Shown here in pieces: positions 1 to 64,000 of a stretch of DNA of 64,000 nucleotides. The DNA comes from Desulfovibrionaceae bacterium (GTDB lineage: Bacteria > Desulfobacterota > Desulfovibrionia > Desulfovibrionales > Desulfovibrionaceae). The notes under the pieces are model-generated. The model saw nothing but the letters and a program-made list of their open reading frames with translations. It was not told where the DNA came from and made no database searches. Each line of letters starts with the position of its first letter. Position 1 is the stretch's first letter. A program made the translations under genes and the position numbers. Where the stretch lies: assembly GCA_009773665.1 (NCBI GenBank), contig WSYE01000002.1, forward strand, positions 1 through 64,000, in the 5' to 3' direction.

Positions 1-1045
1 CTTCATCCTGTTCCGCTCCGTGAAGGCCCAGGGTAATTTCGACTGCCACGCCGCAGGCAAACCCGTGGACACCCACCAACTGGTCTACCAGCTGGACCAC
101 ATGGAGCAGCACAAGGACATCGTAGCCCAGGAGGTCGCGGACAAGATCCGGGAGATCGACCCCGATTTTGAGCCCTGCGCCTTCCTGAACGGCACCGAGG
201 ACCCGCGCTCCATGAAGTGGCTGCTCACCCTCAAGGTGGGCGCCAAGGACCGCACCCTGGGCTACCTGGACCCCAAGTTCGCCGAGACAGTCCAGAGCCT
301 GCACCACCTGTTCTGGGACACCTACCTGGCCTACGGTCGCCCCTGGCTGACCAACAACGCCCATGGCCTGTTCCCCTTCGCGCTGGTGAACACGAGCGTG
401 CGCAAGCTCTTCTGGGAATGGCTCAAGGAGCCGAGCAAGTGGACGGAATGCCTGCACATCCAGTCCATTATGATCATCCAGCCCTGCGACCTGTTCGAGG
501 ACGGACGCCAGAACATGTGCGACGGCTGCCCGGACGCCATCCTGCACAAGGGGCGCATGGTCTGGAGCTGCCGCGTGGACGAACTGGATAAGTACGGCGC
601 GTACATCAGCTGCACCCCGCGCGGCGGATGCTGCGGCAGCACCGCTGGCTCCCCTGCGCCTGAATCGGCTCCGGCCTCCCCTGGCGCCGACAACCTGCCC
701 GCTGCCAACGGCGAGAAGCTGCCTACGCCCAAGCCCGCCGCCCCCGTGGCTGTCCGGCCCCAGGCGGCCGCACCGGCGGTGAAAACCGACGCATCCGTTC
801 AGGTGGTGGAGAAGAAGGCTCCGGCGGCCAACAAGCCCGCTCCTGTCGAGTCCGCACCGGCTCCACCCATCGCGGCAGGTCCCGCGACCACGCCTGTCGC
901 AGCCAGCGCGCCCGAAGCCGTACCGGCTCCCAAAGCGGCAGCAGCGCCGAAAGCAGCGGCCCCGGCCAAGCCTTCAGCGGGCAAGGCATCAGCCAAGACG
1001 AAATCAGGCAAGAGCAAGGCCACCAAGGGCAAAGGCAAGAAGTAA
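1..1045 (+). CDS. Radical SAM family protein, C-terminal part (5' end outside window)
   Basis: The reading frame is open to the left edge, so only the C-terminal part is visible. About 200 residues carry a cysteine cluster near positions 160-200 (CDLF, MCDGCPD, WSCRVDE), followed by CTPRGGCCG, which resembles the auxiliary-cluster region of radical SAM proteins. The CX3CX2C core would lie upstream and cannot be checked. The last 130 residues are a low-complexity Ala/Pro/Lys tail ending in a strongly basic Lys/Gly/Ser stretch, like a histone H1 tail. A GTG at position 20 could be taken as a start, but coding continues before it. It precedes a flippase gene on the same strand by 69 bases. The family call rests on motif style. 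Confidence 0.6.
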   Translation, partial: FILFRSVKAQGNFDCHAAGKPVDTHQLVYQLDHMEQHKDIVAQEVADKIREIDPDFEPCAFLNGTEDPRSMKWLLTLKVGAKDRTLGYLDPKFAETVQSLHHLFWDTYLAYGRPWLTNNAHGLFPFALVNTSVRKLFWEWLKEPSKWTECLHIQSIMIIQPCDLFEDGRQNMCDGCPDAILHKGRMVWSCRVDELDKYGAYISCTPRGGCCGSTAGSPAPESAPASPGADNLPAANGEKLPTPKPAAPVAVRPQAAAPAVKTDASVQVVEKKAPAANKPAPVESAPAPPIAAGPATTPVAASAPEAVPAPKAAAAPKAAAPAKPSAGKASAKTKSGKSKATKGKGKK

Positions 1046-1114
1046 CCACGGGGCGGGCGCACAGCCCGCCTTTTCCTTTCACACTATGAACACCCCAAGA
1101 ATCACCCGGCCAGC

Positions 1115-2569
1115 ATGACAACACCCGCCCCCATCCCGCAGGCGGGAGCCGCGTCGCACGGCATCATCGGCAAATTCCTTCATCTGGCTTCGGCCCAGAC
1201 CATCCGCGACATCCTGCACACCTGTTTCTTCATCTATCTGGCCCGCATGGACCAGAGCCACTACGGCGAATTCCAACTGGCCTTCAACACGGCCATGATC
1301 GTCCTGTTTCTGGGCGAGTTCGGCCTGAACCAGCCTCTGGTGTCCTCGCTGTCCAAGAAGTACGGCCACAAGGGCGACATCCTGGTGCAGTACACCATCA
1401 TCAAGGGCGTCATCCTGATGCTGGGCTGGATCGGGGTGTCGGTGTTCGTCATGCAGCAGCGCTACACCGGCGGCCTGACCAACCTGGTGCAGGTTATCAC
1501 CGCCGGCGTTGGCCTGGAGGCGCTGGCCAGCTCCTTTTTCGTGGCCTGCCGGGTGCAAGGACGCCAGGACCTGGAGGCGCGCATCAAGTCTGTGGGGGCC
1601 ATCGTGGGCTACGGCTGGGCGCTGGGCACGCTGGCGCTGGGGTTCGCGCCGCACTGGATCGCGCTGTTCAAAATCATCGAGAACGGCATCAACCTGATCG
1701 GCGGCGCGTGGGCCACCATCAACAAGACCGACATCCAGGGCCTTACCCTCAAAGGCAAAGCCCTGTCGCGCACCTGGAACACCGCCAAGGGCGGGCTGGT
1801 GTTCGTGCTTCTGGCCTTCTGCTCGATCCTGTACAACAAGGCCAACCTGTTCTTTTTGCAGAAATTTTCCGGCCCGCACGCCATCGCGCAGTATTCCGCC
1901 ACCTGGGAGGTGGTGGACGCCGTCCAGATTCCCATCTCCAGCCTGCTGATGAAGAGCGTGCTGTTCCCGCTGTTCGTGGGCCTGTGGCGCCACGACAAGG
2001 AAGGGTTCGACCTTCTGAAGGACAAGTCTGTCAAATGGCTGCTGGGGGCCTCCATCCCGGTGATGTTCGTCCTGGCGGTGGAGTCTGACCGGATAATCGG
2101 GCTCATCTACGGCAAGTCCTACGTGGACGCCATGTGGTTGCAAAAATGGCTGGTGCCGTCGGTGATCTTCAGCTTCATCCACAACCTGGCCGCGTACCTG
2201 ATGATGAGCCAGCACCGCCAGAACGTGCTGTTCGTGATCTACGCAGCGGGGCTTACGCTGAATATCCTGCTGTGCTCGCTGCTGATTCCCGGCAACCCGC
2301 TGCTGGGCGCGGGGCTGTCCATCGTGATCACCAAGGGGGCGGTGGCCTGCTGCACCACGCTGTATTGCCAGCGCACCATGGGGCTGATCAAATGGAGGGC
2401 GGTGTCGCCGGTGCTGCTGGCAACGTGCGTCGGCGCGGTGCTGTATTACGGGCTGGGCTTCCTGGAAATCCGGGAGGTCGCGGAGGTCGGTGCACTGCTG
2501 CCGTTCGTGGTGCTGGGGTTGAAATGGTGGCGGGAGATGAAGGTGCAGGCGCTGCCGAAGGTCGCTTAA
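1115..2569 (+). CDS. Polysaccharide (O-antigen/lipid-linked oligosaccharide) flippase, MOP/Wzx-type
   Basis: A 484-residue, very hydrophobic protein with roughly 12-14 membrane segments from about residue 20 to 475 and few charged loops. That size and topology fit Wzx/RfbX-type flippases of the MOP superfamily, which move undecaprenyl-linked oligosaccharides across the inner membrane. The N-terminal part (FLHLASAQTIRDILHT, then YLARMDQSHYGEFQLAF) follows the usual pattern, in which the first helix precedes a conserved YGxF-like loop. It lies among glycosyltransferases, which supports a surface-glycan role. The ATG at 1115 lacks a strong ribosome site but gives the expected N terminus. Which glycan it carries cannot be told. 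Confidence 0.85.
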   Translation: MTTPAPIPQAGAASHGIIGKFLHLASAQTIRDILHTCFFIYLARMDQSHYGEFQLAFNTAMIVLFLGEFGLNQPLVSSLSKKYGHKGDILVQYTIIKGVILMLGWIGVSVFVMQQRYTGGLTNLVQVITAGVGLEALASSFFVACRVQGRQDLEARIKSVGAIVGYGWALGTLALGFAPHWIALFKIIENGINLIGGAWATINKTDIQGLTLKGKALSRTWNTAKGGLVFVLLAFCSILYNKANLFFLQKFSGPHAIAQYSATWEVVDAVQIPISSLLMKSVLFPLFVGLWRHDKEGFDLLKDKSVKWLLGASIPVMFVLAVESDRIIGLIYGKSYVDAMWLQKWLVPSVIFSFIHNLAAYLMMSQHRQNVLFVIYAAGLTLNILLCSLLIPGNPLLGAGLSIVITKGAVACCTTLYCQRTMGLIKWRAVSPVLLATCVGAVLYYGLGFLEIREVAEVGALLPFVVLGLKWWREMKVQALPKVA

Positions 2570-2600
2570 GAGATAAGAGCATAAGAGTTTGCGTCGGTCT

Positions 2601-2710
2601 GGCGGGATATGGCCCGCATCGCCCGCGTCTTGCCCGGCGGGCTAGGACCGATTTGAAGACGATCCGTCGCCCGCCGGGCAAGGCACGGTCGCCGCAGACC
2701 ACATCCCGCC
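2601..2710. repeat. Long imperfect palindrome, 42-base arms
   Basis: The segment 2601-2642 and the reverse complement of 2669-2710 align without gaps and match at 34 of 42 positions by direct counting. The inner 14 bases (2629-2642 and 2669-2682) pair perfectly. The spacer 2643-2668 is 26 bases. It lies just after the flippase stop and upstream of a separate terminator-like hairpin. It could be a REP/MITE-type element or a large RNA hairpin. Confidence 0.75.
2639..2682 (+). repeat. 44-nt conserved hairpin element, copy 1
   Basis: This 44-base stretch matches the minus strand of 38406-38449 at 35 of 44 positions by hand alignment. Both copies share the core ATTTGAAGA flanked by GGA and TCC arms. 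The bases flanking the core differ between copies in a way that largely keeps pairing. Both lie downstream of a coding sequence in sense orientation. Confidence 0.65.
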
Positions 2711-2782
2711 TCTGCGTAACTGTGCCGGTCCAGGCTGCGCTGCTTCGACCACATCAACGAATGCAGCACTTCATGAACAATT

Positions 2783-2816
2783 AGGCGTGATGCGCGGCTT
2801 TGCGCGCATCACGCCT
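2783..2816 (+). terminator. Hairpin terminator candidate after the flippase gene
   Basis: There is a perfect 14-base-pair stem (2783-2796 with 2803-2816) and a six-base loop. It is followed by only a short pyrimidine run. The position fits the end of the flippase transcript; the weak U-tract lowers certainty. Confidence 0.55.
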
Positions 2817-2860
2817 TTCCACGTAACACTGAACAGTATCTCTCCATCCCGCGAAGCTAT

Positions 2861-2902
2861 AAAGGATTCCAAAGGAACTTGTTCCTTTGGCCGCCGGAGG
2901 CA
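2861..2902 (+). repeat. Interspersed intergenic repeat, copy A
   Basis: The unit is GGATTCCAAAGG, a short loop, CCTTTGG, then CCGCCGGAGGC. It is a small hairpin plus a fixed 3' tail. Related copies lie at 36844-36884, 45985-46025 and 55014-55063. This copy sits between converging genes. Confidence 0.7.
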
Positions 2903-2923
2903 TATTCTCTTATTCTTCTCTTC

Positions 2924-3433
2924 TTACTTGGCCGCTTCGGCCATGGCCTTGACCACCAGCCAGTGAAACGGCTTCACCGCCGTGAAATAGGCCCGCCCGC
3001 GCCAGTTCTTGAAGGTGACGAAGGTCATCACATGGTGCCGGTAGCGCGCTCCTCCCGCATCCTCCAGCCTCTCGCTCACCACGGCCAACACCGCCCGCAG
3101 TGGCCCGTCCTCGCTCAGGCCCGCCCAGTATTCGCCCTCGCTGGCCGCAGCCACCTGGAACACGAATATCCGCCCGCCAGCCTCGAACGGCACGTCCTGC
3201 GCCCCGTACGCCCTGTCCGCCTGGAACGAGTGCCCCACGCCGAGCGCCCTGGCCAGGGGGCCTCTCAGCGCAAACAGAGCCTTCATCCAAGGGGGCCGAT
3301 ACGAAAAGAAATCCGCCAAAAACTGACGGATTTCCTTTGCGCCCTCAACGGCGAAATGATCTGCGAAGTCGCTCCCGACTTTCAGCCGCGCGACTGGCGG
3401 CGGCAAGACCAACCCGGCAGGCAGACCCGTCAC
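2924..3433 (-). CDS. DUF2867 family protein
   Basis: A 169-residue soluble protein. The C-terminal part (HHVMTFVTFKNWRGRAYF, then a VKPFHWLVV helix) is the pattern I know from DUF2867, a SRPBCC-like family of unknown function often found with membrane or NAD-binding proteins. It starts at GTG 3433, and its start overlaps the stop of the upstream glycosyltransferase in a GTGA arrangement, so the two are probably translationally coupled. It is the last gene of a three-gene minus-strand unit with the glycosyltransferase and a small secreted protein. No catalytic residues are known, and a role with the glycosyltransferase is inference. Confidence 0.7.
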   Translation of the reverse strand: MTGLPAGLVLPPPVARLKVGSDFADHFAVEGAKEIRQFLADFFSYRPPWMKALFALRGPLARALGVGHSFQADRAYGAQDVPFEAGGRIFVFQVAAASEGEYWAGLSEDGPLRAVLAVVSERLEDAGGARYRHHVMTFVTFKNWRGRAYFTAVKPFHWLVVKAMAEAAK

Positions 3434-4602
3434 GACTTGAGCACTTCCACCACGCGTCCGCCCCAGGTGACTTTATACGCGATGCCGCGCCAGCGCATGG
3501 TGAAGGTGGTCCAGGTGCGCAGGTAGCACCACACGGTCATGAAGGGCGAGACCATGAAGCAACGGGTCCAGTCCCAGAACCGGACGGGCCTGGGGGCCAG
3601 CGTCCGGAAGGTCAGCCCCACCATGGCGAAGGCGACCAGATAGACCAGCGTGGCCCCGATCCACCAGCCGTCGGCGTTGCCGGTCAGCACGCCGAGCACC
3701 CCAAGCGCGGCCAAGAGCGGCGGCCCGATGAGCAGCCAGACCACAGGCAGCGCCCCGATCCACATCTCCGGGGTGCAGAATTTCAAGTACAGGAGCTGAC
3801 GGGTGAGCCAGTCCTCCCAGAGGGCGAGGGGCACATTCTTGAGGGGAGTCTCCAGACAGGCGTCCGGCACGGCGCAGATGCGGATGCGGCGCTTGGCCAG
3901 AAGTGGCCCCAGGGAGAAGTCGTCCACGATGTTGGTGGCCCATACGGCGGCCACGCCGTGCTCTTCGAAAACTTCGCGGGCCACAGCCATGGCCCCGCCC
4001 CAGGGCTGGGTGATGACTTTGATGGATTGCAGGCAGTGCAGCACCATGACCACGTTCAACATGCCCAGGGTGGGAATCTTGCCGTCCAGCGGCACCACGC
4101 GGTGGTAGCCGCCGGACATGGGAGCCTTGCCCGAGGCGATTGGCGCTATGAGCTGGCGGACCAGATCAGGCCGGGCCACGTGGCTCGAATCGCAGAAAAT
4201 GTAGATTTCCGGCTTGTCCTCAAGGGTGGCAAGGCCAGCCAGCAGACCGTGGTTTTTCTGCCCGCAGGTGAGGGCCGGACCGCTCAACACGTGCGTGGCG
4301 TCTTCGCGCCCCTGGATGAGGGAGCGCACCAGCGCAGTGGCCGGGTCTGATTCGTCGCGGGTCACCAACACGTAGCGCAGGCCAGGGTAATCCTGCCGGA
4401 GCAGGCTGTTAAGCCCGCCACGCACCGCAGGAGTGTCCCCGGTGAGGGGGACGATCATGGCGGCGGAGGGCTCCTTCGGCAGACGCCTGGCCCCGGCGTA
4501 GGGGCGGCGCAGGCTGCCCAGCACATGGGTGCGCCCGGTGAAGTACAGGGCCAGCAGGGCCAGTATCTCACCAAGGGCCGAGAGTACGAACAGTGTCTTC
4601 AC
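3430..4602 (-). CDS. Glycosyltransferase family 2 membrane protein (ceramide glucosyltransferase/HpnI-like)
   Basis: A 390-residue protein with an N-terminal membrane anchor, a GT-A domain and about four C-terminal hydrophobic segments. Motifs include AMIVPLTG at the domain start, IYIFCDSSH at the donor-binding position, PWGGAMAV, and a TRQLLYLKF stretch that resembles the QxxRW-type region of membrane GT2/GT21 enzymes. That layout resembles ceramide glucosyltransferase or hopanoid HpnI-like proteins, which glycosylate a lipid. The start was set at GTG 4602, preceded by AAGGA at a seven-base distance, because longer starts would overlap the upstream gene. It follows the secreted protein by 23 bases. 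A lipid acceptor is inferred from the fold only. Confidence 0.75.
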   Translation of the reverse strand: MKTLFVLSALGEILALLALYFTGRTHVLGSLRRPYAGARRLPKEPSAAMIVPLTGDTPAVRGGLNSLLRQDYPGLRYVLVTRDESDPATALVRSLIQGREDATHVLSGPALTCGQKNHGLLAGLATLEDKPEIYIFCDSSHVARPDLVRQLIAPIASGKAPMSGGYHRVVPLDGKIPTLGMLNVVMVLHCLQSIKVITQPWGGAMAVAREVFEEHGVAAVWATNIVDDFSLGPLLAKRRIRICAVPDACLETPLKNVPLALWEDWLTRQLLYLKFCTPEMWIGALPVVWLLIGPPLLAALGVLGVLTGNADGWWIGATLVYLVAFAMVGLTFRTLAPRPVRFWDWTRCFMVSPFMTVWCYLRTWTTFTMRWRGIAYKVTWGGRVVEVLKS

Positions 4603-4625
4603 ATTAGAGTCCTTACACGGCTCAC

Positions 4626-5066
4626 TTAAGGAGTCGGCGGATACCCGGCGGGCCATTCCAGGCCTCCCGGAGCGGTCTTGCCGCGCATGGTGCGCTCGGC
4701 CTGCATGGCGAAGGAAGGGCCGTCCTTGAAGGCGAAGGTCCCGGCCACGACGTTCTCATCCTGCACGGCCCCCACGAAGGTGTTGCCGCCGCCGTGCATG
4801 GCGCGGATGGTATTGTCCAGCACCAGCCCGGCAATGTGGTAGGTGTTGCGCTCCCCGGTGCGGGTCAACACATAGGCCACGCCGTACAGGAACTGGCCGC
4901 GCTGCTCCAGGTGGCATTCGACCCGGTTGCCGAAGAAGTCGGCGACCCACAGGCCGGTCACATCAGCCGGAGCGGTTGTTTTGGGGCTGGCCTGCGCTCC
5001 GGCAGGAACCCCAGCCGGGACAACGGCTGCCAGGAAAAGCAAAAATGCAAGAAATAACGGCTTCAT
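4626..5066 (-). CDS. Small secreted protein of unknown function
   Basis: A 146-residue protein. Residues 1-27 form a clear Sec signal peptide (MKPLF, a long hydrophobic core, likely cleavage after AQA). The mature part alternates beta-type segments with repeated Gly-hydrophobic patterns (TGLWVADFFG, HIAGLVLDNTI, VVAGTFAF), which suggests a small beta-barrel or lipocalin-like domain. I do not recognise the family. The ATG at 5066 has GGAGG upstream, and a longer in-frame start has no such site. It heads a three-gene unit with the GT2 and DUF2867 genes, so an envelope role is likely. Confidence 0.65.
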   Translation of the reverse strand: MKPLFLAFLLFLAAVVPAGVPAGAQASPKTTAPADVTGLWVADFFGNRVECHLEQRGQFLYGVAYVLTRTGERNTYHIAGLVLDNTIRAMHGGGNTFVGAVQDENVVAGTFAFKDGPSFAMQAERTMRGKTAPGGLEWPAGYPPTP

Positions 5067-5286
5067 AAAGGGCCTCCAGAGGCCATGAAAAACAGTGAAC
5101 GCCCTCTCACGGAGCATGACGCGACACGTTTTTTGAAACACCGGCGTCGCGGCGCTTATAAACACTCAGCCACGGCTTGAATAGCCCCTGAGAGAGACAT
5201 TCCGGCGGCGCAATTCGTTACAGGCCTTACGCGAAATCAGGTCCGCATGCGCAACGCGCCATCAAACACGCTCACTTCCCGCCCCT

Positions 5287-6366
5287 TTAGCCAGCACCGC
5301 ACGCGCGCGCAAGCAACTCCTCGTGCCGGGCCACCATGGCGGCCATGGAATACTCCTCCAGGGCCACGCGCCGGGCTTCGTGGGCCATGCGTTCCTGAAG
5401 ATCGTCGTCTGAGAGCAGACGGACGAACCCAGCGGCCAGACCTTCGGGATCGCTTGCAGGGCTGAGGAATCCGGTGCGGCCCTCTTCCACCACCTCGGGG
5501 ATGCCGCCAACGGCGGTGGCGGCCACGGGCACGCCGCAGGCCATGCCCTCCAGCACCACGTTGGGCAACCCCTCACGCAGCGAGGACAGCGCCAGCACGC
5601 TGGCCTGCCGGTAGAAAGGCAGCAGGTCAGGCCCGCCGGGGAATATCTTGACGCGGTTCTCGCAGGCCAGACGCCTGAGCCCGAATTCCACGCGATTTTT
5701 GAGCGGCCCGTCGCCCACCAGCCACAGCTCGGCGTCCGGGACCTTGGCGAAGGCCAGATCGAAAGCCCGCACCAGAGTCTGATGGTCCTTGTCCGGAACG
5801 AAGCGGGCCACGCACAGGATCACCTTGCGCCAGGGGCGCATGCCGTCGGGGTCCGGGCTGAAGAGGTCGGTGTCCACCCCGTTGGGGATGACGGTCACTT
5901 GCTCGTCCGAGCGTCCGAGCGCAACCAGGGCGTTCTTGAGTGCCTGGGTGTTGGCGATGTGTTGATGGGCCAGACCGGCCAGAAAGCGCTCGTGCTGACG
6001 CTTGATGTTGCCCCCGCCCCGGCAGGTGGCCACGATGCAGGGCGTGCCGTGCAGACGCCCGAAAATGCGCGCCCAGATGTTGGGCACGGCGGTCAGCGGC
6101 ATGAGGATGTCCGGACGCTCGGTCGCGACAGCCCGGCGCAGTTCACGAATCGAAGAGAAAGTTACCGTGCGCCTATCGGAAAGCCAGCGTATGGGAATGT
6201 CCGCCTCGCGGGCCTGGGGCGCGAAATCGCCCCCGGCGCAGAGCATCCAGAACTCGGGCGCGAAGCGGGAGCGATCAATGCGCCGGGCCAGCTCCAAAGC
6301 ATGCCGCTGGGTCCCGCCGTAGAGCAGATCCTGAAGGACGAGAACCAGACGTTTTGGCTTGGTCAT
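5287..6366 (-). CDS. Glycosyltransferase family 4 (GT-B, WaaG-like)
   Basis: A 359-residue two-domain GT-B enzyme. The N-terminal domain opens with VLVLQDLLYGGTQRHALELARR, an acceptor-side glycine-rich loop. The C-terminal domain has VARFVPDKDHQTLVRAF, LWLVGDGPLK and SLREGLPNVVLEGMACG, the E-x7-E nucleotide-sugar motif of GT4. It is cytoplasmic or peripheral on the membrane. It follows the radical SAM gene on the same strand after about 268 bases. The donor and acceptor cannot be told. The length is usual for the family. Confidence 0.88.
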   Translation of the reverse strand: MTKPKRLVLVLQDLLYGGTQRHALELARRIDRSRFAPEFWMLCAGGDFAPQAREADIPIRWLSDRRTVTFSSIRELRRAVATERPDILMPLTAVPNIWARIFGRLHGTPCIVATCRGGGNIKRQHERFLAGLAHQHIANTQALKNALVALGRSDEQVTVIPNGVDTDLFSPDPDGMRPWRKVILCVARFVPDKDHQTLVRAFDLAFAKVPDAELWLVGDGPLKNRVEFGLRRLACENRVKIFPGGPDLLPFYRQASVLALSSLREGLPNVVLEGMACGVPVAATAVGGIPEVVEEGRTGFLSPASDPEGLAAGFVRLLSDDDLQERMAHEARRVALEEYSMAAMVARHEELLARACGAG

Positions 6367-6634
6367 GGGGACATCCTGGGCAGATGGCAGGACATGCGAC
6401 GCCTGCCCGGCCAGGGATACGATGCGTCGATAATCGTCTCAGGCCGTTCACGGACCTGGGACCTCGGGGGACCGCCGAGGGGCCGTCTGGGGACCGCCCG
6501 GACAGACAGCAACCTGCAGCAGCGCCGGGACGCATCGTCCCAGCTGTTCGCGCGCCGTTTCGTCCGCCAACCGACCGCCGCCCGTGCGGACGGCGGCCGG
6601 GCCGACAATCTGAATCGCAGGCTCGAAGCTGGCC

Positions 6635-7849
6635 TTAGTATCCCATCAGTCCGCAGCAGCGGGTGCAGACGGGCATCAGGCCTTCCTTGTTGAGGCTTCC
6701 ACGGAACTTGCGGTAGGCCTCGTTGTTCCAGATCTCCGTGATGGTGTTCTTCTTGACGTTGCCCACCACGTAGTCGTGGTAGTCGCGGCAGGGCGACATG
6801 TCGCCGCCGGAGTCGATCTCCACCGCCTGATAGATGGAGATGCACTGGTTGTACCCGTAGGTGGTGGAGTGGTCGGAGTAGTACTCGCGCAGGTTGTCCT
6901 CCCCGGTGATGTTGGGGATGATGTTCACGGCGGGGGAGTCCCAGTTCTTGGAGCGGCGCAGCACTTCCTTCAGCTGCTGGTCCAGAACGGCGTACTCCTT
7001 GATGGTCCAGTCGCCCACCCAGCCCCGGTGCAGCTTGGGCGCGAACCCGAAGCGGCGCTGGAAGTCAGTCTCGTGGGCGTCGGCGCTCTTTTCGTCGATC
7101 CACCAGGAGAGGTAGAACACGAACAGGTCCACCTTGTCCTTGAAGGTCTCGTAGATGTCCACCAGCCGGTGCACGTTGGCCTGGGAGATGGTGGTCAGCG
7201 AGGCGGTGAGGGGCAGCTTCTTGCCGGTGCGGCGCTTGGCCTCGTTTACGGCTTCCAGCGAATCCAGGATGTCCTGGAAGTTGTTGCCCCCGCCAGCCGA
7301 CGGACGCGCGGCGTTGTGCGTATCCGGGTCGGGGCCGTCGATGGACATCTGGAGCAGGAACATGGGCGCGGCAACAAGGCGCTCGGCGGCCTTGGCGATG
7401 CCGGTGGCGTTGGTGGCGATGGAGGTGGGCATGCCCAGAACCGTGGCGTGCTCGATGATCTCCATCCAGCCCTTGTACATGGTGGGCTCGCCGCCCCACA
7501 GGTACACGGAGGGAAAATGCCCGTGCGTGGCCAGATCGGCCAGCAGCAGGTGGTAGCGCTCCGGGCTGACCTCGCTCTTTTTGAGCGATTTCAGGTCGGC
7601 GCAGTGCAGAAAGCCCTGGTCGCCCCACTGGCCGCAGGTATGGCAGCGCAGGTTGCAGATGTCCGTGATGCGGATGGACACCTGCCGGATGGAGCGGGCG
7701 TACCCCTCGTCGGCCTTGGGATTTAACCACTTGAAGAGGAACTTCTCCTTTTCAAGGGCCACAAGGCGCGACGCGATCCAGGGATGGCGCGATACGCGTG
7801 CGAAATTCTTGAGAATCGTTCCCAGAGCGATACTGGAGCGTTTTGACAT
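6635..7849 (-). CDS. Radical SAM/SPASM domain protein
   Basis: A 404-residue protein with the SAM-binding cluster motif CNLRCHTCGQW at residues 65-75 and the GGEPT motif after the second strand (LWGGEPTMYKG). Near the C terminus, the cysteines in NQCISI, SPCRDY and PVCTRCCG form a SPASM-type region expected to bind one or two extra iron-sulfur clusters. The substrate is not evident: SPASM enzymes mature peptides or modify sugars and lipids, and the surrounding glycan genes favour the latter. The ATG at 7849 directly precedes a basic N-terminal helix. The stretch after its stop (6367-6634) holds a strong GC hairpin near 6575-6596 without a U-tract. Confidence 0.85.
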   Translation of the reverse strand: MSKRSSIALGTILKNFARVSRHPWIASRLVALEKEKFLFKWLNPKADEGYARSIRQVSIRITDICNLRCHTCGQWGDQGFLHCADLKSLKKSEVSPERYHLLLADLATHGHFPSVYLWGGEPTMYKGWMEIIEHATVLGMPTSIATNATGIAKAAERLVAAPMFLLQMSIDGPDPDTHNAARPSAGGGNNFQDILDSLEAVNEAKRRTGKKLPLTASLTTISQANVHRLVDIYETFKDKVDLFVFYLSWWIDEKSADAHETDFQRRFGFAPKLHRGWVGDWTIKEYAVLDQQLKEVLRRSKNWDSPAVNIIPNITGEDNLREYYSDHSTTYGYNQCISIYQAVEIDSGGDMSPCRDYHDYVVGNVKKNTITEIWNNEAYRKFRGSLNKEGLMPVCTRCCGLMGY

Positions 7850-7992
7850 GGAACCTCACTGGCCGATGCGTCGGCGTGGAGCAATAGGAATATTCCGGCA
7901 AGGATGGCCCTGCCGAAGCCGCTGCTGTCTACCTCCCGACTAAGCGAGAGTCAACCTTGACAGCCAGGCCCCGCTGCCGCAGAACCACGCGC

Positions 7993-9198
7993 ATGAAAGC
8001 CCTCGTCTACCACCGCTCCATTCCGCGCTACCTGCTGTCTGCGTTCTTCAATAAAATCCAGCGCAAGCGCTTCCATCATCTGGTGACGCCGCTGAAGCTC
8101 GAAGACGTGGCCTTCCAGCCTGCCCGGCCCGGCTGGGTGAGCATAAAAACGCGCCTGTGCGGCATCTGCGGCTCGGACCTGAACCTGCTCAAGGGCGCGG
8201 AATCCATGCTGCTGGAGCCCTACGCCTCGCTGCCTATGATTATCGGGCACGAGATCATGGGCGTGGTTGATTCAGCGCCGCCGGGCTCGGAGCTTTCGCC
8301 CGGCCAACGCGTGGTGGTGGAGCCCATGCTGGACTGCCTCTGCCGGGAGCTGCCCCCCTGCCGCTTCTGCGCCAAGGGCGAGTACAACCTGTGCGAGAAC
8401 TTCCTGGACGGCGCGCTGCCGCCGAGCACGGTGCTTGGCTTCAACGCCAAGGCCTCGGGCGGCATGGCCGAGATGACCGCCGCGCATCCCTCCAAGGTGC
8501 TGCCCGTGCCGGACGGCTTAAGTGACGAGGACGCCGTGCTGGTTGATTCCATGGCCTCGGTGATGCAGCCCATCCTGGAGAACTTCCCGGCTCCAGGCGA
8601 GACGGTGCTGATCTGGGGCGCTGGAGTGCTCGGCCAGCACGCGGTGCGCTGTTTGCGCGCCATGGGTTTCGAGGGGCGCATCCTGGTGATCGCGCGCCAC
8701 ACCTTCCAGGCGGATATGGCCCGCGCCGGCGGCGCGGACGACGTGCTGCGCTCACCCTCGCGCCAGGAGCTTGCCAAGGCCTGCGGCGGACGCTTCATCC
8801 CCACCACCATGGGGGGGGGCAACGTGGAAGGCGGCGCAGACATGGTGTTTGACTGCGTGGCCTCGTCCGGAACGTTCCAGGAGGCGCTGCTGGCGCTGCG
8901 GGCCAGGGGCCGATACGTGATGATTGGCACCGCCGGGGAGCTTGGCAAGGTGGACGTGTCCAGCCTGTGGCTGCGACAACTCCAGGTGACTGGCTCGGCC
9001 AGCTACGCCACGGCCCTGTGGCAGGGAGAGCGGGTGCGCACCTATCAGCTGTGCCTGGACCACCTGGCTTCAGGCGGCTACCCCACCGAGGGACTGCTGA
9101 CCGGCCTTTTCCGGCTGGAGCACTGGAAGCAGGCTTTCCAGTCCAGTTTCGACAAGGCCGGAAGCGGCTCCATGAAGGCTGCCTTCGATTTCAGATGA
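7993..9198 (+). CDS. Zinc-dependent medium-chain dehydrogenase (threonine/sorbitol dehydrogenase-like)
   Basis: A 401-residue MDR enzyme. The catalytic zinc region is visible in CGICGSDLNLL and GHEIMGVV. A structural-zinc loop lies in CRELPPCRFCAKGEYNLC, and the Rossmann motif is IWGAGVLGQHAVR. Such enzymes oxidise secondary alcohols of sugars, polyols or amino acids with NAD(P). I set the start at ATG 7993, which gives the usual MKALVYH opening; a TTG 36 bases upstream is possible. It is divergent from the radical SAM gene, and its end overlaps the next minus-strand gene by eight bases. The substrate is unknown. Confidence 0.85.
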   Translation: MKALVYHRSIPRYLLSAFFNKIQRKRFHHLVTPLKLEDVAFQPARPGWVSIKTRLCGICGSDLNLLKGAESMLLEPYASLPMIIGHEIMGVVDSAPPGSELSPGQRVVVEPMLDCLCRELPPCRFCAKGEYNLCENFLDGALPPSTVLGFNAKASGGMAEMTAAHPSKVLPVPDGLSDEDAVLVDSMASVMQPILENFPAPGETVLIWGAGVLGQHAVRCLRAMGFEGRILVIARHTFQADMARAGGADDVLRSPSRQELAKACGGRFIPTTMGGGNVEGGADMVFDCVASSGTFQEALLALRARGRYVMIGTAGELGKVDVSSLWLRQLQVTGSASYATALWQGERVRTYQLCLDHLASGGYPTEGLLTGLFRLEHWKQAFQSSFDKAGSGSMKAAFDFR

Positions 9199-9844
9199 GG
9201 CCTGGCTTGCAGGATGCCCCCCGGTCCGTGTGGAGCTCGTCCAGTGTCAGGCTGCTGATGGAGTAGAGAATCTGACTGGCGTTGCGCAGGGTGTCGTTCA
9301 GGCCGCCGTTATCGTAGATGCCCAGCACCGAGACGACCTTCCTGCGCAGCAGGGTGTCGAACTGTTCATGCCAGGACTGCCTGCCGGACTTCACCGCACT
9401 TTCCACGCCCTGCCGACCAAGCCGATTTTGGGAGTTTGCGAAGAATGCCGGGTTTCCCGTCTGCCCCTGGACGCGGCAGAAATGTTCCAGCAGAAACGAA
9501 TACGGAGCTGCCTGACCGCATTCCGAGTAGACCATGCAGGCCAGGATCGCAAAAGCTGCAACGCACTGGGCTGACCCGGTAAATTCCAGGCGATCCTCGC
9601 CGCTGACCAGCACCGCCCCCGCCTGGCCGTAGGACACGACATCGCAGAAGTAGCCATAGATTTCCGCGCAGGAGCGCACCATGGCGCAGTGCTCGAAGCG
9701 CGCCCCGAAGCGGCAGGAGGCGCACCGGATGTCCTCCCACTCCAGTTGGTTCAGGACTGTGCCCTGCGCGTGCGCACCGGACTGTGCGCGGCCGAGTTCG
9801 ACGCTTACAGATGGTTTAGCCGCTGATTTCAGGACTATGAACAT
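9191..9844 (-). CDS. Unknown protein with N-terminal cysteine motif
   Basis: About 217 residues, soluble. It carries CASCRFGARFEHC and RSC within the first 70 residues (CX2CX8C then C), plus CSECG-like spacing further on (VYSECG, EHFCR). The arrangement is reminiscent of DUF6901-type proteins, which pair an N-terminal cysteine cluster with an alpha-helical body, but the match is weak. I chose ATG 9844; a longer start at 9895 adds 17 residues. It overlaps the convergent dehydrogenase gene by eight bases. No neighbour suggests a function; metal or cluster binding is inference. Confidence 0.5.
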   Translation of the reverse strand: MFIVLKSAAKPSVSVELGRAQSGAHAQGTVLNQLEWEDIRCASCRFGARFEHCAMVRSCAEIYGYFCDVVSYGQAGAVLVSGEDRLEFTGSAQCVAAFAILACMVYSECGQAAPYSFLLEHFCRVQGQTGNPAFFANSQNRLGRQGVESAVKSGRQSWHEQFDTLLRRKVVSVLGIYDNGGLNDTLRNASQILYSISSLTLDELHTDRGASCKPGLI

Positions 9845-10454
9845 AACGCTCGCCTTGCCGCTCTCCCGCAGCCACCTTCTCATCAAGTGGGCCACACAAC
9901 ACCCGGACGCTCCCTAAATCGCGACGAGTGCGACAGAAGGAAGCGATTTTGGTTTTTCTCCCAGATCTCGGTACTTGGTTGCGCAGAAAGCGTCCGTGCA
10001 GCTTTGCCGGACGAATGTCTCGGGGTTGCCGGAACGCCGAATCGGCGTGATGCAGCACCCGAAGCGAAGAGCCTTCTTCAAGAAGCGGAATAATTGGACA
10101 GAAAACTTGCGGCATGACGTACCGAACCACGCTGTCACAGGGGAACGACTCTAAATTGGCGGACCGGCACATAGCAGGGAACGCCCGAGCAACAGACTGT
10201 GCGCAACTGGGAGAAACGGCGTCAACGAAGATTGACCCCTTTCGACAGGCCAGATACAAGACCCCCAGAGGAGCACTACCCGACACCCTGCAGTGTTTTT
10301 ATGTTCTCCTATTTTTTGTTCGCGGTCAACAACTATAGGTTTAAAAGACACCACAAAATGGACTTGCCGCCCCCACTTGAATTCCGCACCCCCTCAGGGC
10401 GGCCATGTGCAACTTCCGAAAAACCCGAGGCCCTCCTTGAACACCGACACCACG
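9845..10454. other. Intergenic stretch without a convincing gene
   Basis: Several short frames exist on both strands (for example 9914-10138 minus and 10114-10338 plus), but none has a ribosome site or a protein-like composition. A short inverted pair, CCTAT at 10308-10312 and ATAGG at 10335-10339, lies about 115 bases before the regulator gene and could be an operator. It probably holds promoters for the two divergent genes. Confidence 0.4.
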
Positions 10455-10940
10455 ATGGCACAGAGACTTAGAGCCATACGTGGCACGCTAACCCAGGCGG
10501 AATTTGCTCACAGGCTGGGAATCCATAAAAACACTCTCGGGAGATACGAGAGGGGAGAATCCGAGCCAGACACCCAAATTGCGAGGCAACTCTGCACCTT
10601 TTTTGGTGTCCAGCCACACTGGCTGCTGTTTGGTTCTGACATGGAACCGGCCGACGCAGGACATCCAGGCCGCCAATGCGCCGCCGGGCACCCCTCAGGC
10701 AGATCCCCACTCATTGACGAACTGGAAAGCCTGCGGCGCGACAACAGGGAACTGCGCCAGGACCTGCGCGAACTGCGTAGTGAAAACAGGGAAATGCGCC
10801 AGGAAAATAGGGCTTTGACCGGAACGATCCGGGAACTGCTTCAGGAGAACGGCGAACTTCGCAGCAGGCTCGCAGAGAGTGGAATGCGTCCCTCAACGAG
10901 CGTGACCCCGCCCGAATCGGAATCCGTTCATTCGGCGTGA
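10455..10940 (+). CDS. XRE-family helix-turn-helix regulator with C-terminal coiled coil
   Basis: A 161-residue protein. Residues 1-60 form an XRE/Cro-type DNA-binding domain (LTQAEFAHRLGIHKNTLGRYERG is the helix-turn-helix), ending with GVQPHWLLFG. Residues 85-145 are a charged heptad-repeat coiled coil with leucines at regular spacing (ELESLRRDNREL onward), likely a dimerisation zipper. The start at ATG 10455 was chosen because the frame upstream has no protein-like sequence. It converges on the chemoreceptor gene. The DNA target is unknown; self-regulation is common in the family. Confidence 0.82.
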   Translation: MAQRLRAIRGTLTQAEFAHRLGIHKNTLGRYERGESEPDTQIARQLCTFFGVQPHWLLFGSDMEPADAGHPGRQCAAGHPSGRSPLIDELESLRRDNRELRQDLRELRSENREMRQENRALTGTIRELLQENGELRSRLAESGMRPSTSVTPPESESVHSA

Positions 10941-10967
10941 GACGCGCCGCCTTTCCAGAGATCCGGC

Positions 10968-13412
10968 TCAATCGCCCGGCATGCCCCAGGGGTAACCACA
11001 TGCCTGCCGCCATTCACAAAAAAAACCGCCCCCCGAAGCCGGGGGGCGGTTGAATCCCGGAGCAACCGCTACGCCAGTTTTCTTTGCGCGCCGTCGCCGC
11101 CCATGCGGGTCACCAGTTCTTTCAAATCGGAAACTTGACGAGCCAGATCGGATATGGCCTGGGCGGACTGGTTCATGCCCTGGGCCGTCTCCGAGGCGAT
11201 GGCGTTTCACGCTGCGGTTGATCTCTTCCGAAGTGGCCGACTGTTCCTCGGCGGCGGTGGCAATGGAGGTGATCTGGTCCACGGCCTTGCCCGCTATTTC
11301 AAGTATCTCGCCCAGCGACTCCCCGGCCTGGACCGCCAGACGGTTGGACGCCTCGATCCCGGCCACGGCCTGCCCCACGCTGCGCACGTTTCTGTCCACT
11401 GTGCTGGTGATGTTCTGGATGGAGCCGGTGACTTCCGCCGTGGCGGTCATGGTGCGCTCCGCAAGCTTGCGCACCTCGTCGGCAACCACGGCGAAGCCGC
11501 GCCCGGCCTCGCCAGCGCGGGCCGCCTCGATGGCAGCGTTCAGGGCCAGCAAGTTCGTCTGGTCCGCTATGTCCTGGATCACGTTGATGATGGAGCTTAT
11601 GTCCGCAGCCTGGCGGCCCAGCTCGTTGATCTCCGTGGAAAGCTCCGTGGACATGGTGTTCACCCGGCCCATGGCCTCGATGACCTGGGCCACCACGGCA
11701 GCCCCATGCGCGGATTTTTCCTGCACGGCCTTTGACCCGCTGGCGGCTTCCCCGGCGTGGCGGGCCACCTCCAGCACTGTGGCATTCATCTGCTCCATGG
11801 CCGTGGCCGTGGATGCCGTGCGGTCGCGCTGGTTCTCGGTGCCGCGCGAGGCCTCCTCGATCTGGGCGGCCAGCTCCTCGGAAGCAGCGGCCACGTGCTG
11901 GGTGAAGGCGTCGATGTCGCGGGCCACCTGCAACAGCTTTTCCTGATTCTCCTGCACTTCCTGGTGGCCGCGCACGATCTCGGTCATGTCGGTCCACACC
12001 GAGCAGCCGCCGATGAGCTCGCCGTCCAGGTTGTAGAGCGGCACGGAATCGACACGCATGTGCCTGGCCTTCCCGCTGCGGGTGAGGGCCTCGCTCTGGA
12101 CGCCGATACTCGCGGTCTGCGAGGCGATTACCCGCTGGATGACAGCCTCCCGAGACGGGTCGCCGAAGATGAACTCGCCCGCCGTCTTGCCCACCCAGCT
12201 CTCCGGCGTGCCCCCTGTCTCCAGGAAGTCGATGAACTCCTGGTTGACGCGAAGGATTTTGCCATTCTTGTCGCAGATGATGTTGGGGGATTTGATGGAG
12301 TCGAGCACGCCCTGGATGAAGCCGATCTTCTCCTTTACAGTAGCCGCGAGATGGCGGACGCTGGCAGCGGTCTCGCCCAGGGCGTCCTGCGCCGGATAGT
12401 CGATGGAAACGTTGTACTCTCCCTGCGCGATCTGCTCCGAGGCGCGGGCTATCCGCCTGACAGGGACCAGCAGCACCCTGGACACCATCACCAGAAGCGC
12501 CAGAAAGGACAGCAGCATGGCAATGCCCAACCCGCTCAGCGAGGATTTGTAAACCGTCCAGTCCAGGCCGTGCAGGGTTTCTTCCCTGGTCATGCCGAAG
12601 AAGACCTTCCATTTGTATTCCGGGAACTCCGTCATGGCCGCGACCTTGGCTCCACTCGTCGTCTCGTATGCCAGGAATTTATTCTTGTTACCGAGCAGCG
12701 GAGTATCTTTGGCGGCCGTCTGGTGAGCGTCCTTGCCGTTGAAGGCCGGGTCCGGGTGGTAGGCAAATATGCCCTTGTCGTCCAGGATGAAGGGATAGCC
12801 CTTGCCGTCCACGGTGACGCTTTTCAGATATACCTGGAATTCCGGGGTGAAAATGCGCTTGCCAACGTACACGGCCCCCACCACCTTGCCATCCACCTTC
12901 AAGGGGCGATACTCCACGATGCGGTAGATGCCGCCCAGGTTGGCCATGCCCTCGTAGTTGCGGCCGGATTTGAGGGCGTCATACACCGGACCGGAATCGA
13001 TCACGGTGCCGACCATGCGTTTGCCGTCCTGCACAAGGTTTGTGGAGATGCGCACGAAGCCTTTGTCTGAGAGATAAAAAATGGTGGCGCTGGTGTCGTA
13101 TCGTTTGCGGATGTTGTCGGTGACGGCGAAATTCTTGTCGTACTCGGAGGAAAAAGACCCCATGTCCACACTGGACTCGAGGACATCCAACACAGCTTCA
13201 AGCCTGTGCTTACTTGATTTGTGATACAGGTCAATCACTTCAACGACCTGCGTGGACGCAGTTTCGGCAAGCGACTGTCCCAGGGACAACGCCTTGGAAT
13301 AGATGCTGTAGACGGACAACCCGGCAGACAACAGAACCGCAAACGTCACGATCCCCATCACTGCAAACTGAATCTTGGTCTGGAATTTCATCCTGTCGAC
13401 AAATGCAAACAT
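10968..13412 (-). CDS. Methyl-accepting chemotaxis protein, frameshifted at the C terminus
   Basis: An inner-membrane chemoreceptor: TM1 at residues 14-34, a periplasmic Cache-type sensor to about 290, TM2 near 297-317, HAMP, a PAS domain (about 380-490) and an MCP signalling domain with the hairpin tip ending in [19 protein letters not shown]. After EINRSV the frame goes wrong. Removing one T from TTT at 11205-11207 restores the ordinary ending ([20 protein letters not shown] and on), with a stop at 11069-11071, followed at once by a terminator. As written, the frame runs on to 10968, straight through that terminator. This is either a sequencing error or a recent one-base insertion. Repaired length would be 780 residues. 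Confidence 0.85.
11026..11049 (-). terminator. Rho-independent terminator of the chemoreceptor gene
   Basis: A GC-only stem, CCGCCCCCC paired with GGGGGGCGG, is followed on the minus strand by a run of eight T (11025-11018). It sits 20 bases beyond the restored stop codon at 11069, which supports that stop over the longer written frame. Confidence 0.85.
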
Positions 13413-14117
13413 ACCCCACCTCTTTCGGTTCTAGCATACGGCGTTCAATTATCCCCAATCACCACATTGGGAAAATTTGAACAAGACCGGCCTGACTAGC
13501 ACCGTTTCACAAAATCTCGCAAGACTTATATCATCACGAATTCCTCCATTTGCGGGATGAGATACGTCAATGGCGCACATTATTGTCAAAACATTACGTA
13601 GCGACGCTTACATTCGGACATGCCCTAGATCTGCACATGAGATTCCCGCTTCCGGACACACAAGACAGCCTGCCGAGCAAAATCATGTCGGTCTGGGACA
13701 AGCCCCCCCTCTGAACGCATGGACGTACCCATGATAGGATCTTCCGGACACCACATACGCCAAAACAAAAATACAAAGCGCCGACGAATATCGCATAGCG
13801 CAATCCATACATGCAGCGCAGTTCCCAGGCGCCGCCGCGCATACGCGCACGCACATTCGCCCGCCTTGCAGCTCCCGTGCGTCAGCCCTGTTTTCAGCGC
13901 GTATCCAGCCTGAATGAATTGAGAGATGCGCGACCGGCTGCTTGCCGCACGTAGCGAACGAACGAAAATGGCGGACTCTCGCCATACCGGATCGGCACTT
14001 GGCGTTCCTGGCGTGAATTATGAGAAGAATTATGAGGTCACCCTAAACGGGAGGCCTCACAAGAAAAAAGCCCCCGGCCTTGCGGCCGGGGGCTTGATGC
14101 GTTGTGGAGATTCGCGG
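13413..14117. other. 705-base intergenic region, lower GC
   Basis: It lies between the start of the chemoreceptor and the end of a GT2 gene, both on the minus strand. The part from about 13500 to 13950 is visibly AT-richer than its surroundings. Short frames here (13594-13854 minus, 13926 onward plus) have no ribosome site or recognisable content. The right end carries the GT2 terminator. I see no RNA gene. Confidence 0.45.
14070..14093 (-). terminator. Rho-independent terminator of the GT2 gene
   Basis: The stem GCCCCCGGCC/GGCCGGGGGC with loop TTGC is followed on the minus strand by six T (14069-14064). It lies 24 bases beyond the stop of the GT2 at 14118. Confidence 0.85.
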
Positions 14118-14924
14118 CTACGAGGTACAGCCAGCGGTCTCGTCGGAGTAGTATCCGGTCAAGGGATCTTTCAGGGTGCGCCCGTTGGGATCGAAGATGG
14201 CGTGCTTGGCCTTGCCCCATTTCTGCATGCGGTAGTCCCAGGCGGTCTTCAGGCAGCCCATGCCGTAGATGCAGCTGCGCTTGAAGTTGATGGAGCTGGC
14301 CTCATCGAAGTACTTGGTGGGGCAGCTCACTTCGCCGATGTTGAACCCGAAGTACAGGGACTGGGCCAGCATCTGGTTGTCGAACACGAAGTCGTCGGAG
14401 TTCTCCCACAGGGGCAGCTTCTCCAGCACTTCGCGGGTGAAGGCCCGGTAGCCGGTGTGGTATTCCGAGAGCTTCGCGCCCATGAGCGCGTTCTGCGCGG
14501 CGGTCAGGAAGCGGTTGGCCACATATTTGTATCCGGGCATGCCGCCCTTGAGGGCCGTGCCGCCCAGGATGCGCGAGGCCAGCACCACGTCGTAGAGCCC
14601 GGAGGTGGCCAGGTTGGCTATGGCCGGGATGATCAGCGGGGTGTACTGGTAGTCGGGGTGCACCATGATGGCCACGTCGGCGCCGAGCTTCAGGGCCTCG
14701 GTGTAGCAGGTCTTCTGGTTGCGCCCATAGCCCCAGTTGCGCTCGTGCAGGAAACACTTGATGCCGAGCGAGCGGGCATGCTCTATGGTGTTGTCGCGGC
14801 TGGCGTCGTCCACGAGAATGACGTCGTCGACGATATCGCGCGGCACCTCGGCGAGGGTGCGCTCCAGGGTGGCTGCCGCGTTGTACGCGGGCATCACGAC
14901 CACCACTTTCTTGCCGTTCATCAT
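14118..14924 (-). CDS. Glycosyltransferase family 2 (polyprenyl-phosphate mannosyl/glucosyltransferase-like, no TM tail)
   Basis: A 268-residue GT-A enzyme. Motifs are [16 protein letters not shown] at the N terminus, [11 protein letters not shown] at the nucleotide-binding site, [10 protein letters not shown], and MVHPDYQY in place of the usual DxD. It resembles dolichol-phosphate mannosyltransferase-type GT2 proteins without membrane anchors. Cysteines at CPTKY and CIYGMGC are conserved-looking features of this subgroup, as I recall it. It is transcribed alone, divergent from the GT-C gene, with its own terminator. The product may be a polyprenyl-phosphate sugar for the adjacent GT-C enzyme (inference). 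Confidence 0.85.
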
Positions 14925-15064
14925 CGGGGGGTTCCTCCGAATGGAATCAATAGCGAATAAATCAGGAACGTGGGATTAATCCCCAACCCCCTATCCCTGT
15001 CAAGCCCGAAAAAGCCCTGCCTTGTAATTCGTTCCGAATGCGGGTACATAGCCGCCGCTTTACC

Positions 15065-16678
15065 ATGCACACACATACCCCCACGCCATTGCGTCCCTGG
15101 CGCGACCCCGTGTTCCTGGCCATCCTGGCCCTGGGAGCCTTCCTTATATTCAAAGGCCTCGGCGACCGCCCTCTGTGGCAGGACGAGGCAGAAACCGCCA
15201 ATCTGGCCCGCAATGTCCTTACGAGCGGCATCCCCCTGGTCACCGACGGGGTGAACATCGTCTCCCAGGAGGAGCGCCGAGAGTTCGACACGGACATGAT
15301 CTGGCGCTGGTCCCCCTGGATGCAGATCTACATGTCCGCCGCCGGGCAGCTGATCGACTCCACGAGCACCTTCTGGGCCAGGTTCTTCTTCGCCCTCACG
15401 GGACTCGCCTGCATTGCGGGCACGTATCTGCTCATCCTGCGACGCTTCGGCGATCTGGCCTGGGCTAGGCTCTCGGCGGCGTTGCTCACCTGCTCCGTGC
15501 CGTTTTTACTGTTCGCGCGCCAGGGCCGCTACTATTCCGCCGGAGGACTCATCATGCTGATGATCTTCTGGGGATTTCTGGGCGACTGGAAACACCGCGC
15601 CAAGCCCATGCTGGCCATCGGCCTGGGCCTTGGGCTTTTGTTCCACGCCAACTACCTGCTGCTGCTCTCGCTTGCGCCGCCCATGCTGCTGGCGGCGCTC
15701 ACGCTCTACCGCAAGCAGTTCGCCTGGACGCGCATGGCCCTGGTGGTCGCGTATTCCTGCGTGCTGATCGTGCCGGGCATCTTCCTGTACCGCCTGGGCA
15801 GGCAGTCCACCCTGTTCAACGTCATGCTCATCCCCGAGAACGTCATGCTCTATTTCTCGGACTGGGTGATGTTCATGGTGCCGCTGCCGCTTCTGGCTGC
15901 GCTGGCCTGGCGCTGGAAGGGATACTTCGCGGGGCGCGGCGGGCCGTCGGACCCGAAAGAGCGCTTCTGCCTGTTCATGGTGCTGCTGATGATCGGCAGC
16001 TTCGTCATCCTGGCCCTGTTCCCCCAGCGCTTCCACCGCTACATCGTGCACTTCTACCCGGCCTGCGCCATCCTGCTGGCCTGGGCGGGCCTGGCCCTGT
16101 GGCGCTTCTCAAAACCCTCGGCGGTCCTGTTCCTGGTGCTGGTGGGCCTGACCAACTGGCTGAACCTCCTCCCCATGGAGCGCCTGAAGATCGTCAACCG
16201 CCCCTGGCAGAACGACCTGCGCATGCTCACCTCGGTGAACATCCCCCTGAAGCTGCACCTGACGGAAATTTTCTGCGGCTACCCGGACGTGAACCAGCCG
16301 CTCATCGACTTTTTCACGGCCAACGCCAAGCCCGGCCAGACCATCCTGGCCGAATACGCCGACATGGTGCTCCAGTTTCACACGCCCTTCCGGGTGATCG
16401 GCGGGCTGCAAGGCCCCATCCCGGACACCGAGAAGCCCGACTGGGTGAGCATGCGCCGCGACGTGCGCGTCAACCGCGACGGCTTCCTGTTCGCGCCGCG
16501 CGAGTTCATCACCACCAAGCTCGACCTTGCCCGCGACTATGAGCGCATAGAGCTGCCCAACCCGGACGAGACCTTCGGCAACCGGGCCGACCCCTACTTC
16601 CACTATTTCGTCCCGGCAGGACCGCCCCAGAGCGCCCTGGTGGTCTACAAGCGCAAGGAGTCCGCCCGTGCGCAGTAA
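15065..16678 (+). CDS. GT-C membrane glycosyltransferase (ArnT/PMT-like, GT39 type)
   Basis: A 537-residue integral membrane protein with about 11 hydrophobic segments. The first periplasmic loop has GDRPLWQDEAETANLARN, the Asp-Glu motif of GT39/ArnT-type enzymes, which take sugar from a polyprenyl phosphate and attach it to lipid or protein on the periplasmic side. The last 130 residues are a soluble domain. The start was set at ATG 15065; an in-frame ATG at 15038 is possible and neither has a good ribosome site. Its 3' end overlaps the next gene by 11 bases, so at least three genes are coupled. Confidence 0.82.
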   Translation: MHTHTPTPLRPWRDPVFLAILALGAFLIFKGLGDRPLWQDEAETANLARNVLTSGIPLVTDGVNIVSQEERREFDTDMIWRWSPWMQIYMSAAGQLIDSTSTFWARFFFALTGLACIAGTYLLILRRFGDLAWARLSAALLTCSVPFLLFARQGRYYSAGGLIMLMIFWGFLGDWKHRAKPMLAIGLGLGLLFHANYLLLLSLAPPMLLAALTLYRKQFAWTRMALVVAYSCVLIVPGIFLYRLGRQSTLFNVMLIPENVMLYFSDWVMFMVPLPLLAALAWRWKGYFAGRGGPSDPKERFCLFMVLLMIGSFVILALFPQRFHRYIVHFYPACAILLAWAGLALWRFSKPSAVLFLVLVGLTNWLNLLPMERLKIVNRPWQNDLRMLTSVNIPLKLHLTEIFCGYPDVNQPLIDFFTANAKPGQTILAEYADMVLQFHTPFRVIGGLQGPIPDTEKPDWVSMRRDVRVNRDGFLFAPREFITTKLDLARDYERIELPNPDETFGNRADPYFHYFVPAGPPQSALVVYKRKESARAQ

Positions 16679-17114
16679 CCTGACGCGCGCCGTGAAGGCC
16701 GGACTCTTCTTCTGCCTGGCACTGACCTTCTACAAGGGCTTCATGAAGCTGCCCGAGGTCTATCCCGTGCTGGAGCCCGAGCGCTTCTACCGGGGGCAGG
16801 TGAACGACGGGGAGAACTCCCTCATCATGAAGGAGCGCCACTTCGACTTCAACTACCAGACCGGCAAGGCCCTGGAGCTGCGCCTGCTGGAGATGGACGC
16901 CCTGGACCAGACGCCCGCGCCCGACTCCCTGGTGACCCGCGACCGCGTGGAGCGCGCCATCAAAAAAACCTGGGCCAAGGACGAGCGCAACGCCGACTCC
17001 CTGGTGCTGGCTGAAGAGAAGCTGGCCCGGGCAAGGCGGATGCAGGCCGAGAACTGGAGCCTGGGCTGGGGCGTGTGCGATCCGCTGGCGCCGGGAACGG
17101 GAGGCGCGAAATGA
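16668..17114 (+). CDS. Small membrane-anchored protein of unknown function
   Basis: A 148-residue protein with one N-terminal hydrophobic segment (residues 9-25) preceded by basic residues, so it is anchored with its bulk in the periplasm or is a secreted precursor. The remainder is charged and helical with no motif I know. It starts at GTG 16668 inside the end of the GT-C gene and ends in an ATGA overlap with the following gene, so translation is likely coupled. A partner role for the GT-C enzyme is inference. Confidence 0.65.
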   Translation: MRSNLTRAVKAGLFFCLALTFYKGFMKLPEVYPVLEPERFYRGQVNDGENSLIMKERHFDFNYQTGKALELRLLEMDALDQTPAPDSLVTRDRVERAIKKTWAKDERNADSLVLAEEKLARARRMQAENWSLGWGVCDPLAPGTGGAK

Positions 17115-17590
17115 AAGGCCTCCTGATCGCCGTGCTGGCCGCCCTGGGGCTGGCCATAGGAAGCTTCGCCTTCTTCAACGGCTACATCTATCCCCCCGCC
17201 GGACTGGAACACCTCTCCAAGGACCAGTACGCCCAGGCCTGGGAGATCGCTGCCAAGGGGTTCTGCGCCTCCTCGGATCTGGCGTATGTGCGCCCGGACT
17301 TCCTCAAGCACCGCGTGGTGGAAGCCGGGGACGAAGCCTACTCCTGGGGCGTGGCCCGTTGCCTGAACCGCGAAGGGCATGAGCGCCTTGTCTGGATCTA
17401 CATGGAGTGGTCCACCAAACGCCATCTCTGGACACGCAACTACAGCCTGGTGCTGGCCGATGACGACGACGAGGTCTACTACACTTCCACCTTCCCCGGA
17501 CAGTATCGCCGCGCTGCTACGGCACTGTCCAAAATAATGAAGGAAAACGCCCGCCACGTCCGCGAGTACGTAAGCCTCAAGACCCCTTGA
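17111..17590 (+). CDS. Small exported or membrane-anchored protein of unknown function
   Basis: A 159-residue protein with an N-terminal hydrophobic segment (MKGLLIAVLAALGLAIGSF) and a soluble domain with mixed beta strands (RLVWIYMEWST, YSLVLADDDDEVYYTS). The ATG at 17111 overlaps the previous stop. I do not recognise the family. It is the last gene of the GT-C group; a short hairpin lies just after its stop and the SPT-like gene follows 112 bases later. Confidence 0.65.
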   Translation: MKGLLIAVLAALGLAIGSFAFFNGYIYPPAGLEHLSKDQYAQAWEIAAKGFCASSDLAYVRPDFLKHRVVEAGDEAYSWGVARCLNREGHERLVWIYMEWSTKRHLWTRNYSLVLADDDDEVYYTSTFPGQYRRAATALSKIMKENARHVREYVSLKTP

Positions 17591-17702
17591 AACCCGAAGG
17601 GTTGCACGGGCGTGGTATTTGATGTAGAGCCCCCTTCCTAAAATGGCGCAAAAGCGCCTGCCTTGCCTTTTCGGCAAATCCACTCTCAAGGAACACCAGC
17701 CG

Positions 17703-18989
17703 ATGAAATTGCATGAACGCTGCCAGAAAGTTTCCGGGATCACCCGCAATCTGAAAGATGCGGGCATTTACCCTTACTTCCGCCCCATCAGCCGCTCCTG
17801 GGGGACCGAAGTCGAGGTTGCCGGGAAACGTCTGGTGATGATCGGCTCCAACGACTACCTGGGTCTGGCCCATGACGCCCGCGTCAAGGAAGCCGCCGCC
17901 CAGGCCATATACTCCATGGGCACCGGCCCCGGCGGTTCCCGTTTCCTCTCCGGCAACATGGCCATCCACCAGAACCTGGAAGAGCGCCTTGCCGCCTTTG
18001 TGGGCAAGAAGCGCGCCGTGCTGCACGTCACCGGCTTTTCCACCAACATGGGCGTGCTGGGCTGCCTGCTGACCCCCAGCGACTATGTTCTCTGTGACCG
18101 CGAAAACCACGCCTCCATCTTCGCGGGCCTGGGCGGCACCAAGAAGATGGGCACCTTCGTGCACAACGACGCCGGTTCCGCCTCCCGCAAGATCGCCTCG
18201 GAAATGGCCAAGCCGGACTTCGACGGCCAGGTGCTGCTGATCACCGAAGGCATCTTCTCCATGTCTGGCGACGTGGCGGTGATGGACGAGCTGGGCGCGC
18301 TGAAGAAACAGTTCCCGGAGCTTCTCATCTATCTGGACGACGCCCACGGCCTGGGCGTGCTGGGCCAGAGCGGACGCGGCACGGCCAACCACTTCGGCGT
18401 GGTGGAACAGTGCGACTTCATCATGGGAACCTTCTCCAAGGCCTTCGCCTCCATCGGCGGCTTCATCGCCTCCGACCACATCGACGTGCTGGAATACATC
18501 CAGCATCAGTCGCGCACCCAGATTTTCTCGGCGGCCCTTCCCGCCGCAAGCACCATGGCCGCCCTGGCCTGCATAGACATCCTGGAAGCGGAGCCCGAGC
18601 GCGTGGAGCGCCTGCACGCCATCACCACCCGCATGCGCAACGCGTACCGGGATATGGGGCTGCGCATCACCGAGTCGCTCTCGCCCATCATCCCCATCAC
18701 CATCGGGACGGACGAAAAGGCCTTCATGTTCGCCCAGGAACTCTTCGAACGCGGCATCTTCGCACTCCCGGCCATCTATCCGGCCGTGCCGCGCGGACAG
18801 GCGCTTATCCGCACCGCGTGCATGTCCACCCATGAGGACCGCCAGCTGGAATACGTGCTGGACGTCATGGACGAAATGGCCCGCAAGTACCGCATCCGCG
18901 TACAGGACCAGGACGAGGACTCCGGCGGGGAAGAAGCGGTCGGCGCGTCCTCCATCGCCGGCGCGCGCTCAAGTCAGTCTCTCTTGTAA
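17703..18989 (+). CDS. Alpha-oxoamine synthase, serine palmitoyltransferase-like (PLP-dependent)
   Basis: A 428-residue class II aminotransferase-fold enzyme that would condense an amino acid with an acyl thioester and release CO2. Visible motifs are GSNDYLGLAH, GTGPGGSRFLSGN, the cofactor-contacting DDAHGLG (about 213-219) and the lysine loop GTFSKAFASIGGF, with the PLP lysine near residue 246. The TFSK-type loop is the style of bacterial serine palmitoyltransferases; BioF and Kbl usually read TLGKALG. The start at ATG 17703 has AAGGA upstream. It opens an operon with an ABC pair, a TolC-like channel, an adaptor and a GNAT protein. The last 30 residues are acidic and variable. The amino acid and acyl donor are not known. 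Confidence 0.82.
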   Translation: MKLHERCQKVSGITRNLKDAGIYPYFRPISRSWGTEVEVAGKRLVMIGSNDYLGLAHDARVKEAAAQAIYSMGTGPGGSRFLSGNMAIHQNLEERLAAFVGKKRAVLHVTGFSTNMGVLGCLLTPSDYVLCDRENHASIFAGLGGTKKMGTFVHNDAGSASRKIASEMAKPDFDGQVLLITEGIFSMSGDVAVMDELGALKKQFPELLIYLDDAHGLGVLGQSGRGTANHFGVVEQCDFIMGTFSKAFASIGGFIASDHIDVLEYIQHQSRTQIFSAALPAASTMAALACIDILEAEPERVERLHAITTRMRNAYRDMGLRITESLSPIIPITIGTDEKAFMFAQELFERGIFALPAIYPAVPRGQALIRTACMSTHEDRQLEYVLDVMDEMARKYRIRVQDQDEDSGGEEAVGASSIAGARSSQSLL

Positions 18990-19051
18990 CCAAACAGCGG
19001 TTCAGATAGACTAAACAGGGATCGGGTATTTCACACCTCCCTACGAGAAGC

Positions 19052-20302
19052 ATGGCCAACAAGACTCTTCAGACCCTCCGGGCGGCGGGATTCCTCCCGC
19101 CGGACCGGGGTACACGACTCCTGCGATTCGGAGACCTTTTGCGCATCAGCTTCCGGGAAGTGCTGCGCAAGCGGCGCCGTTATATCGGCGTCATGGCCTC
19201 CATCGCTCTGGGGACCGCTGGATTCATAACCATCGTGACCATGGGGCGCGATCTCAAGGCAAACTTCAACAACGACCTGGACCTGCTGGGCGGCGCGACC
19301 ATCATCGCCGCGCACTTCGACCCCCAGATGTACGACCGCCAGGAATGGTTCCGCAACCAGACCGTGGCCGCCATCGAGACCATCCCCGGCGTGCGCGACG
19401 TCACCAAGAGCCGCCTGCGCTCTGGAGCTACAACCACATACCAGGAAAAAGTCTACGGCTTCAACCTGTCCGGGGTGGATAACAACTACTGGTCGCTGTT
19501 CTCGTTCTCGCCACAACACGGCAGGCTCTTCAACGCCACCGACATCGCCGAGGGGCGCAAAGTTGCTGTGCTGGGCCAGGATCTCGCCAAGACCATCTTC
19601 GGCTCCCCGGAGGCGGCCATCGGCCAGATACTGAACATGGACAACAACCTCTACCAGGTCGTAGGCATCATCGGCGGCGTGCGCGCGGCAGACAAGAGCC
19701 TCATGGCCTTTTTGCCCATTACCACCGCCCAGTCCCGCATCCCCAACATTTCCGAGGTTTCGAGCCTCTACATACGCTGCAACACCTGGGACGACGTGGC
19801 CTCCGTGGCAGCCGCCCTGCCCGAGGTCATAAAGGCCAACCAGACCGACAAGGGCCTTCGGGTCCAGGTAGGCTGGGAGCCCCTGAAACAGGTGCAGCGC
19901 ATGTTCTGGTGGGTGAGCCTGTTCATTTACGCCTCCATCGGGGCCACCCTGGTGCTGGGCGGCTTCGGCATCTGGAACATCATGATGGCTGCGGTTTCGG
20001 CCCGCACCCGCGAAATCGGCCTGAAAAAGGCCATGGGCGCGGAAGATTCCGACATCCTCTGGCAGTTCCTGTTCGAGGCGCTCACCGTCACCTTCACCTC
20101 CGCCTTCCTGGGCGTCATGATGGGACGCGTGGGCATCGAATACATGAGCCGGATGCTTGGCTCCAGCCCGCCTGAGGGGCTTTTCATGCTGTGCCTCGCC
20201 GCCGGTCTGGCCTTTGCCGCCGTGCTGGGAATCGGCGCGGGACTCTATCCCTCCATCCGGGCCAGCCGGATGCAGGTCGTGGACGCCATGCGTTATGAAT
20301 AA
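19052..20302 (+). CDS. ABC transporter permease, FtsX/MacB type
   Basis: A 416-residue protein with one N-terminal TM (about 48-70), a large periplasmic MacB-like domain (about 75-280) and three C-terminal TMs (about 290-410), the standard FtsX/LolC/MacB permease plan. The C-terminal part has GGFGIWNIMMAAVSARTREIGLKKAMGA, typical of the loop that contacts the ATPase. Its last eight bases overlap the ATPase gene. With the ATPase, adaptor and TolC-like protein it would form a tripartite exporter driven from the cytoplasm. The substrate is inferred to be the product of the neighbouring lipid-type enzymes. Confidence 0.85.
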   Translation: MANKTLQTLRAAGFLPPDRGTRLLRFGDLLRISFREVLRKRRRYIGVMASIALGTAGFITIVTMGRDLKANFNNDLDLLGGATIIAAHFDPQMYDRQEWFRNQTVAAIETIPGVRDVTKSRLRSGATTTYQEKVYGFNLSGVDNNYWSLFSFSPQHGRLFNATDIAEGRKVAVLGQDLAKTIFGSPEAAIGQILNMDNNLYQVVGIIGGVRAADKSLMAFLPITTAQSRIPNISEVSSLYIRCNTWDDVASVAAALPEVIKANQTDKGLRVQVGWEPLKQVQRMFWWVSLFIYASIGATLVLGGFGIWNIMMAAVSARTREIGLKKAMGAEDSDILWQFLFEALTVTFTSAFLGVMMGRVGIEYMSRMLGSSPPEGLFMLCLAAGLAFAAVLGIGAGLYPSIRASRMQVVDAMRYE

Positions 20303-20993
20303 CGTCAAGAAAGACAACGAGCTGGTCATCGATATCCAGCACCTCACCAAGGACTACATTTCCGGCACGGAGAAGATCTCGGTGCTAAAGGACATAAACC
20401 TGGAAGTCCGCCGGGGCGAGATGATGGCCATCATGGGCCCCTCCGGTTCCGGCAAGTCCACGCTGCTGTTCATCCTGGGCATCTTCCAGCCGCCCAGCGG
20501 CGGCGTGTACAACGTGGCCGGGATCGACGTGCTGAAGCTCTCGCGTGACGCGCAGGCCATCTTCCGCCGTGAAAAAATGGGTTTCGTGTTCCAGAGCTGT
20601 GACCTGCTCGAAAACTCCACCGTGTACGAAAACCTGGAGTTGCCCCTCATCTACACCGGCGTGAAGCGCCGGGAGAGGCCGGACAAGATCATGGAAGCCT
20701 TGCAGCGCGTCAACCTGGAGCACCGGGTGCGCCAGCCTTCCAACCGCCTGTCCGGCGGCGAACGCCAGCGCGTGTCCATCGCCAGGGCTCTGGTCAACGA
20801 GCCGGAGTTCATTCTGGCCGACGAACCCACCGGCCAGCTCGACCAGGCAAACTCCGAGAGGGTCATGGACTATTTCGTGAAAATCACCGAAGAGGCCAGG
20901 GTAGCCATGGTCATCGTCACGCACGATGCGGCCACGGCAGCCCGCTGTTCCCGCAGGAGCCTTCTGTCCGAAGGCATGCTCAAGACGTACTAG
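20295..20993 (+). CDS. ABC transporter ATP-binding protein, LolD/MacB type
   Basis: A 232-residue ATPase with Walker A GPSGSGKST, signature LSGGERQRVSIARAL, Walker B ILADEPTG followed by QLD, and the switch histidine in VTHD. The sequence belongs to the LolD/FtsE/MacB group that works with FtsX-type permeases, using ATP binding for mechanotransmission rather than classic transport. The ATG at 20295 lies inside the end of the permease gene. A ribosome site for the next gene follows 17 bases after its stop. Confidence 0.92.
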   Translation: MNNVKKDNELVIDIQHLTKDYISGTEKISVLKDINLEVRRGEMMAIMGPSGSGKSTLLFILGIFQPPSGGVYNVAGIDVLKLSRDAQAIFRREKMGFVFQSCDLLENSTVYENLELPLIYTGVKRRERPDKIMEALQRVNLEHRVRQPSNRLSGGERQRVSIARALVNEPEFILADEPTGQLDQANSERVMDYFVKITEEARVAMVIVTHDAATAARCSRRSLLSEGMLKTY

Positions 20994-21009
20994 CCCAGGG
21001 GAGATCCTG

Positions 21010-22689
21010 ATGCATCGCACTTTCGGTCCGCATAAGCACCGCCGCACCACGCTGGCCCTGGCCGTCCTTCTCTGCTCCCTGCTGGCCTTCGCGGGTGCGG
21101 CAATGGCTCAGCAGAAGACCCAGGCCGAGACCAAATCGTCCAAGACCAAACAGGTCCAGACCGCCCAGGCCACCGGCGAGGTCTACACCAAGCCCGCAGC
21201 CAAGCCCGGCGAGATACGCCAGTATCAGGCCGAAGTGCTGCCCTCCGCGCCCGTAACCCAGGGTACTCAGGCGGCTCAGACCGCCAAGACGGGCACGCCC
21301 GTGACCAACGACTCCAGCGACGCCGCGTCTGCCAAGATCCCCACCGCCGACAAGAACGCCGACAAGGGCGAGGCCCAGGCGAAGGCCCCGGCCCAGAGCG
21401 ACGGTTCCGCTCCTCCTCCGGGCGCCCTGCGCGAGATGTCCACTACCATCAAACAGCCTGCTGACTTCAACGAGGCCGTGCGAGTGGCTCTGGTGCAGTC
21501 GCCCATGCTGGTGAAGTCCGCGCTGGAGATCGAGACCAAGCGCCTGGACGTGCAGGACGCCTGGTCCTCCTTCGTGCCCACTGTCTCCATCAACACCACC
21601 TACTGGTTCCGCATGCCCACCAAGATCGACGGAACCACGGACAAGCCCTACACCATCAGTTTCTCCTCCGGTCAATGGAACCCGCTGCTCTCCGGCTTTG
21701 AGGTCCAGGCACGCAAGGAGATGACCAACATCGCCATCCTTGGCCACCTCAAGGTCATTGCCGAAGGCCTGAAGCGCCTGGCCAGCGACTTCCTCCAGCT
21801 TTCCGCCATCGCGGAGCAGAAGGAGATGGTCAAAAAGCGCCAGGAGTTGGCCAAGCAGAACCTGGACTTCTTCAAGGCCAGGCTCGGCCTGGGCCAGGCC
21901 ACCCAGCTGGACATCCGCATAGCTGACACCCGCATCCAGATGGCCAAGGCTGAGGACGACAAGATCAACGCCATGCGCGCCATGGTCATGGACGACATCA
22001 AATTCCTGCTGGGCGTACCCTTCACCAACAAGCTGGAGCTTGACGTCGCCGCTGCCAAGCAGCAGATCCTGGGCAAGTTCACACCCGCCGACGTAACCGA
22101 CGAGAAGGTGCGCGCCTACTCCTTCGACCTGCGCATGCAGGAATACGAAAAGAGCCTTCAGAAAAAGAACATCGGCCTGTCCTACGTGAAACTGCTGCCC
22201 TCATTCGGTTTCAACTTCCAGACCGTGGACGCCTTCAACAACACCTCCTCCAACGCCCAGAACAACGGCTTCCCGTTCTATCCCGGCATCAACATCAGCA
22301 TGCCGCTGGACTACTGGACCAAGGGCCGCGAGATCTCGCGCCAGTACAAGAAGCTCGACCAGCTCCAGGCTGCCGCCAAGGCCAAGGAGTTCGAGGTCAT
22401 CGTGCTGGTGCAGAAGGCCATGTCCGATTACCAGACCACCAGCTCCGACCTGATGCTGGCCAGCTCCAAGGCCGAACTCGCCAAGCTCCAGGATGAGCAG
22501 GCCGAATACCGCTACAAGACCGGCCAACTGGACTTCGACAAGCTGGTCACCGACCGCAACGCCTTCTTTGACGCCAGGCAGCAGCAGCTTCTCCAACAGG
22601 TCAAGCGCGACATCGCGCTCTTGTCCCTCAAGCACCTTTCCGGCGACCTCCAGGGTCAGTACATCGACGTCGCCGCCTGGGAGAAATAA
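21010..22689 (+). CDS. TolC-family outer membrane efflux protein with extended N terminus
   Basis: A 559-residue protein. Residues 1-36 are a signal peptide ending in AMAQQ. Residues 37-145 are a low-complexity Gln/Thr/Ala/Lys/Pro stretch not usual for TolC. Residues 150-555 have the two OEP repeats, with long helical stretches (KRQELAKQNLDFFKARLGLG and the related KLQDEQAEYRYKTGQLDFD) and short beta strands. It should form the trimeric outer-membrane channel of the exporter. The start at ATG 21010 follows GGGGAGA. The N-terminal extension may bind peptidoglycan or partners (inference). Confidence 0.85.
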   Translation: MHRTFGPHKHRRTTLALAVLLCSLLAFAGAAMAQQKTQAETKSSKTKQVQTAQATGEVYTKPAAKPGEIRQYQAEVLPSAPVTQGTQAAQTAKTGTPVTNDSSDAASAKIPTADKNADKGEAQAKAPAQSDGSAPPPGALREMSTTIKQPADFNEAVRVALVQSPMLVKSALEIETKRLDVQDAWSSFVPTVSINTTYWFRMPTKIDGTTDKPYTISFSSGQWNPLLSGFEVQARKEMTNIAILGHLKVIAEGLKRLASDFLQLSAIAEQKEMVKKRQELAKQNLDFFKARLGLGQATQLDIRIADTRIQMAKAEDDKINAMRAMVMDDIKFLLGVPFTNKLELDVAAAKQQILGKFTPADVTDEKVRAYSFDLRMQEYEKSLQKKNIGLSYVKLLPSFGFNFQTVDAFNNTSSNAQNNGFPFYPGINISMPLDYWTKGREISRQYKKLDQLQAAAKAKEFEVIVLVQKAMSDYQTTSSDLMLASSKAELAKLQDEQAEYRYKTGQLDFDKLVTDRNAFFDARQQQLLQQVKRDIALLSLKHLSGDLQGQYIDVAAWEK

Positions 22690-22692
22690 CGC

Positions 22693-23640
22693 ATGACCAT
22701 GCGCACACTCTTCATCGCTCTCGTCCTCAGCTTGGCCGCCACCGGCGCAGCCCTGGCCCAGCAGGCCGCTCCTGCCCCGGCTCCCGCCGCCAAAACAGCA
22801 GAGCCCTCGCCCCTGGCACAGGAGATCATCTTCTCCGGCAAGCTCTACAGCCCGCTCAAGCTGACTGTGCAGCTGCCCTACACCTCGCAGATCATGTCCA
22901 TGCCCGTGGCCATCGGCCAGAAGGTGAAAAAGGATGAAATCCTGGCTACCTTCGAGATTCCGCTGGAAACCCGCATGTCTGAAAAGCGCGCCCTGTCCCT
23001 GGCCAGCGTCAAGGACATGGAGCACCAGCTGGCCACCGCCGGGAAAGACATCGACAAGCTCCGCATGAAGCGCAAGGAGCTGGAGGTCATGGAGAAGCAG
23101 AACATGGCCACCTCCCAGGCGCTGGTTCAGAACGCCCAGGAGATCGATGTGCTGGAGAAGCAGCGCGTGGCTCTTCAGGAAAAGCTCTCCTCCGAGAAGG
23201 AACAGGCCCAGCAGCGCCTGGAGCTTGCCCGCGAACGCTTCGGCCCCAAGGCCAACTTCAACGTGCTGCCGAGCGAAGGCATCGTGAAGTCCCCCACTGA
23301 CGGGTACATTCTGTGGATCAACCCGGAGCTTCGCAAGGGCGTGAAACTGGCGCGCGACGTGGACCTCTTCCAAGTGGGTACCCTGGACCCCATCCTCATC
23401 CGTGCCCAGGTGCACGAGATCGAGGCTCTGCGTCTGAAGCTAGGCGATCAGGCCAAGGTCAACTTCGACTCCATCCCCGGCAAGGAATTTGTGGCCACGG
23501 TCAGCCGCATCCCCTGGGCTCCGCTGCCCACGGCGTTGCAGCAGCCCTCTTATTATGAAATCGAGCTCACCCTGCCCAATGCCGACTATTCCCTGAAGGA
23601 AGGTCTCAAGGCGCAGGTCACCATCATACCGAAGAAATAA
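22693..23640 (+). CDS. Periplasmic adaptor (HlyD/MacA-like membrane fusion protein)
   Basis: A 315-residue protein with a Sec signal peptide (cleavage near LAQQ, residue 24), a split lipoyl-type domain (VAIGQKVKKDEILATFEIP and EGIVKSPTDGYILW), a helical hairpin between (about 95-180, Lys/Glu/Gln-rich) and a beta-barrel part to the C terminus. It is short for the family, with little after the beta-barrel. It would join the FtsX-type permease to the TolC-like channel in the periplasm. It starts three bases after the channel gene stops and is followed at once by the GNAT gene. Confidence 0.8.
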   Translation: MTMRTLFIALVLSLAATGAALAQQAAPAPAPAAKTAEPSPLAQEIIFSGKLYSPLKLTVQLPYTSQIMSMPVAIGQKVKKDEILATFEIPLETRMSEKRALSLASVKDMEHQLATAGKDIDKLRMKRKELEVMEKQNMATSQALVQNAQEIDVLEKQRVALQEKLSSEKEQAQQRLELARERFGPKANFNVLPSEGIVKSPTDGYILWINPELRKGVKLARDVDLFQVGTLDPILIRAQVHEIEALRLKLGDQAKVNFDSIPGKEFVATVSRIPWAPLPTALQQPSYYEIELTLPNADYSLKEGLKAQVTIIPKK

Positions 23641-23641
23641 C

Positions 23642-24769
23642 ATGCCCGCACGCATCGTCCCCGTGTCCAACGCCAAGGACATGGAAGACTTCATCCAGCT
23701 TCCGTTTTCCATCTATGAGGGGGACCCCTACTGGGTCCCCCCCGTCATTCCCCACCTGCGCTCCTTCCTGGACCCCAAGACCGGCCCCTTCTACGAAGTG
23801 GGGGAGGTCCAGCTGTTCCTGGCCAAGGACGGGGAGAGGATCGTGGGACGCATAAGCGCCCACCTGAACTTCGCCTACGAAAAGCACCACGACAAGGACA
23901 CCGGCTTCTTCGGGTTCTTCGAGTGCATCGACGACCAGGACATTGCCGACACGCTGTTTGCGACCGCTGCGGACTGGGTGCGCGCCAGAGGCAAGACCAA
24001 ACTGCACGGACCGCTGTCTTTTGGCATCTACGACGAGGTGGGGCTTCTCATCCAGGGCTACGGTGAGCGCCCGGTGATGTTTCACAGCTACAATCCCCCG
24101 TACTACGAAAAGCTCGTGGAGAACTGGGGATTCAGGAAGGCCTTCGACTGGTTCGGCTACATCATCGACCAGATGCCCATGCCCTACGATGAGCTGGTCA
24201 AACGGCGAGACGACATCATGAACGCCGCAGGACTGACCATCACCCAGGGCAAGACCAGCGAGTTCATCCGGCGCGCCCCGGAAGTGCTGGACATGTTCAA
24301 CACCCTCTGGGACAAAAACTGGGGCCACGTTCCCCTGACTGAGCGCCAGTTCAACGACATCTTCCTGCAATTAAAGCCTATCCTGCGCCCTGAGCTAGTC
24401 AGCTTCGTGGAAGAAAACGGCGAGATCCTGGCCTTCAGTGTGGTCGCGCCCGACATCAACCACACCCTGCACAAGACCCGTGGCAAGCTCGACTGGCTGG
24501 GCATGCTGCGCCTGCTGTACGACTGCCGCATCGCGCCGCTCAAGGCCTCGCGCGCCATCATCATCGGCGTGAAGAAGTCCCACCAGTGGCGCAAGCTCCA
24601 CTACGCGCTCATCATGAACATCATGATAACGCTCAGCAAGTGGAGGAAGAACGGCATCTGGTGCGACTGTTCGCTAATTCCCGAGTCGCTCATCAAGTGG
24701 AACAAGACCCTCCAGATGTTCGGCGGCAGGAAGTGGCGGACATTCCGTCTCTATGACCGCGAGATCTGA
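23642..24769 (+). CDS. GNAT-fold acyltransferase-like protein (YghO-type)
   Basis: A 375-residue protein. The N-terminal part has YWVPPVIPHL, FLAKDGERIVGRIS (the GNAT beta-strand with the R-x2-GRI acyl-CoA pattern), FFGFFECIDD and HGPLSFGIYDE; the C-terminal half repeats a GNAT-like core. This pattern is what I remember for E. coli YghO-type proteins. The Caulobacter bacterial ceramide synthase is also a GNAT-fold protein, so an N-acyltransferase acting on an SPT product is a reasonable hypothesis. It starts one base after the adaptor gene and overlaps the next gene by 17 bases. The exact substrate is unproven. Confidence 0.7.
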   Translation: MPARIVPVSNAKDMEDFIQLPFSIYEGDPYWVPPVIPHLRSFLDPKTGPFYEVGEVQLFLAKDGERIVGRISAHLNFAYEKHHDKDTGFFGFFECIDDQDIADTLFATAADWVRARGKTKLHGPLSFGIYDEVGLLIQGYGERPVMFHSYNPPYYEKLVENWGFRKAFDWFGYIIDQMPMPYDELVKRRDDIMNAAGLTITQGKTSEFIRRAPEVLDMFNTLWDKNWGHVPLTERQFNDIFLQLKPILRPELVSFVEENGEILAFSVVAPDINHTLHKTRGKLDWLGMLRLLYDCRIAPLKASRAIIIGVKKSHQWRKLHYALIMNIMITLSKWRKNGIWCDCSLIPESLIKWNKTLQMFGGRKWRTFRLYDREI

Positions 24770-26543
24770 GCCGGGACCTGACGCAGGCTCCGGGTCCGGA
24801 GCGCGTCAACACGCCCTGACAAATATTGCCGCCACCCGGCAGGACTGGCTTGCGGTGGCGCTCTTGTCGCTTGCAGTATTCCTCTTCGCCCACTGGCAGG
24901 GGTTCGTGAATCCGTACGCCATCAACGACGACGTGCGCCAGCAGGTCTACTGGATGCAGCGCTACGCCGAACCTGACCTGTACCCCAAGACACTCCTGAA
25001 CGACTACGCCGAGGCCTATGTGACCATGGGCGTCAACATATGCTACGAATTCGCCTCCTGGGTCGGGACCAAGCTTGGAGCAGCAGACGTGGCGCTCGGA
25101 TTGGCTACCGGGCAGAGCGTATATTTCTTCAACCCGGTGCAGTTCACCAAAAGCCTCAGCGGAATTCTCTTCCTGTGCCAGTGCCTGGCCATGTTCGCGC
25201 TGGGGCGCGTGTTCGGCGGTCGCGCTCAGGCCTGGGCCATGACCTGCATGGCCTGGCTCATGCCCTTCTTCCTGGAGAACATCTCAGGCGGGCTGGCCCG
25301 CGCCTTCGCAAGCCCGCTGCTGGCCCTGGCCGTGCTGGCGCTTCTCAGGCGCAGGCCGGGCAACGCCTCCGCTCTGGCTTTGGGCGGCTGCATCCCGTAC
25401 ATCTACCTGCCCTGCGCCCCGGCGATCATCCTCTCGGCCATTCAACGCTTCCACGTCGGTTCGGAGAGGTCCGCAAAGCTCAGGCTGATTGTCACGCTGC
25501 TGGCCCTGCTCCTGGCCACGGGCATGGCTTACCTGAACGGCATCAAGCCCCAGAATCAGGGCTTCGGCCCTCTGGTCTCTCTGGCCGAGGCAACCGGCAG
25601 GCCAGAGTTCGGCCCGGATGGACGCCTGGATCTCGTGCCGCTGCCGAATCCCTTCCTGGACGTGGTGTACTACCCCTTCGAGCGCATCGGCCTGTTCAAG
25701 GAGTACGGCCTCATCCCCGGAATCCTGAGCCTCATCGTGCTGGCTCCGCTGCTGTATTTCGGTGCGCGTGCCGTGAACTGGCGCGCTCTTGCCTCTTCCC
25801 TCAAGCCCCTGGCTGTGCTGGGCGGGTCCTTCCTGGCCTTCTACATCGCGGCGCGGCTCATGGCCTTCACGCTCTTCGTACCGGACCGCTACATGCAGTA
25901 CCCGGTCAACCTGCTCTACGCGATTCTCCTGTCGGCCTGTCTGGCCGGGGCGTGCACACGCCTGAAGCTCGGCAGAACCACCGCCGTGTGCCTGATCCTG
26001 GCCATGGCTGCGCTCGGCGCGTTGCGCCTGAAGAACGTGGCCCTGTACGACTACTCGGCTGACGCGCCGCTCTACGCCGCCGTTACGGCCGCCACGCCCA
26101 AGAACGTCATGCTGGCCGGACACCCGGACCTCATGGACAACGTGATGACCTTCGCCCGGCGAAACGCCCTGGCAACCTTCGAGCTGGCCCATCCCTGGAG
26201 CCGGGGCTTCTGGGCGCAGCTGTCCCCACGCCTGGACGGCTTCTTTGCAGCCTATTACGCCAGCGACGCGGACGCTGTGATCCGGTTCGCGCGCGAGTTC
26301 GGCGTGGACTTCCTGGTGGTTGACGAGGCTCATTTCACGAAAGAGTTTCTCGCCGCAAAGCCGTTCTTCGAGCCTTTCGGCGCAGCAATCAAGGCCCTGA
26401 CCCAAGGCCGGAACCTCCGGACAGGAGGGTTCGCCGTCCTGGACGCGTCCCGTTTCCCGCGCATCCCCCTGCGTCCGGGAGCCTTCCTCATTGATCTTCG
26501 CCCCTTCCGGGACGGCAATTCCGCCCAGTCCGGTCAGGGTTGA
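24753..26543 (+). CDS. Multi-pass membrane protein, probable GT-C-like
   Basis: A 596-residue protein with about 11 hydrophobic segments between residues 30 and 430, then a soluble C-terminal domain of about 150 residues. An early loop reads NPYAINDDVRQQVYW, with paired aspartates placed where GT-C enzymes carry their acidic motif. No closer family is recognised. It overlaps the GNAT gene by 17 bases and is followed after 35 bases by a GtrB-like GT2, which could supply the polyprenyl-linked sugar. Transfer of sugar to the lipid made upstream is inference. Confidence 0.6.
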   Translation: MTARSEPGPDAGSGSGARQHALTNIAATRQDWLAVALLSLAVFLFAHWQGFVNPYAINDDVRQQVYWMQRYAEPDLYPKTLLNDYAEAYVTMGVNICYEFASWVGTKLGAADVALGLATGQSVYFFNPVQFTKSLSGILFLCQCLAMFALGRVFGGRAQAWAMTCMAWLMPFFLENISGGLARAFASPLLALAVLALLRRRPGNASALALGGCIPYIYLPCAPAIILSAIQRFHVGSERSAKLRLIVTLLALLLATGMAYLNGIKPQNQGFGPLVSLAEATGRPEFGPDGRLDLVPLPNPFLDVVYYPFERIGLFKEYGLIPGILSLIVLAPLLYFGARAVNWRALASSLKPLAVLGGSFLAFYIAARLMAFTLFVPDRYMQYPVNLLYAILLSACLAGACTRLKLGRTTAVCLILAMAALGALRLKNVALYDYSADAPLYAAVTAATPKNVMLAGHPDLMDNVMTFARRNALATFELAHPWSRGFWAQLSPRLDGFFAAYYASDADAVIRFAREFGVDFLVVDEAHFTKEFLAAKPFFEPFGAAIKALTQGRNLRTGGFAVLDASRFPRIPLRPGAFLIDLRPFRDGNSAQSGQG

Positions 26544-26578
26544 TGCCCAAAGCACTTGTGGTGTAGTCCGAGCCCAGC

Positions 26579-27541
26579 ATGAAAGAACAATCACTCTCCA
26601 TCATCATCCCCGTGTACAACGAGGAGGACAACGTCCTCCCCCTGCACCAGAAGATCACCGAAGCCCTGGACTCCATGGGCCAGCCCTATGAAGTGATCAT
26701 CGTGGACGACGGTTCCACCGACAACACGGCCCAGCGTCTGAAAGAGCTGGCCAAGGCCGACAACCGACTGAAGGTCATCCATCTGCGGCGCAACTTCGGC
26801 CAGACCCCGGCCATGATGGCCGGAATCGACGCAGCCACAGGGGACATCCTCATCCCCATGGACGGCGACCTCCAGAACGACCCCCAGGACATCCCCAAGC
26901 TCCTGGCCAAGTTGGCCGAGGGCTACGACGTGGTATCCGGCTGGCGCAAAGACCGCCAGGACCACCCCCTGAAGCGCAACCTCCCCAGCAGGGTGGCCAA
27001 CCGCCTCATCTCGTTTATTTCCGGGGTACACCTGCACGACTACGGTTGTTCGCTCAAGGCCTACCGCAAGGCCATCATCAAGGGCGTCAAGCTCTATGGC
27101 GAGATGCACCGCTTCGTGCCCATCTACGCCGCCTGGCAGGGCGCGAAAGTCACCGAGGTTGGCGTCACCCACTATCCGCGCGTACACGGGGTCTCCAAGT
27201 ACGGGTTTGACCGCACGATAAAAGTCATCCTGGACCTCATCGTCGTCAAATTTCTGGACAAGTTCGCGCACAAGCCCATGTACCTGTTCGGCGGGTTCGG
27301 GCTGGTCACCTTCCTGATCTCGTTTCTGTTGTTCGGGCTCATGCTGTACCTGAAAGTATTCCACAACAAGAGCTTCATCGAGACTCCCCTGCCCATGGCC
27401 GTGACCCTGTTCACACTGATGGGCTTCATGTCCATCTTCATGGGGCTGATCGCGGAAATTCTGATGCGGACCTACCACGAGTCCCAGAACAAGCCGACCT
27501 ACATCGTGGACCGTACCCGCAACTGCAAAGACGAGGACTGA
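26579..27541 (+). CDS. Glycosyltransferase family 2, GtrB/ArnC/DPM1-like with two C-terminal TMs
   Basis: A 320-residue enzyme with GT-A motifs LSIIIPVYNEEDNV, VIIVDDGSTDNT, LRRNFGQTPAMMAG and IPMDGDLQNDP, then two transmembrane helices at about 232-256 and 275-300. This is the plan of polyprenyl-phosphate sugar synthases (GtrB, ArnC), which load a sugar from NDP-sugar onto undecaprenyl phosphate on the cytoplasmic face. The sequence YPRVHGVSKYGFDRTIKV before the TMs matches the family. It is followed eight bases later by an asparagine synthetase. The donor sugar is unknown. Confidence 0.88.
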   Translation: MKEQSLSIIIPVYNEEDNVLPLHQKITEALDSMGQPYEVIIVDDGSTDNTAQRLKELAKADNRLKVIHLRRNFGQTPAMMAGIDAATGDILIPMDGDLQNDPQDIPKLLAKLAEGYDVVSGWRKDRQDHPLKRNLPSRVANRLISFISGVHLHDYGCSLKAYRKAIIKGVKLYGEMHRFVPIYAAWQGAKVTEVGVTHYPRVHGVSKYGFDRTIKVILDLIVVKFLDKFAHKPMYLFGGFGLVTFLISFLLFGLMLYLKVFHNKSFIETPLPMAVTLFTLMGFMSIFMGLIAEILMRTYHESQNKPTYIVDRTRNCKDED

Positions 27542-27548
27542 CCCCCCC

Positions 27549-29408
27549 ATGTGCGGCATCTGCGGTTTCGCTGGCCCAGGCGACGAGGCCGCGCTGGCGG
27601 CCATGAACGGACGCATGGCCCATCGTGGCCCGGACGGCCAGGGGACCTCGCATCATCCGCGCCACGGCCTGCACCTGGGGCATCGCAGGCTGGCCATCGT
27701 GGACATCGTGAGCGGGGCGCAGCCCATGATCACGGTGGACGAAGGCTTGTGCGTGACCTTCAACGGCGAGATCTACAACCACCAGGAGCTGCGCCGCGAA
27801 CTTGAAGCCAAGGGGCACCGCTTCCAGACCAGCCACTGCGACACGGAAGTGCTGCTGCACGGTTACCGCGAGTGGGGCCAGGGTCTTACGGAGCGCCTGA
27901 GCGGCATGTGGGCCTTCGCCCTTTACGACGCTGGGCGCGGCGAGCTGTTTCTTTCGCGCGACCGCTTCGGCAAGAAGCCCCTGTACTACCACCTGCGACC
28001 AGGATTTCTGGCCTTCGCCTCGGAGCTCTCGGGCCTGCTGGAACACCCCGAGGTCCCTGCCGGACTGGACCACGCGTCGCTCAAGAAATACTTCGCCTAC
28101 GGATTCATTCCGGCCCCCCGCAGCCTCTACACCGGAGTGCGAAAGCTGCCGGGCGGATGCAACCTGCTGGTGAACCTGGACGATTTTTCCTCGCGCCTGT
28201 CGCGCTACTGGACCTATCGCATCGAGCCCTTCGAGACCCTGCCTGCCGATCCCGAAGCTGCATGGGGCGAACAGATCCGTGAGCTTCTGGACAAGGCCGT
28301 GGCGCGCCGCCTCATGAGCGACGTACCTCTTGGCGTGTTTTTGTCCGGCGGAATAGACTCCTCGGCCATCACCGCCCTGGCTGCCAGACGCGTCACCGGG
28401 CTTCGCACCTTCTCCATCGGCTTCACGGAAGCGAGCTTCGACGAGTCCGCCTACAGCAGCCGCGCGGCAAGCCTGTTCGACACGGAGCACAGCCAGGAAA
28501 TCCTGAGCCTGGACACGGCGCTTAACATCCTGCCGGGTGTTGCGGCCCGCCTGGACGAGCCCATGGGCGACAGCTCACTCCTGCCTACCTACCTGCTCTG
28601 CCGCGAGACGCGCAAACACGTCACCGTGGCCCTGGGCGGCGACGGTGCGGACGAGCTGTTCGCGGGCTACGACCCCTTCAAGGCCCTGCGCGTCGCTGAA
28701 CGCTACGCGGCCCTGTGCCCCCGGCCTGTGCATCAGGCCTTGCGCCTTCTGGCGGCGCGCCTTCCCGTGGGCCACTCCAACATGCACTTTTCCTTCAAGG
28801 TGAACCGGTTTCTGGCCGGGCTGTCCCAGGACAAGCGCCTGTGGAACCCCGTGTGGCTCGGCCCGGTAGAGCCCGCCCTGCTGGCCCAGCTGTTCGCCGA
28901 GCCCTGCGACCCCGAGGAGGTCTACTCCGAGGCCATTGAGGCCTGGGACGACTGCGCGGCCACGGACATCGTGGACAAGACCCTGGAATTCTACGCCAAG
29001 CTGTATCTTCAGGACGACATCCTGGTGAAAGTGGACCGCGCCAGCATGCTGAACTCCCTGGAAGTGCGCGCCCCCTTCCTGGACATGGAGCTGGTGGACC
29101 TGGCCCGGCGCATCCCGCACCGCTTCAAATTCCGGGACGGCCAGGGCAAGTACATCCTGAAAAAGGCCCTGGAACCGCTCCTGCCTGCGGACATCCTGTA
29201 CCGCAAGAAGAAGGGCTTCGGCGCGCCCATCGGGCTATGGTTCCAGGAGGGTAAGCTGGACCTCGGCGGGTTGAGCCTTCCCAGGTCCATCGACAGCTCC
29301 GTGGTCGGGCGCGTGCAGCGTGAGCATCGCAATGGCGCAGCGGACCACCGCCTGCTGCTCTGGAACCTGTGGGTGCTGGGACGCCATAACGGCAGGAGGG
29401 CCGCATGA
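27549..29408 (+). CDS. asnB: Asparagine synthase (glutamine-hydrolysing), AsnB-like, copy 1
   Basis: A 619-residue protein. The glutaminase domain starts with MCGICGFAG (catalytic Cys2) and has HRGPDG and FNGEIYN; the synthetase domain has the PPi loop SGGIDSS (about 262-268) and GGDGADELFAGY. Such enzymes make asparagine from aspartate, glutamine and ATP, but copies in glycan loci are thought to amidate sugar carboxyl groups or peptides. It is flanked by the GtrB-like GT2 and a methyltransferase that overlaps it by four bases. Length is typical of the exopolysaccharide subgroup. The substrate is inferred only from context. Confidence 0.85.
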   Translation: MCGICGFAGPGDEAALAAMNGRMAHRGPDGQGTSHHPRHGLHLGHRRLAIVDIVSGAQPMITVDEGLCVTFNGEIYNHQELRRELEAKGHRFQTSHCDTEVLLHGYREWGQGLTERLSGMWAFALYDAGRGELFLSRDRFGKKPLYYHLRPGFLAFASELSGLLEHPEVPAGLDHASLKKYFAYGFIPAPRSLYTGVRKLPGGCNLLVNLDDFSSRLSRYWTYRIEPFETLPADPEAAWGEQIRELLDKAVARRLMSDVPLGVFLSGGIDSSAITALAARRVTGLRTFSIGFTEASFDESAYSSRAASLFDTEHSQEILSLDTALNILPGVAARLDEPMGDSSLLPTYLLCRETRKHVTVALGGDGADELFAGYDPFKALRVAERYAALCPRPVHQALRLLAARLPVGHSNMHFSFKVNRFLAGLSQDKRLWNPVWLGPVEPALLAQLFAEPCDPEEVYSEAIEAWDDCAATDIVDKTLEFYAKLYLQDDILVKVDRASMLNSLEVRAPFLDMELVDLARRIPHRFKFRDGQGKYILKKALEPLLPADILYRKKKGFGAPIGLWFQEGKLDLGGLSLPRSIDSSVVGRVQREHRNGAADHRLLLWNLWVLGRHNGRRAA

Positions 29409-30211
29409 TCTGGTCCAACATGGAATACGTGACGCTGCGCATCATCCGACGCTTCCTCTTTTCCGGGCAGATGCTGGACAAGCTTGGCGGCTGGATGCCC
29501 TACTGGCGCGTGAACCAGGGGCTTCTGGACCCGGAGCCCATCGTCACGGCCTGGCAGCGGCTGGCCCGCGAGGCCGGGCCGGAATGTCCGGACCTTCGCG
29601 GCAAACGCGTGGCCGAGCTTGGCTGCGGCGCAGCCAACGGCACCGGCTACGAGTGGACCGCGCGCCTGGGCGGACGCTGGATCGGAGTCGAGCCCTTTGC
29701 CCGCTTCGACGCGGACCTGGACGAGCGGGTGTTCCAGCAGGTCTGCTGGCGCTTTCCCGGAGCCTCACGCATGACCGTGTCGCGCGTGGCCAGCCTCGAC
29801 GCGCTGGAGACTGGTTCCGTGGAGGTCATCGTGTCCAACTCGGTGCTGGAGCACGTCCGCGACCCGCTCGATGCCTTCCGGCAGTGCTGGCGCGTGCTGG
29901 CTCCAGGCGGCGTCATGCTGCACCAGGTGGACTACCGCGACCACTTCTTCAAATATCCCTTCCATTTCCTGACATTCTCCCAAGCCATCTGGGATAACCT
30001 GCTGGACCCCGGCGACCTGCCGCGCCATCGCCTGGACGACCATCTGGACGATCTGGCCCGCGCTGGCTTCGATGCGCGCGTGCTGGAGCGCCAGACCGAC
30101 CCCAGAGCCCTGGCCGCCGTGGCCCCCTTCCTGGACCCGGCCTTCGCACGCCGCGACAAGGACATGCTGGCCACCACCACTGCCGCCGTCTTCTGCCGGA
30201 AACCCCTGTGA
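29405..30211 (+). CDS. Class I SAM-dependent methyltransferase
   Basis: A 268-residue protein. The SAM-binding motif is VAELGCGAANGTG (about 62-74), followed by an acidic strand end (WIGVEPFARFD), and the post-II motif is VIVSNSVLEHV. The region after it (VLAPGGVMLHQVDYRDHFF) is typical of Methyltransf_11 proteins. It probably O-methylates a sugar, judging by the glycan genes around it. It overlaps both neighbours by four bases (ATGA-type and GTGA-type), so the four genes from copy 1 of AsnB to copy 2 are one operon. Confidence 0.85.
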   Translation: MIWSNMEYVTLRIIRRFLFSGQMLDKLGGWMPYWRVNQGLLDPEPIVTAWQRLAREAGPECPDLRGKRVAELGCGAANGTGYEWTARLGGRWIGVEPFARFDADLDERVFQQVCWRFPGASRMTVSRVASLDALETGSVEVIVSNSVLEHVRDPLDAFRQCWRVLAPGGVMLHQVDYRDHFFKYPFHFLTFSQAIWDNLLDPGDLPRHRLDDHLDDLARAGFDARVLERQTDPRALAAVAPFLDPAFARRDKDMLATTTAAVFCRKPL

Positions 30212-31356
30212 ACCGGATTCTTCTGGTCAACTACGAGTACCCGCCGCTTGGCGGCGGCGCGGGCAACGCCACGGCCAATATCGCCCGCGAGATGGTCCGC
30301 CAGGGCGCGCAGGTGCTGGTGGTCACTTCAGCGTTTCGCGGCATGCCCGCGCGGGAAGAGTCAGACGGCTTCACCATCCGGCGCATCCCCACCATCCGCC
30401 GCAACGAGGAAAAGTGCGCCGCCTGGGAAATGGCCGTGTTCATGCTGAGCGCCTGCCTGCACGTGCCGCTTTTGGCCCGCTCCTACAGGCCGGACGCCGT
30501 GCTGGCTTTCTTCGGCATCCCCTCCGGGCCGTCGGCCTGGGTCGTGCACGCGCTACACAACGTGCCATACGTCGTATCGCTTCGCGGCGGCGACGTGCCG
30601 GGTTTCCAGCCTTACGACCTGGCCCGCATGCACCGCCTCACCGGCTGGCTCATCAGATTTTTGTGGCGTCGCGCCGGGGCAGTGGTCCCCAACAGCGAAG
30701 GACTGGCCGCGCTGGCAACAGCTTTCGAGCCTAAACTCGGCTATCCCATCATCCCCAACGGGGTGGACACGGAGCTTTTTTCCCCACGCCGGGGTGAGCG
30801 TATGCCCGGCCCGGTGCGCCTGTTCTTCCACGGGCGCGTGGTCTTTCAGAAGGGCTTGGACACGCTGCTGGCCGCGCTTGGCCAGATTGCGCCGGATATT
30901 CCGTGGGAGCTGCACATCGCGGGCGACGGCCCCCAGCGTCCTGAGCTTGAAGCCCTGGCCCGAGGGCTCGGCATAGCCGACCGGGTGATCTTCCGGGGAT
31001 GGATGCGCCGCCCGGAGCTTTCCCGCGTGCTGCGGGACATGGACCTGTACGTGTTCCCCTCGCGCGACGAAGGTATGCCCAACGCGGTGCTGGAGGCCAT
31101 GGCCTCCGGGCTTCCCGTGGTGGCTACGCGAATCGCCGGGAGCGAAGAGCTGGTGATTCCCGAAGTGACCGGTCTGCTGACCGCACCGGAGTCCGCCACG
31201 GAGCTGGCCCAGGCCATCTCGCGTCTCGTGCTGGACGAAGACACGCGCGATGCCATGGGCCGCGCCGGTCGCCAACGCGTTCTGGACGAGTATTCCTGGG
31301 CCTCGGTGGCCGCCCGCTACCTGGAGCTGTGTCGCACCCTCGGGAAGGCAGGCTAG
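30208..31356 (+). CDS. Glycosyltransferase family 4 (GT-B)
   Basis: A 382-residue GT-B enzyme. The acceptor domain opens with NYEYPPLGGGAGNATANI, the glycine-rich loop of GT4. The C-terminal domain has FHGRVVFQKGLDTLLAAL, LHIAGDGPQ and SRDEGMPNAVLEAMASGLP, which contains the E-x7-E pair for nucleotide-sugar binding. It is translated from GTG 30208 inside the methyltransferase stop. Cytoplasmic face of the inner membrane; donor and acceptor unknown. Confidence 0.9.
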   Translation: MNRILLVNYEYPPLGGGAGNATANIAREMVRQGAQVLVVTSAFRGMPAREESDGFTIRRIPTIRRNEEKCAAWEMAVFMLSACLHVPLLARSYRPDAVLAFFGIPSGPSAWVVHALHNVPYVVSLRGGDVPGFQPYDLARMHRLTGWLIRFLWRRAGAVVPNSEGLAALATAFEPKLGYPIIPNGVDTELFSPRRGERMPGPVRLFFHGRVVFQKGLDTLLAALGQIAPDIPWELHIAGDGPQRPELEALARGLGIADRVIFRGWMRRPELSRVLRDMDLYVFPSRDEGMPNAVLEAMASGLPVVATRIAGSEELVIPEVTGLLTAPESATELAQAISRLVLDEDTRDAMGRAGRQRVLDEYSWASVAARYLELCRTLGKAG

Positions 31357-31360
31357 GGCC

Positions 31361-33259
31361 ATGTGCGGCATCGCCGGAATCATCGCACCGGAAGGCCAGC
31401 GTCCAAGCCGCGACACCCTGGCCGCCATGGCCGGGGCAGTGGCCCATCGCGGGCCGGACGGGCAGGGCTTCCACCTGCACGAGCGGGCCGGGCTGGCCCA
31501 CTGCCGCCTGGCTATCATCGACCTGGCTACCGGCGACCAACCCATGCGCAACGAAGATGGCACCCTGTGGATCGTGTTCAACGGAGAGATCTACAACCAT
31601 CTTGCGTTGCGCCAGGAACTTCTCGCCAAGGGCCACACCTTCGCCACCACCTCGGACACCGAGGCCATCCTGCACGCCTACGAGGAATACGGCCCCCAGT
31701 GCGTGGAACGCCTGCGAGGCATGTTCGCCTTCGCCATCTGGGACCAGCGCGTCGGGAGCCTGTTCGCCGCCCGCGACCCCATGGGCAAGAAGCCCTTCTA
31801 CTACGCCCTGCACGAAGGCACTTTCCTGTTCGCCTCCGAGCCAGCCGCACTGCTGGCCTATCCCGGAGTGTCGCGCGAACCGGACCTTTTGGCCCTGCAC
31901 CAGTATCTCAGCCTGCAATACGTTCCTGATCCGCAAAGCGCCTTCCGGGCCATGCGAAAACTCCCCCCGGCGCACAGCCTGCTCTGGAAGGATGGCGCGC
32001 TCAGCACGCAGCGCTACTGGCAGCTGGATTTCGAGCCCAAGTGGCTGGCATCGCAAGAAGATCTGGCCCATGAGCTGCGCGAACGGCTCACGGAGTCAGT
32101 TCGCATCCGCCTGATGTCTGAGGTGCCCCTGGGCGCGCACCTGTCCGGCGGCATCGACTCGAGCATCATAACGGCCCTCATGGCCGGGTTGTGCGACACT
32201 CCCGTGAAGACCTTCTCCATCGGCTTCCGGGAAGCCGCCTTTTCCGAGCTGCACAAGGCCCGCGCCGTAGCCGAGCGCTACGGAACCGACCATCACGAAT
32301 TCCTGGTGGAGTTCGGCCACGTGCCGGACACTCTTTCGCAGGTGGTGGCCCATGTGGGCGAACCCTTCGCAGACCCATCAGCCTTGCCGTCCTATTTCCT
32401 GGCGCGCGAAACCCGCAGCAAGGTCACGGTAGCCCTGAACGGCGACGGCGGCGACGAGCTGTTCGCGGGCTATCAGCGCTACTGGCTGGACCCCCTGGCC
32501 GCGCCCTACGCCGCCCTGCCGCGCCTGCTGACCCAGCGCCTGATCCCGGCGCTCCTGGAGCTGGTCCCGGAACCGCAGGACCGCCCCATCGAAACCAACT
32601 GGGTAGCGGGCTTGAAGCGCCTGGCCCAGGTGGCGGGCATTAGCCCCAAGGCCAGCATCCTGCGCTGGGGATCGTACTTTACGCCTGCCGACGCCCTGAA
32701 TCTGTGGAGGCCTGCCCAGCGCGCTCAGCTCTTCCCCCAGGCCGACGCGCAGGCGCTCCTGTCCGCGCTCTTCGACGCCGCGCGCGCCCAAACCTTCCTG
32801 GACCGCACCCTGGCCACGGACCTGGGCTCCTACCTGCCTGGCGACCTTCTGGTGAAGGCCGATCGTATGGCCATGGCCCACGGCCTGGAGGGCCGCTCCC
32901 CGCTTCTGGACCACACCCTGGCCGAGTGGGCCGCGCGGCTGCCCGTGAACCTCAAGATGCGCGGGCGCACCGGGAAATACCTGCTGCGCACGACGTTTGC
33001 GGACCTGTTGCCCCCGGCGGTTACGGCGCAGGGCAAGCAGGGGTTTGGCATCCCGGTGGGCAAGTGGCTGCGTGAGGATCTCTCTGGCTGGCTGCGGGAA
33101 CTGCTGCTGGGTGGGCTGGCCGCGAAAAGCCTTCTGCGGCCCGAGGCCCTGGGGTCGCTTCTGGATGAGCATGCGCGGGGCCGAGTGGACCACGGCAAGC
33201 GGCTGTGGGCCTTGGCGGCCCTGGAGCTGTGGCTACGCCGCTTCGACGTTCCGGCCTAA
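31361..33259 (+). CDS. asnB: Asparagine synthase (glutamine-hydrolysing), AsnB-like, copy 2
   Basis: A 632-residue paralogue of the AsnB at 27549. It starts MCGIAGIIAPEG with the catalytic Cys2, has HRGPDGQG and FNGEIYNH in the glutaminase domain and SGGIDSSI and GDGGDELFAGYQR in the synthetase domain. The start is ATG 31361, four bases after the GT4 stop; an upstream in-frame start would overlap the GT4 gene by 107 bases and lose Cys2. Both copies look intact, which argues for separate substrates rather than redundancy. It ends the operon. Confidence 0.88.
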   Translation: MCGIAGIIAPEGQRPSRDTLAAMAGAVAHRGPDGQGFHLHERAGLAHCRLAIIDLATGDQPMRNEDGTLWIVFNGEIYNHLALRQELLAKGHTFATTSDTEAILHAYEEYGPQCVERLRGMFAFAIWDQRVGSLFAARDPMGKKPFYYALHEGTFLFASEPAALLAYPGVSREPDLLALHQYLSLQYVPDPQSAFRAMRKLPPAHSLLWKDGALSTQRYWQLDFEPKWLASQEDLAHELRERLTESVRIRLMSEVPLGAHLSGGIDSSIITALMAGLCDTPVKTFSIGFREAAFSELHKARAVAERYGTDHHEFLVEFGHVPDTLSQVVAHVGEPFADPSALPSYFLARETRSKVTVALNGDGGDELFAGYQRYWLDPLAAPYAALPRLLTQRLIPALLELVPEPQDRPIETNWVAGLKRLAQVAGISPKASILRWGSYFTPADALNLWRPAQRAQLFPQADAQALLSALFDAARAQTFLDRTLATDLGSYLPGDLLVKADRMAMAHGLEGRSPLLDHTLAEWAARLPVNLKMRGRTGKYLLRTTFADLLPPAVTAQGKQGFGIPVGKWLREDLSGWLRELLLGGLAAKSLLRPEALGSLLDEHARGRVDHGKRLWALAALELWLRRFDVPA

Positions 33260-33267
33260 CTTTCTGG

Positions 33268-33405
33268 TGTGACGTTCGGGTGTGACGTTTGCGCACGCTG
33301 GACGAACCGTAAACGCTCCGCCCAGGTATTGATCATCCATTCCGTATGACGTTTTGGCCGCCCCTGAATGTGACGATGCCGCCTTCAATCCGCCACACTG
33401 TGACG
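33268..33405. promoter_or_regulatory. Cluster of TGTGACG motifs
   Basis: TGTGACG occurs at 33268, 33281, 33369 and 33399 in the 235-base gap between two converging genes. The TGTGA half resembles a CRP/FNR-type half-site, and part of the motif context (GACGAACCGT) is repeated at about 33300 and 33402. There is no gene start nearby to regulate, so a degraded repeat is as likely as a binding site. Confidence 0.3.
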
Positions 33406-33494
33406 AACCGTCTTCCGGCAAGCGTGCCAGGAGCCCGTGCCCTGACAACTCCGCAGGCACGTTCGACGCATATGAAGCGGCTGGTCGGAGGAAG

Positions 33495-34274
33495 CTACCT
33501 GGCGCGGACGTAGGACAACGCCCGTCTGGCGGCATCGCGCCTCGTCGTGAAAATCCCGCCGCTCAGTTCGTCCAGGGCGTCCTGCACCGTGTCCAGCGCG
33601 GGCGGGATGGCCAGCTCCGGCAGCCCGAGCCCTGCAAAATCCACGGGCGCGAAGGCCATGTCCCGATCCATCTTCCCCATATCCGCTCCAGACGGCCCCC
33701 CCGCGATGAACTCGCGCTCCTGTGCCGCCGGGTCGAGTGTCTTGATGTATGCCAAAATGGATGACGGCGACTGGGACGAGTTGATCTTCAGCACCTCGTT
33801 GTTGATGGAGGCCGCCTGTTCCATCAGCGAGTCATAATGCGGGAGCAGGATCTTTTTTCTGGGATTTTTGGGGTCCAAGGAGTAGCTGCCTTCGCGGTAG
33901 TCCAGGGTGGCCTGGCGCAAGGCCTGATAGGCGTAGCGCACGCTTTTGCGGTAGCGGCCCGCCTCGGTCAAGGCGAAGGGCAGGTTGAAGTGCCAGGGGT
34001 CCCCGGCAGCAGCAGCCAGCCCCGGAACAGCGCGCGCCTCCACCCCGATGGACTCCAGGAACACAAGCGCCTTTTCCTCGTCCACCAGCAGCGTGAAGAA
34101 GGTCCCCCAGCGCCTGAGCGCCCGGATCGCCGTATGCCGGACCTCGTCCGCCAGCCGGGAGAACCCTTCCAGCCGGGCTTCCATGTCTTTTCGCCGGGAA
34201 AAGAAGTTCCCGGCCATCTCAGACATGGTCTCCGTATAGAAATCGTCAAAAAAGTCCCTGTGCTCCGGCATCAA
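33495..34274 (-). CDS. Unknown helical protein
   Basis: A 259-residue protein, almost wholly alpha-helical and charged, with no signal peptide or membrane segment. The N-terminal 90 residues (FFDDFYTETMSEMAGNFF, then RRKDMEARLEGFSRLADEV) look like a bundle; the C-terminal third has Pro/Ala-rich linkers. I do not recognise the family. It is transcribed alone, convergent with AsnB copy 2 and divergent from the EAL/GGDEF gene. The start is ATG 34274 or ATG 34271. Confidence 0.6.
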   Translation of the reverse strand: MMPEHRDFFDDFYTETMSEMAGNFFSRRKDMEARLEGFSRLADEVRHTAIRALRRWGTFFTLLVDEEKALVFLESIGVEARAVPGLAAAAGDPWHFNLPFALTEAGRYRKSVRYAYQALRQATLDYREGSYSLDPKNPRKKILLPHYDSLMEQAASINNEVLKINSSQSPSSILAYIKTLDPAAQEREFIAGGPSGADMGKMDRDMAFAPVDFAGLGLPELAIPPALDTVQDALDELSGGIFTTRRDAARRALSYVRAR

Positions 34275-34435
34275 CGGCTCCCTTTACCCATCACCCCTTT
34301 GTAAGGGCCATCCCGGCCCTTTGGCAAGCACACCCATCTCAATGAAATTCCGTGCCTTTTCATGCGTAACCGTTTCTTAACAATCCTTTCACCCATTCGG
34401 CACCCCGCAGGCGCGGTTCGCGCTATTCCAAACTC

Positions 34436-36793
34436 ATGCTTATCAGCATCATGGACTTCAAGCCGCGCTTCATGCAGTCAGGCTCGCGATCCGGAAACGT
34501 TTCCGGCGACAGAACAATTTCCCTTCTGACGGGCAATCAGCGCGAGACAGTGGAAAACCTGCTCAAAAAGGGTGGGTCCGTCAGCCTGCTTCTCTTCGAG
34601 ATTCAGGACTTCTACATCTTCGCCAAAATATACGGCAAGGAAATTGCCGATGCCCTGAGCAGTGCCGCGCAGTCCGAGCTTGCCGCCCTGGTCCGGGAAC
34701 GCGTCCAGGGGCTGCCCCTGGTGGCCCTGGAACGCATGGACGACGACAAGTTCCTCCTGGCCATGGGCGCGCCCGGAACCGAGCTGGCCCCTCTTCTTCA
34801 CACTGGCTCCATCCTGCGCCTGAATCTGCGCGCCCGGCTCAAGCGCGAGGCCCTGAACCTGACCGGCCAGGACATTGAGATCGCCGTGGGGGCTTCGCAG
34901 CTGCCGCCGTCTGGCCGCAAGAATCTGGAGCAGGCCTTCCACGCCGCCCTGGCCGACGCCCACCGCATGATCCGGGGGAGCCTGGACCCGTCGAGCGCCG
35001 TACTGCTCAAGGAGTTCCGCTCCATCCTCCAGGGGCAGGACATCCGCGCCCATTTCCAACCCATCGTGGACCTGAGCGGCGGTGGCATATTCGCCTGGGA
35101 GGCCCTGGCCAGGGGGCCGGCAGGGAGCACTTTCGAGAACCCGGCCATGCTGTTTGGCTTCGCTGAGGAACACGACCTGGTATTTCCCCTGGAGCGCGTC
35201 TGCCGCACCGCCGCCCTGGACGGCTTCGGCGAGGCGGGCGGGGGTCGCAAGCTGTTCCTGAACGTGCATCCGCGTACCTTGCTGGACCCTTCCTTCAGCC
35301 CTGGCGAGACGCTCAAGCACCTGGAGAAACTCGGGCTCGAACCACACGACGTGGTGCTGGAGATCACCGAGCGCCACTCCACAAAAGATTTTTCCCTGTT
35401 CCACCGCACCCTGGACCACTACCGGGGCGAGGGCTACAAGGTGGCCGTGGACGACGTGGGTACCGGCTATTCCGGGCTGTGGTCCATTGCGGAGATCAGG
35501 CCGGATTTTATCAAGCTGGACATGTCGCTTATCCGGGGCATCGACGCCAATCCGGTAAAACGCGCCCTCATCGAGACCTTCCTGACCTTCTCGGACAAGG
35601 TAGGCTGCAAGATCGTGGCGGAAGGAATCGAGACCGCCACCGAGCTCTCCTCACTGGTATCCATGGGCGTCCATTACGGCCAGGGCTACTACCTGGCGCG
35701 CCCGGCCTCGCCGCGCCCGGACATCTCGCCCGAGTCCGCCCAGCTGATCCTCGGGCACAAGCGCCGCACCAACGCGGACTTCATGTGCTCCTCGCCCATC
35801 GGCGTGCAGGCCGACCAGGCCTTCCAGATAAAGGCCGGATCGCACGTGGGTGAGCTCAAAGCCTATTTCGACACCCACCCGCAGATCAGCTCCGTGGCTG
35901 TGGTCTCGGGCAAGCGGCCCGTGGGGCTGGTCACCCGCCACCAGATGGATCGTGCCCTGGCCTCCCAGTACGGCCTGGCGCTCTACACCAACAAGCCCGT
36001 CACCAAGATCATGGACAGCCAGCCGCTTATCGTGGACTGGGGCACTCCCCTGGAGGTGGTGGCCCAGGCCGCCATGAACCGCGACGGCTACAAGCTCTAC
36101 GACCACGTGCTGGTCACCAGGGAGGGACGCCTGGCCGGGCTCGCCTCGGTGCAGAAAATTCTGGACGCCCTGGCCCAGGTGCAGATGGAGCTCGCCAAAG
36201 GGGCCAACCCGCTCTCCGGGCTGCCCGGCAACGTGGCCATCGAACGTGAGCTGGAAAAGCGCGTCAACTCCGGCAGCTCTGTCAGCTTCATCTACGCGGA
36301 CCTGGACAACTTCAAGGTCTACAACGACTCCTACGGATTCAAGGCCGGAGACGAGATCATCATGCTCACCGCCCGCATCCTGGGCTGGGCGCTTAGGCGG
36401 CACGGTTCGCCCTCGGACTTCCTGGGGCACGTGGGCGGCGACGACTTCGTGCTGTGCAGCACCCCGGACAAGGCCGAGCGCGTCTGCAAGGCCATCACCC
36501 GCTGCTTCGCCAGGCTTGTCCATCGCTGCTACCACGAGGCCGACCGTACAGCCGGGTTCATCGTTGGCAAGGACCGCAGCGGAAAGGAAGGACGCTTCGG
36601 GTTCGTGTCTTTGTCGCTGGCCATCGTGGACTGTCATGGGCACTGCTCGCTGGAGTCCATCAGCCAGCGCTCCGCCGAGATGAAGAAGTACGCCAAGAGC
36701 CAGCCCGGCAACGTCTGGGTGCGCGACCGGCGCGGCCCCGTAGGCATGGTGGCCTGCTCCACGGACAGGAAGAAGATCGTCACCCCCTGCTGA
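34436..36793 (+). CDS. c-di-GMP protein: EAL, paired CBS, GGDEF
   Basis: A 785-residue cytoplasmic protein. Residues about 40-190 look like a degenerate GGDEF fold. An EAL phosphodiesterase domain follows (EALARGP at about 222, FLNVHP, VLEITER, VDDVGTGYS near 340, IKLDMSLI, VAEGIET, YGQGYYLARP); its metal and catalytic residues appear present. A CBS pair (about 465-590) may sense adenine nucleotides. The C-terminal GGDEF domain has GGDDF near 668, a variant that is often still active, so the net activity cannot be read from sequence. It is transcribed alone; repeat copy C lies just downstream. Confidence 0.85.
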   Translation: MLISIMDFKPRFMQSGSRSGNVSGDRTISLLTGNQRETVENLLKKGGSVSLLLFEIQDFYIFAKIYGKEIADALSSAAQSELAALVRERVQGLPLVALERMDDDKFLLAMGAPGTELAPLLHTGSILRLNLRARLKREALNLTGQDIEIAVGASQLPPSGRKNLEQAFHAALADAHRMIRGSLDPSSAVLLKEFRSILQGQDIRAHFQPIVDLSGGGIFAWEALARGPAGSTFENPAMLFGFAEEHDLVFPLERVCRTAALDGFGEAGGGRKLFLNVHPRTLLDPSFSPGETLKHLEKLGLEPHDVVLEITERHSTKDFSLFHRTLDHYRGEGYKVAVDDVGTGYSGLWSIAEIRPDFIKLDMSLIRGIDANPVKRALIETFLTFSDKVGCKIVAEGIETATELSSLVSMGVHYGQGYYLARPASPRPDISPESAQLILGHKRRTNADFMCSSPIGVQADQAFQIKAGSHVGELKAYFDTHPQISSVAVVSGKRPVGLVTRHQMDRALASQYGLALYTNKPVTKIMDSQPLIVDWGTPLEVVAQAAMNRDGYKLYDHVLVTREGRLAGLASVQKILDALAQVQMELAKGANPLSGLPGNVAIERELEKRVNSGSSVSFIYADLDNFKVYNDSYGFKAGDEIIMLTARILGWALRRHGSPSDFLGHVGGDDFVLCSTPDKAERVCKAITRCFARLVHRCYHEADRTAGFIVGKDRSGKEGRFGFVSLSLAIVDCHGHCSLESISQRSAEMKKYAKSQPGNVWVRDRRGPVGMVACSTDRKKIVTPC

Positions 36794-36843
36794 GATTTGC
36801 GCGATTCTGGCTGGAGGGGATTTGTTGTGGTTTCGTTGGAGAA

Positions 36844-36884
36844 GCCTCCGGCGGGCAAAGGGCTCCGCCCTCTGCACACCCTTA
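36844..36884 (-). repeat. Interspersed intergenic repeat, copy C
   Basis: On the minus strand it reads TAAGGGTGTGCAGAGGGCGG, then AGCCCTTTGCCCGCCGGAGGC. It matches the copy at 55014-55063 in both its 5' part and its fixed tail. It lies between the converging EAL/GGDEF and CofD-like genes. Confidence 0.65.
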
Positions 36885-36989
36885 CCGCTTCGCGACGCGA
36901 AAAGTTCGAGTGTACTTTCGCGAGAAGAGAAAATGGCGGAGCAGAACCTGATTTAACTGCACGAAGCGGGAAAGCCGGTTCGTGGGAAA

Positions 36990-38183
36990 TCAGGCGAGAG
37001 AAAGCAGGTGTTCGATCACGGCCTGCTCGTCGAAATATGGCAACTTTTCCAGGTTGCGCAGGTCAGCCTCTATCACGCTTATGCCCATGGCCTCGATCTG
37101 CTTGAGGTTCAAGGGCGCCTGGTAGTCCTTGTTCCTGTCCAACAATACGAAATTCAGAAGCGACTGCGTGGGACGCGGCTTGGTGCAGCTGGCCCGCAGG
37201 TATTCCATCAGCCGCCGCACGCTGTCACCCAGGCCCAGGCCGAACTGTTCCGGGTCGCCCGCCGGGTTCGGGATGAACACCTTGGGGCACTGGGCCTTGG
37301 AGATGGCGTCCCCCACGCCCATGGGCAGCAGGTTGGCCACCAGGCTCGAATAGAAACTGCCGATGGGGTAGCAGATGAGCTCCGCCGCGCGGATCTGCTC
37401 TTTCACCTTGCGCCGCACGTTCACTTGCACCGGGCGCAGATCCTGTTGATTATCGCTCAGATACACACGCTTCACCGGCTGGGCGATAGGCCCGGCCTCT
37501 TTGCCCGTCAGCAGGTGCTGGCCCGCCAGCAGCGTGCCGTCGGCCATCTCCGACACCAGAGTCAGGTCCTTGTTGATGATGGGGCGCACCGTGCCGCGCG
37601 CCTTCACCAGCATGGTGAACATGTAGATCACCGGGTCTATCTGCCTGTTGTAGTTGAAGAAACCGCCAGCCAGAATCAGGTTGCCGATGCTCGCGCCGCG
37701 CAGGTCGAAGTCCGTCGTGGCCATGGCCTTGCGAAAGAACTTGAGGTGCGAACGGATGATCTTGCGCATGGGGTCCGGCACGTCCGCGACCAGCGGGTCA
37801 CGGCCCTCGATCATGGTCGCCAGAAGCGCCATGAGCTCGTCGTGCTCCAGATCTTTGGGCAGCCGGTGGGCGAACAGATTATAAATCTGGTGGTTGCCGT
37901 GCAGGGAGCGGTCGGCCAGCGCCATCAGGCGGTTGCGCAGGTCGCCCACGGCCAGCATTTTGAACGTGGTGCGCAGCTTGGCCGAGGAGCCGCCCGAGTC
38001 GAACGGTGTTATCAGGTGCGTGGAGTTGTGGGTGTAGCGCACCAGCTCCTTGGAGAGGTCACGCAGAGCCGTGCCGCCGCTGAAGAACAGTACGCGCGGG
38101 CCAAGCTCCGGGGCCTTCAGGAAGCGCGCGATCTTCACAGGGTCCGGCAGCGAGACCGTATGGGAGATGGTGACTGTGGGCAT
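36990..38183 (-). CDS. GAK system CofD-like protein
   Basis: A 397-residue protein of the CofD/YvcK superfamily: FFSGGTALRDLS at about 34-45 and FDSGGSSAKLR at 61-71 are the two substrate-binding loops, and LRGASIGNLILAGGF (about 160) is the third conserved block. True CofD transfers lactyl-phospho groups to deazaflavin, but no other F420 genes are near. Its neighbours are the set named GAK in TIGRFAMs as I remember it, which includes a CofD-related member. It is the last gene of the minus-strand cluster and is separated from the HprK-like gene by 271 bases full of repeats. Confidence 0.82.
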   Translation of the reverse strand: MPTVTISHTVSLPDPVKIARFLKAPELGPRVLFFSGGTALRDLSKELVRYTHNSTHLITPFDSGGSSAKLRTTFKMLAVGDLRNRLMALADRSLHGNHQIYNLFAHRLPKDLEHDELMALLATMIEGRDPLVADVPDPMRKIIRSHLKFFRKAMATTDFDLRGASIGNLILAGGFFNYNRQIDPVIYMFTMLVKARGTVRPIINKDLTLVSEMADGTLLAGQHLLTGKEAGPIAQPVKRVYLSDNQQDLRPVQVNVRRKVKEQIRAAELICYPIGSFYSSLVANLLPMGVGDAISKAQCPKVFIPNPAGDPEQFGLGLGDSVRRLMEYLRASCTKPRPTQSLLNFVLLDRNKDYQAPLNLKQIEAMGISVIEADLRNLEKLPYFDEQAVIEHLLSLA

Positions 38184-38195
38184 AAGATTTAAGAT

Positions 38196-38232
38196 TCGAG
38201 AGGAAACTTTTTGGAAAAAAGTTTCCTCTCGA
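38196..38232 (-). promoter_or_regulatory. Perfect hairpin just upstream of the CofD-like gene
   Basis: Arms 38196-38208 and 38220-38232 pair perfectly over 13 bases with an 11-base A/T-rich loop, starting only 12 bases upstream of the CofD-like start. In an mRNA running through the cluster it would hide or expose the start. It may instead be part of the local repeat mosaic. Confidence 0.5.
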
Positions 38233-38305
38233 GCTCTCCTTCAAAAACTTTCAATGGGCTTCGCGTCGACGCCAGCTTGGCTCAAAAACTACGCGAAGCC
38301 TAATG

Positions 38306-38340
38306 CAGGGTCCAGGGGGATGATCCCCTTGACGGGTCGA
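38306..38340. repeat. Possible degenerate relative of the intergenic repeat (copy E)
   Basis: The stretch reads GGGTCCAGGGGG, a short loop, CCCCTTGACGGGTCG, echoing the hairpin-plus-tail plan of the family at 55014-55063, but the tail differs. GACGGGTCG recurs at about 38363. The assignment is tentative. Confidence 0.35.
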
Positions 38341-38405
38341 AGGCTGAGCCCGGCGATAATCTCGACGGGTCGCCCTGCCGGGTGTTCGTGGTGTCGCGAA
38401 CGGGG

Positions 38406-38449
38406 CTTGCGCCTCGGGCAACGGATGCTCTTCAAATGCATCCTAGCCC
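38406..38449 (-). repeat. 44-nt conserved hairpin element, copy 2
   Basis: On the minus strand it shares 35 of 44 positions with 2639-2682. Here the arms are GGATGC and GCATCC, a perfect six-pair stem around ATTTGAAGA. It starts six bases after the HprK-like stop, in sense orientation. Confidence 0.65.
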
Positions 38450-38454
38450 CCAAA

Positions 38455-39531
38455 TTATCCCTTCAGGAACTTCGTCAACTCCTCGGCGGCGCGCTCGAAG
38501 TCGGCCCCGCCGGTCACTTCCAGCACCGTGCAATCTTTCAGAAACTCCACGTAGGCGTCTTCTGAAAAATCCGGCACGGGCATGTCCGTGCCGGAATCAT
38601 AGAACAGCCCGGTGCTCTTCATGAACGCGGGAAGCAGATCCCGGCGCTTTGCGATGTCCACCTGCGAGACTGTAAGCTCGCCGCCGCCGCGCTTCCAGTT
38701 GAGGATGGCCAGCCCCTTGGCGCGCGCTTCCAGATCGAAGCGCCCCACACCGTAACACTCGTCGATGAAGGCGTCGTACTTGTGCTCCAGGCTCCAGAGC
38801 TCCTCGATGGGCAGATCCTTGAAGGCCGCGCGGTCCTCGTCCGGCATGACGTCGGCCAGACTCGGGTTGTTCAGCACGGTTCCGGGGTTCACGCGGGGCA
38901 TCTTGGCCACGCCGTACACGGTCAGACCGCCGTCACCCCGGCCAAGCATCACCCGGTCGTTGGATACGAAGTTGAGCCCCAGGTTCATCATGTGCAGGGC
39001 CAGGGTGGACTTCCCCATGCCGGAGAACCCGGCAAGAGCCAGCCCGTCCCCGCGCCAGGAAACACCCGCCGCATGACCCAGCAGGCAACCCTGGTTCAGC
39101 TTGTATTCGATGAAGCGGTTGTTGATGAAATTGACGATCTGGTTCGGGTTGTCCAGGCAGGGTCCGAGCGCCAGATGGCAATCGCCGCCGAAGAGAAAGA
39201 GCATGCCGGTGAGGCGCTTGCGCACCACGCGCCCATCGGGCAGATCGGCCCACTCCTCCTTGATCTTGGACTTGCCCGGATCGGGTTCCTTGACCTGGTA
39301 GTCCAGCGCCAGGGTCTGCGGGTCGCACTCGATGGCCAGCACGTCGCACAGGGCCGGTCCGGAGGCGCGCAGGAAGTCGCGGAAATAGTCCTTCAGCCAG
39401 GCGACGAGGCGCTCGTCGTTGGAGCGCACGTCCACCCCGAAGCCTCCCAGAGCCAGCTTGAGTTCATGCGGGCAGGGGAAGCGCTCCACGAAAGGGGCGG
39501 CAAGATTCTTGATAGTGGTGGTCGTGCTCAT
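38455..39531 (-). CDS. GAK system HprK-related kinase (kinase B type)
   Basis: A 358-residue protein. The Walker A loop GFSGMGKSTLALHMM lies at about 167-181 and is followed by NFVSNDRVML, the HprK-like segment after the P-loop. HPr kinase/phosphorylase phosphorylates a serine on a carrier protein; no HPr gene is present in this window, so the target is unknown. It overlaps the ATP-grasp gene by four bases and so is co-translated with it. Members of the GAK group pair this kinase with an ATP-grasp and an amphi-Trp protein, as seen here. Confidence 0.85.
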   Translation of the reverse strand: MSTTTTIKNLAAPFVERFPCPHELKLALGGFGVDVRSNDERLVAWLKDYFRDFLRASGPALCDVLAIECDPQTLALDYQVKEPDPGKSKIKEEWADLPDGRVVRKRLTGMLFLFGGDCHLALGPCLDNPNQIVNFINNRFIEYKLNQGCLLGHAAGVSWRGDGLALAGFSGMGKSTLALHMMNLGLNFVSNDRVMLGRGDGGLTVYGVAKMPRVNPGTVLNNPSLADVMPDEDRAAFKDLPIEELWSLEHKYDAFIDECYGVGRFDLEARAKGLAILNWKRGGGELTVSQVDIAKRRDLLPAFMKSTGLFYDSGTDMPVPDFSEDAYVEFLKDCTVLEVTGGADFERAAEELTKFLKG

Positions 39532-40403
39532 CCGATGTTCTCCAGAACGTGTTTGGCGTACGCGCCTGCCGCGTCGATGCCGCAGGCGTCCAGCAGTCCC
39601 CTGAAGCCGCCGAAGGCCGACACCTCGAACACGATGGGGCCTTGGCTGGTTTCGGCGATGTCCACGCAGGTGAAGGCCATGTCGAAGAGCGACTGCGCCT
39701 TCTCAGCCAGTGCGATTATCTCGGGCGACGGCTCGTGGGCAACGTACTTGCCGCCAGCGTTGGTGGTTGTGTTCCAGCTGGAGCCGCCGGATTTGCGGGC
39801 GTAGGTGGCCAGATATTTTCCGCCCAGGAAGGTGACGCCCAGGTCTTTCTCCAAGGGCGGCAGCATCTTCTGAAGATACATGATGGTGTTGCCCGCAGCC
39901 TGGAAGGCTTCGATGCGCGCCCGCGCACCATCGCCCGCGCTGATGACCTCCATGCCCCTGGCCTTGGTGGAATAGAGCGGCTTGAACACGGCCTTGCCGA
40001 AGCGCTCCACGGCGTCCAGGGCCTCGTCCACGCTCTCGGTGATGACCGTGGCAGGCATGGGCAGGCCGCCTGCGCTGAGCGTCACGGTGCAGCTCAGGCG
40101 ATCTATGAGCCGCAGTATGGACGTGGGCTTGGAAAATATGGGCAACCCCTTCTGCTCCAGGAAGCGCAGCATCTCCAGCCGGTCCAGCACGTCCGGCGAA
40201 TACTGGGGCGCAATTTTTTTGACGATAAGCGCGTCCAGTTCCCCCAGGTCGTACTCGCCGAAGCGCACAGTGCCCTGCTCCAGGTCCAGGACCACCTTGT
40301 CCATATCGATGAGCAGGCGGAAACCGGTCAGCTGCCTGCACGCGTCGGCCAATATCTCGGAAGACCAGCCGTCCGAGATGCCGACGACACCTATCTTTTT
40401 CAT
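39528..40403 (-). CDS. GAK system ATP-grasp enzyme
   Basis: A 291-residue ATP-grasp fold ligase of the RimK-like type. Key segments are FKPLYSTKARGMEVIS (ATP lysine region), MYLQKMLPP, NTTTNAGGKYVAHEPS and the metal-binding IVFEVSAFGGFRG near the C terminus. ATP-grasp enzymes join a carboxylate to an amine or thiol through an acyl phosphate; the substrates here are not known. It overlaps the HprK-related kinase gene by four bases and follows the PhoU-kinase fusion by 16 bases. Confidence 0.87.
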   Translation of the reverse strand: MKKIGVVGISDGWSSEILADACRQLTGFRLLIDMDKVVLDLEQGTVRFGEYDLGELDALIVKKIAPQYSPDVLDRLEMLRFLEQKGLPIFSKPTSILRLIDRLSCTVTLSAGGLPMPATVITESVDEALDAVERFGKAVFKPLYSTKARGMEVISAGDGARARIEAFQAAGNTIMYLQKMLPPLEKDLGVTFLGGKYLATYARKSGGSSWNTTTNAGGKYVAHEPSPEIIALAEKAQSLFDMAFTCVDIAETSQGPIVFEVSAFGGFRGLLDACGIDAAGAYAKHVLENIG

Positions 40404-40419
40404 GCGTGACTCCAGGGGA

Positions 40420-42066
40420 TCAATAGATGAGGACGTCGTCGGGAAGAGTGAAGCCTTCCCAGGGTTTGCCGGATTGTCTGTACGCGTCGAGCTTGCGCAT
40501 CAGGTAGACGCCCCGGTGGAACATCTCCTTGGCGAAGCGGTGATTGAACTCGAAGCGGCTGGAGGTGATGAAGGAGCGGGTAAGCCCAAGCGTCAGGCGC
40601 ACCTCGAAGGTCGCGTCGCCGTTTTCGACGGCAAAGGCCCGCGAGAAGGACAGAAACTCCTTCATGACGTCGTCCAGGCGGGTGCGCAGCAGGCTGTCCA
40701 GCACGGGCATCCGGAAGTTGGAGATGAGAAACACCGACACATCCTGCACGAAGTCAGTGTCCTTGGAGCGGTGCAGGTCGATGTAGTGGATTCGTTGCTC
40801 TTCGTGGTTGTACACGATGTTGTTTATGTTGAAATCGCCGTGGATGAACACGCTGAAGGGGGCCTCGAAGAGCGCCTCCAGTTCGGCGGTGCGCTCAAGC
40901 AAGGCCTCAAATCCAGCAACAGGCACGCCCGTCATCTCCATGGCCGGAGTGCGGAAGGAGGGGTGCATGCGGTACACGTCGTCCAGGCGCTGGGTCAGCT
41001 GTTTCACGTACCCGGCCTTGACCGTGCGGTCGGTGCGGGTCTCCTGCCAGAGCTGGCGCACAGTCTGCTCCAGAATGAACGTGGCGTTGGCCGCTATCTC
41101 AGGCGCGCCCGAGAGCACCACTTCCTGGTAGGTGCAGCCGCCCAGGTACTCCATGAGCATGCTGGCCGAGTCGCCGTCCACATGGAAGGCCTGCACCTTG
41201 GGCGGCAGGCCGGGCATGATCGCCTCCCAGCGGCGGATGTTCTCGGTTTCGCAGCGCAGCTTCTCGGCATTGCCTTCCTTGAAGAGCACGCCGCTGGTGC
41301 GCGCCCCCTGGCGCGCGCCTTCCACCTTGCCGATGCGGCAGCCCGAGCGCGTGCCCCAGATGGAGTGGAACTCGCCGTCGGAGATGGGCACCTCGCGCCC
41401 CAGTTCCCCCAGGGTCTCCTTGAGGGCCTCGTACTGGTGGATCTTGAACTTCTCGCCCACGGCCGCAAAAATAATGGCCTCGCCGATGTTCAGGATGGTG
41501 TCGCCCATGCGTTCCAGATAGCGGAAGATGTTGTGGGCGGTGATGCAGTTCTCGGGGGACTCGCCCTTGCGCAGATCCTTCAGGATGACGTCGAAATTGG
41601 CCTTGAACAGGGCGTCCAGGGTCACTTCGGCGCGGCAGATCTTGAAGGCCAGGGTGATGTCCTGGTTGTAGAGGGCCTTCACCACCAGCCGCAGGGCTTT
41701 TGTGATCTCTGCGAAGAAGGCCTTGTACTCGTAGCGTTTGATGAAGTGCGGGTCGCGCAGATACTGCGACTGCATCACGATGTTCACGGCGTGGTCGGCC
41801 AGGCGCTCCAGGTTGGAGGTGATGATGTTCACCGCGCGGGCCAGGTCGATGGCCCGCTTGTCGCCGCCGAAGCCGGTATGGATGCGCGAGAAGCACTTGT
41901 TCTCGATGACGCTCTTCAGGTTGTCGATGTAGTCGTCGCGGCTTTCTATCTTGGCCACCAAGGCAGGATCGGGATTTTCGACCACCTTGAGGGTGTTCTC
42001 CACCTGCTTGGTCACTTCCAGGACCATGAACCGGAAGTTCTCTTCCACGCCTTCCAGGAAACGCAT
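40420..42066 (-). CDS. PhoU domain fused to an aminoglycoside phosphotransferase-like kinase
   Basis: A 548-residue two-part protein. Residues 1-235 are PhoU-like, all helical, with repeated E/D-rich helices (DDYIDNLKSVIE, NLERLADHAVNIV and, in the second repeat, RYLERMGDTILNIGEAI). Residues 240-548 carry a kinase fold of the APH/choline-kinase type: FIHGDFNINNIVY (about 410) is the catalytic loop and HYIDLHRS the metal-binding aspartate. PhoU proteins bind metal and report phosphate status; APH-type kinases phosphorylate small molecules. The fusion suggests a kinase tied to a phosphate or metal signal, which is inference. It starts three bases after the amphi-Trp stop. Confidence 0.83.
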   Translation of the reverse strand: MRFLEGVEENFRFMVLEVTKQVENTLKVVENPDPALVAKIESRDDYIDNLKSVIENKCFSRIHTGFGGDKRAIDLARAVNIITSNLERLADHAVNIVMQSQYLRDPHFIKRYEYKAFFAEITKALRLVVKALYNQDITLAFKICRAEVTLDALFKANFDVILKDLRKGESPENCITAHNIFRYLERMGDTILNIGEAIIFAAVGEKFKIHQYEALKETLGELGREVPISDGEFHSIWGTRSGCRIGKVEGARQGARTSGVLFKEGNAEKLRCETENIRRWEAIMPGLPPKVQAFHVDGDSASMLMEYLGGCTYQEVVLSGAPEIAANATFILEQTVRQLWQETRTDRTVKAGYVKQLTQRLDDVYRMHPSFRTPAMEMTGVPVAGFEALLERTAELEALFEAPFSVFIHGDFNINNIVYNHEEQRIHYIDLHRSKDTDFVQDVSVFLISNFRMPVLDSLLRTRLDDVMKEFLSFSRAFAVENGDATFEVRLTLGLTRSFITSSRFEFNHRFAKEMFHRGVYLMRKLDAYRQSGKPWEGFTLPDDVLIY

Positions 42067-42069
42067 GCG

Positions 42070-42390
42070 CTACACCTTTTCCCCGTCGGCGCCGGGCACG
42101 ATGGCCAGGGTGTCGTTCTTGGGTTCCTTGGCTTCCACGCTCTCGCGCCAGGCGAACTTCAGGGCCAGCTTCATGCGTCCGTCCTTGGCCTTGGCCTCCA
42201 CGGCGAAGCCGATCAACCCCTCGGGGCACAGCTCCATGTCCAGGTCCTTGCGGGAGAAGCGCATGCTGCCGCTGGCGAAACCGTCGGTCAGAGCCTGGAG
42301 ATATTTTGCCAGGGAGGCTGCGTCTTCCACGGCCTCGTAGCTGAACTTGCCCTCGCGGGCGGGCAGTCCCTGCTTGTCCTTCTTGTCCAT
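42070..42390 (-). CDS. Amphi-Trp domain protein (GAK system)
   Basis: A 106-residue protein. It has the amphi-Trp plan as I know it: a helix (EDAASLAKYLQALTDGFASG) followed by alternating strands (SMRFSRKDLDMELCPEG, GFAVEAKAKDGRMKLALKF) with a tryptophan in FAWRES. The function is unknown. The start was set at ATG 42390, which has GAGAGG upstream; a longer frame has none. It ends three bases before the PhoU-kinase gene begins. A small scaffold or carrier role is possible. Confidence 0.72.
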   Translation of the reverse strand: MDKKDKQGLPAREGKFSYEAVEDAASLAKYLQALTDGFASGSMRFSRKDLDMELCPEGLIGFAVEAKAKDGRMKLALKFAWRESVEAKEPKNDTLAIVPGADGEKV

Positions 42391-42465
42391 CAAGATACCT
42401 CTCGCTGCGTACGTCGTTGCGGACGTCAAACCATTAGCCCGGTCGCGTTACGGATTGACGCCGGG

Positions 42466-42515
42466 CCGGATACAACCGGACACAACCGGGCACCACCGGA
42501 CACCACCGGAAACGG
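42466..42515. repeat. Decamer tandem repeat, about five units
   Basis: Units of ten bases beginning CCGG follow one another: CCGGATACAA, CCGGACACAA, CCGGGCACCA, CCGGACACCA, CCGGAAACGG. They fill the gap between the PHP-like stop and the amphi-Trp start. It may be a spacer repeat or a protein-binding array. Confidence 0.7.
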
Positions 42516-42518
42516 GCC

Positions 42519-43694
42519 TCAGCCCAGCCTGGCCCGGTATTCGTCCATCACGGTCTTGCGGCTCACGCCGGACATGATGAGGCCCTTGGCGATGCCCAGG
42601 TCGTCCCAGGCTGGCTGAAGGCCTATTTCGCGGCTGACTTTTTCCTTGTCCTGCTCTTCGGGGCGCTTGAGTTTTTCGCTCATGTGGCAGTCGTCGCCCA
42701 TGAAGATGAGCATGGGGCGGTCCTTGTGGTAGCCGCGCCGGTTCTGGTCCAGCACCACATTGATGAGGAACTCCGTGTACTGCTGCGACTGCGGGTTCCA
42801 GACCTCGATGCCGTCCACGTCGTAGTTGCGCAAAAGAATGGGCCAGAACTGCTCCGGGTGCGGGATGACCACGCCAGCGCCGATGGAGCGGGCCTCCTCC
42901 ACCACTTCGGAGGCGCGGTAGAAGTAGGCCAGGGAGAAGTTCTCCTTCACCACCTCTTTCACGGCCTTGGCGTACACCTGCACCTTGTTGATAAAGCGCG
43001 CGTCGTAGAATTCGCGCAGGCAGTCCAGGTAGTTGCGCACCAGCTTGTTCTTGATGGCGTCCTGGGGGGTGCGTGTCTCGTTCTGCGTCAGGAGCGCCTT
43101 CAGGCGGCAGGCGTGGATGGAGGTGAAGTCGACGATGTGCTCGTCCGACCCGGCCACAGCTGCCGCAGCCTGACGGCGCTCGGCCCATTCGGGCTCGCAC
43201 AGGGCGTCCAGGTACTCGAACAGCTGCGAGGAGCGGTACTTGAACGTGTGCATGAGCATATTGCTCAGCACCCCGGCCCTTTCCATCTTGTCCGCCCGCA
43301 TGTGGATGAGCAGCTGCACCTTGCGGTTGAAGCCGTGGGAGTAGCAGTCCACCTCAACCCCGGCGTAGTCGCCCCAGGTGAGTATCTGATTGTGCTGGGT
43401 GGGGATGATGAGTTCGTCGCGCCGGTTGGGGTACATGGCGTTTATACGGTCGGAGATCATGTCCATGGGGACATGCTCCGGGTGCCAGTGCACCGCCAGC
43501 ACGTATTCCTGGCGGGGAAAGCGCGCCACGGGGTTGCGCACTGCGTCGCGCTGCTCCGGGGTGATCCCGGCGCAGGTCAGGGCCAGAAAGGTTTCGATGT
43601 CCCAGTCGGTCACCTCGCGCGGGATGGACTCAATGTCTATCTCCGTGCAGATGCGCGCGCCTGCCTTCAGCTGTTCCATGGAAGTCTCCGGCAT
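42519..43694 (-). CDS. PHP-like metal-dependent hydrolase domain protein in the GAK cluster
   Basis: A 391-residue soluble protein. Histidine/aspartate clusters (HWHPEHVP, PTQHNQIL, EVDCYSHGF, IPHPEQFWP and GDDCHMS near residue 340) look like the metal ligands of a PHP phosphoesterase or similar TIM-barrel hydrolase. I cannot place it in a named family with certainty. It lies between the XXXCH gene (10 bases upstream) and the amphi-Trp gene, in the same orientation, so it is part of the cluster. A phosphate-ester substrate would fit the kinases nearby (inference). Confidence 0.6.
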   Translation of the reverse strand: MPETSMEQLKAGARICTEIDIESIPREVTDWDIETFLALTCAGITPEQRDAVRNPVARFPRQEYVLAVHWHPEHVPMDMISDRINAMYPNRRDELIIPTQHNQILTWGDYAGVEVDCYSHGFNRKVQLLIHMRADKMERAGVLSNMLMHTFKYRSSQLFEYLDALCEPEWAERRQAAAAVAGSDEHIVDFTSIHACRLKALLTQNETRTPQDAIKNKLVRNYLDCLREFYDARFINKVQVYAKAVKEVVKENFSLAYFYRASEVVEEARSIGAGVVIPHPEQFWPILLRNYDVDGIEVWNPQSQQYTEFLINVVLDQNRRGYHKDRPMLIFMGDDCHMSEKLKRPEEQDKEKVSREIGLQPAWDDLGIAKGLIMSGVSRKTVMDEYRARLG

Positions 43695-43704
43695 GGCTGT
43701 GACC

Positions 43705-44304
43705 TTACGCGTAACGGGAGTGGCAGTCCCGCTTGAGTTGGACCAGTTCCTGGTACAGGGCCTTCAAGGCCTCGATGTCGGCGGCGTCCAGGGCGGCCTG
43801 GAAGGCGTCGGTCTTTTCCAGGTAGGCGGCGTAGAACTCGTCGCCCTTGCCCGGATAGCTGACCATGAGGCGCGAATCCGCGATGAAGCTCCGGGCTTCC
43901 AAAGCCGGAGGCATCTGCCCTGCGGCCAGGGATGCGCCAATGGCCTTGAAGGTTTGCTTCATGTGCTTTTTTAGCGATTTGTATTTGGGCAGCGCGCCGG
44001 AGTCGTCGTCCTCTTCATCCTCGTCGCCTGGGTAGTCGGATTCGCCGGTTGCGTCGGTCAGGGCTGTTCCGAGCGTCTTGGGGGGCTTGGGGAACTTGAC
44101 GGAGAGCTTGACGAAAAGGGTCTCTCCCATTCCGTGCTTCACGGACAACTTCATGCCCCTGCATCCATCAAGGCTCACCGGCCCACCCTGCGAGGGCAGC
44201 TCACCGGCTTCCACGCCGTCCGCCAGTTCGCGCAGCCAACCCGCGAGCGCGTTCTTCTCAACAACCGTCTCTGACTTGTATTTTCCGGTCATAATGGTGG
44301 GCAT
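43705..44304 (-). CDS. GAK system XXXCH protein
   Basis: A 199-residue protein ending in LKRDCHSRYA, the C-terminal Cys-His motif that gives the XXXCH family its name. Its first 75 residues (GWLRELADGVEAGELP, then alternating strands) resemble the amphi-Trp fold, and an acidic linker (DEDEEDDD) separates it from a helical C-terminal domain. The start is ATG 44304 with GGAGG upstream. It heads the minus-strand cluster, so its promoter should lie between 44305 and 44500. The Cys-His end may bind metal or carry a group; unknown. Confidence 0.75.
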   Translation of the reverse strand: MPTIMTGKYKSETVVEKNALAGWLRELADGVEAGELPSQGGPVSLDGCRGMKLSVKHGMGETLFVKLSVKFPKPPKTLGTALTDATGESDYPGDEDEEDDDSGALPKYKSLKKHMKQTFKAIGASLAAGQMPPALEARSFIADSRLMVSYPGKGDEFYAAYLEKTDAFQAALDAADIEALKALYQELVQLKRDCHSRYA

Positions 44305-44508
44305 CTGCCGACCTCCAGATTCTGAATTTAAATCGTAAACTAGCAGCTTTCGCGCGGGAGGCAAAGCCTCCCCTACGCTTTCTGCGTGACGAACGTGTTA
44401 CCGCCCCGCCGGGCTTCGCCCCCCCCACCGGAGAGAGGTGGGAAGGATTTTCCCCGGCGCATATCTTGCATATTTCCAGCGATGATCACCCCAACGCGGA
44501 GACCAAGC

Positions 44509-45925
<1,417 letters not shown>

Positions 45926-46262
45926 CTGGAGTACGTGCAACACCGGTGGCTGTTGTGGCGCAAGGTGAAAACGGCGCAGATCAGTCTCCGGCGGCCAAAG
46001 GGCTAAAGCCCTTTGGAATCCCTTATAGTTCTTGCGTGCTTCTTGTTTCGGACGGCGCACGCGACCCTGTGCAGTGAACGTCCACCTCTGATTCCTTTCC
46101 GCCCACTTGAAGCAGGCAGTTTCGCCTGAAGCCCCCCGTATATGCGGCTTTGCACGCCGCAACGCGCGCCACGGCTCCCCCCGCTTGCCTTAACGCCCCT
46201 GGGCGCATAGTTGCTCGGTTCGTGCGCGTGATCGCACGCGCACGGACAAGGACCCCTTCCCA
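45926..46262. other. Intergenic region with a repeat and probable promoter
   Basis: Apart from repeat copy B (45985-46025) I see no gene. The right half, 46140-46262, has several short CG-rich inverted words (GCGGCTTTGCACGCCGC near 46144) and leads to the TauE/SafE start, so it should hold that promoter. No clear -35/-10 pair was found. Confidence 0.4.
45985..46025 (-). repeat. Interspersed intergenic repeat, copy B
   Basis: On the minus strand it reads GGGATTCCAAAGGGCTTTAG, then CCCTTTGGCCGCCGGAG. This is nearly the same as copy A at 2861-2902 in both hairpin arms and tail. Confidence 0.7.
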
Positions 46263-47009
46263 ATGGAACCGCTCATACCCGTCATCCTCGGCGCGTCCCT
46301 CTGCGCCGGATTCATCCAGGGCTTCTCCGGCTTCGGCTCCGTGCTGGTGGCGCTGCCCATCCTGCTGACCGTGCTGGACGTGCGCGTCGCCGTACCCTTG
46401 GTCAGCCTCGTGGCGCTCAGCATCAACGTGGTGATGGTTCTGCGGTTGCACGGCCACATCGAGCGCGGCTCCATGAAGATGCTGCTCCTGGGCTCCGTGC
46501 CGGGCATGGCTGTCGGCGCGTGGTTGCTGGAGGGCGCGTCGGACTCGCTTATTAAAGGGCTTCTGGGTGCGATCATCCTGGCCATGGTGACCCAGTCGGT
46601 AACCACGACCAAGCCCAGAGCGCACATCGGCAAGGGGTGGACGCTTGTTGCGGGATTTTTGAGCGGCTGCATCGGCCCGGTCACCGGAGCCAACGGGCCG
46701 CCGGTGATCGCCTGGGCCGCCCGGCAGCCCTGGGGACGCGACGCCCTGCGCGCCACGCTGACCTTTTATTTTCTGCTGACCGGCATCGGCATCGTGGGGA
46801 TTCAGAGCGCGCAAGGGCTGGTGAGTTTTGACATATTGAAGCTGTACGCGCTGGCCCTGCCCGCGCTCCTGGGAGGACTCTGGGCCGGGGGCGCCGCCTG
46901 CGGCAAGGTGAATGAGAGGACCTTCCGGACCGTGGTGCTGACGCTTCTGGGCATCATTGGCCTGACGATGCTCTGGCAGGCTGGGAAGGCGGCGCTGGCG
47001 ACGCTGTAA
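46263..47009 (+). CDS. TauE/SafE family permease (probable sulfite/organosulfonate exporter)
   Basis: A 248-residue membrane protein with about eight hydrophobic segments in two related halves. The motifs GFIQGFSGFGSVLVALPIL near the N terminus and SGCIGPVTGANGPPVIAWA in the second half are the paired signature of TauE/SafE (DUF81) transporters. These carry sulfite, sulfoacetate or related anions. The substrate is not deducible, though sulfite export would be at home in a sulfate reducer (inference). It is transcribed alone. Confidence 0.85.
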   Translation: MEPLIPVILGASLCAGFIQGFSGFGSVLVALPILLTVLDVRVAVPLVSLVALSINVVMVLRLHGHIERGSMKMLLLGSVPGMAVGAWLLEGASDSLIKGLLGAIILAMVTQSVTTTKPRAHIGKGWTLVAGFLSGCIGPVTGANGPPVIAWAARQPWGRDALRATLTFYFLLTGIGIVGIQSAQGLVSFDILKLYALALPALLGGLWAGGAACGKVNERTFRTVVLTLLGIIGLTMLWQAGKAALATL

Positions 47010-47191
47010 CCCCAGGTAGCAAGACAAGCGCCCCTTGCGAGAGCCGACCCGCGCGGGAGCTTTCTCCGCTGCACCGCACGCCGGAAGAGCTGGCTGGGCT
47101 TGTGGGCGCGCTGCTGGACGAGGTAAGGGAGGGGGGAGTGACGTTAAGTGATGGCCGTGACTGTCCAGCCAGACAATCCAGCCATGCACAC

Positions 47192-47221
47192 TTGACACGA
47201 CAACTGCACAGGCGATATCGA
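47192..47221 (+). promoter_or_regulatory. Sigma-70-like promoter upstream of the small membrane ORFs
   Basis: A perfect -35 TTGACA at 47192-47197 is followed after 18 bases by TATCGA (47216-47221), a weak -10. The start of transcription would fall near 47228, about 30 bases before the first ATG. Confidence 0.45.
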
Positions 47222-47257
47222 ATCTATGCTCTTTACTTGCGCTGAACAGGATTACCC

Positions 47258-47479
47258 ATGACAACAACTCCACCAGACGAAGCCCTCAAGTCTGCCCATG
47301 CGCCAAATGCACGCAGTTGGCGATTGTTTCTTTCCAAGCTAACCATCTCCACACTATTTCTTTCTCTGCTTTATCCAGCGCTGCACTATGCGCACACGAG
47401 ACGAAACTTTTACGTCGACCTGTACAACTGTCTATACAAGTTTTTGCAACCGACCTATACCTGGACCCTAAACCCATGA
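47258..47479 (+). CDS. Small single-TM protein, 73 residues
   Basis: A 73-residue product with a hydrophobic segment at about 28-46 (LTISTLFLSLLYPALHYAH) and an N-terminal soluble stretch. An AGGA site lies about nine bases before ATG 47258. Its stop overlaps the next start in an ATGA arrangement. It lies in a patch of lower GC than the neighbours. No family is recognised; small holin-, toxin- or regulator-like peptides are possibilities. Confidence 0.4.
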   Translation: MTTTPPDEALKSAHAPNARSWRLFLSKLTISTLFLSLLYPALHYAHTRRNFYVDLYNCLYKFLQPTYTWTLNP

Positions 47480-47601
47480 CAGACAAAACGGATCAATTCA
47501 TTTTAGACACGATGCGGATTGCCGTCTACGAATTCGTAATAATCAACATCGCACTCAACATGTTTTTTGGTTTTAAGTGTTCCTGGCTTATGGCAGGATG
47601 A
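47476..47601 (+). CDS. Small single-TM peptide, 41 residues
   Basis: The ATG at 47476 overlaps the stop of the 73-residue ORF, so translational coupling is likely. The product is a short charged start (MTDKTDQF) and one hydrophobic helix (YEFVIINIALNMFFGF). An alternative, longer frame from 47317 overlaps the previous ORF almost fully and is less likely. No known family. Confidence 0.35.
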   Translation: MTDKTDQFILDTMRIAVYEFVIINIALNMFFGFKCSWLMAG

Positions 47602-47611
47602 ACCCACCACC

Positions 47612-47704
47612 ATGAAACTCGTCGCACGGATTCTTTCATTCATTGTCGCAATGTCTATCGCATATTACTTTACATTCTTAGGAATGTATTTGTTCTGCGA
47701 GTAG
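47612..47704 (+). CDS. Small single-TM peptide, 30 residues
   Basis: An ORF ten bases after the previous one encodes a peptide that is almost all hydrophobic helix (ILSFIVAMSIAYYFTFLGMY) with a basic N terminus and a Cys-Glu end. The ribosome site is weak. It may be the third member of a small membrane-peptide operon or chance. Confidence 0.3.
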   Translation: MKLVARILSFIVAMSIAYYFTFLGMYLFCE

Positions 47705-47759
47705 GAAAGCCCTGCCCGCAGAACAATACTCTCATCACGTCATCCACTCAACTACCGTT

Positions 47760-48455
47760 TTAGCACCCCCTTGACGATCTTTCCTCCCAAGTAATACGCG
47801 GCAACACGACCCCCCCGTTGTAGGCGAGTTGCCACTTTTCAGCGTCTGATAGCTCTTTACCTTCTAGCGCATTCTTCCCAGCTCCATAGGCATCTCTCAA
47901 TCCTTCCAGGTCAGGAAAACCAGCTGCTCCCCCAATAATCCTTCCTCCTTGCCGCGAACGAGAGGAATTCCACATCTGCTCATCACTTGGCTTGCCTTCA
48001 TTCACAAGACCTTCCATGAACTCCTTTCTATCGATCGGCCCCTCAAACTGCTTTACGCGAGGCCCGTCCGGGTCCGGTGCATACCCCTGGTCCGTCCATT
48101 GAGCATTCTTGCGCTCCTCCTGAAGTGCAGCATCTGCTTTGCGTTTTTCTTCTCTCTCTGCCTGGAGCTTACCCGCCTGACCTTCATCCAGTTCCACGTC
48201 ACCCATGCCATCGCCCGTCAGGAGATAGGTCTTACCGTCGCGCTGGTTAAAAATCTTATTGTCGTGCTCGAAGTAGTCTCCGTTCTTCATGGCGGACTTC
48301 TTTGCCCAGTCGGTCCAGCCGAACGGTTTTTGCTCCGGCATTGTCTGCTGGTTTTGCTGCGCCTGGACGTCCGGCGCCTGTTGCGCCAATTCGCTTTGGG
48401 TGTTGGGACTGGCCGCAAGGTTGAAGAGGTTTGACGGTTCAAATTCAAAAGCCAT
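47760..48455 (-). CDS. Unknown protein, probable frameshift in a G7 tract near its end
   Basis: A 231-residue protein from ATG 48455 (AAGGGGA upstream). The N-terminal half is Gln/Ala-rich; a charged helix follows (LQAEREEKRKADAALQEERKN), then a Gly-rich C-terminal region. The written ending is LPRITWEERSSRGC. A seven-base C run at 47810-47816 (G7 on the coding strand) precedes it; adding one G would give RVAAYYLGGKIVKGVLKR and a stop at 47752-47754. That alternative end is a plausible amphipathic helix. The family is unknown; it runs in the same direction as the gene upstream at 49472. Confidence 0.55.
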   Translation of the reverse strand: MAFEFEPSNLFNLAASPNTQSELAQQAPDVQAQQNQQTMPEQKPFGWTDWAKKSAMKNGDYFEHDNKIFNQRDGKTYLLTGDGMGDVELDEGQAGKLQAEREEKRKADAALQEERKNAQWTDQGYAPDPDGPRVKQFEGPIDRKEFMEGLVNEGKPSDEQMWNSSRSRQGGRIIGGAAGFPDLEGLRDAYGAGKNALEGKELSDAEKWQLAYNGGVVLPRITWEERSSRGC

Positions 48456-48537
48456 TACGTTCCCCTTGTTTTGTGTCGGGTATGATTGCGGCGACAGATG
48501 CAGTGAACTGCCGCATGCCATGGGAAGTTCGTCCGAC

Positions 48538-48560
48538 GGGCCGGGCAGCGCGCCCGGCCC
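48538..48560 (-). terminator. Terminator-like hairpin downstream of the 48576 gene
   Basis: GGGCCGGGC (48538-48546) pairs perfectly with GCCCGGCCC (48552-48560) around a five-base loop. It lies 15 bases beyond the stop of the minus-strand gene at 48576. The U-run on the minus strand is absent, so efficiency is uncertain. Confidence 0.45.
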
Positions 48561-48575
48561 ATCTTTGCCTTTGTT

Positions 48576-49472
48576 CTACAGGCCGGACAGTTCCAGGTAC
48601 TTCAGCAGGTCGCCCTCCCTGGCGCCGCCAGCCTTGACGCGCTTGACCAGGGCGGCACGCTCGGCGGCGCGCGCCACGCCGGGCGTACGCTCGTCGATCA
48701 TCCCGGCGCTCTCGAGCTGGGGCGGACTCATGCGGCCAGCCACGGCCTGACGGACTGCCTCGCGCGGGTCACGCGGCGTGGCCTGCGGCGTCGCGCCCCA
48801 TGTTGCGGCCTTCTGCGCCTTGCCGGTCAGACCGAACTCTTCCAGAATGTGCTGGCGCAGCTCGGAATACATCTCCAGGAACGCGCCGGGCGTGAGCTCC
48901 ACCTGCTCCAGCACGGCGCGCTGGAGCTTTCCGGGCAACGTCTCCACGAAGGCCTCAATCCAGCGCTTCACGTGCACGAACAGCGGGTCATTGGCCCGCA
49001 GGTGGGCCAACAGCGCCTCGTTGTTGACCGCCTTGCGCTGGGCGCGGCGCATCTGTTTTGCCTGCTGGCGATTCTGCATCATGGCCTGCCACTGCATGCG
49101 GGCCATGGGATCGGCCATCATCTGCGGGGGAGAGGAGCCGAAAGGAATGTCGGGAATGCCGTCGCCGTCCAGGTCGATGCCTTCCAGGTGTTCGATCATG
49201 CCGGGGCGGGCCTTCAGTTGGGCCAGGATGGTCTCGAAGGGCATGGCGCTTGCGCCGGAGATGGGTTGTCTGAATGGCGGGAGCGGGCTTTGGTGGTGGA
49301 ATGCGCCAGATGCGCTCTCCTGCCCGCGCGCCGCGCGGCGTGCCATGATCTGGTCGTCGGTGAGTTGGGATTCGCTGGGCTCGAACCCGGCGAAACGGCC
49401 CAGGGCTTCTTCGTACTGTTGGCGTTTGCGAGCCTGCTCGTCTGAAAGGCCGGTATCCGTGGGATAAGGCAT
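48576..49472 (-). CDS. Unknown protein with an EF-hand-like DxDGDG motif
   Basis: A 298-residue protein from ATG 49472, which has GGAGG upstream. Residues about 95-115 contain IDLDGDGIPDIPFG, the calcium-binding dockerin/EF-hand-like loop. The remainder is charged and helical with many Met/Gln/Arg (MARMQWQAMMQNRQQAKQMRRAQRK). I know no family. The gene follows the same direction as the 47760 gene and may form a pair with it. A secreted or cell-surface role is possible, but there is no clear signal peptide. Confidence 0.55.
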   Translation of the reverse strand: MPYPTDTGLSDEQARKRQQYEEALGRFAGFEPSESQLTDDQIMARRAARGQESASGAFHHQSPLPPFRQPISGASAMPFETILAQLKARPGMIEHLEGIDLDGDGIPDIPFGSSPPQMMADPMARMQWQAMMQNRQQAKQMRRAQRKAVNNEALLAHLRANDPLFVHVKRWIEAFVETLPGKLQRAVLEQVELTPGAFLEMYSELRQHILEEFGLTGKAQKAATWGATPQATPRDPREAVRQAVAGRMSPPQLESAGMIDERTPGVARAAERAALVKRVKAGGAREGDLLKYLELSGL

Positions 49473-49555
49473 ACGGGGGTCCTCCGTAAGGTTATTTACC
49501 CCGGCGTCCCTGGCCGAGGCCCCCATACAACTATTCAGAATCCGAAAAATTTCAC

Positions 49556-49575
49556 CCCACATAGCGCTATGTGGG
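49556..49575. promoter_or_regulatory. Perfect 20-bp palindrome
   Basis: CCCACATAGCGCTATGTGGG reads the same on both strands. It lies between the PhoH-type gene and the unknown gene at 49472 (both minus strand), about 85 bases upstream of the latter's start. It fits a dimeric repressor site or a small hairpin. Confidence 0.55.
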
Positions 49576-49610
49576 AAACTTCCCGAAAATAGTCCCCCAG
49601 AACGCAAAAA

Positions 49611-49638
49611 GGCCGGGAAGAGTCCCCTCTTCCCGGCC
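49611..49638 (-). terminator. Rho-independent terminator of the PhoH-type gene
   Basis: GGCCGGGAAGA and TCTTCCCGGCC pair over 11 bases around GTCCCC. On the minus strand the stem is followed by five T (49610-49606). It sits about 80 bases beyond the stop at 49719. Confidence 0.8.
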
Positions 49639-49718
49639 CCCCCCAAGCGGGGACTTTGCATGCAGCCTGAGCACCCCTTCCCGGGCGCTCAAGAATTCCA
49701 ACGTCCGGCACGATAGAG

Positions 49719-50930
49719 CTATAGCTTGCTCTTCAGCACCATGTCCGTGATCGGCCCGCGCGAGCGGTCCCCCTTCAGCACGATGTGCCCGTAGTTCTGG
49801 AAACCCTTGAACTTGCGCACGATCCAGTTCAGCCCGTTGTTGGCCTCGTTCAGGTAGGGGTTGTCCACCTGCGAGGTGTCCCCCAGGCACACGCACTTCA
49901 CGCCCTCGCCCATGCGGGTCAGGAGCGCCCGCACCTCCGTGCGCGACAGGTTCTGGGCCTCGTCAATGATCACGAAGGCGTTCTCGATGTTCATCCCCCG
50001 CACGTAGCCAAGCGGCAGGATCTCGAACTTCTTCACGTTCAGGCGCAGGTTCTCGTCGTTGGGGTTCATGAAGATCTTGTTGGCCGGGCGCTGCTTGTGC
50101 AGCTTCACCAGCAGATCGAAGATGTATTTCATGTAGGGTTCCATCTTCTCGGCGATGTCGCCGGGCAGGAACCCCAGCTTGGCCCCGATCTCGATGGTGG
50201 GCTTCACCACGAACACCTTCTCGTACAGCTTGCGCTCCAGCACCATGTACAGGGCGGTGGCCAGGGCCAGGTAGGTCTTGCCGTACCCGGCCTCGCTCTG
50301 GATGGACACCAGATCCACGTGCTCGGCGCAGATGAGCTCCAGGGCCAGGTTCTGGTACACGGTGCGCGGCTTCAGGTTCCAGACGTCGTTCACGTAGCCG
50401 ATGGGCTTCTCGCCTTCCGGCCCCAGCAGAACGGGCTTGCCGTCGCGCCAGAGGAACGAGTTGGGCGGCGCGTTCTCGGCTTCCTCCACGAAGCCGGTGT
50501 ACAGCTGCGAGTCGGATTCGAAGGGCTTGGAGTCGCGCAGCTCCTCGCTCTTGATGTTCCTGAGCGACGCCTGGAGTTGCAGCAGGCGGTCGTTGGTGAC
50601 CAGGATGGGGTCTTTGACGCCCTGCATGTCCTGCGCGGTCTCGATTTCGCCCAGGATGTAGTTGTCCACGATGTGGGTGAAGGGCGAATCGGTGCCGCCG
50701 TTGCGGATGAAGGTGATGTGTTCGCGGTTCTCGATGAGGCTGGTGATGACTTTGGAGACGATGTGGCGGAGCTTGGGCGTGTTCTTGAGCGTCTCAAGCT
50801 CCATGAGCACGTGGTAGGGGATGAAAATGTTGTTTTCGTTGCCGTTTCGAAGTGCCAGCACCGAGTTGGGGTTTTCGATGAGGACGTTGGTGTCGAGGAC
50901 GTAATTCTTCTTGTTGCCTTCCTGGGTCAT
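49719..50930 (-). CDS. PIN-domain PhoH-family ATPase (YlaK-like)
   Basis: A 403-residue protein. Residues 1-130 are a PIN domain, opening with YVLDTNVLIENPNS (the first acidic residue) and carrying later acids that would bind metal for RNA cleavage. Residues 180-403 are a PhoH-type P-loop ATPase with Walker A EAGYGKTYLAL (about 210) and Walker B FVIIDEAQN. Such fusions act as RNA helicase/nucleases and are widespread. The start was placed at ATG 50930; a longer ORF has a basic lead with no other support. It is followed by a good terminator. Confidence 0.88.
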   Translation of the reverse strand: MTQEGNKKNYVLDTNVLIENPNSVLALRNGNENNIFIPYHVLMELETLKNTPKLRHIVSKVITSLIENREHITFIRNGGTDSPFTHIVDNYILGEIETAQDMQGVKDPILVTNDRLLQLQASLRNIKSEELRDSKPFESDSQLYTGFVEEAENAPPNSFLWRDGKPVLLGPEGEKPIGYVNDVWNLKPRTVYQNLALELICAEHVDLVSIQSEAGYGKTYLALATALYMVLERKLYEKVFVVKPTIEIGAKLGFLPGDIAEKMEPYMKYIFDLLVKLHKQRPANKIFMNPNDENLRLNVKKFEILPLGYVRGMNIENAFVIIDEAQNLSRTEVRALLTRMGEGVKCVCLGDTSQVDNPYLNEANNGLNWIVRKFKGFQNYGHIVLKGDRSRGPITDMVLKSKL

Positions 50931-51203
50931 TGGGCCTTCCTTTCGGGGACGTTCTGACCGCAATCTGCGGCGTCCCGAAGCTATCCGCATCATATGACGA
51001 ATCCATGACCGGCTCCCGAACTCCCATGACAGTCAATCCACGCGTCTATTCTCTTTGGCTGGCTCCTTTGTTTTCAACGCTCCTGAATGCTGCTTGGTCA
51101 GTTTACGCGCAAGCTGGCCGTAACACAATCGTCACACGCCCTAAACCAATCCCCAACCTTGGCGTGCCTATGGTCCGCGCGCGACCCACCCAAGGAGTAC
51201 CCC

Positions 51204-53726
51204 GTGAAAATCCAGCTCAGCCTTCGGGCCAAACTCATACTGTTCTGTCTGGCCATCGGCATCCTTCCGCTTTTGTTCATGGGCGTCTACAGCGTCCGGC
51301 AGGCGTCGGACAGCCTCTCCCAGCAGGCCTTCAGCCAGCTGGAGTCCGTGCGCGATTCGCGCAGGGAGGCCCTCAAGCAACTGGTGGACAAGTGGAACGC
51401 CGAGGTACGCATCTACGCCTCCGTGAAGGAGGTCTACAACAGCATCGCCATGCTGCGAGATATTTTCATGGGCAAGGTGAAGCCTGGCGTCCGCGCCGAC
51501 GTGAACGACCCGGAATTTGTTGAGATGGTCCAGTTCGTGTCCCCGGCCTTCCAGCCCTTCGTCAAGGTGCTGGGCTACGAGGACGCCATCCTGGTGGACG
51601 ATTATGGCCGGGTTATCTTCACAGTGAAAAAGGGCCTGGAGCTGGGCGAAGACCTGGACAAAGGCCCCCTGAAGGACTCCGGGCTGGCCCGCGCCTGGCG
51701 CGACGCCAAGAAGGGCAAGACTGTGTTCGAGGATTTCGCGCCCTACCCCCCCCTGAAGAACGAGCCCGCTGCTTTCGTGGCTTCCCCGGTGCACAACCAC
51801 GTGGGCGGCGTGGACGGCGTGGCCATCCTGCGCATCACGCCCCAGGACCTGGCCCCCATCATGAAGTCGCGCTCCGGCAAAGACGAAACCGGCGAAAGCT
51901 ATCTGGTGGGCGTGGACCGCCTGATGCGCTCGGACAGCAGCGCCTACCCGGCCACGCACTCCGTGGCGGCCTCTTTCGCCAACCCGGCCCAGGGCAAAAT
52001 GGACACCCCGCCCGTGGCCGAGGCCCTGGCCGGAAAGACCGGATCTGAGATTTCCAAGGACGTGACCGGCAAACGGGTGCTGGCGGCCTACACGCCGGTC
52101 CAGGCCGGGGAAGTCACCTGGGCCATGGTCACGGTTATCGACGAGGATGAGGCCTTCGCAGCAGTGGATAGGCTGACCACGGCCAGCCTTGTACTGGGTC
52201 TGGCCACGGCAGCGCTCATCCTGATCTGCTCCCTGGCCTTCGTGCGCCGCGAGATCATAAAGCCTTTCGACTCCTTGCAGCACTTCCTGGAGCGCATCTC
52301 CGCCGGAGATTTCCAGGCCACGCTCACCGGACGTTTCAAGGCCGAGATGGCCGTGCTGAGCGGCGGGCTGACCCGCATGGTGGGCGAGCTGAAAAACAAG
52401 CTGGGCTTCGCACAGGGCATCCTCCAGGCCATGACCGTACCCTGCCTGGTTACCGATACCGAAGACCGGGTGCTCTTCGTGAACAGGCCGCTCCTGGCCC
52501 TCCTGGAACTGGACGGCGACGAGTCGCAATTCATCGGGACGGACGTGGCCGGGTTCTTCGCCGGGAACGAGGCCCTGGGCGAGGCTCCGCAGCGCTGCTT
52601 CCAGGAGAAGCGCCCCGTGCAGGACGCGCAGTCCCAAGGGTGCGGCGCGCGCGGTGCGGGCTTTTTCGTGCGCCAGGACTGCGCCCCGCTCTATGATCTG
52701 GACGGCACAGCCTTGGGCGTGTTCACCCTGTTCACCGAGCTGACCGAAATCAAGCACCAGGAAGCCCTGATCCGCACCCAGAACGACAAGATCACCCGCG
52801 TGGCCGAGCAGGCCAACCTCATCGCCCTGCACGTGTCCCAGGGCGCGGAAGAGATATCTGGCCAGGTCGAGAGCATCCGCGAGGGCGCGCTGCACCAGAC
52901 CGCCCGCCTTGGCGAGACCGCGCGCGCCATGGATGAGATGAACGTCACCCTGATCGAGGTGGCCAAGGTGGCCGGTGCGGCGGCCTCCAGCTCCGATTCG
53001 GCCATGGGGCAGGCGCGGGAGGGTTCGACGGTGGTGGGCGAGTGCATCGCCTCCATCGACGCGGTGCAGACGCTGTCGCAGGAGCACTTGCAGAGCATGA
53101 ACGAGCTTGGCGAAAAGGCGCGGGCCATCGGCCGCATCATCGGTGTCATTGACGACATCGCGGACCAGACCAACCTGCTGGCCCTGAACGCGGCCATCGA
53201 GGCCGCGCGCGCCGGAGACGCCGGGCGCGGTTTCGCCGTGGTTGCCGGAGAGGTACGCAAGCTGGCCGAGAAGACCATGGCCGCCACGCGCGAGGTGTCG
53301 CAGAGCGTGGCCGAGATCCAGCGCGGCACCCAGCTGAACATCGAGGGCACGGAGCGCTCCTCCCAGGCCATCCAGCAGGCCACGGAGCTGGTAAAGCGCT
53401 CCGGCGACGCCCTGGGGCGCATCGTGGACTACACCTCGGCCACGGCAGAGGAAGTCCGGCGTATTGCCGCATCAGCCGAAGAACAGTCCAGCGCGCACCA
53501 CGAAATCAACGCCGCCGTGAGCGAAGTGGGCGAGATCGCCCAGGAAACATCGCACGGCATGGTCCACACCGCCGAGGCCATCACCTATCTGGCGGCCCAG
53601 GCCAGTGAGCTCAAAGAACTGATTGTGTCCATGGTGGTGGCGGACGACGCGCCGCTCCAGGTTTGCAGCCCAGGCCTTAACGCCCTGGAATCATCGGACT
53701 ATGCCCGGCCCCGTCTGCCCATGTAG
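51204..53726 (+). CDS. Methyl-accepting chemotaxis protein with Cache-type sensor and PAS
   Basis: An 840-residue chemoreceptor: TM1 at about 8-30, a periplasmic dCache-like region (about 35-330), TM2 near 335-355, HAMP, a PAS domain (about 425-530) and the signalling domain with [19 protein letters not shown] at the hairpin tip. It ends with a Leu-Lys-Glu-Leu helix also seen in the repaired chemoreceptor at 11069. The start is GTG 51204, with AAGGAG upstream; the longer frame starts lack this. It is transcribed alone, divergent from the PhoH-type gene. The ligand is unknown; no CheR-binding pentapeptide is visible at the end. Confidence 0.87.
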
Positions 53727-53790
53727 GGGATACGCCCGGCCCGGCTTCGATTACAAATAGTTCAGGCAGCACTCCATGCGATCTTTCCTC

Positions 53791-53819
53791 TAGACAACCT
53801 CCAGGCTCAGGCCTATATG
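53791..53819 (+). promoter_or_regulatory. Sigma-70-like promoter of the small-RNA candidate
   Basis: TAGACA (five of six to TTGACA) at 53791-53796 and TATATG (four of six to TATAAT) at 53814-53819 are separated by exactly 17 bases. Transcription would start near 53826. Confidence 0.5.
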
Positions 53820-53825
53820 TTGATT

Positions 53826-54070
53826 GTGTCTCAGGAGATTGTTGGTTTACCTCAACGGAGGCGATGCCATTGGATCATTCTGAAGATGAACAGTTCCTTT
53901 CAAGGTAGAGCAAACCAAGGCCACGGGACAATGAATGCTCCCAGGCACGCTACAGACGGAGCAACCGTCAAGCTCTACAGTATCGGCTAAGGACACTGCT
54001 ACCAAACATCTAGACATTACCTTGTACCAACCTACTGGCCCTGTCCTTAACTGGACGGGGCCTTTCTTTT
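53826..54070 (+). ncRNA. Candidate small RNA, about 245 nt
   Basis: It is bounded by a promoter-like pair on the left and a rho-independent terminator on the right, with no credible long ORF between. Local structure is visible: GTAGAGC (53905-53911) pairs with GCTCTAC (53972-53978), enclosing a GACGG/CCGTC hairpin. I could not match it to SRP RNA, RNase P RNA or tmRNA by their conserved words. Two tiny frames (14 codons from about 53863, 19 codons at 53931-53990) could instead be leader peptides. A 6S-like RNA cannot be excluded. Confidence 0.42.
54038..54070 (+). terminator. Rho-independent terminator after the small-RNA candidate
   Basis: GGCCCTGTCC and GGACGGGGCC (54038-54047, 54053-54062) pair over ten positions, one of them a G-U wobble, around a five-base loop. 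A T-rich tail (TTTCTTTT) follows. Confidence 0.75.
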
Positions 54071-54110
54071 GTGCAGAGTGACGATCTGCTGTGCAGAGTG
54101 ACGATCTGCT
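54071..54110. repeat. Exact tandem duplication of a 20-bp unit
   Basis: Positions 54071-54090 and 54091-54110 are identical (GTGCAGAGTGACGATCTGCT). It directly follows the terminator tail. Slippage or a footprint of excision are possible causes. Confidence 0.85.
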
Positions 54111-54583
54111 CGCTGCGTCTGGAAGCATGATCATAACAATCAAGGCTTTTCTTTCAAAGGCCAGCTTGCGGGGATAGTATATAAGACGAACCCATTTTTG
54201 AACTGTGACACGAGGCAGAATAAGACGGACATATTGTCCCAGAAGGGGGCGGATGCGTCTGAAAGAAAGGCCGGAAGAAATGACACGCTCTCGCCCCTCT
54301 CTGCCCTGAGCTTCGTACTCCCCACAACACCCGGCAGTCCTGGGGACAAGGCCTTCCCCCAGAGAGAGTGGCGGCAAGAAGGAAAAGCCCATCAAAGTCA
54401 GATGCCCACGGAAACCCTTTCTCGGTTTTCAAGCGTTTCAATACTTGTAGCAGGACCGGAAACAAATGGCTGACTCCGACTGACCAAGCTGCTGGAAAGA
54501 AAAACAGGCAGGGATCAAAGTATCGCGACCTTTTCCTATCCACTGCATCCAATATGATATATGGAATTGGAATCGAGGAAATT

Positions 54584-54799
54584 ATGACACGAACACTGCT
54601 TCAAGATGAGCCGTTTATAAAAGACTGTTTCACCTGCCGCCTGGAGCCTGTCTGGCATTGCTGGGAAAAAGGCTTCAGAGGGGTTTGCCGCCATCTTCGC
54701 GGCGACAGAAAGTATATTTACAGCTTGGCAGTCAGACCTATGCGTTCTCTTCCTGCCAATGCGTCAACGCCGCGCCCCTGTGCGCTCTGGCAGGCGTAA
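54584..54799 (+). CDS. Possible small cysteine-rich protein
   Basis: A 71-residue frame with GAGGA four bases before ATG 54584. The centre has DCFTCRLEPVWHC then GVCRHLRG (C-X2-C-X8-C-X8-C), a spacing that could bind zinc. The C-terminal part looks low-quality, and the frame lies in a gene-poor stretch. No family is recognised and the frame may be a remnant. Confidence 0.25.
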   Translation: MTRTLLQDEPFIKDCFTCRLEPVWHCWEKGFRGVCRHLRGDRKYIYSLAVRPMRSLPANASTPRPCALWQA

Positions 54800-55013
54800 G
54801 AACCTTACCCGCGTGGAGAGGCCTGGATACATGGTTCCCGACTCTTCACGCCGACCTCGGCCAGCCAGACTGGGCGTCCTCACAACCTCACTGCGCAGCA
54901 TAAGCCCCGTAAGATGCATCGTATTCATGGCATGCGAACACGTGCCTTTCACAATCAGCGGCCTGCTTCCAGGGAAGCCTTCCCAAAGTTCACCGACCGT
55001 TCCCGCAGCCCCA

Positions 55014-55063
55014 TAAGGGTGTCCAGAGCCCGAAGACCATTGGGCCCTTTGGCCGCCGGAGGC
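55014..55063 (+). repeat. Interspersed intergenic repeat, copy D
   Basis: It reads TAAGGGTGTCCAGAGCCC, a 12-base loop, GGGCCCTTTGG, then the fixed CCGCCGGAGGC tail. It shares its 5' part with copy C and its tail with copies A and B. Confidence 0.7.
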
Positions 55064-55160
55064 TTATACCCACTACTCCCCCCTCACCCATTGCCGCATC
55101 GATCCACACCACACCTACTCCCGCCTCCACCCACTCTTCTCTTTCCGCTGCTCCAAATGT

Positions 55161-55192
55161 AAAAGCCCCCGCCGATCCCGGCAGGGGCTTTC
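55161..55192 (-). terminator. Rho-independent terminator, pst operon end
   Basis: AAAGCCCC(C)GCCG and CGGCAGGGGCTTT pair around GATCC-like loop bases. It lies 25 bases beyond the pstA stop. T-rich flanks on both strands make it possibly bidirectional. Confidence 0.75.
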
Positions 55193-55216
55193 TTCTCTCC
55201 AAGTGTGCTGGCCGCG

Positions 55217-56086
55217 CTAGCGTTTGCGCTGCAACTTGGCCCGGTAGATGATGGCAATCAGGTTCATGCCCAAAACCAGCGCGATCAGCACCAGGGCCGT
55301 GCCGTACTGGAGGGGGCGGGTCTTTTCGATCTCGGTTCCTGCCGTGGCCAACACGTAGATGTGGTAGGGCAGGGCCATGACGTCAGAAAAGATGGACGTG
55401 GGCAGCTTGGGCGCGAAGAACACCGCCGCCGTGAACATGATGGCGGCAGTTTCGCCCGCAGCGCGAGAGAGCCCCAGGATCGCCCCGGTCAGCATGCCGG
55501 GCAGTGCGGCGGGCAGGACCACCATGCGGATGGTCTGCCACTTGGTGGCTCCGAGGCCCAGAGAGGCTTCGCGGTAAGTGCTGGGGACGGACTTCAGGGC
55601 CTCCTCGGCGGTGCCGATGATCACCGGCAGCACCAGGATGGCCAGGGTCAGAACGCCGGACAGGATGCTGACGCCCATGCCCAGGAAGGTGACGAAGAAG
55701 GCCAGCCCGAACAGGCCAAACACCACCGAGGGCACGCCTGCCAGGTTGGCGATTCCCAGGCGGATGAGGCGCACAGTCTTGCCGGGCCGGGCGTACTCGT
55801 TCAGGTAGATGGCGGTGCCCACTCCCAGCGGGAAGGACACCAGCATGGAGCCCACCGACAGGATCACTGTGCCGATGATGCAGGGCAGGATGCCTCCTGC
55901 GGTCATGGAGTCGCGCGGAGGCTGGCTTAAGAATTCCCAAGTGATGGCGGGCAGGCCGTTCACGAACAGGAAGATGCAGATGATGCCCAGGGCGGCCGCG
56001 TTTATGAGGGACGCGGACCTGAACACGGACCACATGATGGCCTGAGCGCCCCTGCGCCGCTTGATGAGCTTGTCGTCGATACGCAT
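55217..56086 (-). CDS. pstA: Phosphate ABC transporter permease PstA
   Basis: A 289-residue permease with six membrane segments. The EAA loop that docks on PstB is visible as TYREASLGLGATKWQTIRMVVLP, and the family segment GIANLAGVPSVVFGLFGLAFF is present. It imports phosphate across the inner membrane together with PstC. I set the start at ATG 56086, ten bases after the pstC stop; a longer frame start would lie inside pstC and gives a non-protein-like lead. It is the last gene before a terminator; no pstB or phoU follows. Confidence 0.93.
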   Translation of the reverse strand: MRIDDKLIKRRRGAQAIMWSVFRSASLINAAALGIICIFLFVNGLPAITWEFLSQPPRDSMTAGGILPCIIGTVILSVGSMLVSFPLGVGTAIYLNEYARPGKTVRLIRLGIANLAGVPSVVFGLFGLAFFVTFLGMGVSILSGVLTLAILVLPVIIGTAEEALKSVPSTYREASLGLGATKWQTIRMVVLPAALPGMLTGAILGLSRAAGETAAIMFTAAVFFAPKLPTSIFSDVMALPYHIYVLATAGTEIEKTRPLQYGTALVLIALVLGMNLIAIIYRAKLQRKR

Positions 56087-56096
56087 GGGGGTCGTC

Positions 56097-56990
56097 CTAC
56101 AAGGTGGCAGCGCCGACCTGCTTGTGCTTTTCGGCGATGTGCTGGGCGATGATGTTGAAGACCAGGGTAAAGAGGAACAGCACCACGCCGATGGCGAACA
56201 GGGCATGGTAGTGGTCCGACCGGAAAGGGGCCTCGGCCATTTCGGCGGCGATGGAGGACGGCATGGGCCGAAGAGGCGAAAAGATGGACGTGGGAATCAT
56301 GGCCGCTCCGCCCGCCACCATGAGCACGACCATGGTCTCGCCGATGGCGCGCGACATGCCCAGGATGATGGCCGTGGACACACCCGACAGCGACGACGGC
56401 AGGATGACCCGGCGGATGGTCTCCCAGTGCGTTGCGCCAAGGGCCAGGGAGGCTTCCTTGAGTTCGCGCGGCACGGCGTAAATGGCGTCCTCGGATACGG
56501 AACAGATTGTGGGCACGGACATGAAGGCCAGCATGAGGCTGGCGTTCAGAAGATTGAGGCCGGTGTTCAGATCGAAGGTTTCCTGCAGGAAGGGGGCGAC
56601 CACCACCATGCCGAAGAAGCCTATGACAACCGAGGGCAGCGCGGCCAAAAGCTCCACCAGGGGCTTGAAGACGCCGCGCATCCGGGGGGTGGCGATTTCG
56701 GCCAGGTACAGGGCAGTCATCACGCCCAACGGGATGGCGATGATGGAGGAAAAAACCGTCACGGCAATGGACGCCACGATCATGGGCAGGATGCCGAACT
56801 CCGGCGGGTCCGCCGTGGGGTACCAGAAGTTCCCGAAGAGGAAACCGCCCACGGACACGTGCTCGAAAATGGGCGCCCCTTCCAGGAAAAGGTAGACCAT
56901 GATCAGGCCCAGCGCGATGATCGAGGTCATGGCTGTGACCAGGAAGAGGTTGCGGATCAGGTCGTCTTTGAGCTTTCGGCTGATGGCCAC
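56097..56990 (-). CDS. pstC: Phosphate ABC transporter permease PstC
   Basis: A 297-residue permease, six TMs. The PstC-type EAA loop LKEASLALGATHWETIRRVILP and the segment LVELLAALPSVVIGFFGMVVV are typical. It follows pstS by 59 bases and precedes pstA by ten. The first 30 residues form the usual N-terminal helix. With PstA it makes the transmembrane channel of the high-affinity phosphate importer. Confidence 0.93.
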   Translation of the reverse strand: MAISRKLKDDLIRNLFLVTAMTSIIALGLIMVYLFLEGAPIFEHVSVGGFLFGNFWYPTADPPEFGILPMIVASIAVTVFSSIIAIPLGVMTALYLAEIATPRMRGVFKPLVELLAALPSVVIGFFGMVVVAPFLQETFDLNTGLNLLNASLMLAFMSVPTICSVSEDAIYAVPRELKEASLALGATHWETIRRVILPSSLSGVSTAIILGMSRAIGETMVVLMVAGGAAMIPTSIFSPLRPMPSSIAAEMAEAPFRSDHYHALFAIGVVLFLFTLVFNIIAQHIAEKHKQVGAATL

Positions 56991-57049
56991 GGCAGGCTCC
57001 GAAACCGGCCCCCTTCAGACGAAGAGGGCCGGTGGATGGTATTTGGAAG

Positions 57050-57862
57050 CTATTTCTTGACCGGGAAGTAACCGACTTCGGCGATGATCTTCTGGCCGCC
57101 GGCGGGGGACATGATGAAGTCCACGAACTTCATGACCTCGGGGGAGGCCTTCTCGGGGACGATGATAAACAGGGGGCGCGACACGGGGTAGGACTTGTCG
57201 GCCACGGTGGCTTCGCTTCCGGAGATGCCATTGACCTTGAGGGCCTTCACGGTCTTGTCCACGTAGGCGTAGCCGTCATAGGCGATGGCGGCCTTGTTCT
57301 TGCTCACCACCTGGAGCACCGCGCCGGAGGAAGCCTGAAGCAGCGCGCCGGGGTACACCTTGTCCTTGCCCATGACCAGCTCCTGCCAGGCTTCGTAGGT
57401 GCCCGACGAGGTGTCGCGGGAGATGAGCACGATTTCCCTGTCTTCGCCGCCCACTTCCTTCCAGTTCTTGATCTTGCCGGAGAACATGTCGCGCAACTGC
57501 TCGACCTTGAGGTCGGTGACAGTGTTGGCCGGGTTCACGATGGGGGCCAGGGCGTCCATGGCGATGACCATGGGCTTGACCACGTTGCCCTTCTCCTTGG
57601 CGGCCTCGAGCTCCTTGTCCTTCATCTCGCGCGAGGACATGGCGATGTTGGTGGTGCCGTCGATGATGGCCTTGATGCCGTTGCCGGAACCGCCGCCGGA
57701 CACGGTGATGTTCACACCGGAGTTGGCCTTCATGTAGTCTTCCACCATCTTCTGCATGGCGGGGAGCACGGTGGTGGAGCCGTCCACGCGGATGGCGGTC
57801 TGGGCCTGGGCCACGGTGGCGGTCAGCATGATCGCAAAAAGGAACAGTGCGAATTTTTTCAT
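57050..57862 (-). CDS. pstS: Phosphate-binding periplasmic protein PstS
   Basis: A 270-residue protein with a signal peptide (MKKFALFLFAIMLTATVAQA) and phosphate-binding residues in IRVDGSTTVLP, SGGGSGNGIKAI, MSSREM and RDTSSGTYEAWQ, the classical set. It is a short form of the family. The start at ATG 57862 has GGAGG seven bases upstream. A Pho-box-like site lies 79-96 bases upstream, so phosphate limitation should induce the operon. It carries phosphate to PstCA. Confidence 0.93.
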   Translation of the reverse strand: MKKFALFLFAIMLTATVAQAQTAIRVDGSTTVLPAMQKMVEDYMKANSGVNITVSGGGSGNGIKAIIDGTTNIAMSSREMKDKELEAAKEKGNVVKPMVIAMDALAPIVNPANTVTDLKVEQLRDMFSGKIKNWKEVGGEDREIVLISRDTSSGTYEAWQELVMGKDKVYPGALLQASSGAVLQVVSKNKAAIAYDGYAYVDKTVKALKVNGISGSEATVADKSYPVSRPLFIIVPEKASPEVMKFVDFIMSPAGGQKIIAEVGYFPVKK

Positions 57863-57925
57863 CTTGTTGCCTCCAAGGGGAATTGTTGAAATAGCGCCGG
57901 AGACTCGGGTCCGGCAGCGTGCAGA

Positions 57926-57958
57926 CCCTAGGAGTAACATATTACAGTTCTGTGACGA
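57926..57958 (-). promoter_or_regulatory. Pho-box-like site with a -10 element, upstream of pstS
   Basis: On the minus strand 57958-57941 reads TCGTCAC-AGAA-CTGTAAT, a 7-4-7 direct repeat close to the E. coli Pho box. The second half matches CTGTCAT at six of seven. A TAGGGT word (57931-57926) lies ten bases further, the spacing expected for PhoB-activated promoters. A lone TTGTCAC half-site lies upstream near 57974-57980. Confidence 0.45.
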
Positions 57959-57994
57959 CGGACAAGAGAATATGTGACAACGCGCAAAGCAAGT

Positions 57995-58024
57995 GGCTCC
58001 CGGACACGGTGTCGTCCGGGAGCC
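57995..58024 (-). terminator. Hairpin terminator after nfnB
   Basis: GGCTCCCGGA and TCCGGGAGCC pair perfectly over ten bases (57995-58004, 58015-58024). It lies 31 bases beyond the nfnB stop. The U-run on the minus strand is weak. Confidence 0.55.
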
Positions 58025-58055
58025 GTGGTTTTGCGTAGCGGCGGAAACGGCGCGA

Positions 58056-59525
58056 TCAGTCCTGCGCAGCGGGCACGCCGCCGTGCAACGGGGGGACGTC
58101 CTGGGGGGCGTCGTCTCCCAGGAGCCTGCGGGCGATCTCCTTGGCGGCGCGGCGTCCCGCGCCCATGGCCAGGATGACCGTGGCCGCGCCGGTGACGATG
58201 TCTCCGCCAGCGAAGACGTTCGCCATGCTGGTCTCGCCCGTATCCTCATTCACCTCAATGTAGCCGCGCCGGTTGCGTTCAAGGCCCGGCGTGGCCTCCA
58301 GCAGCAGCGGGTTTGGCCCGGTGCCCACGGCGATCACGGCCAGGTCGCAGGGGATGTCGAAGTACTCGCCCGTGCAGTTGGGGGTGCAGCGCCCAGCCTC
58401 GTCCGGGTCGCCGAGCTTCATGCGCTCAAGCGTGACTCCGGTGACGCGCCCGTTCTCGTCCCCGGCGAAACGTACCGGGTTGGTGAGGATCTCCAGGTGC
58501 AGCCCCTCGTCCAGGGCGTGCTCCAGCTCCTCCAGGCGGCAGGGCATCTCGTTCTTGGTGCGGCGGTAGACCAGGCTGACCTTGTCCGCGCCCATGCGCA
58601 TGGCAGTGCGGGCCGCGTCCATGGCTACGTTGCCGCCGCCCACGACCACCACCTGCTTCCCGAGGAAGGGCGGGGTGTCATATTCGGGGAAGGCGTAGGC
58701 CCGGCCCAGGTTGGCGCGCGAGAGGTACTCGTTGGCTGAAAACACGCCGGTCATGTCTTCTCCGGGAACCTTCAGGAAGCGCGGCAGGCCAGCGCCCACG
58801 CCGATGAACACGGCCTGGCAGCCCTCGTCAAAGAGGTCCTGCACAGTGATGGTGCGGCCTCCCACCCAGTTCAGGTGGAATTCCACGCCGTTCTCGGTCA
58901 TGGCCTGCACCTCGCGCTTGACGATGGCCTTGGGCAGCCTGAACTCCGGGATGCCGTAGACCAGCACGCCGCCTGGCTCGTGCAGGGCCTCGTAGACGTG
59001 CACCTTTATGCCGAGCGTGGACAGGTACCCGGCCACGGTGAGGCTGGCCGGGCCGCCGCCGATGCAGGCCACCTTCAGCTCCTCGCGGATCATGGGGCAG
59101 GCCTTGTCGCCGGTGAGCTGCTCGCAGGCGCTGCGGGCCGCGTATTCATCGGCGGTAAAGCGCTCCAGGCGTCCTATGCACACGGGCTCGCCCTTCTTGG
59201 CCAGCACGCAGGCACCCTCGCACTGCACTTCCTGGGGGCAGACGCGCCCGCAGACCGCAGGCAGGGAGTTGGTCTCGCGGATGGCTTTGTAGGCTGCGGT
59301 CACGTCGCCCTTCTGCAGGTGGCCGATGAAGGCCTTGATGGGCACCTCCACCGGACAGCCGATCTGGCACACAGGCTTCTTGCATTGCAGGCAGCGGGCG
59401 GCCTCGGCCACGGCCATGTCCAGGGTGTAGCCTGTGGTCACTTCGCTGAAGTTCTTCACCCGCTCTTTGGCGGGCTGCTCGGGCATGGGGGTCCTGGGGG
59501 CCAGTTTCCTAGGCTTCTTGTCCAC
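58056..59525 (-). CDS. nfnB: NfnB-type large subunit (NADPH-dependent, GltD-like, electron bifurcating)
   Basis: A 489-residue flavoprotein. Residues 40-120 bind two iron-sulfur clusters (CLQCKKPVCQIGCPVEVP and CGRVCPQEVQCEGACV). The FAD motif is CIGGGPASLTVAGYLS (about 156) and the NADP motif VVVGGGNVAMDAARTA (about 290). This is the large subunit of Nfn (NADH-dependent ferredoxin:NADP oxidoreductase), also annotated as glutamate synthase small chain or SudA. It overlaps the small-subunit gene by 17 bases. In sulfate reducers it links NADPH, NADH and ferredoxin pools. Sulfide dehydrogenase is the alternative name. Confidence 0.85.
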   Translation of the reverse strand: MDKKPRKLAPRTPMPEQPAKERVKNFSEVTTGYTLDMAVAEAARCLQCKKPVCQIGCPVEVPIKAFIGHLQKGDVTAAYKAIRETNSLPAVCGRVCPQEVQCEGACVLAKKGEPVCIGRLERFTADEYAARSACEQLTGDKACPMIREELKVACIGGGPASLTVAGYLSTLGIKVHVYEALHEPGGVLVYGIPEFRLPKAIVKREVQAMTENGVEFHLNWVGGRTITVQDLFDEGCQAVFIGVGAGLPRFLKVPGEDMTGVFSANEYLSRANLGRAYAFPEYDTPPFLGKQVVVVGGGNVAMDAARTAMRMGADKVSLVYRRTKNEMPCRLEELEHALDEGLHLEILTNPVRFAGDENGRVTGVTLERMKLGDPDEAGRCTPNCTGEYFDIPCDLAVIAVGTGPNPLLLEATPGLERNRRGYIEVNEDTGETSMANVFAGGDIVTGAATVILAMGAGRRAAKEIARRLLGDDAPQDVPPLHGGVPAAQD

Positions 59526-60354
59526 GAAGCCTCCTGAACTCTGCCCAGGACAACTCCTCCTGGGGCTTGAACGCGGACAAACGCTGGCGCATGCGGGCGA
59601 AATCCACCTGATGGCCGTCGAACTCGGGGCCGTCCACGCAGGCGAACTTCACCTCGCCGCCCACCACCACGCGGCACGCGCCGCACATGCCGATGCCGTC
59701 GATCATGATGGAGTTCAGGCTGACTGTGGTCTTCACGTTGTAGGGGCGCGTCAGGTTGGCCACGGCCTCCATCATGGGCACGGGGCCGATGGCCACCACC
59801 TCGCCCACGGACGGTTCGCGGTCCAGCACCATGCGCAGCCCGTCGGTGACGAAGCCCTGCATGCCGCAAGAGCCGTCATTGGTGGTGACGACCACCTCGT
59901 CGGCGAACATGGACAGCTCTTCCTTGAAAAGGAGCAGGTCCTCGCAACGCGAACCGATAACGGTGATGACCCGGTTCCCGGCTGCCTTGTGGCCCTTGGC
60001 GATGTGGTGCATGGCCGCGATGCCCGTGCCGCCGCCCACGCAGACCACGGTGCCGCAGGACTCGATGTGGGTGGGCTTGCCCAGGGGGCCGCACACGTCC
60101 AGGATGGAGTCGCCCTCTTCCAGGGTTTCAAGCTCGGCCGTGGATTTTCCCACCACCAGGTAGACTATGGTGATGGTTCCGGCCTGGGGGTCGGTGTCGG
60201 CTATGGTCAGGGGGATGCGCTCACCCTTCTCGGACACGCGCAGGATGACGAAATTGCCGGGCCGGGCCTTTCGCGCGATGTGGGAGGCATCGAGCGTCAG
60301 TTCGCTTGTCTGGCCGGGGATGAGTCGTCGCTTCTTGAGAATGGCTACAGGCAT
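59509..60354 (-). CDS. nfnA: NfnA-type small subunit (FAD and [2Fe-2S], DHOD electron-transfer-like)
   Basis: A 281-residue protein of the dihydroorotate dehydrogenase electron-transfer family. The FAD domain ends near residue 95, the nucleotide domain has VCVGGGTGIAAMHHIA and the C-terminal [2Fe-2S] site is GIGMCGACRVVVGGEVKFAC. The start was set at ATG 60354, which has GGAGG upstream; a longer frame adds an unlikely 38 residues. It would take NADH on this subunit and share electrons with NfnB. SudB is an alternative name. Confidence 0.85.
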   Translation of the reverse strand: MPVAILKKRRLIPGQTSELTLDASHIARKARPGNFVILRVSEKGERIPLTIADTDPQAGTITIVYLVVGKSTAELETLEEGDSILDVCGPLGKPTHIESCGTVVCVGGGTGIAAMHHIAKGHKAAGNRVITVIGSRCEDLLLFKEELSMFADEVVVTTNDGSCGMQGFVTDGLRMVLDREPSVGEVVAIGPVPMMEAVANLTRPYNVKTTVSLNSIMIDGIGMCGACRVVVGGEVKFACVDGPEFDGHQVDFARMRQRLSAFKPQEELSWAEFRRLRGQEA

Positions 60355-60639
60355 TGGACCTCCGGGTTGGGTTGTAGACGTGGCTGGCAGGGCCGTATCG
60401 TCTTCAGCGAACATACTCACAGGGAGGCTGCTGGACAAGAGGGCGGTGTTTCGGCACGGCTTTCGCAAAGGTTACAGGTTTCTTGTTTTTCTTGCCAAAG
60501 AACCGTCGGGGTATTAGTTTATTCGCACCCCACACGGTTTCCATGGACGGGAACCCGCGCCCCCGCATGCGTCCAACAGACGGCGAAGCGCGAACCGGCA
60601 AGGCTGCCACACCGGGTGAAAAGCCCTGGGAGCACGTCC

Positions 60640-61143
60640 ATGGAAGCAACCGGCCAACTTCGGCAGACTTCCTCGTCCAGTCAGGCGTTCGACGCCGTTA
60701 AAGCCCGCGTGGTCACGCGCTCTTTTGGCGTGCGCATCGGCAGCTTCGGCGTGGACTACACCTCGAAAAAGGTCGAGGTGGATCCGGAAGAACAGCCTGC
60801 CACCAAGAAACGCGACACCAGCGGGCAGGCCTTCCAGACCGAAATGGAGCGCGAACGGCTGCGCCGGGAAGTGGCCGACGCGGCCTGGAACGAGCGTCAA
60901 AACGCCGCCTGGACCGTGCGCGCCGACGCAACCGGCGACCCGAAAACCGGTTCCGAGGCCGAGGCGGGAGCCGACTCCGGGACGCAGACTCCCCAGGCAA
61001 ACCAGGCGACCCGGCAGGCCCAGGAAACGCCACGCAGCCAAGACCCTCTGTGGCGGCGCGGCATGACAGCCTATTCCAAGGCCCGCGACATGCTTCTTGC
61101 CGACGCGGCCCGGTCCAGGGGAACGCGGCTGGCCGTTGCCTGA
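60640..61143 (+). CDS. Unknown protein with basic N terminus and helical body
   Basis: A 167-residue protein. The first 40 residues include VVTRSFGVRIGSFGVDYTS, a beta-type segment; the centre is a charged helix (FQTEMERERLRREVADAAWNERQN); a Gln/Thr/Ala linker and a helical end (YSKARDMLLADAARSR) follow. A GGGAG site lies upstream of ATG 60640; a much longer open frame through the nfn region is antisense and not credible. I do not recognise the family. It lies between divergent nfnA and the histidine kinase. A regulatory or scaffold role is possible. Confidence 0.5.
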   Translation: MEATGQLRQTSSSSQAFDAVKARVVTRSFGVRIGSFGVDYTSKKVEVDPEEQPATKKRDTSGQAFQTEMERERLRREVADAAWNERQNAAWTVRADATGDPKTGSEAEAGADSGTQTPQANQATRQAQETPRSQDPLWRRGMTAYSKARDMLLADAARSRGTRLAVA

Positions 61144-61402
61144 CGAAGCGATTTCCGATCCTCGCCAAGATTCCGGCCATCACGGAACCCCGCCTCCGTG
61201 ACCGCCTCCGGAGCAGCTCACAGCGAGGCTCCTGGCGGCGTAACGCCCAAGCCACACGTGCAGGCGTTTACCCCCTGCCTGGACTGCCTCCACGGCACCC
61301 CGAACGACCGCCCCTCTCGCGCACTCTCGGCTGGACGAAAAATCGTTCTTCAGTCTATAGTTCCCCATCCTGCTTCGACTTGTCCAACGTCCGGCGGAAA
61401 CC

Positions 61403-63970
61403 ATGCCCAGCCTGAAGCCTTTTCGGATAGCTGCCACATATGCGGTCGTCAGCGCGTTGTGGATCCTCTTTTCCGACAGGGCAGCGGGGCTTCTGTTTTC
61501 CAGCACGCCAGATGTGCTGGTATGGGTCAGCATGGCCAAGGGATGGTTCTACGTCTCGGTGGTGGCCTGCCTGCTGTGGTTCACGCTGGTGCGCTTCGAA
61601 CGCCAGTCCATGTTTCAGTCCGCACAGTTGCAGAACAGCGAGGAACGCTACCGGCGCATCGTGGAGACCGCCAACGAGGGCATCTGCATCCTGGACGCCT
61701 CCTTCGCCATCACCTACGTGAACCGGGTCTTTTCCCAGATGCTCGGCTACGAAGAGCAGGAACTGCTGGGCAGGCCCCTGTCCGGACTGTTCGCACCGGA
61801 AGAGCTCCCTGACCACCTCCAGCGCGAAAAGGAACGCCGCGCCGGACATCCGGGCCGCTACGAGCGCCGCTTCCAGCGCAAAGACGGGCGCAAGCTGACC
61901 ACCATCATCTCGGCCATGCCCATCATGACCGCCCCCGACACATTCGAAGGCTCCGTGGCCATGATCACGGACATCACCGAGGGCAAACAGGCGGAGCGCG
62001 CCCTGCGCGAAAGCGAGGCCAGGTACCGCTCCGTGATCGAGAACATCTCGGACGTCTATTACCGCACGGACGCTCGAGGCAACATGATCATGGTGAGCCC
62101 CTCCTGCGCCAAACTCCTGGGCTACGACAGCGTGAACGACATCCTGGGCTATCCCAATACCCAGTTCTGGCAGCACCCGGAACTGCGCAGCGAATTCCTG
62201 GAGCGCATCAAAAGCGAGGGCGAAGTGCGCGACTACGAAGTGGTGCTGCTGCGCAGGGACGGGTCGCCCCTCACGGTTTCCACCAGCAGCAAGTTCTACC
62301 ACGACGCTGACGGGGCGGTCGCAGGCGTTGAAGGCATCTTCCGGGACATCACCGAGCGCAAGCGTGCCGAAGAAGCCCTGCGCGACAACGAGGAACGACT
62401 GCGCGTCATCTTCGAGACCTCCCCGTCGGCCATCTTGCTGGTGGACGCGGCTGGGAGCGTGGTCATGGCCAACAAACGCGCCCTGGAGCTTTTCGGATAC
62501 CCGCAGGACGTGCTTCTGGGGATGCCCTATCTGCACTTGGTCACCCCAGAACAGCGGGAGTTGAGCAGGAACACCATGCTCCAGGTCATGAGCGGAGAGA
62601 TCGACCATGTCGTAAGCCTGGAGCGCAACTACCTGCGCGCCGACGGGGCCACCTTCTGGGGGCAGTTGGCCGGACGAAGCCTTGAAGGGCCTGGCGGCGA
62701 ATTCAGGGGCCTCGTGGGCATCATCACGGACATCACGGAGCGCAAACAGGCCGAGGAGAAGCTTGAAGCCGCCTACGTGCTGATAGACAGCATCCTGGAC
62801 TCCATCCCCACCGCCATTATCAGCATGGATGAACAAGGGTTCATCACCCATTTCAACCGCAGCGCCCAGACATTAAGCGAAAGCCCCTTTCTCCACGCCC
62901 TGGGCAAGCCGCTGCACGAGATCATTCCTCAACTGCCCTTCTCCGCCGAGGAATTGGAGGCCGCCCGCCTGGAGCACAGAACCATCCGCGCCATCCGGAC
63001 GCCAATGTCCTCCGGATCGACAATTCGCCTCATGGACATCCTGGTCTTCCCGCTGGACGTGAGCGGGCAGGTCCGTATGGCGGTCACTCTGGAGGACGTC
63101 ACTGAGCGGGTGCGGGTCGAGGAGGTCATGGTCCAGACCGAGAAGATGATGAGCGTGGGCGGGCTGGCCGCAGGCATGGCCCACGAGATCAACAACCCCC
63201 TGGGGGGAATCCTGCAAAGCGTGCAGATTATAAAACGCAGGCTCTCGCCAGACATCCCCCGCAACGACGAGGCCGCCGGGGAGCTTGGCCTGAAGCTGGC
63301 CGACGTGCTGCGGTATCTGGAATCGCGAGAGATCCCCACCTTTGTGGACGCCATCCAGGATTCAGGGGTGCGCGCGGCGCACATCGTGTCCAACATGCTG
63401 GAATTCAGCCGCTTCAGCGAGTCCAAGCGAACCCCCGCCAACCTGGCCGGCGTGCTGGACAAGGCCGTGGAGCTGGCCTCCAACGACTACGACCTCAAGA
63501 AGCGCTTCGACTTCCGCCGTGTGAAGATCGTGCGGGAATACGACCAGAATCTGCCGGAGGTGCGCTGCAGCCGGACCGAGCTTGAACAGGTGATCTTCAA
63601 TCTGGTCAAGAACGCGGCCCAGGCCATGGCCGGAGTGGGGGCGACGGGCAGCGACGAGGCAGCGCCGGATGCGCCGCACATCACGCTTCGCCTGACGCGC
63701 GAAGGCGACTTCGCCCGCATCGAGGTGGAGGACAACGGGCCAGGCATGAGCGAAGAGGTACGCAGGCGCGTTTTCGAGCCGTTCTACACCACCAAGCCGC
63801 CGGGTGACGGCACCGGGCTCGGCCTGTCGGTTTCGTATTTCATCATCACCAGCAACCACAAGGGAACCATCGAGGTGGAGTCCCATCCCGGCAGGGGCAC
63901 GAAATTCATCATCCGCCTGCCTCTGGAAGACACTTCCGGGGAATCCGGCAGCCAGAGCCTCCCCGCGTGA
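61403..63970 (+). CDS. Membrane sensor histidine kinase with four PAS domains
   Basis: An 855-residue kinase. Two TMs (about 8-28 and 44-64) sit at the N terminus, followed by PAS domains at about 75-195, 200-320, 325-445 and 450-575, each ending in an ITDITE/ITERK-like helix. The HisKA domain has GMAHEINNPLGG (phospho-acceptor near residue 593), and the HATPase has NLVKNAAQAM, DNGPGMS, FEPFYTTK and GTGLGLSVS. The signal is unknown; PAS domains may bind haem or flavin, but no ligand residues stand out. No response regulator is in the window, so its partner may lie to the right. Confidence 0.9.
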   Translation: MPSLKPFRIAATYAVVSALWILFSDRAAGLLFSSTPDVLVWVSMAKGWFYVSVVACLLWFTLVRFERQSMFQSAQLQNSEERYRRIVETANEGICILDASFAITYVNRVFSQMLGYEEQELLGRPLSGLFAPEELPDHLQREKERRAGHPGRYERRFQRKDGRKLTTIISAMPIMTAPDTFEGSVAMITDITEGKQAERALRESEARYRSVIENISDVYYRTDARGNMIMVSPSCAKLLGYDSVNDILGYPNTQFWQHPELRSEFLERIKSEGEVRDYEVVLLRRDGSPLTVSTSSKFYHDADGAVAGVEGIFRDITERKRAEEALRDNEERLRVIFETSPSAILLVDAAGSVVMANKRALELFGYPQDVLLGMPYLHLVTPEQRELSRNTMLQVMSGEIDHVVSLERNYLRADGATFWGQLAGRSLEGPGGEFRGLVGIITDITERKQAEEKLEAAYVLIDSILDSIPTAIISMDEQGFITHFNRSAQTLSESPFLHALGKPLHEIIPQLPFSAEELEAARLEHRTIRAIRTPMSSGSTIRLMDILVFPLDVSGQVRMAVTLEDVTERVRVEEVMVQTEKMMSVGGLAAGMAHEINNPLGGILQSVQIIKRRLSPDIPRNDEAAGELGLKLADVLRYLESREIPTFVDAIQDSGVRAAHIVSNMLEFSRFSESKRTPANLAGVLDKAVELASNDYDLKKRFDFRRVKIVREYDQNLPEVRCSRTELEQVIFNLVKNAAQAMAGVGATGSDEAAPDAPHITLRLTREGDFARIEVEDNGPGMSEEVRRRVFEPFYTTKPPGDGTGLGLSVSYFIITSNHKGTIEVESHPGRGTKFIIRLPLEDTSGESGSQSLPA

Positions 63971-64000
63971 TCCGCCCCTCGCATCCCTGGCGGCGGCGAG

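Follow-up and report, generated by a model that had tools for sequence, protein, structure and literature searches.

What could be made by a compact bacterial gene cluster that combines two putative kinases, a ligase-like ATP-grasp enzyme and a CofD-like protein with three further proteins? This question is raised by positions 36990-44304 of the window, i.e. the whole stretch of 64,000 nucleotides that was analysed, where all seven open frames are present on the minus strand (Table 1) with a third-position GC of 0.76-0.89. The original prediction had recognized these genes as a GAK cluster and had proposed a search with the TIGRFAM profiles as a check, and in this search five of the seven adjacent genes exceeded the curated NCBIfam cut-offs, with TIGR04354-TIGR04358 all represented. 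The NCBIfam descriptions of the GAK models do not state a function, a literature search found no paper on GAK clusters, and the main text of PMC12389409 mentions neither XXXCH nor GAK.

Table 1. Features of the GAK cluster and its surroundings in the window
Feature	Length	Positions	Strand	Match or characteristic
CofD-like protein, CofD_rel_GAK	397 aa	36990..38183	-	TIGR04357 526.7 bits (cut-off 340); Pfam CofD 131 bits
Gap between HprK-like and CofD-like genes	271 bp	38184..38454	.	Inverted repeats
HprK-related kinase B, HprK_rel_B	358 aa	38455..39531	-	TIGR04355 517.5 bits (cut-off 200)
RimK-like ATP-grasp, grasp_GAK	291 aa	39528..40403	-	TIGR04356 445.7 bits (cut-off 300)
PhoU-APH fusion	548 aa	40420..42066	-	Pfam PhoU 88.5 bits, APH 29.3 bits, both above gathering scores
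amphi-Trp domain protein	119 aa from TTG	42070..42429	-	TIGR04354 59.4 bits (cut-off 31)
PHP-like protein, unnamed family	391 aa	42519..43694	-	Motifs HWHPE, TQHN, GVEVD, HPEQFWPI, GDDxH
XXXCH protein	199 aa	43705..44304	-	TIGR04358 103.5 bits (cut-off 40); cytochrome c'-like C-terminal half
PstA, PstC, PstS open frames, outside cluster		55220..58249	-	phmmer 590, 619, 118 bits (the PstC seed is the window's own PstC gene)

The remaining two genes, coding for the PhoU-APH fusion and the PHP-like protein, are regular GAK members that are unnamed in NCBIfam. The GAK gene order is found again in many species, with the PhoU-APH gene directly upstream of the grasp gene in 82 of 87 judgeable loci and the HprK-like gene directly downstream of it in 82 of 92; in the window, the grasp gene and the HprK-like gene overlap by 4 bp. 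Among 247 genomes of the phylum, grasp_GAK is above cut-off in 16 and HprK_rel_B in 15, every one of them within these 16. PHP-like proteins occur in all 16 and in four others, PhoU-APH fusions in all 16 and in two others that both also have the PHP-like protein, CofD_rel_GAK in 13 of the 16 and in nine others, and XXXCH proteins above cut-off in 11 of the 16. GAK gene content is tightly linked, as assessed by Fisher tests that ignore the kinship of genomes. The predicted recurrence of gene order and co-occurrence of members is thus borne out, with exceptions: 15 of the 62 full-flank loci have no CofD gene, the HprK-like and CofD genes are both missing from one GAK genome (G160) though 4.8 kb follow its grasp gene, and two genomes (G241, G301) have the set divided between two sites. 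A scan of a genome collection revealed 231 stretches encoding an ATP-grasp relative, of which 80 were kept; their records carry the labels Deltaproteobacteria, Gamma- and Alphaproteobacteria and those of several further groups. Adjacency and exchange were counted in loci with enough flank only, n being given with each count, and five loci (L166-L170) were excluded from the phosphate-gene and locus-content counts because their ATP-grasp matches score below the GAK cut-off.

The source genome has a second GAK-like cluster on contig C41. In the longer matches, its 5.8-kb flank shows 65-73% nucleotide identity to six genomes of the same genus, whereas the window ATP-grasp shows 83-98% amino-acid identity to the same six genomes with one match each; on this comparison of nucleotide with amino-acid identities, a duplication was set aside. 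As judged from the sequences, the second cluster probably lies on a foreign contig, i.e. a binning contamination, with acquisition by transfer as a less likely origin. Two inverted repeats, one of 17 nt and perfect (38196-38232), the other 87% (38252-38305), lie in the window between its HprK-like and CofD-like genes; the part of this gap at about 38193-38355 gave dozens of matches, and segments of the gap are found again on many further contigs of the source genome. A search of the window for RNA families and tRNAs detected none, and neither the promoter-like sites (1 observed, 1.1 expected) nor the terminator-like sites (10 observed, 6.1 with sd 2.5 expected) were used in the interpretation. 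A role in anti-phage defence was set aside, as none of the seven cluster proteins had a match in a PADLOC search at a threshold of 0.001.

As to the enzymes, the PhoU-APH fusion consists of a PhoU domain (residues about 4-210) and an APH-type kinase domain (about 260-460). K263, E273, the HGDxNxxN motif and D430 are invariant in 12 members and at least 97% conserved in 85 homologues, and it is K263, H409-G-D411, N413, N416 and D430, each found in at least 97% of these 85, that place the domain among the APH-type kinases; we take K263 to be the ATP lysine, HGDxNxxN the loop and D430 the metal aspartate of such kinases. The window protein lies below the NCBIfam cut-offs for PhoU and APH, and the best E-values among the 12 members imply the same for these. 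Across 86 homologues of the HprK-like kinase, conservation reaches at least 97% at H153, at D192 and in the P-loop, N191 presumably occupies the place of the first Asp of HprK, and the score on the hpr-ser model is 23.8 at a cut-off of 240. The PDB relatives of grasp_GAK are RimK/LysX-type ligases; K141, D248 and E260 are conserved (97 homologues), and S262 stands where aligned ligases have N. The CofD-like protein has the motifs FDSGGSSAKLR and GDLRNRL, whose residues reach a conservation of at least 97% among 58 homologues.

The PHP-like protein deserves a closer look. The PHP superfamily has a series of metal motifs (HxH, H, E, H, HP and DxH, in this order), to which the motifs of the protein were fitted by eye; the fitting residues reach at least 97% conservation among 38 homologues. 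The label PHP-like of the original prediction rests on the motif pattern, because none of 23 family members matches a PHP model of Pfam or NCBIfam. The window protein has no match at all in these databases at E-values up to 0.1, and hhalign against four PHP-glycosyltransferase proteins gave a probability of 1.2%, a very weak match and yet the highest of five profiles. The 62 loci with full flanks divide into 31 with and 31 without the PHP-like gene. Relatives of four phosphohydrolase types, whose representatives were identified by Pfam as His-phosphatase, calcineurin-type, NUDIX and SixA-NUDIX, occur in none of the 31 loci with the PHP-like gene and in 27 of the 31 loci without it, irrespective of whether single seeds or family models at E-values up to 1e-3 were used; the types were sought as relatives of representatives of this second architecture, so that unrelated hydrolases would escape the count. 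In many alpha- and gammaproteobacterial loci, the set replaces the PHP-like gene. As the four hydrolase types are absent with the PHP-like protein and present without it, this protein is probably the phosphohydrolase of the cluster.

In our tentatively preferred reading, which we hold with somewhat less than even confidence, the cluster makes and breaks a phosphorylated product in the cytosol, in a cycle that is tied to the phosphate status of the cell. The PhoU domain of the fusion would read the status of phosphate transport and gate its own kinase domain, and this kinase, together with the HprK-like kinase, would phosphorylate a substrate, be it a small molecule or an amphi-Trp protein at one of its side chains. 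Judging from its ligase relatives, the RimK-like ATP-grasp enzyme could join an acid to an amine or similar group on the same product, and the CofD-like protein might bind a nucleotide-activated group as donor or sensor. Finally, the PHP-like protein would hydrolyse a phosphate or pyrophosphate, a presumed activity for which the gene exchange is the observed counterpart; in many alpha- and gammaproteobacterial loci, the His-phosphatase, calcineurin-type, NUDIX and SixA-NUDIX set would take this step instead. Kinases and a ligase that make a phosphorylated product were already part of the original prediction, and these, like the GAK assignment, fit the data, whereas the carrier role given there to the Cys-His end of the XXXCH protein is not supported.

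What alternatives exist for such a cycle? The RimK-like ligase and the two kinases could modify amphi-Trp carrier proteins post-translationally, with phosphate genes being nearby only via the donor state. RimK and LysX relatives modify protein termini or carrier proteins, and amphi-Trp genes are found in 57 of the 62 loci with full flanks, and several loci have at least two copies (the frame of the window starts with the listed TTG, with an ATG 13 codons in). However, the phosphohydrolase exchange and the PhoU fusion indicate turnover of a phosphate product, and we regard such a carrier modification as unlikely.

A second alternative is that the association with phosphate is a coincidence of neighbourhood or the result of shared ancestry, and that the function of GAK is unrelated to it. 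The pst frames of the window lie on the same strand about 11 kb upstream of the cluster; the phosphate-gene seeds, including PstA, PstC and PstS, were assigned to families on our own assumption. Of 95 GAK loci, 20 have phosphate-transport or PhoU genes nearby, compared with a single one of 40 control windows (p 0.008 when counted by loci, 0.002 by length). The controls represent only seven genomes, all of the window's phylum; the eight seeds all stem from GAK loci or lone-member loci, and one match among the 20 (L127) is its own seed. Coincidence would agree with the 75 of 95 loci in which no phosphate gene was seen within the stretch examined, with the mutual relatedness of the loci, and with the origin of the seeds. 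Against it stands that the kinase adjoining the grasp gene is a PhoU fusion almost throughout, and that lone GAK members are also found beside phosphate genes: one lone CofD_rel_GAK gene (L183) follows pstS-C-A-B-phoU and precedes an MgtE gene, two of one genus (L181, L182) have Pit-like genes nearby, and a lone PHP-like gene (L185) has a PhoU gene nearby. In one genome (G246), a PHP-like gene stands beside PhoU-APH while grasp, HprK-like and CofD are absent. Coincidence or shared ancestry appears quite unlikely. A link to phosphate had no part in the original prediction.

The product of the kinases could also be a phosphate reserve, namely a sugar or polyol that is highly phosphorylated or pyrophosphorylated. 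For comparison, glucose pentakis(diphosphate) has reportedly been obtained from Desulfovibrio gigas. The main text of the D. gigas genome paper (PMC4287179) contains none of the terms polyphosphate, tripolyphosphate, pentakis, phosphorus, electron-dense and HPr. A reserve would agree with Pst, Pit, Na/Pi and MgtE neighbours, with the NUDIX and His-phosphatase partners in the second architecture, and with the presence of PPK1 in none of the 16 GAK genomes, but the contrast to the 27 of 231 other genomes with PPK1 is not significant (p 0.23), and the ATP-grasp enzyme clusters with ligases and not with sugar kinases. We consider a phosphate reserve decidedly unlikely, and the make-and-break cycle remains the preferred reading.

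The XXXCH protein, which may start at 44304 (ATG) or 44364 (TTG) and whose N-terminal half has a weak amphi-Trp match below cut-off (17.4 bits), most likely has a different role than the one originally predicted. For alignment, 49 of 53 distinct domains with at least 88 aa were considered, near-duplicates were removed by hand, and 29 remained. Cys and His are invariant in these 29 and present in all 25 further listed domains, which overlap the alignment by one gene (L260). The CH aligns with the haem-motif position of cytochrome c', with the CH-x-x-Y end in register. In Pfam at E-values up to 1, cytochrome C' was matched by 17 of the 29 members (best 2.5e-6) and b562 by 13 (best 3.8e-5), whereas reversed sequences matched neither; the cytochrome c' score of the first member was 14.4 at a gathering score of 26.5. 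In the PDB, a first profile (A2) gave 37 matches, the top 23 of which bear the title cytochrome c' or cytochrome c (best 1.3e-4), and the 29-domain profile (A4) has two designed helical proteins on top, followed by cytochrome c'. Because the reversed profile reaches designed repeat proteins down to 3.3e-11, with no cytochrome among them, these PDB E-values are inflated by helix composition, and weight was therefore put on the Pfam counts per member and the reversed control. XXXCH proteins are present in 23 of 31 PHP-type loci and in none of the 31 full-flank loci without the PHP-like gene (two genomes with such loci, G241 and G301, have XXXCH at another site), and apart from GAK they stand beside parA in all 14 short forms examined and also beside redox genes. 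Charging of the Cys-His end with a phosphorylated conjugate is therefore highly improbable, as the invariance of both residues and the presence in PHP-type loci are outweighed by the 31 loci lacking the domain, its existence without GAK and the resemblance to the cytochrome c' haem motif. The protein is perhaps an optional cytochrome c'-like accessory that serves as redox or haem sensor.

The GAK name and the five NCBIfam families were known before; what is added here are PhoU-APH and the PHP-like protein as constant members, the phosphate link, and the hydrolase exchange. With the tie to phosphate, the two constant members and the clean exchange, what was a list of orphan enzymes becomes a pathway that can be tested; if true, it would bring a new family of hydrolases and a new branch of phosphate control in bacteria.

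How does the cluster compare with known systems? As in the GAK system of NCBIfam, all five named members are adjacent in the window, and it differs in that the PhoU-APH fusion and the PHP-like protein are covered by no NCBIfam model. The N-terminal 210 residues of PhoU-APH match PhoU in Pfam, NCBIfam and PDB, but the score of 89.4 is below the NCBIfam PhoU equivalog cut-off of 130.25, and a kinase domain is fused. The CofD-like protein shares the Pfam CofD match and the GGSS motif with the CofD/YvcK family, but scores 115.5 on the YvcK model with its cut-off of 196. In some members, at E-values up to 1, the C-terminal helices of the XXXCH domain match the Pfam profiles of cytochrome c' and cytochrome b562; different from cytochrome c', the domain lacks the first Cys of CxxCH and retains only the second one and the His, and no signal peptide is apparent by inspection at the N-terminal end of the window protein. 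On a wider and rather improbable view, GAK would be a prokaryotic phosphate-signalling pathway around a (pyro)phosphorylated small molecule, which is made by the kinases and the ATP-grasp enzyme and destroyed by the PHP-like protein or the His-phosphatase/NUDIX/calcineurin set, with the PhoU-kinase reporting phosphate, and thus a functional counterpart, not a homologue, of inositol pyrophosphate signalling. The eukaryotic inositol pyrophosphate kinase has an ATP-grasp fold. The phosphate theme and the similar enzyme folds of this metabolism are described in PMC9765450, PMC11836120 and PMC12678693. The GAK ATP-grasp enzyme differs in being RimK/LysX-like by sequence, and homology is not claimed; what both systems would have in common is a similar toolbox of folds, in eukaryotes an ATP-grasp kinase with a His-phosphatase domain, NUDIX hydrolases, and control by phosphate.

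The seven genes of the cluster lie on the minus strand and are transcribed in the order XXXCH, PHP-like, amphi-Trp, PhoU-APH, ATP-grasp, HprK-like and CofD-like, with short spacing or a 4-bp overlap apart from one larger gap; this gap, 271 bp long, separates HprK-like from CofD-like and contains inverted repeats. The assignment to the GAK families in the original prediction holds, as five of the seven proteins exceed the curated NCBIfam cut-offs for these families. Both domains of the PhoU-APH fusion are above the Pfam gathering scores, and the PHP-like protein gave no family match. Parts of the 271-bp gap recur elsewhere in this genome: a dispersed, partly palindromic intergenic element there looks like a REP-type repeat, and dozens of incomplete copies of it are spread over other contigs.

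Features in the window, and loci (L-numbers) with XXXCH genes away from GAK clusters
Feature	Position	Remark
GAK cluster	window 36990-44304	
REP-like intergenic element	window 38196-38355	
ATPase gene, presumably PhoH/PIN-type	window 49719-50993	between cluster and pst genes, some 5 kb upstream of the former
PstA, PstC, PstS frames	window 55220-58249	seed-based phosphate-gene search
Short XXXCH gene with parA-like gene	L191, L192, L249-L260, including own contig C7:5039-5329	parA-like gene named by ATP motif
Lone long XXXCH gene with redox neighbours	L190, L241, L242, L245, L247, L248	by Pfam at L241, L245, L247; by likeness at L190, L242, L248

A public-genome scan with the ATP-grasp alignment yielded 231 relatives, of which 80 were kept; together with 15 stretches from genomes of the same phylum, the window and contig C41 of its own genome (G000), they make up 97 loci. 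C41 (L009) carries another complete, divergent GAK cluster and probably derives from another species within the bin (66% complete, 2.5% contamination), because its flank is distant from the genus, in contrast to the window's ATP-grasp.

The gene set was expected to recur elsewhere, and it does, in counts of loci and genomes that are raw and ignore kinship. PhoU-APH lies immediately upstream of ATP-grasp in 82 of the 87 loci with room (exceptions: L103, L116, L132, L160, L161), HprK-like immediately downstream in 82/92 and within 9 kb in 69/73; amphi-Trp is found at 57/62 loci and CofD at 51/69. Among 247 genomes of the phylum, 16 contain grasp_GAK above the family cut-off, and all 15 with HprK_rel_B are among these, as are 13 of 22 with CofD_rel_GAK, 11 of 18 with XXXCH (same criterion), 16 of 20 with PHP-like (E <= 0.001) and 16 of 18 with PhoU-APH (E <= 1e-60). 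At L160 (genome G241), grasp and HprK-like genes are followed by peroxiredoxin-like and phosphotransacetylase-like genes, named by eye from protein starts, and then by CofD; a different contig of this genome carries PHP-like, PhoU-APH and XXXCH together with a further HprK-like gene.

Two architectures share a core of PhoU-APH, ATP-grasp and HprK-like. Type A loci, in records labelled Deltaproteobacteria, Nitrospirae, Phycisphaerales and others, carry PHP-like and frequently also XXXCH. Type B loci, which are mainly alpha- and gammaproteobacterial, have neither, and in many of them CofD is on the opposite strand; here the core is surrounded by NUDIX, SixA-NUDIX, branch-1 histidine phosphatase and calcineurin-like phosphoesterase genes, each type identified by Pfam on one representative. 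PHP-like is present at 31 of 62 loci with full flanks, and relatives of these four phosphohydrolase types occur in 0/31 of them versus 27/31 of the others, a result reproduced with models from 27-33 relatives each. Neither is found at L074, L111, L160 and L161, and the genomes of the last two carry PHP-like at a different site. That the PHP-like protein is probably a phosphohydrolase is best supported by this exchange. The residues conserved in the protein (H69, H71, H101, E114, H131, H279, D334, D335, H337) resemble PHP in their order; no PHP profile matched, and profile comparison with PHP was very weak.

Judged from their residues, the enzymes look active, since conservation is at least 97% for the APH catalytic residues (85 fusions), the HprK-like P-loop and H153/D192 (n=86), ATP-grasp K141, D248 and E260 (n=97) and the CofD GGSS region (n=58). 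ATP-grasp S262 occupies the position of N in aligned RimK/LysX chains.

The idea that XXXCH is the charged carrier was not borne out, as the gene is missing from type B and is found alone beside parA-like and redox genes; this occurrence makes it more likely an accessory with a wider occurrence of its own than a core carrier. In 14/14 examined loci of this order, a parA-like gene directly follows the gene for a short form (95-118 aa), which is possibly an uncharacterised partner of chromosome partitioning. Neighbours of the ten lone long forms (L189, L190, L241-L248) include ferredoxin with aldehyde:ferredoxin oxidoreductase, molybdopterin oxidoreductase and NiFe hydrogenase, which fits a putative haem or redox role. 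The second half of XXXCH aligns with cytochrome c', with its Cys-His opposite the final two residues of the CxxCH motif. At E <= 1, 17/29 members matched Pfam cytochrome C' and 13/29 b562, and neither was among the families listed for the 29 reversed sequences; the window's domain scored 14.4 against cytochrome C', under the gathering score of 26.5. PDB E-values for the XXXCH profile are unreliable, because designed repeats matched even the reversed profile, at down to 3.3e-11.

One or more phosphate genes were found at 20/95 GAK loci (1.53 Mb) versus 1/40 control windows (20 kb each, 0.8 Mb, seven GAK-bearing genomes), in a search favouring the former, as all eight seeds stem from GAK or lone-member loci and one positive, L127, counts on its own seed. 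We take the seeds to be Pst, PhoU, Pit and Na/Pi family proteins, the Na/Pi identity being confirmed by Pfam. Lone members point the same way: CofD_rel_GAK follows pstS-C-A-B-phoU ahead of MgtE (L183) or lies near Pit-like genes (L181, L182, one genus; that of L182 is the Pit seed), PhoU is near a lone PHP-like gene (L185), and genome G246 pairs PHP-like with PhoU-APH only.

Gene set, gene order, conserved catalytic residues, hydrolase exchange and phosphate neighbourhood are the observed basis on which we tentatively suggest, at somewhat less than even weight, that the cluster runs a phosphate-linked make-and-break cycle. In such a cycle, whose enzyme activities and substrate we infer, the PhoU domain would sense. 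Literature searches for the GAK system, for XXXCH, amphi-Trp, HprK-related and CofD-like combinations and for PhoU-kinase-PHP combinations found no relevant paper among those listed; one known system with which we compare GAK is eukaryotic inositol pyrophosphate metabolism.
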